Of a stretch of 38,432 nt of DNA, positions 1 through 38,432 are shown piece after piece. Source of the stretch: Clostridia bacterium. GTDB taxonomy: Bacteria > Bacillota > Clostridia > Lachnospirales > Anaerotignaceae. Under the pieces are notes generated by a model. That model was not told the DNA's origin, ran no database searches, and worked only from the letters and a program-made list of their open reading frames with translations. The stretch lies in NCBI GenBank assembly GCA_029098265.1, contig JAQXNZ010000085.1:1-38432 (forward strand), read 5' to 3'. Position 1 is the first letter of the stretch, and the number at the start of each line of letters is the position of its first letter. The position numbers were made by a program, and so were the translations under genes.

Positions 1-832
1 TGATTACTAGACGACATAACTGCTCTCGTTATTGAACATTGGTCTGTTATATTATTCCAAGCACCTAAACTACCTGAAATTAATGATATGGTTATGTTAT
101 CTGTAACAGCACTCGGATCAACTCTAACTAATAAATCAGACGAAGTTGTTCTTTTAGGATTAGCAGTTGAATAATGTGTACAATAATAAACAAAATAATC
201 ATTCTCCATCAAATTATTATTCTCATTACTTTCTACAACATCATCCAGTGCATCTATTTTTAATCCAACCGTTAAATCTTTCCAAGTATTCAAAGTTAAA
301 TCAAATTTTCCGGGAGCAGCTGTAAATGCAGGTAGTTCTGTAACAAAAAACCCAGTTGAGCTGTTCCATTTATATAGATTTCACAAAAGAAATTATGTCC
401 TTCGTAAGCGCTGCTTTCATTTCCTTGATTTATAACTCTAAAATTAAATGAACACTTATCTTCTGAATTTTTAGCTCCCATTATATTAGAGTTGTTAATA
501 GGACTGGTAATTTCCGCTGTTAAATCCGGTAACGCTGTAGCTAAAGCATTTGTATTATTAGTCTCTGCATAATCCTCATAGTTGTTTGTAATTGTTTCAA
601 TTGAATCTTCATCATATACAAAAATGTACATTCCTGTATCGCTGTCAAAAACTTTATTATAGCCATCAATTTCAATTGAATCTATAGTCAGATCCTCTAT
701 GACTTGCATATCAGTTTCTTGAGCTTCTGATTCTTCTAAGCCAATATAAGCTTCATTGGCATATACTACGTTTGAGCTAAACAAAGTAAATATTAAGATA
801 CTGGAAAGAATCATAACATTCTTATTTTTCAT
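1..832 (-). pseudogene. Exported CARDB-domain-like protein, frame interrupted at a T6 run; distal part runs off the window edge
   Basis: ORF 296..832 has a signal peptide (MKNKNVMILSSILIFTLFSSNVVYA) and a CARDB-like start (PDLTAEITSP...FRVINQGN). The other frame stays open from about 344 to position 1 and reads VTELPAFTAAPGKFDLTLNTWKDLTVGLKIDALDDVVESNENNN..., the second half of a CARDB-like fold. Good SD (GGAAGGAGATACAAATG). Could be a frameshifted gene, a sequencing error, or recoded. Confidence 0.6.
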
Positions 833-2819
833 TTGTATCTCCTTCCTTATTTACGATTTTGACAAACTTAGTATCCTCGGCAAGAGGTTCGAATGTTCTT
901 CCTCCGCCGGTATAGAATTTTCCGAAAAACTCAACGTACTGAAGTCGGCATGAATGTACATACGCTCCCAGTGCGTTAATGGCAAGGTTGAATACCGTAC
1001 CGAAAAGGAATACGCATATAAATACGATAAGTCCGACTACTCCGCTTCCCGCCAGTGAGCCGAGTATATTTACTACCTTGGCAACTACGCCGGTGGCAAG
1101 GCCGAGGGCAAGAAGTCTTGAATATGAAAGTACGTCCGAAAGATAACTTGTAATGTTGTATAGGCTTGAGAAGCCGCCTATAATCTTTCCGAAGCCCTTC
1201 TTTGCACGTCCGCCGGTAAGTATTATTCCGACAGCTCCGATTATGGCCATCCATTTTCCGAAGGATGAAAGCGCCGGTGTTACCATAGAGCCTACTGCAA
1301 AAAGCACAAGGCCTATGAGAAGCATATACCAGAAGCCTACATCAAACAGTGCGTCCCAGGGTTTTCCGTCTTTAATAAGCATGTACGCCTGCATTCCCAT
1401 TCCGACGAACATATGTATTGCGCCGAGAATAAGAGAGAATATAAGAAGCGTCATAGGCTCCTGCAGAGGGTCAATCCAAACGGGATTTATAACAATCTCT
1501 CTGCCGAGGAAGGTCTTTGAGAATACCGCCATGGCATCTCCGAACCATCCGCCGAAAAGTACGCCCCAGAAGAAGGTCGATATACCGCACCAGAAGAACA
1601 TTGTAACCATTTTCTTCATTGTGCCTTCAAGCTTGAATTTCTTAAGCAGTGCAAAGCATGCTGCTGAAAGAATAATTCCGTAGGCCGCATCGGAAAGCAT
1701 AAGTCCGAAGAACAGGAAGTAGAACGGAGCCATAACAGGCGTAGGGTCCACCTCCGTAGCCAGCGGCATGCTGTACATGACTGTGACTGCCTCGAAGGGT
1801 GAAGCGAATTTGTTGTTTTTAAGTTTTATTGGTGTCTCCTCATTTTTAACGGGTTCGCTTATTTCATACCAGCACTCGTTTGCATCAAGCACCTTGCTTA
1901 CCTCGTCCGCCGACTCGGTGGGTACCCAGCCGTTGAAGCAGAAGACCTTTTTGGTGTTTATCATATCGCCTACGGTTTTTGCCCTGTCACGCTGTATGCG
2001 CAGGTCATCGCAGGCATATTCAAGCTTTTCCTTATGCTGTGCCAGCTCCTTGAGAGTATTCTCACTTTCCGTGATAGTCTCATTTAGAGTCTCTATCCTC
2101 TTTTCGTAGGATGCCGACGCCTCGGCTGCCGTTCCGCTGTTGTCCGAAAGCGAAACAGATACGAAGCCGAAGGGTCTCAGGGCTTCAAGCAGCTTGCCCT
2201 TTTCCTCCTTAAGACAGATAAAGCAAAGATACGTCTGTGTTTTGTCCGAGCTTACCTTCTGCATTACTGCAGATGGAACCTCCTCCAAAACGGTTTTCAA
2301 AAGTTCATCCGTATTCGTCTTGACCGGAACGGCTCCGGTAAATACGGCAGAAGTTCTGGTTCCGGTATTATCCAAGGGCAGGTCGAAGTCCTTCCAGGGT
2401 TCAAGACCCTTGATAAGCAGCGAAAGACGGTTTATTTCCGACTTGCTTTCTGCAATCTTCTTTGTAAGCTCCGCCGTTTTATCGGCAAGTTCCTTTACAA
2501 AGCCCTCGTTTTCATCTACCTCTTTTGAAAAATCCTCAGCGGTTACTTCTTTTCTTGTTTTAAACAGCGGCTTTTTGCCCTCGTAATATCCGTTAAGGGT
2601 ATCAAGCGCCGTGGAATAGACAGCTATCTGTGCATCAAGATGAGATACTTCCGCACTGTTATTAAGTATAAAAGTGCCCTCTGGAATAGGATCTTCCGCA
2701 GGATTTGCCGACGGCTTGTCGATTTCAACAACGCCCAAGTTCATCAGCTCTTTGATTAACCTTTTCTTCCGGCTGTTCAGACAAATAACGGAAATCTTAC
2801 TCATCTCAACTATTGCCAT
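822..2819 (-). CDS. ntpI: V-type ATP synthase subunit I (start probably MAIVEMSKISV, inside the listed ORF)
   Basis: Translation shows a coiled-coil N-terminal half and multi-TM C-terminal half with typical subunit a/I motifs (PFYFLFFGLMLSDAAYGI, LSYSRLLALGLATGVVA). Confidence 0.9.
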   Translation of the reverse strand: MAIVEMSKISVICLNSRKKRLIKELMNLGVVEIDKPSANPAEDPIPEGTFILNNSAEVSHLDAQIAVYSTALDTLNGYYEGKKPLFKTRKEVTAEDFSKEVDENEGFVKELADKTAELTKKIAESKSEINRLSLLIKGLEPWKDFDLPLDNTGTRTSAVFTGAVPVKTNTDELLKTVLEEVPSAVMQKVSSDKTQTYLCFICLKEEKGKLLEALRPFGFVSVSLSDNSGTAAEASASYEKRIETLNETITESENTLKELAQHKEKLEYACDDLRIQRDRAKTVGDMINTKKVFCFNGWVPTESADEVSKVLDANECWYEISEPVKNEETPIKLKNNKFASPFEAVTVMYSMPLATEVDPTPVMAPFYFLFFGLMLSDAAYGIILSAACFALLKKFKLEGTMKKMVTMFFWCGISTFFWGVLFGGWFGDAMAVFSKTFLGREIVINPVWIDPLQEPMTLLIFSLILGAIHMFVGMGMQAYMLIKDGKPWDALFDVGFWYMLLIGLVLFAVGSMVTPALSSFGKWMAIIGAVGIILTGGRAKKGFGKIIGGFSSLYNITSYLSDVLSYSRLLALGLATGVVAKVVNILGSLAGSGVVGLIVFICVFLFGTVFNLAINALGAYVHSCRLQYVEFFGKFYTGGGRTFEPLAEDTKFVKIVNKEGDTNEK

Positions 2820-3132
2820 TGATTCCCACGACCTTTCCAATTACAGCCTTTATGGCCTCTTCCTTTTTTAGTGAGGCCGCTTCCCTGATGTTTTTGCAAT
2901 CGAGCTCAGCCTGCTGTGCGATTTTCGCCACGGCCTCTTTGCTTTCATCAACCGCCTTATCTGCAGCCGAATTCAGTTCTGCCTTAGCTTGCTGTTTTGC
3001 CTGGGCTATTATAGCTTCGCTCCTCTTTTCTGCATCCGCCTTGAGTGACGCCGCCTCTGCCTCGGCATTTTTGATCATTTCGTCTGCCTTAGCCTCCGCC
3101 TCAACAATATCTTTTATAATGTCTAACGCCAT
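2806..3132 (-). CDS. V-type ATP synthase G/H-like subunit (Ala/Lys/Glu-rich coiled coil)
   Basis: 108 aa coiled coil (IVEAEAKADEMIKNAEAEAASLKADAEKRSEAIIAQAKQQA) immediately upstream of and overlapping ntpI. Confidence 0.75.
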   Translation of the reverse strand: MALDIIKDIVEAEAKADEMIKNAEAEAASLKADAEKRSEAIIAQAKQQAKAELNSAADKAVDESKEAVAKIAQQAELDCKNIREAASLKKEEAIKAVIGKVVGINGNS

Positions 3133-3246
3133 TCTTTCCTCACCTCTTTTGCATAGACTTTTTTATATATTATCGGATAAACTGCCTGCCTGATATTCAG
3201 TGGAAGCAATACTCCGATTAATATCTTAAGGGTAATAATGCTCTGC

Positions 3247-3301
3247 TCAGGCAATATTCAATATTCTTTCATAATCTTTATACAATCTTTATATTGCCTG
3301 A
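3247..3301. promoter_or_regulatory. Inverted repeat enclosing a tandem 11-bp direct repeat upstream of the V-ATPase genes
   Basis: TCAGGCAATAT (3247-3257) and ATATTGCCTGA (3291-3301) are a perfect 11-bp inverted repeat; AATCTTTATA occurs at 3273-3282 and 3284-3293 (period 11). Confidence 0.45.
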
Positions 3302-3712
3302 CATCATTTATATAAGCCGTCGGAAAACCGTTAATTTAAAGCTGTTTATGGCATATTAAGGTGCTTTCCGCCGAGCCTATACACCAAATTATATATAAAA
3401 ATATTTTAATTGTCAAATTTAATTATACGATGTATACAAAGAAACCGTTGTTAATTTCGACCAAAATACACACTATATACACTTAGCGCAGCAATCGGAT
3501 TTGTCTGTTTTAAACAAAACAACATTACATGTTTTAATATCAATACATAATTAGCCAAATGCCTATATTGGTACTACCAAGTTTTTCGTTGATATTACCC
3601 ATATTTATCAGGTGGCCGAAACGTAAAACTCGGTCAGTATATATTAGCTCACTTAAATTAACCTTAAATAATACAATCATTATAAAGAAATTAAAATATA
3701 ATCAATATAATG

Positions 3713-3742
3713 AAAAAAGGGTCTGTGTTTATACACAGACCC
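3713..3742 (-). terminator. Intrinsic terminator of the 57-aa small ORF
   Basis: Perfect 9-bp stem GGGTCTGTG/CACAGACCC (3719-3727/3734-3742), followed on the minus strand by T6 (A6 at 3713-3718). Confidence 0.85.
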
Positions 3743-3766
3743 CAAATTGTCTAAGTGGCAGTCAAA

Positions 3767-3940
3767 TTATGCTGATCTACGAGCGATTGCTCTTATCACG
3801 CCGTAAAGCCCGATGATGAGGAGAGCCATAACGACAATTGCAAGATTCTGGGCAGCTGCTGCCGCAGGTACAATCGCAAGTCCTGCCACGATTAAAAGAA
3901 GAGAGATTATGGGTAACAATATATTAGAAATATTTTTCAT
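3767..3940 (-). CDS. Small hydrophobic membrane protein, 57 aa (not in supplied ORF track)
   Basis: MKNISNILLPIISLLLIVAGLAIVPAAAAAQNLAIVVMALLIIGLYGVIRAIARRSA*; SD GGAGGCGGTAAATATG; two hydrophobic segments; followed by a strong terminator. Confidence 0.75.
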   Translation of the reverse strand: MKNISNILLPIISLLLIVAGLAIVPAAAAAQNLAIVVMALLIIGLYGVIRAIARRSA

Positions 3941-4269
3941 ATTTACCGCCTCCGTAAATGGATTCTACTAAAAACCTGATGTCTTTTCTTTGATGCCTTT
4001 ATCAAATCATCTTTCTCATTTATGATGCTAGTATAACATCAAGGTTAAAAGTGCGCTATGTCAATATCTAACATATTTAGCTTTAAATTTTAAAATTGTT
4101 TTATGATATTTTTAATCAAAATTTCATTTTGCATAATTTTAGCAAGATTAATTCTAATAATCTAATGCATTTCTAACATAACTTTGAGTTGTTAGTTTTG
4201 TAACAAACAACTAATCAAAGTGTTAAAATTTATACAATTTATACAACTGAAGCTTTGCCATCATATTTT

Positions 4270-7200
4270 TCATCTGTCATTGTCTGATAATATCCTGTGC
4301 CAAACTTCATTGGCTGTAAGACGTTTCAGTTTTCTGACAGAGCCGCAGCTGTCCTCTTCAAAACAGCACATGGCCTTGTACTCGCAGTAATCGCAGTGTA
4401 TCTGTCCCCTGTTCATTGCCGGACTGACACTTACATTGCCCTGTGCTATCTGCTCTCCTATTTCAGCCGCCCTTTCGGCAGTAAAATCCATCAGCTTTTT
4501 GTATTCCTCCCTGCCGACTGCAGAACCAGCTGCGTCTCCTCTTTTACGTCCGACACTTATTATGTCGGATTTATCCGCATAGGCCAGCACATCGTCAAAG
4601 GCCTCCAGCACGTCTTTATCATCACAAGCCAAACCCGTCATGCAGAATTTCTTATACAGCGCCGCTTCGGGACTGCTGCCCTTAAGCTCCGAAGCCTTGA
4701 CCACGGGGTCCATTATCCTGAAGTAGAACACTCCGCCAATCTGAGGTTCATCTATTGTAAGCGGCTTTCCCGTTTTCAAAAATGCATCCATATACAGCAG
4801 AAGCTGTAACTGAAGTCCATAATATACGTCCGAGAGACTGAAGTCCTTACTGCCGGATTTATAGTCTATTATCTTTATATACCCGTTTCCTTCTTTCCTG
4901 TATATATCTACCCTGTCAATCTTGCCCCTGAGCATCAGCTTTCTGCCGTCGGGCATCTCTATCTCTATTGCGGGCAGACCGCCCATGCCGAAGCTTATCT
5001 CACTGCCGAGCATCTCAAATTTTCCGCTGTCCATGTGCTTTTTCAGCACCGTAACGGCTCTGGATGTTATTCGTTTTACCCTCTTGATAAGATATTTGTA
5101 AGCGGCAGTACTCAAAAGAACACGGCTTGCTGTATCGGGAGCAAGTCTGTCTATGGCCTCCTCAGTCAGCAGTACGGCTTCCTCCTCGGTCAGGGTCTGC
5201 CATGTTTGACCGTTCTCTTTCATTTTTTCCGTAACCTCTTTGAGCACCTCATGGAACAGAACACCGAGGTCGGGCGTCTGTATCTCAAACATTTTCCTGG
5301 GCTTTGCCTCCAGAGAATATCTGGCAAAATAGTAGAACGGGCACTCTGCAAAGGCCTCCAGTCTTGAAACGCTGGTGTACATTTTATCTCCGTAAAGTCT
5401 GCCGATGTTCTCCTCGCCGAGTTTGTCATTGGCTTCGTCCTCTGATATTCCGTCGGTTATCATAACGGCTCTGTTCCTGTATTCCTCATCGGACTTAAGC
5501 CATTCGGCGGCCTTAAGCCAATGGTCTGCTCCCGATGCAATACCCTTTCCGAGACGGTGAAGCGTCGGAATCGGCCTGTCAACGGCTTTAACAGACATGT
5601 CATCAAACTCAGCATGCTCAAGCTTTGGGAATATGTTTTCCAGTCTGCCGATTACGGGCGACGGTCTTGTTTCCCTGCCGGAGCTGTCGGAGGCGGCTCT
5701 GCATATATAAAGATATTTTTCAGGCTTTGTTATTCCGAGGTATATAAGATACTGCTCCTCAAAGGCCAGTCTGGCACCCCAGTGTGCCAGCTCCGCACCT
5801 GCGTTTTCAAGGGCTTCTCTTTCTCTTTCGGTGAAAATTCCTCCGCTTTCCGTATTGACCGACGGCAGTACACTCTCATTGGCGCCTGCCACAAACAGAG
5901 CCTTTACCGAGGGCAGTCTTGTTCTTTCTATGTCTCCTACGGTAACAGCATCTATGCCCGCAGGTATTATACCCATTCTTAAGCCCGCAAGACCTGCCTC
6001 CAGTATTTCGGAATACTCCTTTATATCGACTTCATCATCGCCTAACAGTGATACCATGCTCTCCATGAGTTCGCCTATCATCTCGTAACAGCGAACCTGC
6101 TCCTGAGCCTTTTCGGAGTTACCCTCCGCCTCCTCCTTTTCTGCCCTTTGTCCCAGTATGTCGGCAACCTCAAGCTTTTCGAGTATTTCAAATATACCTA
6201 CGGTTATATCTCTTACGCTGTGTTTTCCGCTTCTGAATTTTTTATAAAAATCGGCAAAAGGCGTAATAGCCCTTTCCTTTATATCGTTCATTCTGTCCTC
6301 GGCGGCTGTATCAGATTCGTTCTCGAAGCCCATCTGCCATCTTTCATTTATCCATGTGCTGCCCTTTATGCCGTATCTGATGACATAGTTTTCAAGTATG
6401 TCTCTCTCGTCCCTTGTTATGCCTGTCAGTTCCGTTTTGAGACATCTGAATACGGACTCAAAGGACAGGTCGCAGGCTGTCATTTCCGCTATGGCGCAGA
6501 CCAGCTCCGTACAGGGTTTGCCCATAACCGTTCTTTTTGTATCCATGAAAAACGGTATGCCGTAATGGGAAAACACCAGTCTTACCGTTTCCTCATAGTC
6601 GGGAAGATTTCTTGCCGTAAGGGCTATGTCTCTGAAACGCAGTCCCCTGTCCCTCACAAGGCTTATTATTTCGGATGCGCACATATTTATCTCGTCAACG
6701 GAGGACGCCGCCGTCATTATCTTTATTCCGTCACTGTCGGCCTCTTTATTTATGTTCCAGCCGAAGTATTCCTTCTCCAGCCTTTTCATGCCCTCGGAAG
6801 AATAAAAGCTCTCGCCGGTATATACATTTTTCTCGACTCTGTATCCGTTATCGGCGCACAGCTTTTTCAACCTGCACATAGTGTCCCAGGGCTCATAGAA
6901 GCTGTCCTCACAAGTAAGCTTACTGCTTTCGGCAGAAGCCCTGTCCATAGTCAGTACAACCGTCACACGTCTGCATGAAGCAAGCAGTCTTTCTATTATG
7001 CGGTACTCCTGATAGGTAAAGCCGTAAAAACCGTCAAGCCACACCTCTGCGCCGTCAATATAGTCTGCGCCGTTCATTTTTTCTGCGGCTATTGTCAGTA
7101 TATCATCAGAGACTATATATCTGTCCTTTATGAACTTGCAGTACTCCTCATAAATAAGAGCAATATCCGTAAGCTTTGCGGCAAGGGGGCTGTCCTTAGG

Positions 7201-7626
7201 CATATCCTCGGCATACTCCCTTATGTTTTCGGGCGTTATTCCGCCCGATGCAAACTCGCTTATCTCGCTCGTCAGTCTTTCGATAAAGCCCTGTCTGCGG
7301 CAGACAATGCCGAAATAGTTCAGTCTGTCCGCATTATCCATGAGTACCTTGCGCAGTATCATAAGCTTGCCTGTATCATCGGTACGGGCGCCTACCGCAC
7401 CGCCCTTTTCGGAAAAAATATTTTCGGCCAGCCTTCTGAAGCTCAGCACTGCCGCAGACATTATGCCGCCTGTCACAGCCACCAGCTCCCTTTCGGCCTG
7501 AAGTGAATACTGCTCAGGCACTATATATATAAGCCTTTTGGCCTGCTTCTGTTTTTCATTTATCTCATTTAGGCAGAGGGTGCTTTTTCCGCTTCTGCTT
7601 CTGCCTATTATAAATCTCAAGCTCAT
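4270..7626 (-). CDS. addB: ATP-dependent helicase/nuclease AddB subunit (start probably MSLRFIIGRSRSGKST)
   Basis: N-terminal Walker A-like GRSRSGKST, MSLRFIIG start, C-terminal nuclease motif IIDYKSGSKDF and Fe-S cysteines (AECPFYYFARY ... CDYCEYKAMCCFEEDSC). Confidence 0.9.
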   Translation of the reverse strand: MSLRFIIGRSRSGKSTLCLNEINEKQKQAKRLIYIVPEQYSLQAERELVAVTGGIMSAAVLSFRRLAENIFSEKGGAVGARTDDTGKLMILRKVLMDNADRLNYFGIVCRRQGFIERLTSEISEFASGGITPENIREYAEDMPKDSPLAAKLTDIALIYEEYCKFIKDRYIVSDDILTIAAEKMNGADYIDGAEVWLDGFYGFTYQEYRIIERLLASCRRVTVVLTMDRASAESSKLTCEDSFYEPWDTMCRLKKLCADNGYRVEKNVYTGESFYSSEGMKRLEKEYFGWNINKEADSDGIKIMTAASSVDEINMCASEIISLVRDRGLRFRDIALTARNLPDYEETVRLVFSHYGIPFFMDTKRTVMGKPCTELVCAIAEMTACDLSFESVFRCLKTELTGITRDERDILENYVIRYGIKGSTWINERWQMGFENESDTAAEDRMNDIKERAITPFADFYKKFRSGKHSVRDITVGIFEILEKLEVADILGQRAEKEEAEGNSEKAQEQVRCYEMIGELMESMVSLLGDDEVDIKEYSEILEAGLAGLRMGIIPAGIDAVTVGDIERTRLPSVKALFVAGANESVLPSVNTESGGIFTEREREALENAGAELAHWGARLAFEEQYLIYLGITKPEKYLYICRAASDSSGRETRPSPVIGRLENIFPKLEHAEFDDMSVKAVDRPIPTLHRLGKGIASGADHWLKAAEWLKSDEEYRNRAVMITDGISEDEANDKLGEENIGRLYGDKMYTSVSRLEAFAECPFYYFARYSLEAKPRKMFEIQTPDLGVLFHEVLKEVTEKMKENGQTWQTLTEEEAVLLTEEAIDRLAPDTASRVLLSTAAYKYLIKRVKRITSRAVTVLKKHMDSGKFEMLGSEISFGMGGLPAIEIEMPDGRKLMLRGKIDRVDIYRKEGNGYIKIIDYKSGSKDFSLSDVYYGLQLQLLLYMDAFLKTGKPLTIDEPQIGGVFYFRIMDPVVKASELKGSSPEAALYKKFCMTGLACDDKDVLEAFDDVLAYADKSDIISVGRKRGDAAGSAVGREEYKKLMDFTAERAAEIGEQIAQGNVSVSPAMNRGQIHCDYCEYKAMCCFEEDSCGSVRKLKRLTANEVWHRILSDNDR

Positions 7627-7699
7627 AATAACCCCCTGACGTGTAATAAAACGATTTTCTCCGCAATAAATATATACAAACATAATACGGAGGACATTT

Positions 7700-8110
7700 A
7701 TGGGCAAAACAAAATTTATGGTAATTAAACTAAAGGAGCTTATAAAAACAGCCGTTTTTGCCATAATCGGAGCGGCCATAATCATCGCTCTTATAATAAT
7801 GCTGGTTCCGCACAGCTCCTCGGCACAGTATAAGTCAGGTACATATACCACCAACATATCCATAGGCGAGGAAAGCGCCGCCGTATCTCTCACATTCAGC
7901 GAGAACGAAATAACAGATGTGTCCTTTATCCCCACTACAGACACACTATCGGTGTTTTATCCGCTTATGCAAACCACAGGAGAGGAAATATGTGCTCAAA
8001 TTTTGAATGAACAATCCACTGACAACATTTCCATAGCCTCTGACAGCACCTACGCCGCCGAGCTTATTATCGGTGCCGCCGACAGCTGTATAGAGCGTGC
8101 AAAAAGATAA
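7700..8110 (+). CDS. Membrane-anchored small protein resembling FMN-binding-domain proteins
   Basis: 136 aa; N-terminal TM helix, then YKSGTYTTNISIGEESAAVSLTFSENEITDVSF, similar in pattern to FMN_bind repeats; SD ACGGAGGACATTTATG; divergent from addB. Confidence 0.65.
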   Translation: MGKTKFMVIKLKELIKTAVFAIIGAAIIIALIIMLVPHSSSAQYKSGTYTTNISIGEESAAVSLTFSENEITDVSFIPTTDTLSVFYPLMQTTGEEICAQILNEQSTDNISIASDSTYAAELIIGAADSCIERAKR

Positions 8111-8120
8111 CAGCTTAAAA

Positions 8121-8145
8121 GGGGGTGTCGCAAAACCGACACCCC
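8121..8145 (+). terminator. Hairpin downstream of the FMN-binding-like gene
   Basis: Perfect 9-bp stem GGGGTGTCG/CGACACCCC (8122-8130/8137-8145); weak T-tract on + strand, but A4 upstream gives TTTT on the minus strand. Confidence 0.55.
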
Positions 8146-8149
8146 GAGA

Positions 8150-8464
8150 ATGTCGACGAAGTCGACACTAAGTCGAAAACAGGTTTTCGACTTGTTTAAA
8201 TTAATGCATGAATGGCTATTCCATCGGCCGCTGGCCTTGAAACACGCCATTCTCCTCGGCCGGTATCACTTTGCTTGCAAAGCGCCCACTTGTGGGCGGC
8301 GGCACGCTGATATGTACGCGGTCTCTATAGCGGGTTCACAAATTCCCTTCGGGAACACCTAATGGTGCCGGAGTATATTCTTCCGGTTTGCTTTCCTGCG
8401 GATTAAACTTGGAAAACTCTTCGTTTTCCAAACCTTTCCGCGAAAAAAATTTGTCTGCAATCTG
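8150..8464 (+). repeat. Modular hairpin-rich dispersed repeat, copy A
   Basis: Head TGTCGAC-GAA-GTCGACA plus AAGTCGAAAAC-AG-GTTTTCGACTT (8170-8193); GTTTAAATTAATGCATGAA; stem GAATGGC/GCCATTC (8210-8216/8246-8252); TTGGAAAAC-TCTTC-GTTTTCCAA (8409-8431); 3' end AATTTGTCTGCAATCTG. Confidence 0.9.
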
Positions 8465-8500
8465 AGAGTACCGTTCAATGCGGCACCCCGATGTTTTTCT

Positions 8501-9535
8501 TTATATATCCAGCTGTATCTGTTCAGCCGCTTCGCTGTCCTTAGGCGGACGCAGTCCGAAATGTCCATAGCCGCCGGCAGTTACTACCCTGCCTCTGGGT
8601 GTACGCTTAATATAGCCCATCTGTATAAGATAAGGCTCAATGACGTCCTCTATGGTCTCAGACTCCTCATTGACCGCCGCCGCTATAGTATCAAGACCGA
8701 CGGGGCCGCCGCCGAACTTATCTATTATCGTAAGCAGTATTTTTCTGTCGGTATTATCAAGGCCGTTTTTATCCACCTCAAGCAGGTCAAGGGCGTATGA
8801 AGCCACCTCACAGGTTATTACTCCGTCATACTGCACCTGCGCAAAGTCCCTTACCCTCTTAAGCAGGCGGTTTGCTATACGGGGCGTACCTCTGGAACGT
8901 CTTGCTATCTCTGCCGCACCTCCTGCGTCTATTTCGGTGCCGAGCACCTCTGCCGAGCGTATAACTATCCTCGACAGGTCTGCCGTATTATAGGGTTCAA
9001 GATGATTTACCACTCCGAACCTGTCCCTCAGGGGCGCAGTCAAAAGACCTATTCTTGTGGTTGCACCAATAAGTGTGAACTTGGGCAGTTCCAGACGCAC
9101 ACTTCTTGCGCCCGCACCCTTGCCGATAACAATATCTATGGCAAAGTCCTCCATTGCAGGATAAAGTATTTCCTCTATAACCCTGTTAAGCCTGTGTATT
9201 TCGTCCACAAACAGTATGTCGCCCTCGCTGAGCCCGTTCAGTATGGCCGCCATATCTCCGGGTCTTTCTATGGCAGGTCCCGACGTAGTCTTGAAGCCCG
9301 CACCCATTTCATTGGCAATTATATTTGATAGAGTTGTTTTTCCCAGACCCGGCGGTCCGTAAAGAAGCACATGGTCCAGAGGCTCCTTTCTCTTTTTCGC
9401 CGCCTCTATAAACACCTTAAGGTTGTTTTTGACCTTATCCTGTCCGATGTAATCGTCCAGAGTATCCGGTCTGAGACTGAGTTCTATATCGCCGTCACCG
9501 TCATTGACTGCTGTTGTAATAATTCTTTTATCCAT
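8501..9535 (-). CDS. ruvB: Holliday junction branch migration DNA helicase RuvB
   Basis: [86 protein letters not shown]. Confidence 0.97.
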
Positions 9536-9547
9536 ATCTCTGCTCCG

Positions 9548-10162
9548 TTACACTCTGCTGAGCTCTTTAAGAGCAGCAGAAAGTATTTTCTGAACGTCCA
9601 TCGTTTCGTTGTAAACCTTGGCAACGGCCCTGAGCGCCTCACTCCTTGTATAGCCGAGGGCAATAAGAGCCTCCGCCGCCTCGCTTCTGTCATCGCCTGC
9701 CGCGGCCGTAACCGCTGCCGCCGCTTCGGCATCACCCTCAAATGCCGCAGTCAGGTCATCGTTTCCTATCTTGTCTTTCAGGTCAAGTATTACCCTCTGG
9801 GCTGTCTTTTTTCCTATGCCGGGCGCTCTGGCAATAGCCGCCGCATCTCCTGTCACTATGGCTGTTATAAGCTGTGATGGGTTCATTACTCCCAGTATGC
9901 TGACAGCCGCCTTGGGGCCTATTCCCGATACAGATATAAGCTTTTCATATACGGCCTTTTCCTCCCTTGTGGCAAAGCCGAAAAGCGTTATTCCGTCCTC
10001 CCTGACACTCATATAGGTATAGACGGTGACCTCTCCCTTTTGAGAGCACAGCTGCTGTGCAGAAAAGGCAGGCACAATCACTTCGTAGCCTATGCCGTTG
10101 TTTTCCACTATAAGCCTGTCGCCGCCGTTATATGCTATTTCTCCCTTTATATAAGAAATCAT
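9548..10162 (-). CDS. ruvA: Holliday junction branch migration protein RuvA
   Basis: MISYIKGEIAYNGGDRLIVENNGIGYEVIVPA..., ISVSGIGPKAAVSIL, APGIGKKTAQRVILDLKDK; adjacent to ruvB. Confidence 0.96.
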   Translation of the reverse strand: MISYIKGEIAYNGGDRLIVENNGIGYEVIVPAFSAQQLCSQKGEVTVYTYMSVREDGITLFGFATREEKAVYEKLISVSGIGPKAAVSILGVMNPSQLITAIVTGDAAAIARAPGIGKKTAQRVILDLKDKIGNDDLTAAFEGDAEAAAAVTAAAGDDRSEAAEALIALGYTRSEALRAVAKVYNETMDVQKILSAALKELSRV

Positions 10163-10258
10163 AATTTATCCTCTCACAAACGGTATATTAATAAGATTAT
10201 TATAACGCATGAGGTATATTATTTCAACATCGGGCAAATCCACACAGTTAAATTACCG

Positions 10259-10289
10259 AAAAAACGCAGCCGGAAAAATTCCGACTGCG
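10259..10289 (-). terminator. Intrinsic terminator of pyc
   Basis: Minus strand CGCAGTCGGAA-TTTTT-CCGGCTGCG followed by T6 (A6 at 10259-10264), just after the pyc stop. Confidence 0.8.
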
Positions 10290-10316
10290 TAAAAAGTACA
10301 CTGTAAAAGCAAATTA

Positions 10317-13300
10317 TTATTTTTCGTCCACCTTGAAGGATACAAGCAGTTCCTCCTGGTTGACTGAAGCGCCCTCATGCACATATATCTTGTCTACTGT
10401 GCCCGATACTCTTGAAAGGACAGATGTTTCCATCTTCATGGCCTCTACAGTCATAATAACCGTATTCTTTTCTACTCTGTCGCCTTCCTTTACAAATATC
10501 TTGCTTACGTTTCCGGGGATAGGTGAACCCAGATGTGCAGGGTTGTTCTTCTCGGCTTTGAGCTTTCTGTCGCTCTTTACCTCAAGACTCTTATCAAGGA
10601 TAGATACCTCACGCATAATACCGTTTATTTCAAAGGTAAGCGTTCTGTAGCCTTCCTCATTAGGCTCTGTCATATCGATATATTTAATTGTTATGGCCTT
10701 TCCTTCGCCTATTCTGAGCACTGTTTCCTCGCCCTTTTTCAGTCCGTAGAAGTACACATGGCTGTCAAGACGTGAAACGTCATTGTAGTGCTGAAGATGT
10801 GTGCAGTAATCATCATATACCTTCGGATAGAGGGCATAGCTGAGTATGTTTCTTATATTTACATGGTCGAAGTTGAACTTATCCATAAGTTCCTCGCCCA
10901 TTTTGTCAAAATCGGCAGGCTCAAGCAGTTCTCCGGCACGTCCGCTGATGGGCTTCTGATCCTTGAGAACAAGCTTTGACATTTCCTCAGGGAAGCCTCC
11001 GTCGGGTCTGCCCACAAGTCCCTTGAAGTACTCAACGGCTGATTCGGGATATGAAAGGTCTTTGCCCTTTTCAAAAATGTTATCCTTTGTAAGTCCGTTC
11101 TTCTGCATGAAGATAGCAAAGTCACCGATAACCTTTGATGAAGGTGTAACCTTTACGATATTGCCGAACAGCTCATTGGCCTGTTTATAGAGCTCCTTGA
11201 TATTCTCAAACTCGTCATCAGAACCCATTTCCTTTGCCTGGAAGCGAAGGTTGGAGTACTGACCGCCGGGTATTTCATACTTATATATTTCGGTGCTGGG
11301 AGTTTTCATTTTGCTCTCAAAACCGCCGTATACCTTTCTTACGTCCTCATAGTAGCGGCTTATCTCTTTCATTTCTTCGGGGTCAAGGCCTGTGTCTCTC
11401 TCCGTTCCCTTAAGGGCATACACTACCGAGTTCATAGAAGGTTGGCTTGTGGTTGTTGACATGGACTCTATTGCAAGGTCAACAATGTCAACGCCTGCCT
11501 CTGCCGCCATAAGAACCGTTGAAACTCCGTTACCCGTTGTATCGTGGGTATGCAGATGTACGGGTATGCTGAGTTCCTTTTTGAGTTCCGTAAAGAGCGT
11601 CTTTGCGGCATAGGGCTTAAGCAGTCCCGCCATATCCTTAATGGCAAATATATGACAGCCGAGACTCTCAATCTCTTTGGCCTTTTTAATATAGTAATCT
11701 ATAGTATATTTCTTCTCATTGGGGTTCATTATGTCGCCTGTGTAGCATATAGTACCCTCTACTATACAGCCCGTTGACAGTGCCACCTCAATGGGCATCT
11801 TCATATTTTCAATCCAGTTAAGTGAATCGAATATACGGAATACATCAACACCTCTTTCGGCTGAAACCTCGATGAATTTCTTAACAACATTGTCGGGATA
11901 GTTCTTATATCCTACGGCATTTGACGCACGAAGAAGCATCTGTATAAGAGTATTTGGCATGGCCTTTCTGAGCTGTTCAAGTCTTACCCAAGGCGACTCC
12001 TTAAGGAAACGGTATGCAACGTCGAAGGTTGCGCCGCCCCATGCTTCTGCCGAGAATGCGTTTCTTAACATTACGTTAGCCGCAGGCGCCGCCGTAACAA
12101 GGTCCTTTGTACGGAAACGTGTCGCGCAGAGTGACTGGTGGGCGTCACGCATTGTTGTGTCTGTAACGTAAAGCTTTTTGTCGTTGAGTATCTTCTTTGT
12201 GAAGCCCTCGGCTCCGAGCTTAAGGTACTCGTCCCTTGCGCCGTATACCTTCATATCGGCGTCATACTTGGGCGGAGTGATAGGGCCGAAATCGGGCTTT
12301 TCACCCTTGGACTCATTTACAATCTTGTTTCCGATAAACTCGGCTATCTTTGAAGCTCTGTCCTTGGACTGGGCTATGTCGAAAAGCTCGGGTGTTTCCT
12401 CGATAAATGTAGTAGTACATTTTTCCTCCTGGAAGGTCTTGCTCTGTACAACATTTATAAGGAAAGGAATATTTGTCTTTACTCCTCTTATTCGTGTTTC
12501 CTTAAGAGCTCTTACGCATTTGCGCACTGTTCCCTCAAAGGTGCGGTCATAGGCAATTATTTTAACAAGCAGACTGTCGTAGTAAGGCATTACCTCAGCG
12601 CCTGTGAATACGTTACCGCCGTCAAGACGTATGCCGTTACCTGCAGGTGAACGGTATACCGTTATTTTTCCCGTATCGGGAAGGAAGTTGTTTGTAGGGT
12701 CCTCTGTGGTTACACGAAGCTGTATGGCGTGTCCGCTGCAGTGTACGTCCTCCTGGGACTTTATGCCTACCTTTTCAGAGAAAAGGCTGTAGCCCTCGGC
12801 AACAAGTATCTGTGTTGTAACAAGGTCAACACCCGTTATCATTTCGGTTACAGTATGCTCAACCTGAATACGGGGGTTCATCTCGATGAAATAATAGTTT
12901 TCATCTGCGTCCACAAGGAACTCCAATGTACCCGCATTGCTGTAGCCTACAAATTTTGAAAGCTTAACAGCATCGGCAAATATTTTCTGTCTTGTCTCCA
13001 TGCTTATGGAAGATGCGGGAGCATACTCGACAACCTTCTGATGTCTTCTCTGTACGGAACAGTCACGGTCATAGAGGTGGATAACATTGCCGTATTTATC
13101 GCCCATTACCTGCACTTCAATATGCTTGGGGCTCTTAAGATATTTCTCGATGAATATTTTATCATCACCAAATGCCTTTTTGGCTTCGTTTTTGGCTTCT
13201 TCAAACTCCTTGGGCATATCCTCGGGGCCGTTTACAATTCTCATGCCTCGTCCGCCGCCGCCGTTTGAAGCCTTAAGCATTACGGGGTAGCCAATCTTCT

Positions 13301-13769
13301 CGGCAATTTTCGTTACCTCATCAAGGGATTTAAGCGCATGGTCAACGCCGGGAATAATGGGAACGCCGCACTTTATGGCTATCTGCTTGGAGGATATTTT
13401 ATCTCCCATGGCATTCATAGTCTGAACTGTGGGGCCAATGAAAGTGATGCCGTTTTTCTCACAGGCCTCAACAAATTCGGGGTTCTCGGACAAAAAGCCG
13501 TACCCGGGATGAATTGCGTCTACATTTCTTTCCTTAGCTATTTTTATTATCTCATTTATATCCAGATAAGCGTCTACAGGACCCTTATTAGGATTGAGCT
13601 TATAGCTCTCATCGGCCTTTGTTCTGAAAGCCGAGTATTTATCCTCTTTTGAAAATACACAAATCGACTGTATGCCGAGTTCGTTAAGGGCTCTGAAAAC
13701 TCTGATGGCAATCTCGCCACGGTTTGCTACAAGCACCCTTTTAAACTCTTTAATCTTCTGTTCCTGCAT
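10317..13769 (-). CDS. pyc: Pyruvate carboxylase
   Basis: 1150 aa: biotin carboxylase domain (LVANRGEIAIRVFRAL, ASNGGGGRGMRIV), carboxyltransferase domain (TDTTMRDAHQSLCATRFRT), C-terminal biotinyl motif VEAMKMET. Confidence 0.97.
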   Translation of the reverse strand: MQEQKIKEFKRVLVANRGEIAIRVFRALNELGIQSICVFSKEDKYSAFRTKADESYKLNPNKGPVDAYLDINEIIKIAKERNVDAIHPGYGFLSENPEFVEACEKNGITFIGPTVQTMNAMGDKISSKQIAIKCGVPIIPGVDHALKSLDEVTKIAEKIGYPVMLKASNGGGGRGMRIVNGPEDMPKEFEEAKNEAKKAFGDDKIFIEKYLKSPKHIEVQVMGDKYGNVIHLYDRDCSVQRRHQKVVEYAPASSISMETRQKIFADAVKLSKFVGYSNAGTLEFLVDADENYYFIEMNPRIQVEHTVTEMITGVDLVTTQILVAEGYSLFSEKVGIKSQEDVHCSGHAIQLRVTTEDPTNNFLPDTGKITVYRSPAGNGIRLDGGNVFTGAEVMPYYDSLLVKIIAYDRTFEGTVRKCVRALKETRIRGVKTNIPFLINVVQSKTFQEEKCTTTFIEETPELFDIAQSKDRASKIAEFIGNKIVNESKGEKPDFGPITPPKYDADMKVYGARDEYLKLGAEGFTKKILNDKKLYVTDTTMRDAHQSLCATRFRTKDLVTAAPAANVMLRNAFSAEAWGGATFDVAYRFLKESPWVRLEQLRKAMPNTLIQMLLRASNAVGYKNYPDNVVKKFIEVSAERGVDVFRIFDSLNWIENMKMPIEVALSTGCIVEGTICYTGDIMNPNEKKYTIDYYIKKAKEIESLGCHIFAIKDMAGLLKPYAAKTLFTELKKELSIPVHLHTHDTTGNGVSTVLMAAEAGVDIVDLAIESMSTTTSQPSMNSVVYALKGTERDTGLDPEEMKEISRYYEDVRKVYGGFESKMKTPSTEIYKYEIPGGQYSNLRFQAKEMGSDDEFENIKELYKQANELFGNIVKVTPSSKVIGDFAIFMQKNGLTKDNIFEKGKDLSYPESAVEYFKGLVGRPDGGFPEEMSKLVLKDQKPISGRAGELLEPADFDKMGEELMDKFNFDHVNIRNILSYALYPKVYDDYCTHLQHYNDVSRLDSHVYFYGLKKGEETVLRIGEGKAITIKYIDMTEPNEEGYRTLTFEINGIMREVSILDKSLEVKSDRKLKAEKNNPAHLGSPIPGNVSKIFVKEGDRVEKNTVIMTVEAMKMETSVLSRVSGTVDKIYVHEGASVNQEELLVSFKVDEK

Positions 13770-14004
13770 TGAAGTACCTCCCTTTCACAAGAGAAATTTT
13801 ATATTACAACTTAAGTATTAATTTTAATCATAAAAAAAGAGTAAATCAATATTAATTTTTAAACTTGGAGAAACTTCTATACATTGTATACAATATGAAA
13901 TCTCAATAAATAATTTTTAGCAAATTTTTCTCCTTATTTTATTCATTGCTCTGTTTATTGGGAAAAATGCTTTACACATTCACGCTTTATCACACTGAAT
14001 AAGT

Positions 14005-14033
14005 AAAAAGACACAGTGCTTATGTACTGTGTC
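14005..14033 (-). terminator. Intrinsic terminator of the two-component operon
   Basis: GACACAGT...ACTGTGTC stem (14010-14033), minus-strand T-run from A5 at 14005-14009. Confidence 0.75.
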
Positions 14034-14057
14034 CTTCTCATAAAATCTTTAAATATG

Positions 14058-15530
14058 CTATTCAAGCTTAAATTTAGTTATAAACTCCGTGCCTTGTCCG
14101 ACAGCACTGTTGACCTCAACCTCGGCATTATGGACGTCTATTATCCATTTCGCAATGGAAAGTCCGAGGCCGTTTCCGGGTATTTCCTTATTTCTGGACT
14201 TATCCACTCTGTAAAATCTGTCGAATATATGCGGCAAATCCTCCTCGCTTATGCCGAAGCCGTTATCCTTTACACAGGCACAGGCATATCCGTCCTCCTT
14301 ATACAGTCTATAGGTTATCTCCTTGTTTTCGCCGCTGTACTTAACGGCATTTTCAGTAAATATCCACAGCATCTGCTTTATAAGGTCGGGGTCGCCGTTT
14401 ATCACTATATCTTCTTCGCATATATCGGTCACTACCCTGACCTTTTCGTCGGTTACGCCCAAATCCTTTGCAATATCGTTAATGGCCTCATTAAGCGACA
14501 TGGGCTGTTTCTGTACATGGTTGCGCTTCTGGTCGCTCCTTGCCAAAAACAGAAGATTTTTTATCATTACCGACATGTGTTCTGTTTCCTCAAGTATATT
14601 GTTTACCGATTCCTGAAGTATCTCCGGGTCGTCCTTGCCCCACCTGTCTATCAGGTTGGCATATCCCTTGATTACAGCTATGGGCGTTCTGAGCTCGTGG
14701 GAGGCATCGGATACAAATCGGCTTTGCTGTTCAAAGGATTGCTCGAGCCTTTCAATCATGGAATTGAATGTAACAGACAGTTCCTTCAGTTCATCGTCGG
14801 GGCCGGTTATCTCAATTCTCTGGCTCAAGTCCTCTCCGCTTATCCTCTCGGCGGTTTCCCTTATTTTTCTGACAGGTCTGAGCAATACATAACTTATATA
14901 AACTCCGATTATTCCTGCGGCAAGTATACCAAGTATATCAACATAAATAAGCCTTGAAGCTATAAACTTAATATAATAAGCATTGCTTAACAGTGCCCTG
15001 TACAGATTGACAGTATAGATACAGCCGTCACACACAAATTCTTTCTGGATCCCTATAAACTCATGTCCGTTTTTGGTATACAGCGTATAGCCGTCACTTC
15101 CGAATACTCTGATACGGCTGCTTTTTGCCGATTTCTCTCTGAAATTGAAGCTGCCCGTAATGTCATCAGGCAGCTCATTCCTGTTCATAGGCTCCATAGC
15201 GCTGTTTCCGCTGCCGTCATCAAGAAATGCACCGCTTACAAGTATTTTGCCGTCGGTATGGTTTTCTATTATATAGTCCACATAGCTGCTGCCTATTACG
15301 TCCTGTATTTTTTTTGCGTTAATCTCTTTACCGCTCCTTATATAGCTTTCTATGCTTTCGGAACATGTCTGTAACGATGAAAACGTAATAGCAATGCCCA
15401 TGTCCTTGGCAGTTATAAGCAGTATACAGCTGATTGTTACTATAGTAACAGTAAACAGAGAAGCATATAACAGCATTATCTTCTTTGTTATAGGCATACT
15501 TTCATATCGGCTTTTAATTCTGTTCTTCAT
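14058..15530 (-). CDS. Sensor histidine kinase (two TM, HAMP, HisKA, HATPase_c)
   Basis: SDASHELRTPIAVIKGYANLI H-box, HAMP-like region, DNGFGISEEDLPHIFDRFYRVDKSR, NGLGLSIAKWI. Confidence 0.95.
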   Translation of the reverse strand: MKNRIKSRYESMPITKKIMLLYASLFTVTIVTISCILLITAKDMGIAITFSSLQTCSESIESYIRSGKEINAKKIQDVIGSSYVDYIIENHTDGKILVSGAFLDDGSGNSAMEPMNRNELPDDITGSFNFREKSAKSSRIRVFGSDGYTLYTKNGHEFIGIQKEFVCDGCIYTVNLYRALLSNAYYIKFIASRLIYVDILGILAAGIIGVYISYVLLRPVRKIRETAERISGEDLSQRIEITGPDDELKELSVTFNSMIERLEQSFEQQSRFVSDASHELRTPIAVIKGYANLIDRWGKDDPEILQESVNNILEETEHMSVMIKNLLFLARSDQKRNHVQKQPMSLNEAINDIAKDLGVTDEKVRVVTDICEEDIVINGDPDLIKQMLWIFTENAVKYSGENKEITYRLYKEDGYACACVKDNGFGISEEDLPHIFDRFYRVDKSRNKEIPGNGLGLSIAKWIIDVHNAEVEVNSAVGQGTEFITKFKLE

Positions 15531-16203
15531 CTTTTATATAATAGCCTACCCCTCTGATAGTATGGATATATTTTTTATTGAAACGCTCGTCTATTTTAGA
15601 CCTAAGGTATCTGATATAGACATCTACTACATTTGTTTCCCCGATATAGTTATAGCCCCATACCTGATTAAGTATCTGCTCCCTTGAAAGAACAATGTTC
15701 TTGCTCTTAAGCAGATAAAGCAACAGGTCATATTCCTTTTTGGTCAGCTCCACAACTTCTTCTCCGACCTTTACAAGGTGCTTGTCCGCATCAATCGTCA
15801 GGTCTCCGCAGGTAAATACATTTTTAACTATAGGCTCGGGTCTTACTCTCTTTAAGGCAACTCTCATTCTGGCGAGAAGCTCCTCAATGGCAAAGGGCTT
15901 TGTCACATAGTCATCAGCACCCGAGTCAAGTCCCGCCACCTTATCTATTACTTCGTCCTTGGCAGTCAGCATTATAATAGGTATGTCACTGGTTTTTCTT
16001 ATTCTTCTGCATATTTCTATGCCGTTAAGCCCCGGCAGCATAAGATCAAGCAATATCAGGTCATAGGCTCCGCTCTGGGCCTCATCGAAGCCCTCCCTGC
16101 CGTCATGGCATACCTTTACATCATATCCCTCGTATTTGAGTTCGAGTTCCACGAAGCGGGCAAGCTTCACCTCGTCCTCTATAAGAAGAATTTTCTTATT
16201 CAT
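15514..16203 (-). CDS. OmpR/PhoB-family response regulator
   Basis: MNKKILLIEDEVKLARFVELEL, DLILLDLMLPGLNG, PIIMLTAKDE, winged-helix end VWGYNYIGETNVVDVYIRYLRSKID; overlaps the kinase ORF. Confidence 0.96.
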   Translation of the reverse strand: MNKKILLIEDEVKLARFVELELKYEGYDVKVCHDGREGFDEAQSGAYDLILLDLMLPGLNGIEICRRIRKTSDIPIIMLTAKDEVIDKVAGLDSGADDYVTKPFAIEELLARMRVALKRVRPEPIVKNVFTCGDLTIDADKHLVKVGEEVVELTKKEYDLLLYLLKSKNIVLSREQILNQVWGYNYIGETNVVDVYIRYLRSKIDERFNKKYIHTIRGVGYYIKDEEQN

Positions 16204-16489
16204 ATCAAAAACCTCCCAATATATCAGTGTATATTATACTCCTAAATCAACAAAAATTAAAGATTCGCCGTAAAAGCGATAAATATACGCATAAAAATCT
16301 ATATATTTACTGTCACTTCCTATAATAAATAATTTTTTAATATTTGTACATTGGGACTATATTAGAATATGATTAGATTACTGATTTCGAGCAATTAAAC
16401 TGAGTATAATTATGAATTTAACAATTTATAATTTGCAAAAATCCTCTGTATATAGTATAATATTTGAGATTGTTTAGGAGGGTATCAAA

Positions 16490-17569
16490 ATGAAAATTAA
16501 ATATATTGCTCTTGTTCTTGCCGCCGCCCTTGCCTGCGGGACATTTACTTCAGCCTGTACAAAACAGGAAAGCAGCGAACAGCAGATACTTGACAGCCGA
16601 GAAGTGGACTTCTCCAATATCGGTCTTAAATATACTACACCTGAAAGCTGGCAGGAATATACAAAGTCAAACAGCATATATCCCTATGCCTATGATGAAG
16701 ATTTCACCATTGCCAACATCAGATACAACTACATCACTCCCGAGGACTGGGAGATAATTTCAAAGGCAACCGATGGGTTCCAACTTGATGATTATCTTTA
16801 TCCGATTTGTGAGATAATTGTTGTCCAGACCGATAAAGCCGATAAGCTTAAGAACTCAGGTCTTTACACAACCTTTTCTTCCAGACAGCTTATACAGGAG
16901 AACAACGGAGTAAGCTATTATCTTTTCTCCGATTATGTCGGCTCTACAAGAGGCATGACAGATGAGAATATTGAAATATACGACAATATATGCGCTTCCG
17001 TGCAGGAGCTTGCGGATTCGATGACGGTATCCGACTTTGACGTGGATGCTTATGTTGAAACAAAATATGCCGAAAAGAATACAATATCATTCTCAACGGA
17101 AACCCTTGACGGCAAAGAAATAGACAGCAGTGTTTTCGGAGACTATGACCTGACACTGTTCTATGTCTGGGGAACATACATTTATCCCGATGTTGACAAC
17201 ATTGCCGCTATTGAGCAGGCCTATGAGCATGCAAAGGAGCTCGGAAATGTAAATGTTATAGCCCTTTGCATAGACACACCTTCATCAAAGCTTGATGACA
17301 GCGACGAAGCAAAGGAGCTTGCTGAAAAGGCCAAGGAAGCCTTTAATGCGGCAGGCGCTCAGTTTGATGTAATAAAGCTTGACAGCAATCTCGCCTCCTT
17401 CGTATCCAACAACTTTGAAACTATACCCGCCTTCACAATGGTGGACAAAAACGGTATAGCAAGGGGCGGATATTATGAGGGCGTTTACGGCGGCGATGAT
17501 TACGTTAAATTCATTGATGCGGCTCTCAAACAGTACGTTGAGACAGCCGATGCTGAAACAGCCGAATGA
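16490..17569 (+). CDS. Lipoprotein with a thioredoxin/TlpA-like C-terminal domain lacking the CXXC motif
   Basis: Lipobox FTSAC; C-terminal region FGDYDLTLFYVWGTYIYPDVDNI ... IPAFTMVDKNGIARGGYYEG follows the TlpA pattern without cysteines; SD AGGAGGGTATCAAAATG. Confidence 0.7.
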   Translation: MKIKYIALVLAAALACGTFTSACTKQESSEQQILDSREVDFSNIGLKYTTPESWQEYTKSNSIYPYAYDEDFTIANIRYNYITPEDWEIISKATDGFQLDDYLYPICEIIVVQTDKADKLKNSGLYTTFSSRQLIQENNGVSYYLFSDYVGSTRGMTDENIEIYDNICASVQELADSMTVSDFDVDAYVETKYAEKNTISFSTETLDGKEIDSSVFGDYDLTLFYVWGTYIYPDVDNIAAIEQAYEHAKELGNVNVIALCIDTPSSKLDDSDEAKELAEKAKEAFNAAGAQFDVIKLDSNLASFVSNNFETIPAFTMVDKNGIARGGYYEGVYGGDDYVKFIDAALKQYVETADAETAE

Positions 17570-17576
17570 CCAAAAA

Positions 17577-17608
17577 CCTCTCTTTCTTCGTGAAAGAGAG
17601 GTTTTTTT
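17577..17608 (+). terminator. Intrinsic terminator of the TlpA-like lipoprotein gene (possibly bidirectional)
   Basis: CCTCTCTTTC/GAAAGAGAGG perfect 10-bp stem plus T7 (17602-17608); A5 at 17572-17576. Confidence 0.9.
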
Positions 17609-17610
17609 AG

Positions 17611-17844
17611 AGTGTCGACAAAGTCGACACTAAGTCGAAAACAGGTTTTCGACTTGTTTAAATTAATGTATGAAGTCCTGACACTGCGCACAGCTTGTGT
17701 CTTAGGACTTCTCCGAGGTGAAGAGCGCGGTCTCCACCTCGGTTTAAAGCCTCAGAAAACCTTCCCGGTTTTCCGAACCTTTCCCGGTTATTGTAGCTAA
17801 TATCGGGTAATTTCAAATAATTAGTTTAGTTTGTTTATATTCTG
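17611..17844 (+). repeat. Modular hairpin-rich dispersed repeat, copy B
   Basis: AGTGTCGAC-AAA-GTCGACACT (17611-17631); AAGTCGAAAAC-AG-GTTTTCGACTT (17632-17655); stems GAAGTCCT/AGGACTTC (17672-17679/17704-17711) and CCGAGGTG/CACCTCGG (17713-17720/17735-17742); GAAAACC/GGTTTTC (17755-17761/17767-17773); end AGTTTGTTTATATTCTG. Confidence 0.9.
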
Positions 17845-17865
17845 AATCTCTTTTTAAGCCTTTAT

Positions 17866-18240
17866 TTATATCGCTCTGCATAGAGCCCTTATTATCAACA
17901 CCGCCGCTAAAATCCAAATCAGTATTATCGGCAGAGCAAAGTACCATTTTTTAGGTTTTCCTCCGTCCCACAGATGCTCCGACTTGATTTTGCTTTTCTC
18001 CCATATATCCTTTGGTATAAGCTTTATAGTAACAGTCGCAAGAATAGGCAGTATAACAATATCGTCAAGATAGCCGAGCACAGGAATGAAATCCGGTATC
18101 AGGTCTATGGGTGAAAGTGCGTATGCCACCGTCAGCGCCGCAAAAATCTTTGCAGTGACAGGCGTGTCTTTGTCCTTCAAGGCAATAAATATTGCGGGTA
18201 TTTCTTTTTTCAATTTTCTCGCTTTTTCCTTTATATCCAT
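17866..18240 (-). CDS. YkvA-like DUF1232 family protein
   Basis: AKIFAALTVAYALSPIDLIPDFIPVLGYLDDIVILP is the DUF1232 signature; C-terminal TM helix. Confidence 0.9.
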   Translation of the reverse strand: MDIKEKARKLKKEIPAIFIALKDKDTPVTAKIFAALTVAYALSPIDLIPDFIPVLGYLDDIVILPILATVTIKLIPKDIWEKSKIKSEHLWDGGKPKKWYFALPIILIWILAAVLIIRALCRAI

Positions 18241-18282
18241 ATATACGCACTTCCGTTATAAAACCATCTGTCTCTGCTTATA

Positions 18283-18311
18283 AAAACGGCGGCATTTTCT
18301 GCCGCCGTTTT
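18283..18311. terminator. Bidirectional intrinsic terminator
   Basis: AAAACGGCGGCA-TTTTC-TGCCGCCGTTTT. Confidence 0.8.
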
Positions 18312-18312
18312 A

Positions 18313-19317
18313 TCAAAGCTTTACATTGTATATTTCGTCCTTCTCCTGGGGAATAAGCTCTGTTCTTACTCCATTTTGAGTAACGTATCTTCCTTTTTCC
18401 GTAACTCTTCCGATAACGGAGGCATTTACGCCGGCCGCCGTCAGTTTTTTTACAAGCTGTTCACCGTCAAAGGCTGTAATAATCATAGTTCCGCTGGAAA
18501 TCAGCCTGAGAGGGTTTATTCCCGCAAGTCTTGAAAGCTCCTTTGTACAGTCCAGCATCGGAATTTCATCGGCATATATCTCAACGCCTACTCCTGAGCA
18601 TTCGGCTACCTCCCATACGGCACCCAGAATACCGCCCTCAGTAGCATCATGCATGGCGGTTGCGCCGTATTCGGAAGCAATAAGCCCCTCTTTTACAACG
18701 CTTATCTTTGAAGCAAGCGCCTTTGCCTCAGCAAGCATTTCCGCTGATATCTGACCCTCAAGCTTATCGCCGTAATCGTTGGCAATTATTGAAGTGCCCT
18801 CTATAGCTGCCCACTTTGACATTATTATATGCTGTCCCGCTCTTGCTCCTCCGGATGATATAAATTTTCTTCCTTTGGATTTAGCTATGACGGTTCCGCT
18901 TATTACGGGCTTGTTTACTGCCTCTGTTATTTCCGTATGTCCTCCGAGTATCTCTATTCCGAGTTCGTCTGCCGCTTTATATGCGCCGTCTATTATATCC
19001 TTAAGGTCACTCTCTGTACTTCCCTTTGGCATAAGTGCCGTAAGAAGCAGACCGATAGGCTCCGCACCTGCCGAAGCGGCGTCATTACAGTTGATATGGA
19101 CAACAAGATATCCTGCATTACTGCCTGCCGCTGTAATCGGGTCGGTAGAAAGCACGCAAAACTCTCCGCACGTATCCACCGCAGAGCAGTCCTCACCCGT
19201 TGACGGTCTTATTATAACGTCTTTTCTTTTGTGTTTATTGTTATTGATAGGGTCAAGCACTATCCTGTTGAGTACCTCAACGGGCACCTTACCTATTTCA
19301 AGTATGTTTTCTTCCAT
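18313..19317 (-). CDS. AIR synthase-related / HypE-like protein
   Basis: STGEDCSAVDTCGEFCVLSTDPITAAGSNAGYLVVHINCNDAASAGAEPIGLLLTALMP, GGHTEITEAV, MHDATEGGILGAVWEVAE. Confidence 0.85.
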   Translation of the reverse strand: MEENILEIGKVPVEVLNRIVLDPINNNKHKRKDVIIRPSTGEDCSAVDTCGEFCVLSTDPITAAGSNAGYLVVHINCNDAASAGAEPIGLLLTALMPKGSTESDLKDIIDGAYKAADELGIEILGGHTEITEAVNKPVISGTVIAKSKGRKFISSGGARAGQHIIMSKWAAIEGTSIIANDYGDKLEGQISAEMLAEAKALASKISVVKEGLIASEYGATAMHDATEGGILGAVWEVAECSGVGVEIYADEIPMLDCTKELSRLAGINPLRLISSGTMIITAFDGEQLVKKLTAAGVNASVIGRVTEKGRYVTQNGVRTELIPQEKDEIYNVKL

Positions 19318-19332
19318 TATATTTCTCCCAAA

Positions 19333-20883
19333 TTATGCTCCTATAACGATATCGCCGCCGATTACACCGGAGTTTTCCTCAGCTCCTATTGCAGGCAGTT
19401 CTGTACTTTCCTGCGGTGTATCCGTTGTTTCGCCTGCATTTTCGTTTCCGTTATCTCCTAAGCTGTCTGCAGGAACCGACGGTGTTTCGGGTACTGACGG
19501 AGTTTCGGGAACTGTCGGTGTTGCAGGTGTCTCAGGCTCGGCAGGCTGTACGGGTGTCTCAGGCTGGCCTATAACGGGAGTTTCCTCCATCGGCTTAGGC
19601 TTAGTGCCAACCTTTACCTCATCAGCCGTGGCGCTGTATGTGGACGATGAGAACCACTCTCTGCTTATAAGCTTATCACCTTCATATACAAGCTTATATG
19701 TATCAATCTTGGCGCCTGTCTTGCCGCTGTATACGACCTCTCTTTCGCCCTCGTACATTTCAGGGTCTTCCGTAACCTTTTCGGCAGGCTTGGCTATTGT
19801 GGCAATCCATACCTTTTCAAACTCTATTCTTCTGTCCGCATCATGTATTTCATGTCCGTATATATTGCAGACAACATTGTTATTCTCTATATATGTTTCA
19901 ATATAAACAGGATAGTCCGTATCATTCTGGAATCGGAGATTCTTATAGGTTCCCGCAACTGCGGCATCTCTGCCGAGGGGAACATATCCGACCATGAGCG
20001 AATGGTTATGTCTCTCTACAATCTTAAGCTCCGCAAATATGGCGGCGTTATATATTGTTGTCGTTACCTGACAAACACCTCCCGCTATGGCGGAAACTAT
20101 TTTTCCGTTTTCTATAACACCTGCGTTTTTATATCCGTTTGCCGCAGTCTGGGGACCGAGGGCCTCATTCATATCAAATATATCTCCCGGTTGGAGAACC
20201 GTTCCGTTTATCTTCTCACAGGCAACTCTCAAATTCTCGTTTCTGTTTTTATCACTTGCTGAGAAAGCTGTTGAAAATGAACCTATAAGCGTCTTTTCGT
20301 CCTCTGCATCTTCCTTGTCTCCCATTATGGGCGATATAGGGTCAAGGCGGCCTGCCGCAAGACAATTAATTATTTTTTCCGCTGTCTTTTCAACGTCGAT
20401 TGTAACTGTATTTTCACCAGGCTCAATTTTGTCATTGAACTCAATAAGTTTCTCCTCCAAAAGCTTTCTGTCGCATGTGTATGAAACGGGTATATCAACA
20501 GGCGACTCCTTAAGCTGTTCCAGCTCGACCTCTATTTCATCGTCCGTTCCTACAGTGCCGATTTCAAGGGCTCTGTCTATTGCCGCAGTAAAATCTGCCT
20601 CGGCGTCTATATCCTCGGATTTAATTATCCAGCTGTTTTCATCGTTCTCAAGCACTATCTCAAACTCTCCGTCAAGCAGTTCCGAAAGCTTTTCGGATGC
20701 TTCCTCGGCAGTAAGTCCGCCGACATCTACTCCGCCTATCATAACGCCCTCGTGTATAACACCCTCAGGCATTTCTTCCGTATCATTGTTCTTTTTTGAG
20801 CATCCTACCGCCGACAACACCATTATTACCGCCAGCACGGCAGATGCTGTTCTGGCAATACCGCCTTTAAACCTATTTATCAT
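19333..20883 (-). CDS. VanW-family lipoprotein (YoaR-like) with Pro/Thr/Glu-rich C-terminal tail
   Basis: Lipobox VLSAVGCS; VanW core IGSFSTAFSASDKNRNENLRVACEKINGTVLQPGDIFDMNEALGPQTAANGYKNAGVIENGKIVSAIAGGVCQVTTTIYNAA; tail PVQPAEPETPATPTVPETPSVPETPSVPAD. Confidence 0.92.
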   Translation of the reverse strand: MINRFKGGIARTASAVLAVIMVLSAVGCSKKNNDTEEMPEGVIHEGVMIGGVDVGGLTAEEASEKLSELLDGEFEIVLENDENSWIIKSEDIDAEADFTAAIDRALEIGTVGTDDEIEVELEQLKESPVDIPVSYTCDRKLLEEKLIEFNDKIEPGENTVTIDVEKTAEKIINCLAAGRLDPISPIMGDKEDAEDEKTLIGSFSTAFSASDKNRNENLRVACEKINGTVLQPGDIFDMNEALGPQTAANGYKNAGVIENGKIVSAIAGGVCQVTTTIYNAAIFAELKIVERHNHSLMVGYVPLGRDAAVAGTYKNLRFQNDTDYPVYIETYIENNNVVCNIYGHEIHDADRRIEFEKVWIATIAKPAEKVTEDPEMYEGEREVVYSGKTGAKIDTYKLVYEGDKLISREWFSSSTYSATADEVKVGTKPKPMEETPVIGQPETPVQPAEPETPATPTVPETPSVPETPSVPADSLGDNGNENAGETTDTPQESTELPAIGAEENSGVIGGDIVIGA

Positions 20884-20997
20884 ACCAAACCCCTACTTTA
20901 AATAATTATTTATGAATGCATTTATTATCAATAAAGTTCTGACAACTATTAGATAGTATCACAAAACCTATTCGTTCACAAGGGAATTTTTAATACT

Positions 20998-21019
20998 TAA
21001 AATAACTGTAAAATAACTG
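20998..21019. promoter_or_regulatory. Perfect tandem 11-bp direct repeat upstream of the VanW gene
   Basis: TAAAATAACTG TAAAATAACTG (minus strand CAGTTATTTTA x2). Confidence 0.4.
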
Positions 21020-21053
21020 TAACAAAGCCATGTCTTACGGCAGGAAACTGACT

Positions 21054-21086
21054 AAAGCGTGTAGGTATTTTACACCCGCACGCTTT
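21054..21086 (-). terminator. Probable terminator hairpin at the end of the VWA operon
   Basis: AAAGCGTG/CACGCTTT stem just after the stop at 21095; T-tract weak. Confidence 0.45.
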
Positions 21087-21094
21087 ATATACAG

Positions 21095-23827
21095 TTATTT
21101 TTTCCTGTTTCTTTTCTTGCTTGCCAGAGTTCCCGCCGCCGACTTCTTGGTAGGCTCCTCTGCCTTCTTCTCGGGCTCGGGTACCTTTGCTGTTTCTTTT
21201 CTTTCCTTTATTTTTTCCTCAAAGGCCTTTTCACCCTTTTTATTCGGTCTTGCCTTCGGCTTAAGCTTTGATGCCAGTGCGAATGCCCTGTCCGTTATCT
21301 CGGGGAACCTTCTTAACAGTATGTCCAGTATAAGAAGTATAAGCGCCAGCACCACAAGCGGTACGGATATATCACTTTTTGCCGATGTTTCGGGAAGCTC
21401 ATTCTCATACACCTGATCGGGCGATGTTATTATGCTTATATTATCATAGGAAGCAAGCTCGTCAATGACCCCGTTGTCCCTCATGCTTCTTGCATCATAT
21501 TCCTTGGAATAGCCGATTATAAAGCCCGTATTATATACGTTTTCCTCCCCGTCGGAAAGCTTTTCCGTAACGGTTATTATATATGCCCCTTCCTCGTCTG
21601 TAGGAATGGTGCATGTATATTCACCGGGCAGCACCGCCGACATATCGGTGCTGTATTCCTCGCCCTCAGCGGTTCTTATGTTTGCCGAAACGCCGACTGT
21701 TCTGCTGTCGGCAGGTATTTTTGCCGTAACAGCAGATACGCCGCCTGACGCTTCGCCCGTCACCTCAATGTCATAGAGAATATCGCTTCTCATGGAATAG
21801 CTTATTAGGTTTCTGAATATATCCAGGCCCTCATCGGAGGCTATCCAGTCCGAGGTCCATTGTCCGCTGAAATCGCTCATCCACGAAGCAGCTCTGCCAA
21901 GACCGTACTGCCATGCGGCAAGCACAGGCTCATCATCGTCACTTTTAAGCACAACGTCAGCTCTGCTTTTTGCAGTGGTGCTGACATAGCCGTGGAGCAT
22001 GGGTACGGAATCTATATTCTCCGTTATCTCAGAGCTGTCCCCTGCCGAGGGATAGAAGTCCTCATTATTCAGATAGTCCTTGCTTGCTATCGTTGTTTCA
22101 TATACAAATATCTCAGGCAAACTGGAGGATTGGTCGGCATAATAATATCTGCCGTTGCCCTGGTCGGCTATATACTGCAAAAGCTTGGTATCGGCTCCAT
22201 TGCCCACTGCTATGGTGGATATGGTTATGCCGTCCTCCCTTGCCATTCTCAGTAAATTGTCATAGCCGCTTGTTTCCGCCTGTCCGTCGGTAAGGAGTAT
22301 TATATGCTTAAGCTTTGTTTCCGTCTCCGAAAGCTTTGTGCAGGCCATTCTAAGCGCTGGCAGTATGCTTGTGCCGCCGCCTGCCTGTATCTCGCCTATT
22401 TTTTGTCCTATTTCATCAAGGTTTTCTCCTGCTTTTTGGGGTTCCACCACCCACTGTGCCTGGGAATCAAAAGCAATAATACCTATCAGGTCATCGTCAC
22501 CAAGCTCCTGTACACCTCTGTAGGCCGCTTCCTTGGCAAGGTCCATATTGCTGACGCCGCTACTGCCGTCAGCCATACTTCCCGAACGGTCAATTACCAT
22601 TATCATGGCAAGGTCTGGGTCCTCGGACTGGGTTTTTATATCCATTTCAACGGGCAACATGTCCTCCAGCGGTGTTCCGCTGTAGCCGCCCGGGCCGTAG
22701 GAATTTTCACCGCCTATGGTTATCAGTCCGCCGCCTGCATATTTTACAAAACTGTCCAAGGCCGTTATAAAATCACCGTTCATGCTGTCATAGTCCACAT
22801 CAGCCAGCACAACACAGTCGTATGCCGTAAGGCTGTCGTAGGACGAAGGTGCATTTGACGGAGATACGCTGACTGCGTTTATCTGTGCAGACTCCAAAAG
22901 CTTTCTCATGTTTTCGTCGCTTTCTCCCTCGCCTACAATGAGCACCGAGGGAAGATTTTCCGCATAGCAGTAGCCGTATATGGAATTGTTCTGGTAGAAT
23001 GTATCCTTTTGGGTTGTTATTTCCGCACGATAGGTAATCCCACCGCCTTTTTCCGCCTTATCCGTAAATACGAAGCGGTTTTCACCGTTCTTAAGGTCTA
23101 TTTCCTCATTTACAGCCAGTGCCGTACCTCTGTAAAGCTTAAGCACGGCCTTCTGAGAGCCGATGGAATCTATAATGACATTCACATCATAGTCCATATT
23201 TATATTCACATACTGAGGCACGGCTATCTCTCTTATGCCTGCCTCGCTTTCAGTCTTTCCGCTTATGTCGTATATAAGGGTCTGCACATTCTCGCTTTTA
23301 AGCAGGTTTCTTACAGATACGGCGTCTCCCTTTGTTTCGGCTCCGTCGGTTATAATAACAAGGCGCTTTCTTACGCTTTCATCATATATGCCCAAAGCCT
23401 GTTTAACGGCAGACTCTATATTAGTGCTTGTCTTTTCCACAGCCGCAGTATCTGTATTTACCGTTACATATTCATCCGTGGAGGGAACAGCCGTAACCGT
23501 TCTTCCTCCGAAAAGCGCCACTGCAGTTTTATCGCCATTTCCCTTATGGGACTGGGCAGTCTCTATAAACTCAGCGGTATCGTCAGCCCACTTTGCAGTA
23601 CTGTCCGATATGTCCGCCAAAAATACGGTCATGTCATTTTTCGCTTTATCCGTCACGGAAACGCCCGACAGTGAAAGTATAAGGGCAATGACCGTCAGCG
23701 TTCTGAACACCGTTGACACATTGGTGTACCTGTCATTTTTCATATGCTTTCGCTTTATGAATATGACAGCGGCAATCAATATGGGTATAAGAATAAGTAA
23801 GAAGGCTTTATCAGCGCTTAACGCCAT
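21095..23827 (-). CDS. Large membrane protein with VWA domain(s) and a glutamine-amidotransferase-like domain
   Basis: N-terminal TM helices; MTVFLADISDS; DCVVLADVDYDSMNGDFITALDSFVKYAGGGLITIGGENSYGPGGYSGTPLEDMLPVEM; MIMVIDRSGSMADGSSG VWA MIDAS motif. Confidence 0.88.
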   Translation of the reverse strand: MALSADKAFLLILIPILIAAVIFIKRKHMKNDRYTNVSTVFRTLTVIALILSLSGVSVTDKAKNDMTVFLADISDSTAKWADDTAEFIETAQSHKGNGDKTAVALFGGRTVTAVPSTDEYVTVNTDTAAVEKTSTNIESAVKQALGIYDESVRKRLVIITDGAETKGDAVSVRNLLKSENVQTLIYDISGKTESEAGIREIAVPQYVNINMDYDVNVIIDSIGSQKAVLKLYRGTALAVNEEIDLKNGENRFVFTDKAEKGGGITYRAEITTQKDTFYQNNSIYGYCYAENLPSVLIVGEGESDENMRKLLESAQINAVSVSPSNAPSSYDSLTAYDCVVLADVDYDSMNGDFITALDSFVKYAGGGLITIGGENSYGPGGYSGTPLEDMLPVEMDIKTQSEDPDLAMIMVIDRSGSMADGSSGVSNMDLAKEAAYRGVQELGDDDLIGIIAFDSQAQWVVEPQKAGENLDEIGQKIGEIQAGGGTSILPALRMACTKLSETETKLKHIILLTDGQAETSGYDNLLRMAREDGITISTIAVGNGADTKLLQYIADQGNGRYYYADQSSSLPEIFVYETTIASKDYLNNEDFYPSAGDSSEITENIDSVPMLHGYVSTTAKSRADVVLKSDDDEPVLAAWQYGLGRAASWMSDFSGQWTSDWIASDEGLDIFRNLISYSMRSDILYDIEVTGEASGGVSAVTAKIPADSRTVGVSANIRTAEGEEYSTDMSAVLPGEYTCTIPTDEEGAYIITVTEKLSDGEENVYNTGFIIGYSKEYDARSMRDNGVIDELASYDNISIITSPDQVYENELPETSAKSDISVPLVVLALILLILDILLRRFPEITDRAFALASKLKPKARPNKKGEKAFEEKIKERKETAKVPEPEKKAEEPTKKSAAGTLASKKRNRKK

Positions 23828-25604
23828 TGTACTTCACCCACCATTCCGCAAGCAGTGCTATGACCGCCGCAATAATTAATACTTCCATAAGGCCTGCACC
23901 ACCCTTTGAGGCCGTTCCCGTGCTTCCCTGCACGTCCTGTCCGAACAGCGCCGAAAGCTTTGACTCACCGTCAACGGCGGCATTGACCGCTATAGTTCTT
24001 TCCGTTATTTCTCCGTCGGCGCTCTCGGATATTACCGTATAAAAGCCTGCTTCGTCAGTATCGGCATAGTCTGCCGCAGGGAAAGGCGGCGCCACTGTCC
24101 TCTCATTGCCCTCTGTATCCGCAACGGATATCCTCTGTGCCGAAGCCGAAGCATTTATATCAAGGGTATCTCCGCAGTGCGTAACTGTCTGCTCGCCGCT
24201 TCTGCCGGGCATGAACCAGTCCGCAAGATTATATATCATTACCGGAAAATCCTTTAAAAGAGGAAGGTCGGAGTCATGTATATCAAAAGTAAAAATACAC
24301 ACCTTCTGTCCGTCCTTCTCGCCCCTCATTATAAGAGGAACACCATCGGCAGAGCTTTCCGTCACTGCCCATGACGGTCTCGTGACTTCTTTTGCTTTGG
24401 CTATTATAAAGCTGAGCTCACCATCCGATGCAAGGCTTGTATTTCCCTGTGAATAGCAGTTTAATTCCCTTGTCTCCCCTACCTGCGCAATATCACTGCT
24501 CTTGTCGGGGTTTATAAGGAATATGCCTCCGTCAGTCGGGAGTATATCTGGTAATGCTCCGTCGAATATATAAAGGTCATAGCCGCTTAAATCGGCTGTT
24601 TCCATAGTTTCGGGGGTCATCTTGTAAATCTGTGTGCCCTCGGTTATTCCCAGTGCGTTTTCAAGGAAGGTGTTGCCCTCCGTCACAAGAAGCACCTTTG
24701 CCGTCTGTACCTCGTTGACAGCCACATAATAGGTATCATCGCAGGCCAGATTGTCCTCCGGTGATATTACCGCGCTTATATTTGCAGTTCCGCTGTAAAC
24801 ATCGCTAAAAACAATGCTTCTCTCCTGTCCCGCCGGTATGTTCAAATCTCCCGAGGCCACAGCCATGCTGTCGGTAAACACGGTCACTGTTCTTTCCTCG
24901 TCCGTATCCGAATAGTTTCTGACGTTGACAAGAACATTGCCCTCCGATGCCGATGCCAGTGTAACGGCACAGTTAGCAGTCTCCTTGCCCGCATAGAATA
25001 TATTGGCGTCCATATCAGAAAATTCACTGTTGTTATCGGTGAATATATAAACGCCCGCATTTGTTTTTGCCGCTTCCGATACAATAAGTCCCTTTAGGGT
25101 CTCTGTATCGTTGTTTCCGTAGGTCTGCATAACGGAAGCCACAGCTTTTTTGGCCTCCTGCTTATCGTTATCGGGGCCGTAGACCACATAGGGCTTTTCT
25201 CCGCCTGCTATGACAGTCACACTGCTCAGTGCCGAGGCCGAATCAATAAGCTTTTCAGCTCTATCTGCAACATACTCCAGCCTTGTCTGACTCATATCGG
25301 CGGCTGACATGCTAGCCGAATTGTCCAACACTATAACATAGTTATAGGCTGTTCCGAAGGCCGAAATATAAGGTCTTGCGGCGGCAAGTCCCAGAGCCGC
25401 CGCAGCGGTCAGCTGCAATATAAGCGGCAGGCTTTTTTTAAGTCTCTGCCACGGCTTTGACTGTACGCTTGTATCAGCTGCCCTCTCCCAGAGATATATA
25501 CTGGGTACGTCCACATTCTTCTGCTTTCTTTTCAGCATGTGCAGAACTATAATAACGGGTATGCCTATAAGGGCCAGCAGGCCGATAGTATTGAAAAATC
25601 CCAT
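23811..25604 (-). CDS. BatA-like membrane protein with VWA domain
   Basis: GIPVIIVLHMLKRKQKNVDVPSIYLWERAADTS (BatA N-terminal signature) and VIVLDNSASMSAADMSQTRLEYV. Confidence 0.88.
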   Translation of the reverse strand: MGFFNTIGLLALIGIPVIIVLHMLKRKQKNVDVPSIYLWERAADTSVQSKPWQRLKKSLPLILQLTAAAALGLAAARPYISAFGTAYNYVIVLDNSASMSAADMSQTRLEYVADRAEKLIDSASALSSVTVIAGGEKPYVVYGPDNDKQEAKKAVASVMQTYGNNDTETLKGLIVSEAAKTNAGVYIFTDNNSEFSDMDANIFYAGKETANCAVTLASASEGNVLVNVRNYSDTDEERTVTVFTDSMAVASGDLNIPAGQERSIVFSDVYSGTANISAVISPEDNLACDDTYYVAVNEVQTAKVLLVTEGNTFLENALGITEGTQIYKMTPETMETADLSGYDLYIFDGALPDILPTDGGIFLINPDKSSDIAQVGETRELNCYSQGNTSLASDGELSFIIAKAKEVTRPSWAVTESSADGVPLIMRGEKDGQKVCIFTFDIHDSDLPLLKDFPVMIYNLADWFMPGRSGEQTVTHCGDTLDINASASAQRISVADTEGNERTVAPPFPAADYADTDEAGFYTVISESADGEITERTIAVNAAVDGESKLSALFGQDVQGSTGTASKGGAGLMEVLIIAAVIALLAEWWVKYNGVKR

Positions 25605-25619
25605 AGCTTTCTCCCAAGT

Positions 25620-27167
25620 TTATTTTTCAAGTCCGGAAAAATATTCCGCTATAACTTCCTTCATTCCGTAGGGTATGTTTCCGCTTTCTGTTTCCTTTAG
25701 TGCCTGTTCCTTATAGTCGCCCACTACTGCGTCATAGGGTACGCTCTGTCCGTTTACTCCGCCTGCTTTTGTCTCGGAGTAGGTCACATTTCCCTCGTCC
25801 GTCTGCTGTGACTGAAGCTGTTGTTCCTCTACGTCCATACCTTCCGCATTTCTTGTATATACCTTTTCAGGCTCTGCATGTCCGAAGCCTCTGCCGCTTC
25901 CGCCTGCGCCGCCGCCTGTTCCGCCCGAACCGTTTCCGTTGCCGTTTCCGTTGCCCTGACCACTTCCGTTTCCGCTGCCGCTGCCCGAGCCGCTTCCGTT
26001 TCCGTCACCGCTGTTATTGCCGCTTCCTGAGCCATCCTTATCGGAGCTGCTTGAAGAACTCTTGGAATTAGGCGTGCTTGTGGCTGTTTTGCCCGTTCCG
26101 TCGCTCGCCTTTGCCAATGATGAAGCCGTTCTCGAGCAGGCAGATGACGAAGCCGAGCTCTTGCTCATGGCTGCCTTAGCCGCCGATGATAAAGATGAAG
26201 CAGTCTGTTCAGCGTCTCCCGCCTCTGCGGCCTTTTCAGCCTCCTCCAGAAGTTCCTGCAATTCTTCATCGCTCATTTTGTCCGCCAGCTCACCGAGCTG
26301 TTCAGCCAGCTCCTTTAGCTCCTCCTCACTCATAGAGCTTATTTCCTCAGACATTTTTTTCAAAGCCTTTGCCAGTGCTTCGGAGCTGTTCAAATCAAAG
26401 GCCGCCGAAATATCTTTACCCGCCGCAAAGTCCGAAAGCATGCTCTTTATGCTGTTTTTGTCATTCGAGGCCTTGTTTTCAAGCTTTTTAAGCTCCTGCT
26501 GGGCATTGTTTATAAGCTTTTTTGCTTCCTTGGAGTCCTTGGCAGTTTTAAGATTTTTGTTCAGCTCTTTAAGTATTTTGTTATACTCCTCCTTAAAGTT
26601 CTCCGAAAGCTTTTCATCATTATTGACGGATTTCTTTATTTCCTCGGCTTCCTTCAGGGCGTTCTGTGTCATGCTCGAGAGCTCATACACACCCGCATCG
26701 GGAGCAAAACCCGTCAGGCATGATGCCGCCAGCATTACAGCCGTTATGACTGCCAGCTTTTTAGGAAATGTTATCCTGTATTTCTTATCCAGTCCCGCAC
26801 CCTTGGCGCTGTTGACGGCATCTTTGACAGCCAGCTGTTCCATGGCTGTTTTTTCACCGTCAGCAGACAGAATGCCGTAGGCGGTAATAAGCCTTTCGTC
26901 GCATCCGAGCCTGTCGCCCTCAGCCGCCGCATCATAGTCAGTCACCCTATACCTGACAAGGGCAAGGAACAGACCGACAGCGGCTGATATAACCAGTACG
27001 GCTGTGCACATCAGCATCTTGTAGGGCACATACACAAACTTGGAAAACAGCAATATGAAGAACACAACTGCCGCACCCACTGACACAGTCTGCAAAACTC
27101 TCAATATTATATTGTTAAGGGTTATTTTTTTCTTAAGCGGTCTGAGCAGTCTTTTAAGCTCCTTCAT
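25620..27167 (-). CDS. Two-TM protein with long coiled coil, Gly/Ser/Asn low-complexity tract and conserved-looking C-terminus
   Basis: N-terminal TM pair; KEAEEIKKSVNNDEK...; SGSGNNSGDGNGSGSGSGSGNGSGQGNGNGNGNGSGGTGGGAGG; end KETESGNIPYGMKEVIAEYFSGLEK. Confidence 0.7.
   Translation of the reverse strand: MKELKRLLRPLKKKITLNNIILRVLQTVSVGAAVVFFILLFSKFVYVPYKMLMCTAVLVISAAVGLFLALVRYRVTDYDAAAEGDRLGCDERLITAYGILSADGEKTAMEQLAVKDAVNSAKGAGLDKKYRITFPKKLAVITAVMLAASCLTGFAPDAGVYELSSMTQNALKEAEEIKKSVNNDEKLSENFKEEYNKILKELNKNLKTAKDSKEAKKLINNAQQELKKLENKASNDKNSIKSMLSDFAAGKDISAAFDLNSSEALAKALKKMSEEISSMSEEELKELAEQLGELADKMSDEELQELLEEAEKAAEAGDAEQTASSLSSAAKAAMSKSSASSSACSRTASSLAKASDGTGKTATSTPNSKSSSSSSDKDGSGSGNNSGDGNGSGSGSGSGNGSGQGNGNGNGNGSGGTGGGAGGSGRGFGHAEPEKVYTRNAEGMDVEEQQLQSQQTDEGNVTYSETKAGGVNGQSVPYDAVVGDYKEQALKETESGNIPYGMKEVIAEYFSGLEK
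25905..26030. repeat. Low-complexity GC-rich hexamer-like tract inside the 25620..27167 CDS
   Basis: Repeated cttccgtttccg / ctgccgctgccc units encoding (G-S/N-G)n. Confidence 0.75.
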
Positions 27168-27173
27168 ATATCA

Positions 27174-28043
27174 TCATCCTTTTTTGGAAATCTTCCTTAA
27201 TCTGAATGCCGCCGCCAGAAGGAATACGGCAATTATTATTACAAGGGCAATGGCATTTATAACCCACATGGGTATTCCTGTTGTCACAGGAGTAAATGTC
27301 TGTCCGTAGTAGTTGTTGTAATTCAGTATCTCATACATTAAGCTGTTGCCTGTCTGTTCGCATACAATGCTTATAAGTCCCACGGCAGGATTAATTGCTA
27401 ACATTGCTATTCTCAAAACCGTCGGCAGAGATGCCTGATAGTAGCTTCCGTATACCGAACACACTATGGCATACAGCACGATTGTTGCTCCGCAGAGAAT
27501 ACCCGTCCAAATATAGGTTATTACCATAGATGTAACGGTTTTCTTGAATACCGTTGAAAAGAATATGGCTATGGCGCCGAAAGCACCACATATCAGTATC
27601 ATATAACCCGTTACAGCCAGTATATAGGGCAGGCTCGTTCCGCCGAAGTACATAACAAGGGCGAATATAGGCATGGTTGCCACTACCATGAGCACTATCA
27701 GGGACAGTCCCGAAAGGAACTTGCCCACAACTATTGACAGCGGCGACATTTTTGTCACTAACAGCAAATCAAGAGTCTGTCTCTCTCTTTCACCACTGAT
27801 ACTGCCCGCCGTAAAGGCCGGGGTCATCAGAAGTACAAGAAACAGCTGCAGCACCGTAAGTCCGATATATACGTTTACCATTTCCGTCGGGTCAAAGCTC
27901 GGACTGTAGGAATTGTACATTATCTGCCATATAGCTATTGCTGCCACGGCGGTAACAACAAGTATATAGCCCGCCACGGCATAGAATATTTTCCAGTTTC
28001 TCAATGAAGTTTTTGCCTCTCGGCGCAATACAGGATTAAGCAT
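27174..28043 (-). CDS. ABC transporter permease (ABC-2 type)
   Basis: MLNPVLRREAKTSLRNWKIFYAVAGYILVVTAV; SGERERQTLDLLLVTKMSPLSIVVGKFLSGL; six hydrophobic segments. Confidence 0.92.
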   Translation of the reverse strand: MLNPVLRREAKTSLRNWKIFYAVAGYILVVTAVAAIAIWQIMYNSYSPSFDPTEMVNVYIGLTVLQLFLVLLMTPAFTAGSISGERERQTLDLLLVTKMSPLSIVVGKFLSGLSLIVLMVVATMPIFALVMYFGGTSLPYILAVTGYMILICGAFGAIAIFFSTVFKKTVTSMVITYIWTGILCGATIVLYAIVCSVYGSYYQASLPTVLRIAMLAINPAVGLISIVCEQTGNSLMYEILNYNNYYGQTFTPVTTGIPMWVINAIALVIIIAVFLLAAAFRLRKISKKG

Positions 28044-28971
28044 TTTCTTCGCCTCCCGTTACGGTCATAAATATCTCCTCAAGATTTCCTTCATTCTCAG
28101 AGAAGGAATACACAGGTATGCCGTTCATTATTATATTTCTCAGTATAGATACAAGGTCGTCATTTCTTCCCTCAAAGGCAAACTCGACATCATCGGCATT
28201 CTCGGTTATATCCTTTACTCCCTTTTGCTCCTTGAGAAGTCTTATAAGGTTTTCCTTGCCGAAGGACAGCTTTGCCTTTACTATCCTCTTTTTCTCTATC
28301 CTGTTCATTATCTCATTAACCGTGCCCTGGGTGACAAGCTTTCCTCTGTCTATAATTCCTATCTCGGAGCACATCTCCGCCAGCTCGGGCAGTATGTGGG
28401 AGCTTACGATTATGGTCTTTCCCATATCACGCAGTTCCTTGAGTATTTCCTTCATTTCCACCCTCGCCCTGGGGTCAAGTCCCGATGCGGGCTCGTCAAG
28501 TATGATAAGGTCGGGGTCATGTATAAGGCTTCTGGCAAGGCAAAGTCTCTGCTTCATGCCCCTTGAAAGAGCGTCGACATAGGTATCCTTTTTGCCTGTC
28601 AAATCCACTATTTCCAGCAGATTGTCTATCAGCTCGTTTCTTTCGGCGTAGGGAATGTAATAGGTTCCCGCATAGAAATCCATATATTCGCTGACCTTCA
28701 GGTCGTCATACACGCCGAAGAAGTCGGGCATATAGCCTATTCTGTCCCTGATGCTCTTGGGATTTTTCAATATATCCTCACCGTTTATATAGATACTGCC
28801 CGAGTCCGCCTTAAGCAGTCCCGCCATTATCTTCATGGTAGTGGTTTTGCCCGCTCCGTTGGGGCCGACAAAGCCGAATATGGAGTTTTCCGTTATATTC
28901 ATGGACAGAGAGTCCAGTGCGGTAAACTTTCCGTATTTTTTGTTAAGCTCAAATATTTCCGGCATTATCAT
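28036..28971 (-). CDS. ABC transporter ATP-binding protein
   Basis: Walker A FVGPNGAGKTTTMKI, signature LSRGMKQRLCLARSLIHDPDLIILDEPASGLDP. Confidence 0.97.
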   Translation of the reverse strand: MIMPEIFELNKKYGKFTALDSLSMNITENSIFGFVGPNGAGKTTTMKIMAGLLKADSGSIYINGEDILKNPKSIRDRIGYMPDFFGVYDDLKVSEYMDFYAGTYYIPYAERNELIDNLLEIVDLTGKKDTYVDALSRGMKQRLCLARSLIHDPDLIILDEPASGLDPRARVEMKEILKELRDMGKTIIVSSHILPELAEMCSEIGIIDRGKLVTQGTVNEIMNRIEKKRIVKAKLSFGKENLIRLLKEQKGVKDITENADDVEFAFEGRNDDLVSILRNIIMNGIPVYSFSENEGNLEEIFMTVTGGEENA

Positions 28972-31511
28972 TTGCCCCCTTTCAGATTGATTTTAGGCAG
29001 TGTCAGATATGTATCGCTGTATATATCGGCACTGAGTGTAAACCTTCCGTCGGAAGAAATATACTTTCCTGCATTTCCCTTAAGGTCGGCTGCACTTATT
29101 TTTTCATATTCTCCCGTCTCGCAGTTCAATACCATAGGTTCGCCTCTGAATGCGTCGTAGTTATCCCATTCAACGGCTATTTCCGAAATATTGCCGCTCT
29201 CAGACAGGTCATATTCACAGCTGACATTGCCGGCACTGTTGGTATAAAGCTCATAATAATATATATCCCAGTACTGTCCAGAGTTCTGTCCGTCACCGTC
29301 AAGATATATTTCATCGGGGAATATATATCCGAACGGTATATCATATCCGTCCGACAGTGAAAGGTCTGTCTCAAATTTCTTCACCATGAGGTTTTCCCAG
29401 TTTTCGTTGACGGTTTTGCCGTTCAGCTCTTTATCGCTCTCGATAAGGCGTTTTTCACTGAAGGCGGCAAAGGTTATTTCCAGTCCGTTTTCCCTCAGGT
29501 CATAGCTGTTATTATATACAAGGCTGTTGAAAAGTCTGTATCTCTGTTCCAGCTTATATGCCTCAGTCGATGACACACCCCTTCTGAATACCATGCTGTC
29601 CTGATATTCATTTTCATCAAGGCCGTATATCATCTGTCTTACCATCTGATAGCCGTTATCAATCCATTTCTGATATTCCTCGGCTGAAAGGGGCAGGCTT
29701 ATATCAAGGCTTCCTCCTGCCTCTATACGGTCAAACTTCTGATACTGTCCGCCGAAGCCTACTATTACGTCAAACAGGTCATAATCCAGATTGTTATAAA
29801 TTGTTCCGACTATGCTTGAGCCCTTGACCGTAAAGACCGCATCGATGGCATCGCTTATACTGCTGTCAATATTTGTATAGAAGCTGCTGCCTTCCCATGC
29901 GTTCTGGTCATGGTATGTAACCGATGTTCCGCCGACTGTATCTTTTACGGTGTAGGCGCATATACTCTCGTTATTTGTTGTTGATCCGTAATATCCGTAG
30001 CCGTAATACTGGCTTGTATCATATACATTTATCTTTTCGCCGAGAGAAAGTGTAACATCTCCCTTCCCAGGCGTTCTTATGCCAACCGAAACCATTGTTG
30101 ACGGGCTGGCCGAATCCAAATCCGTATATGTCATAAAGTTAATCAGCGAATCCTTCTGATAGCTGGTGGCGCTTATGGCAAATATAATGCCTGAGAATAT
30201 AACAGCGATGGCAGGTATAACAACCCAGCCCTTCTCGCGCTTGTCCTTCTTTTTAAGCACGATATAGCATATAGGACCCACTGCAATTATATATACAGCC
30301 AGTATTCCCAAAAGAACCATAAGCTGTTTCTTTTCGATGGAGGGCAGTCTGTTTACGGAGTCAATCATCTCGGGATAATATTCATAGTTCCTGTTGGAGG
30401 AAAATTTTTCGGGCATTGTGTTCCTGTAGAAGTAGGTGAAATAATCAGCGGCATTATCCATTGAGGCCGTAGGGTCCGCACCCAAATCAAAGGTATGGAC
30501 GATTATTTTTCCGTCTCCGAAGTCCAGAGTTTTTGATATTTCCTTGCCACCCTGTATTTCCGTTGCTTCTGCACCGGGAACATCTATTACTGCGGTGTCG
30601 GCGCTTCCGCCAAAGCACATGGTTTTGTCATATCCCTCAAAGGTGAAGTCAAATGCATCTTCAAGTCCCTTAAGAGTCTTTTCTGCATTAAGGCCCGTTC
30701 CTATTATGAGAAGTCCGCCCTTTTCCGTCCATTTTACAAGGGCTGAAATCTGTTTTTCCGAAAGGGACTCCGTATTGAAATCGTCTATTATCACTGCGCC
30801 GAAGCAGTCCATAACCTCTGCACTGTCAGGGAAAGTATCTGCGTCAATAAAAGCCACATAGTTGGTTGTATATCCGCTTCTGTTATTATATATATCCTCG
30901 CCTATCTTAAGATTTTTAAGATAATCCAGGTTGGAGGATTTTGAATCCGTTACAACGGCTGTCATAACCTGCTCCGGTGTAAACGGCGTTACCTGCTTAT
31001 TAATTGAGGCAACCGTATTTCCGTTTTCATCGGCAAGCCTTATATTCATATATGTGGCACCCGCTTCGGGATAGACAGTAAAGCTGTATTCACCCGCTCC
31101 GCCCGAGGCAATATCAGCATCCTGTGTATAAAGTATGTAGGATGAAGGGCTGTACATGGTATTCACACTTGTATATACCTTTACTTCCACATAGCCCTTG
31201 AAGTCCTCTCCGCTGTTATATACAGTTACCTTGACAGGTGTCTGTCTGTTTATCATAAACACACCGTCAAATCCGACTTCCGCATCCAGTTCAAAATCCG
31301 CACCGGACACCGCTGTGTCCTCCTCGGCAATTTTTGTCTGGGTGTTTTCTTCTGCCGTTTCCGCAATGTCATAGTATGCAATCTCCTTGCTGGCCGCCGA
31401 CGGCGCGGCAAAGATAGGCACAACGATGCTCAAGACCATTGCAAGAACTATCAGGACGGCTATTACTGCCATTAGCTTCTGTCTGCCGCCCTTATTATTG
31501 TTTTTCTTCAT
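28968..31511 (-). CDS. Large membrane protein with extracytoplasmic domains, first gene of the ABC/VWA operon
   Basis: Start MKKNNNKGGRQKLMAV with SD GGAGGTGCAGAGGATG; N-terminal TM; CFGAVIIDDFNTESLSEKQISALVKWTEKGGLLIIGTG; central TM pair flanking VLKKKDKREKGW. Confidence 0.8.
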   Translation of the reverse strand: MKKNNNKGGRQKLMAVIAVLIVLAMVLSIVVPIFAAPSAASKEIAYYDIAETAEENTQTKIAEEDTAVSGADFELDAEVGFDGVFMINRQTPVKVTVYNSGEDFKGYVEVKVYTSVNTMYSPSSYILYTQDADIASGGAGEYSFTVYPEAGATYMNIRLADENGNTVASINKQVTPFTPEQVMTAVVTDSKSSNLDYLKNLKIGEDIYNNRSGYTTNYVAFIDADTFPDSAEVMDCFGAVIIDDFNTESLSEKQISALVKWTEKGGLLIIGTGLNAEKTLKGLEDAFDFTFEGYDKTMCFGGSADTAVIDVPGAEATEIQGGKEISKTLDFGDGKIIVHTFDLGADPTASMDNAADYFTYFYRNTMPEKFSSNRNYEYYPEMIDSVNRLPSIEKKQLMVLLGILAVYIIAVGPICYIVLKKKDKREKGWVVIPAIAVIFSGIIFAISATSYQKDSLINFMTYTDLDSASPSTMVSVGIRTPGKGDVTLSLGEKINVYDTSQYYGYGYYGSTTNNESICAYTVKDTVGGTSVTYHDQNAWEGSSFYTNIDSSISDAIDAVFTVKGSSIVGTIYNNLDYDLFDVIVGFGGQYQKFDRIEAGGSLDISLPLSAEEYQKWIDNGYQMVRQMIYGLDENEYQDSMVFRRGVSSTEAYKLEQRYRLFNSLVYNNSYDLRENGLEITFAAFSEKRLIESDKELNGKTVNENWENLMVKKFETDLSLSDGYDIPFGYIFPDEIYLDGDGQNSGQYWDIYYYELYTNSAGNVSCEYDLSESGNISEIAVEWDNYDAFRGEPMVLNCETGEYEKISAADLKGNAGKYISSDGRFTLSADIYSDTYLTLPKINLKGGK

Positions 31512-31643
31512 CCTCTGCACCTCCGCAATATATAAAAACGTATAAGTACGCAGTAATATAATTACTGTCATAATTATACTTTTATATACGGTATAAAATC
31601 CATTACAAATCTCTTAACATTATTTAAAAATACTGATATAAAC

Positions 31644-31672
31644 AAAAATCCCGGCTCTTCCAAAGAACCGGG
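31644..31672 (-). terminator. Terminator hairpin following repeat copy C
   Basis: CCCGGCTCTT/AAGAACCGGG (31650-31659/31663-31672); minus-strand T-run from A5 at 31644-31648. Confidence 0.8.
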
Positions 31673-31673
31673 T

Positions 31674-31945
31674 CAGACTGTAAGCAAACTTAACTAATTA
31701 TTTTAAATTACATGATATTAGCCACAATAACCGGGAAAAGTTCGGAAAACCGGGAAGGTTTTCTGAGGCTTTAAACCACGGCAGAATTCACTTCTGCCGT
31801 GGAGAAGTCCTAAGACACAAGCCATGCGCAGTGTAAAGTGCAAACCGCGTGAAAGTCGCGACGCCGTAGGCGTTCCCGTAGGGAATTTGAGAACCTGTCG
31901 GACTTCATACCTTAATACATCAAGTCGAAAACCTGTTTTCGACTT
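31674..31945 (-). repeat. Modular hairpin-rich dispersed repeat, copy C (lacks the first GTGTCGAC hairpin)
   Basis: Minus strand: AAGTCGAAAACAGGTTTTCGACTT...; stems GAAGTCC/GGACTTC (31900-31906 and 31804-31810) and CCACGGCAGAA/TTCTGCCGTGG (31776-31786/31792-31802); GAAAACCTTCCCGGTTTTCCG; end AGTTTGCTTACAGTCTG. Confidence 0.88.
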
Positions 31946-31956
31946 AATCATAGTTA

Positions 31957-32895
31957 TTATACATTAGACATTATAAGCATTGTAAGCGGAATCAGCGTAA
32001 TTAATGACGCCGCAGTAGTCAATACAACGCACTTGGACGCAAACATATAGTCTGCATTATATTCCTGAGAGAAAATTACTGCCGCAGAACCTGTAGGCAT
32101 GGCCATCAATATAGTCATAACGCCGCTCATTTCATAACTCATTCTAAATATAAATACGCAGATAATATATGTTAAAATCGGTACAACAGCCATTTTAGCT
32201 ACAGTTATTATATATATTCTGACATCGGCAAATAAAGTGTTCATCTTTATTTTGCCTAAGCTGTATCCGATTATAAACATTGCAATAGGCAAACTTGCTC
32301 CGCCTATTTTATCAAAGGTATTGGTTATTATAAAAGGAAGCTTTATGTTGCAGAAGAAAAGCGCAAGTCCTATTACTATTCCTATAAAGCCGGGGCTCAA
32401 AATCTTTTTAGGTTCAATTCTTATTCCGTCTCTGCCGTTTTCTCCCGATAGCTGTATAAACACTATACCGACAGTAAATATAAGTATATCTACGGCAACC
32501 TCTACCAATCCGGCATAAAATACCGCTTCTTTTCCGAAAATAGTATTAATTATCGGTAAACCTATGCCGCCGGTATTAGCAAAAAAAAGGCAGAAAGCAA
32601 TTAAACATGTATAGTTTTTCTCCATCTTCAGTATCTTTCTGAGGCAATATGCAAGTACACATGTCAAGCAAAACACTGAAAAAGTAGAAAAGAGTATCTT
32701 AATTATCGCAGTCATATACCTTTTTTCAAAATCAATCTGCATGGAATTGATAATAAGCAGCGGAAGTACAACGCTCATTAAAAATTTGGACATACCCTTG
32801 CTTTGTTCCTCAGTGATTATATTTTTCTTTCCGAAAATAAATCCCGGTATCATAAGCAGGAATATTGTTATTAAAGCATAAAAAGCGTCTTTCAT
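31957..32895 (-). CDS. AEC family transporter (auxin efflux carrier type permease)
   Basis: About ten hydrophobic segments; FCLFFANTGGIGLPIINTIFGKEAVFYAG and TILMAMPTGSAAVIFSQEYNAD are AEC motifs. Confidence 0.9.
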   Translation of the reverse strand: MKDAFYALITIFLLMIPGFIFGKKNIITEEQSKGMSKFLMSVVLPLLIINSMQIDFEKRYMTAIIKILFSTFSVFCLTCVLAYCLRKILKMEKNYTCLIAFCLFFANTGGIGLPIINTIFGKEAVFYAGLVEVAVDILIFTVGIVFIQLSGENGRDGIRIEPKKILSPGFIGIVIGLALFFCNIKLPFIITNTFDKIGGASLPIAMFIIGYSLGKIKMNTLFADVRIYIITVAKMAVVPILTYIICVFIFRMSYEMSGVMTILMAMPTGSAAVIFSQEYNADYMFASKCVVLTTAASLITLIPLTMLIMSNV

Positions 32896-32916
32896 ATTTT
32901 ACCTCCGCACCGTAAA

Positions 32917-32947
32917 AAAGGGGAGTAGAATGGCTTCTTCCCTACAG
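32917..32947 (-). terminator. Left copy of a 31-nt direct repeat containing a terminator-like hairpin
   Basis: AAAGGGGAGTAGAATGGCTTCTTCCCTACAG; same as 33161-33191 except two mismatches, both in one stem arm. Confidence 0.8.
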
Positions 32948-33160
32948 ACTGTAGACAAACTAATTTTTCGTGCGGAAAGGTTTGGAAAACGAAGGGTTTT
33001 CCAAGTGGAATCCGCAGGCGGAATTCATTTCCGTCGAGGAGAATGGCATGTTTCAAGGCTTTTCATGTTTTTTGAAAAGCCGATGGAATAGCCATTCATG
33101 CATTAATTTAAACAAGTCGAAAACCTGTTTTCGACTTAGTGTCGACTTTGTCGACACTAT
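32948..33160 (-). repeat. Modular hairpin-rich dispersed repeat, copy D
   Basis: Minus strand: AGTGTCGAC-AAA-GTCGACACT (33138-33158), AAGTCGAAAAC-AG-GTTTTCGACTT (33114-33137), stem GAATGGC/GCCATTC with inner GGCTTTTCA/TGAAAAGCC (33057-33065/33073-33081), TTGGAAAACCCTTCGTTTTCCAA, end AGTTTGTCTACAGT. Confidence 0.92.
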
Positions 33161-33191
33161 AAAGGGGAGTAGAATGGCTACTCCCCTACAG
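33161..33191 (-). terminator. Right copy of the 31-nt direct repeat; probable original terminator of the PLP-enzyme gene
   Basis: Perfect stem GGGGAGTAG-AATGG-CTACTCCCC (33164-33186) with minus-strand TTTATA, 24 nt after the stop of 33215..34435. Confidence 0.8.
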
Positions 33192-33214
33192 TAAAACAAT
33201 GTATAAGTAAGTGA

Positions 33215-34435
33215 TTAGTTATTGCCGTAAGCAACCTCAAGAGCGTTGAGAATATCAGCAACAAGTTCTTCTGTGTTCTCAATACCGATTGAGAATCTTA
33301 ACATAGAGTCTGTGATACCGATAGCATATCTCTGCTCTCTTGTAAGATTGTCGTGTGAGCTGTGAGGAGGATATGAGAATGTTGTTCTGTATCCGCCGAG
33401 TGTCATAGCGTAATGAGCAAGTTTGCAAGTTCTCATAAACTTGTTGAATTTGCTTGTAGGTGCATCGTAGTCTTCTTCTTCGGGAAGCTCGATTGTCATC
33501 ATTCCGCCGTAATGTCCGTTGAACTGAGCCTTAGCGAGTTCATGGTAAGGGCTGCTCTCTAATGAAGCATGGAATACGTTCTTAACATAGGGGCTCTTCT
33601 CAAGTGCTGCTGCAAGAGCCTGAGCGTTTTTGTCCTGCTGTTCAATACGAAGCTTCATTGTTCTCATACCACGGCATGTTAACCATGATGAGAAAGGATC
33701 AGCCTGTGTACCGAGAACTACCTGAATGTTATGGCATTTCTTAACGAGGTCAGCAGGTCCTACAATAGCGCCTGTAACTGCATCTGAATGACCGTTAGCA
33801 AACTTTGTTAAGCTGATAACTTCAAGGTCTGCACCGAGTTCAAGGGGTCTTGCAAGTGCGCCTGTCATGAATGTGTTGTCTACTACAAGGAGAGCGCCTA
33901 CAGAATGAGCGAGTTCTGAAAGAGCTTTAAGGTCAGCAACATTGCAAAGAGGGTTGCCAACTGTCTCTGTGTAGATAACTGCTGTGTTGGGTTTAAGATG
34001 AGCCTTAACCTCATCAAGGTTTGTGCAGTCGATAACTGATGTCTCTACACCGTATTTTCCGAGGATGTCTGTGAATACTTCGTTAGACTCTCCGTAGATT
34101 GTTTTATCTGAAATGATGTGATCTCCGGCCTTAGTTAAAGCGATGATAGCTGTTGAGATAGCAGCCATACCTGCTGAGCAAGAGATAGCTGCTTCGCCGC
34201 CCTCTGTGTAGGCAACAAGCTCTGCAAGTGCATTTCTGTTAGGGTTTCTGTTTCTGTTGTAGCAGTAATCTCCCTCTTTATATCTCTGAAGAAGGTCAGC
34301 AACATCCTCTACATTGTGGGCTGTTGACATATGGATAGGGAGTGCTTCGGGGTCACTTGCGGGATGTGAGAAATATGCGCCTGCTTCTAATACATTTGTC
34401 TCAAATGAGAATTTGGGATCAAGTTCATGTTTCAT
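33215..34435 (-). CDS. PLP-dependent Cys/Met metabolism enzyme (methionine gamma-lyase / cystathionine gamma-lyase family)
   Basis: ISCSAGMAAISTAIIALTKAGDHIISDKTIYGES, IYTETVGNPLCNVADL, VVDNTFMTGALARPLELGADLEVISLTKFANGHSDAVTG (PLP-lysine region), LRFSIGIENTEELVADI. Confidence 0.9.
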   Translation of the reverse strand: MKHELDPKFSFETNVLEAGAYFSHPASDPEALPIHMSTAHNVEDVADLLQRYKEGDYCYNRNRNPNRNALAELVAYTEGGEAAISCSAGMAAISTAIIALTKAGDHIISDKTIYGESNEVFTDILGKYGVETSVIDCTNLDEVKAHLKPNTAVIYTETVGNPLCNVADLKALSELAHSVGALLVVDNTFMTGALARPLELGADLEVISLTKFANGHSDAVTGAIVGPADLVKKCHNIQVVLGTQADPFSSWLTCRGMRTMKLRIEQQDKNAQALAAALEKSPYVKNVFHASLESSPYHELAKAQFNGHYGGMMTIELPEEEDYDAPTSKFNKFMRTCKLAHYAMTLGGYRTTFSYPPHSSHDNLTREQRYAIGITDSMLRFSIGIENTEELVADILNALEVAYGNN

Positions 34436-34512
34436 TTTAATGCCTCCTATACTGAATTTAAAAGTTTGATTTATTGTAAAGCCGAATTAGCCGGCTAAAA
34501 ATCCGTTATATT

Positions 34513-35478
34513 TTATTTTTCGATTTCGCCGTATGTAATTAAGTCGTCGCCCTTCTTCATAGCGAGTGTTGATGTAGTGATAACCACATGTCCGTCAAAT
34601 TTAGCATTTACGGTTTCAAGTAAATTGCCGAACATATCTGTAATCTCAGCTATCTTCTGGCCTTCCTTAATATCATCGCCTACTTTGCAGAACATATAGC
34701 AAAGGCCTGTAGCGCCTGCTTCTGTCCACTCATGTCTTGTAAAGAACTTCTGGTTGGGGTTAACTGCTGTTTCACCGGGAAGTATCTTTAAGCATTTAGC
34801 AACTGTAAGAAGATCTGCTTTATAAGCATCTACTTCTTCTCTTGACCATGTGCCTCTGCATCCTCTTTCAAAAAGAAGTGAAGGTACATTTTTATCAATA
34901 GATGATGAGTTGTAGCACTCAGTTCTTCCGCCGGAGTTCATTCTCCACTCAAAGCTTAAGCATTTAGCAACTTCATTGGCAGCTGCATTGTTTTCGGAAA
35001 GCTTGGGAGCACAGCAGATAACGCATGCTTCAAGATCCTCAACCATGTCTCCGCTGTGGCAGTCAACATGGAAATCGCTTCTTCCTGCAAATTCATCAGA
35101 TATATATGCACATATCTTGTCTGCAAGAGTTCCGTTTGCATTGCCGGGGAAAAGTCTGTTAAGATTCTTTCTTTCAGGGTCAGCAGGTACTACATATGTC
35201 TGACGTTCTTCAAAGCCTGACATATTTACGCAATGTACAAGAACAATTGCACCGCTTACATCTTTAGGATCAATCTCTTTTGAAAGTTCTACCATAGAGA
35301 TAATTCCGGGATATTCAGCGCCATGAATACCGGCTGTAGCTAAAAATGTTTTTCCGTCTTCCTTACCATTAATAACTGTTACAGGAAATTTGAAATCAGT
35401 TCCGGGAACAGTTGCGAATCCTGAAGCCTTTTCACCTGGAGCAACAGTAATTCCGCCATAAGTGATACTATTCTTCAT
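34513..35478 (-). CDS. Succinylglutamate desuccinylase/aspartoacylase family (M14-like) deacylase
   Basis: TAGIHGAEYPGIISMVELSKEID (HxxE zinc motif), VDCHSGD; SD AAGAGGTG before ATGAAGAATAG (the upstream start in the ORF track is GTG). Confidence 0.85.
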   Translation of the reverse strand: MKNSITYGGITVAPGEKASGFATVPGTDFKFPVTVINGKEDGKTFLATAGIHGAEYPGIISMVELSKEIDPKDVSGAIVLVHCVNMSGFEERQTYVVPADPERKNLNRLFPGNANGTLADKICAYISDEFAGRSDFHVDCHSGDMVEDLEACVICCAPKLSENNAAANEVAKCLSFEWRMNSGGRTECYNSSSIDKNVPSLLFERGCRGTWSREEVDAYKADLLTVAKCLKILPGETAVNPNQKFFTRHEWTEAGATGLCYMFCKVGDDIKEGQKIAEITDMFGNLLETVNAKFDGHVVITTSTLAMKKGDDLITYGEIEK

Positions 35479-35521
35479 TTTTAACACCTCTTATTTTGTT
35501 TTTCTTATTTTTTCTGACTTC

Positions 35522-35552
35522 AGTTTAAATCCTATAGTTACTATAAAGTCAA
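35522..35552 (-). promoter_or_regulatory. Promoter of the deacylase/PLP-enzyme operon with 19-bp spacer and dyad
   Basis: Minus strand TTGACT-TTATAGTAACTATAGGATT-TAAACT. Confidence 0.7.
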
Positions 35553-35850
35553 TACATCTGTTATTTTTTGTGTTTTTGATAATGTGCAAAAACTCTATAC
35601 TTACATTAGACTTTAAACAACGCAGCACAAAAGGAATTATTTACAACAGAAAAGAAATATTGAAGACTTGTTTTGTTTATTACCAACATCTTCATTTAGT
35701 AACGAAATATAATTACCAATAATTTAAATAATATTTCGTATCTATTTTTAGATATATTGCATAACAAATTATTGTATTAAATCAGGTACAACCTTTTTCT
35801 ATCTATACAGTTTTTTAAAAAAACTCTAAAATCGAAAAACAACAACCGTA

Positions 35851-35881
35851 TTGACTTTATAGTTACTGTAGAATTTATACT
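35851..35881 (+). promoter_or_regulatory. Promoter of the DUF819 gene with 19-bp spacer and dyad
   Basis: Plus strand TTGACT-TTATAGTTACTGTAGAATT-TATACT. Confidence 0.7.
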
Positions 35882-36143
35882 GTATTTGTCAACAGAAACA
35901 AGTTGTTGTAAAACACATATCAGCCTTATGTCAGGCCTTATATTTCAAAAGGAGGAATTATTTATATCTTATATTAATGTTACCTTGAATTTAAGGCAAT
36001 GTATAATGTAGAAGCTTATTATCAACTTTATATGCTTTAGAAAATTAAAAGGTATATGTATTAAAACTTAATATCGGATGGTCATTAAAATAACTCATAG
36101 TGGACTTATATGTACGACAAACATTTTATAAGGGGGATTTAAT

Positions 36144-37325
36144 ATGAATCTAATCACTACGGCTGAAGGCTTTTGGGCTCTTCTCCTTGTTTTAATGACT
36201 GTTATCTTCGGTCTTGAAAAAAAGTATCCTAACTCAAAGGTATTCAAAGTTATTCCCGGTATGCTCTGGCTTATGCTTGCTGTTGCCGCTTGTGCAACAC
36301 TTCATGTATTTGACCCCAATGCAGAGGGTGTATGCAATGCCCAGAACTTAATGTATACTACTTTCCTTCCCATGATGCTCATTATGTTCATGCTTACATG
36401 TGACGTAAGAGACCTTATTAAGCTCGGACCCCGAATGATTCTTTCATTCTTCTGCACAACTGTTGGTGTATTAATCGGTCTTACAGTAGCTTACCTTCTC
36501 TTAAAGAACCACCTTCCCGCTATGGGCTGGGGTTCAGTTGCATCTGTTGCAGGTTCATGGGTTGGCGAGACAATCAACATGAGAGCTGTTGCCGCTGTAT
36601 TCGGTGTAGAGGGTACAGACTTTGCATACGCAGCAGTTATGGATACAGTTGGTTTCACAATCGTTCTTGCAGTAGCCATGTTCATTATTCCTAGACAGGC
36701 AAAATGGAACAAGTTCTTCAAGGCTTCAACAGATGGTATTGATGCAATCGCTGTTAAGATCAACGCTTCAATGGAAGCTCACCCCGAAGTTAAAGAAGCT
36801 CCCACAATGCTTGACTATGCTAAGCTTTTCGCAGTTGCTTTAACAGGTACAGCAGTTATCAACTGGGTAATTCCTTATCTTAACTTTGTATCATTCCTTA
36901 ATGCTACAGGCTGGCGTGTTGTCCTTGGCTCACTTCTCGGTATAGCACTTGGTTTAACACCTCTCCACTGGTCAAAGGGTGCAACAAACGTAGCAAACGT
37001 ATTCCTTTACCTCAGCCTTTGTGTTGCTATGTCTTACTCAGACCTCAGCACATGTACTGATGCACCTTGGTTCATCCTTCTTGCTATCATTGCTGTAGCT
37101 GTCCTTTATGTTGTATGGCTTCTTCTCTGCAAGCTTTTCAAACTGGATGCTTTCACTGCTTCCGTTGGCTTTATGGCTAACTTCGGCGGTACATCATCAG
37201 CACCTGCTATCGCAGCAGCTTACAATCCCAACTGGATCGGTTTCGGTATTCTTCTCGGTTTCTTCGGAGACGTAGTAGGTACATGGATCTGCGTAGCATT
37301 CGGTTATTTCTTACAGGCATTATAA
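36144..37325 (+). CDS. DUF819 family membrane protein
   Basis: Multi-TM; GPRMILSFFCTTVGVLIG, ASVAGSWVGETINMRAVAAVFG, FTASVGFMANFGGTSSAPAIAAAYNPNWIGFGILLGFFGDVVGTW; SD AAGGGGGATTTAATATG. Confidence 0.88.
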   Translation: MNLITTAEGFWALLLVLMTVIFGLEKKYPNSKVFKVIPGMLWLMLAVAACATLHVFDPNAEGVCNAQNLMYTTFLPMMLIMFMLTCDVRDLIKLGPRMILSFFCTTVGVLIGLTVAYLLLKNHLPAMGWGSVASVAGSWVGETINMRAVAAVFGVEGTDFAYAAVMDTVGFTIVLAVAMFIIPRQAKWNKFFKASTDGIDAIAVKINASMEAHPEVKEAPTMLDYAKLFAVALTGTAVINWVIPYLNFVSFLNATGWRVVLGSLLGIALGLTPLHWSKGATNVANVFLYLSLCVAMSYSDLSTCTDAPWFILLAIIAVAVLYVVWLLLCKLFKLDAFTASVGFMANFGGTSSAPAIAAAYNPNWIGFGILLGFFGDVVGTWICVAFGYFLQAL

Positions 37326-37392
37326 TCCGCTGGACCATTTGATATTATTAATACTTATCTTCAGACGAACAATAAGCTTTAAGGCTGCTATA

Positions 37393-37421
37393 GTCGGGGC
37401 ATTTTGCCCCGGCTTCTTTTT
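37393..37421 (+). terminator. Intrinsic terminator after the DUF819 gene
   Basis: GTCGGGGC-ATTTT-GCCCCGGC then TTCTTTTT. Confidence 0.85.
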
Positions 37422-37605
37422 AGTTAGGACATATAATATAAATTTTTGTATTGTGATAAAAAATATTTTTTGATATAATATAAATAATATTGTGTCGGTA
37501 AATGTCTTTTCGGTCTCTTTCTTCCGAATTGTGTTCAGGCAATTATTTTATTTGTTTTATAATATATAAGCACGGCATTTTCCGATAAATAAGGAGGAAT
37601 TAATA

Positions 37606-38262
37606 ATGATATCTATAGACAGTGAACTTAAGGAGCTTTATCCCGATATCAAGCTTGGCTGCCTTGTATATGAGGCAGATGTTAAGGAAACCAATCCGGA
37701 GCTTTGGAAAAAGATTGATAACGAGGTAGCTCCTTCTCTCATTAAAACAATGGAAACTACCCCTGTAACGGAAATAGAAAACATCGGCTATTCAAGAAAG
37801 GCCTACAAGGCTCTCGGCAAGGATCCCGGAAGATACAGAGTTTCGTCCGAAGCCCTTTACAGAAGAATAAAACAGGGAAAGGGACTTTATAAGATAAACA
37901 CGGTAGTAGATGTAAATAACCTTATTTCTCTTGAAACCGGTTTTTCTGTTGGCTCCTATGACCTTGACTGCGTAAACGGCGAAATAGTTCTTTGTCATGC
38001 CAAGGAAAACGAAAGCTACAAGGGCATCGGAAAGGATACAATCAATATTGCAAGCCTTCCCGTGCTGCGTGACGATGACGGCCCCTTCGGCAGCCCCACA
38101 AGTGACTCCACAAAGGCAATGATAGGACTTGAAACCAAAAGGGTTATCACAATTATTTACGATTTTTCTCCCAATGCCGACTTGGACGGCATATTGAAAA
38201 AATCTTCTGAATATCTTGCACAGTATGCCGGTGCAAAAAACATTGAGACATTTATTGTCTGA
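37606..38262 (+). CDS. B3/B4 domain protein (free-standing PheRS beta-like B3_4 domain)
   Basis: SRKAYKALGKDPGRYRVSSEALYRRIKQGKGLYKINTVVDVNNLISLETGFSVGSYDLDCVNG is the B3/B4 signature; SD AAGGAGGAATTAATAATG. Confidence 0.9.
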   Translation: MISIDSELKELYPDIKLGCLVYEADVKETNPELWKKIDNEVAPSLIKTMETTPVTEIENIGYSRKAYKALGKDPGRYRVSSEALYRRIKQGKGLYKINTVVDVNNLISLETGFSVGSYDLDCVNGEIVLCHAKENESYKGIGKDTINIASLPVLRDDDGPFGSPTSDSTKAMIGLETKRVITIIYDFSPNADLDGILKKSSEYLAQYAGAKNIETFIV

Positions 38263-38328
38263 TGCCTGTATTATTACGGCTGTCAGCTGTAAATGCAAAC
38301 AGAATAATTCGGTAGGAGTGAGGTTTTT

Positions 38329-38432
38329 ATGGATGATTTATATCCTATAGGAAAAGTTGCAAAAATAATGGGTGTATCTGTTCAGACTCTGAGATACTAC
38401 AGCAATATAGGCCTCATCAGTCCGGCATATAT
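38329..38432 (+). CDS. MerR-family transcriptional regulator (5' end only)
   Basis: MDDLYPIGKVAKIMGVSVQTLRYYSNIGLISPAY...; SD TAGGAGTGAGG; truncated by window end. Confidence 0.92.
   Translation, partial: MDDLYPIGKVAKIMGVSVQTLRYYSNIGLISPAY

What the first reader, a model, noticed from the sequence alone, without database searches (positions are those of the whole stretch)
32917..33191. Copy D is bracketed by a 31-nt direct repeat that is itself a transcription terminator
AAAGGGGAGTAGAATGGCTTCTTCCCTACAG (32917-32947) and AAAGGGGAGTAGAATGGCTACTCCCCTACAG (33161-33191) differ at two positions, flank the element exactly, and contain the hairpin GGGGAGTAG/CTACTCCCC. The right copy sits 24 nt after the stop of the PLP-enzyme gene. 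Either the element inserted at a terminator with a long target duplication, or the element carries or duplicates terminators. The mismatches lie only in one arm of the distal copy, as expected for decay of a redundant terminator.
Basis: partly seen in the sequence, partly recalled or inferred. Interest (0 to 1): 0.82.

Follow-up and report, generated by a model that had tools for sequence, protein, structure and literature searches.

The report
Mini-transposon that duplicates terminator hairpins
A 217-base non-coding mini-transposon landed on the hairpin that ends transcription of a gene and copied that hairpin to both of its sides, which is the habit of a transposon family (IS1182) whose full-length members in related bacteria do the same thing.

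Summary
The two 31-nt repeats differ at two positions and bracket element D; chance gives at most 24/31 matches. The element is a 217-bp MITE (32945-33161) with imperfect terminal inverted repeats. The repeat is a 27-28 nt target-site duplication of the PLP gene's terminator hairpin; the last 3 nt (CAG) of the left copy belong to the element.

This is the rule, not a quirk of D. Different MITE copies have different hairpins that match within a copy: 15 of 32 against 3 of 992 cross-pairs. Hairpins abut 59-66% of element ends against 2.8% of control windows. Full-length IS1182-family elements with the same ends exist in other Bacillota. In a genome of the window's own family, all 11 copies are flanked by palindromic direct repeats of 17-31 nt. 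So 'inserted at a terminator with a long target duplication' is supported, and 'element carries terminators' is rejected.

The distal copy in D has decayed, but distal decay is not a general rule. No IS1182 transposase was found in this draft genome. Palindromic targets are known for IS1182; IS1272 replaces the hairpin, whereas this group duplicates it.

The parts
32917..32944 (.). Left copy of the target-site duplication (27-28 nt): the PLP gene's terminator hairpin, distal to that gene, with two mismatches in one arm; followed on the minus strand by U6
32945..33161 (+). MITE element D, 217 bp, non-coding, many internal hairpins
   Evidence: ends defined by comparison with other copies and with full-length IS1182 elements
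32945..32961 (+). Left terminal inverted repeat CAGACTGTAGACAAACT, identical to the left end of IS1182 elements in other Bacillota
33145..33161 (-). Right terminal inverted repeat, minus strand TATAGTGTCGACAAAGT; 14/17 as in the IS1182 element of locus L096 (CAGACTGTCGACAAAGT)
33161..33188 (.). Right copy of the target-site duplication: perfect terminator hairpin next to the PLP gene; U-tract cut to UUU by the insertion
33215..34435 (-). PLP-dependent enzyme gene whose terminator was the target
31957..32895 (-). Downstream gene (312 aa, membrane protein, probably an AEC-type transporter), same strand
   Evidence: the family name is inference from the sequence
8147..8464 (-). MITE copy A, same family as D; a terminator hairpin (8122-8145) abuts its right end
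17608..17844 (-). MITE copy B; a terminator hairpin (17572-17606) abuts its right end; no hairpin at the left end
31674..31946 (+). MITE copy C, right end truncated; a terminator hairpin (31650-31672) abuts its left end

Best explanation
Element D is a MITE (non-autonomous miniature transposon) of the IS1182 family. An IS1182-type DDE transposase, acting in trans, recognised the element's ends and joined them to the two feet of the palindromic terminator downstream of the PLP gene, so that the whole hairpin (27-28 nt) was left single-stranded at each side and was copied by gap repair. The result is hairpin - MITE - hairpin. Shown: the direct repeat, its palindromy, the same arrangement at many other copies with a different hairpin each, matching ends on full-length IS1182 elements, and the same target duplication by those elements. 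Inferred: mobilisation in trans, joining at the feet of the hairpin, and whether the transposase reads an extruded cruciform or the palindromic double strand.
For: Repeat is real. 57 matches to the D region in the genome and 41 and 48 matches in two same-genus genomes. 15 of 32 two-ended MITE copies (30 from this genome, 2 from G003) have a flanking repeat scoring >=12 against 3 of 992 cross-pairs; hairpin stems of score >=7 abut 59% (left) and 66% (right) of ends against 2.8% of control windows. Full-length IS1182 elements with the same 17-nt end and palindromic repeats: L096 (1565 bp), L141 (1744 bp), L179 (1741 bp). The L096 transposase scores 440 bits to NF033551 IS1182 (cut-off 270) and passes PF13751, PF05598, PF01609. 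In G024, same taxonomic family as the window, 11/11 copies of a 1484-bp IS1182 element have palindromic repeats of 17-31 nt, nine of them with no gap to either element end. Orthologous gene ends without the element have a single hairpin.
Against: No IS1182 transposase was found in this draft genome or the three same-genus genomes, so the mobilising enzyme is inferred from relatives; the assembly is broken at repeats (197 contigs), so one could be missing. No nucleotide-level empty site was available for D itself. About half of the MITE copies no longer show a clear repeat, which I ascribe to age and truncation.
Confidence: 0.92

Rival explanations
1. The element carries its own terminator hairpins at both ends, so the repeat is part of the element.
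For: Most well-preserved ends in the genome have a hairpin next to them.
Against: The hairpin sequence differs between copies and matches only within a copy (15/32 against 3/992); 11 near-identical IS copies in G024 have 10 different hairpins (two copies share duplicated flanks).
Confidence: 0.02
2. Two independent old terminators happen to flank the element and are similar by chance or gene conversion.
For: Tandem terminators exist in bacteria, and some older copies have unlike hairpins at the two ends (L024, L088).
Against: 29/31 identity against a null maximum of 24/31; palindrome boundaries coincide with element ends in copy after copy; orthologous unoccupied gene ends have one hairpin.
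Confidence: 0.03
3. The mobilising enzyme is of another family that also duplicates palindromes, for example an IS30-type transposase like IS1630.
For: [quoted passage not shown]
Against: The MITE's left end is identical over 17 nt, and its right end 14-15/17, to those of IS1182 elements that show the same target duplication.
Confidence: 0.05

Closest known systems
IS1182 family (NF033551), members with ends CAGACTGTAGACAAACT or CAGACTGTC
   Same: Same terminal inverted repeats, same palindromic terminator targets, same duplication of the whole hairpin
   Different: D has no transposase gene and is 217 bp, a MITE
IS1272 / TnSha1 of staphylococci (IS1182 family; PMC5678879, PMC4923244)
   Same: Targets hairpins, several shown to be transcription terminators, with no primary sequence consensus
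   Different: IS1272 removes or replaces the hairpin and leaves no target duplication; here the hairpin is kept and duplicated. PMC5678879 draws hairpin duplication as a hypothetical pathway (Fig 13b)
IS1630 of Mycoplasma fermentans (IS30 family)
   Same: Targets and duplicates inverted repeats; junction duplications of 16-26 bp (PMC3317919)
   Different: Different transposase family
Small interspersed repeats such as SPRITE, RUP and BOX of pneumococcus
   Same: Short, intergenic, many copies
   Different: SPRITE is itself terminator-like; here the terminators are target DNA outside the element (PMC10969869)

Membership tests
IS1182-derived MITE | Terminal inverted repeats shared with an autonomous IS1182 element | tested here: met
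   Left 17/17, right 14/17 (D) or 15/17 (commoner MITE end) with L096
IS1182-derived MITE | No transposase gene, small size, multiple copies | tested here: met
   217 bp, no ORF listed in it, 57 matches to the D region in the genome
IS1182-derived MITE | Target-site duplication of the same kind as the autonomous element | tested here: met
   Palindromic, about 20-32 nt in MITEs, 17-31 nt in IS copies
IS1182-derived MITE | Autonomous partner in the same genome (usual, not defining) | tested here: inconclusive
   No PF13751 or protein match in G000, but the draft is broken at repeats and MITEs can outlive their partner
IS1182-derived MITE | Actual mobilisation by the transposase | not testable with these tools
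   Needs a transposition assay
IS1272-type hairpin replacement | Loss of the target hairpin and no target duplication | tested here: not met
   Hairpin present twice
IS1630 / IS30 | IS30-type transposase on elements with these ends | tested here: not met
   The transposase found between these ends is IS1182

The most novel reading that the evidence does not exclude
A branch of IS1182, spread through Bacillota together with its MITEs, recognises transcription terminators by hairpin structure rather than sequence and duplicates the complete hairpin, so that insertion leaves gene ends with a terminator: a host-safe way of reaching high copy number.
Probability: 0.6. Interest if true: 0.55.

Novelty: new variant of a known kind. 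Interest (0 to 1): 0.45.

Why it matters
The best-described IS1182 relative, IS1272, destroys the hairpin it hits; this group keeps and duplicates it. In the published model the two outcomes differ only in which foot of the hairpin is joined, so a side-by-side test of the two transposases could show how a DDE enzyme reads a DNA hairpin. It also explains why these repeats sit after so many genes without obvious harm, and the palindromic duplications give each insertion a barcode usable to join contigs broken at repeats.

Tried and rejected
Rfam search of the window: no family, so not a described RNA element. PF13751 in the own genome: nothing. Exact-TIR search over 58 family genomes: only the own genome, so relatives carry variant ends. 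Empty site for D in the genus: PLP gene not conserved. Joined flanks of other copies against genus relatives gave no nucleotide-level empty sites, only position-equivalent gene ends. Orientation: among the 32 copies genes point into the right end only in 14 and into the left end only in 2, but 27 elements from other Bacillota show 9 against 8, so polarity is not a general property. 'Distal copy decays' as a rule: proximal hairpin better in 5-7, worse in 3, not supported. An A-run beside the hairpin as a sign of terminator direction was dropped because these terminators often have both A- and T-runs.

Full report
OBSERVATION. The repeat is as described: 29/31 identical, 244 nt apart, mismatches at repeat positions 20 and 23. 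It is the strongest direct repeat of that length at short spacing in the window; 20 Markov windows of the same composition reached 21-24/31. The right copy is a perfect hairpin (minus-strand RNA -20.0 kcal/mol, no shuffle as stable); the left copy is a damaged one (-7.2 kcal/mol, z -1.1).

ANATOMY. Element D lies between two genes on the minus strand: the PLP-enzyme gene (33215-34435) upstream and a transporter-like gene (31957-32895) downstream. Its ends are CAGACTGTAGACAAACT (32945-32961) and, on the minus strand, TATAGTGTCGACAAAGT (33161-33145): imperfect terminal inverted repeats. No ORF is listed inside it; the region folds strongly (z -6.7) and matches no Rfam family. Because other copies also begin CAG, the CAG shared by the two 31-nt repeats is coincidence and the duplication proper is 27-28 nt. 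On the minus strand the insertion split the terminator: the gene-proximal hairpin keeps UUU, the distal one has U6.

GENOME SURVEY. The D region gives 57 matches in its own genome, and 41 and 48 matches in two same-genus genomes. There are two sequence types (like A/D and like B/C). Among 32 copies with both ends and flanks (30 from this genome, 2 from G003), 15 have a flanking direct repeat scoring at least 12; pairing the left flank of one copy with the right flank of another gives 3 in 992. The repeats are palindromes, for example AGGGGACTTTTTCAAAAGTCCCCT (L003), CAAGTTGAAATCCCTTAAGGATTTCAACTT (L022), AAAAGAGGAAAATCAAATGATTTTCCTCT (L083). Stems of score 7 or more abut 59% of left and 66% of right ends, against 2.8% of control windows. 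Several more duplications join contig ends, for example a 27-nt palindrome shared by contigs 174 and 53: the assembly broke inside MITEs.

AUTONOMOUS RELATIVES. Scanning for the exact left end found it next to hairpins in many Bacillota: 75 of 116 flanks have an abutting hairpin. Several loci are complete elements with a transposase and a duplicated palindrome: L096 (1565 bp, 21-nt exact repeat), L141 in Lysinibacillus fusiformis (1744 bp, 32 nt), L179 (1741 bp, 28 nt, transposase reading frame interrupted). The L096 transposase is IS1182 family by NF033551 (440 bits, cut-off 270) with PF13751, PF05598 and PF01609 domains. Its two ends match the MITE's left end 17/17 and right end 14/17 for D (15/17 for the commoner MITE end). 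In G024, a genome of the window's own family, 11 copies of a 1484-bp IS1182 element all have palindromic flanking repeats of 17-31 nt; nine have no gap to the element on either side. Two of the 11 share flanks through a duplicated region, so there are 10 independent sites. These are the cleanest evidence for the rule: near-identical element, different hairpin each time, hairpin at both sides.

EMPTY SITES. D's own locus is not present in the three same-genus genomes. For the MITE site L091, the orthologous gene ends in G001, G002 and G003 have one terminator hairpin and no element; for the G024 copy L255, seven same-genus orthologs lack the element, and most show a recognisable single hairpin after the gene. 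The hairpins themselves are not orthologous in sequence, so this is position-equivalent, not nucleotide-level, evidence. At the L080 site, G001 carries a different MITE-like element at the same gene end, also bracketed by a repeated hairpin (ACCCGGTTCCTAAAAGAAACCGGGT / ACCCAGTTCATAAAAGAAACCGGGT), suggesting that terminators are hit repeatedly.

MECHANISM. A DDE transposase that joins the element ends to the 5' feet of a palindrome would leave the whole hairpin single-stranded at both sides, and repair would duplicate it. This is the hypothetical pathway b drawn for stem-loop targets in PMC5678879. IS1272 itself follows another pathway in which the hairpin is lost and no duplication is made (PMC5678879; PMC4923244, where targets were confirmed as terminators by RNA-seq). 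Whether an extruded cruciform or the double-stranded palindrome is read is not shown here.

CONSEQUENCE FOR THE GENE. After insertion the PLP transcript still meets a strong hairpin, though with a shortened U-tract, then the MITE's own hairpins, then the second hairpin with the full U-tract but a damaged stem. Which one terminates cannot be told from sequence.

NOVELTY. Palindromic targets are known for IS1182 (Siguier et al., as cited in PMC5678879 and PMC4923244), and duplication of inverted repeats is known for IS1630 of the IS30 family (PMC3317919). From memory, not checked here, ISfinder lists IS1182 direct repeats as 0-60 bp. I found no held paper describing IS1182 MITEs or systematic terminator duplication by IS1182, but the library is partial. 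I therefore call this a new variant of a known kind.

Noticed in passing
window 8147-8464, 17608-17844, 31674-31946: All three other copies in the window also abut a terminator hairpin on at least one side.
   Followed up: yes
G000 contigs 174/53, 25/82, 57/157, 60/91, 11/37 (L017/L012, L086/L025, L016/L006, L077/L023, L039/L027): Target duplications match across contig ends, so the draft assembly is broken inside MITEs and could be scaffolded by them.
   Followed up: partly
L288, about 1301-1500: In G001 the gene orthologous to the L080 site carries a different MITE-like element in its terminator, with its own duplicated hairpin: recurrent hits on the same gene end.
   Followed up: partly
the 32 surveyed MITE copies: Genes point into the right end of the MITE only in 14 copies and into the left end only in 2 (sign test p about 0.004), a bias not seen in elements of other Bacillota (9 against 8).
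   Followed up: partly
window 25923-26012: Three imperfect 30-nt tandem repeats inside the minus-strand gene 25620-27167, coding a G/N/S-rich stretch.
   Followed up: no
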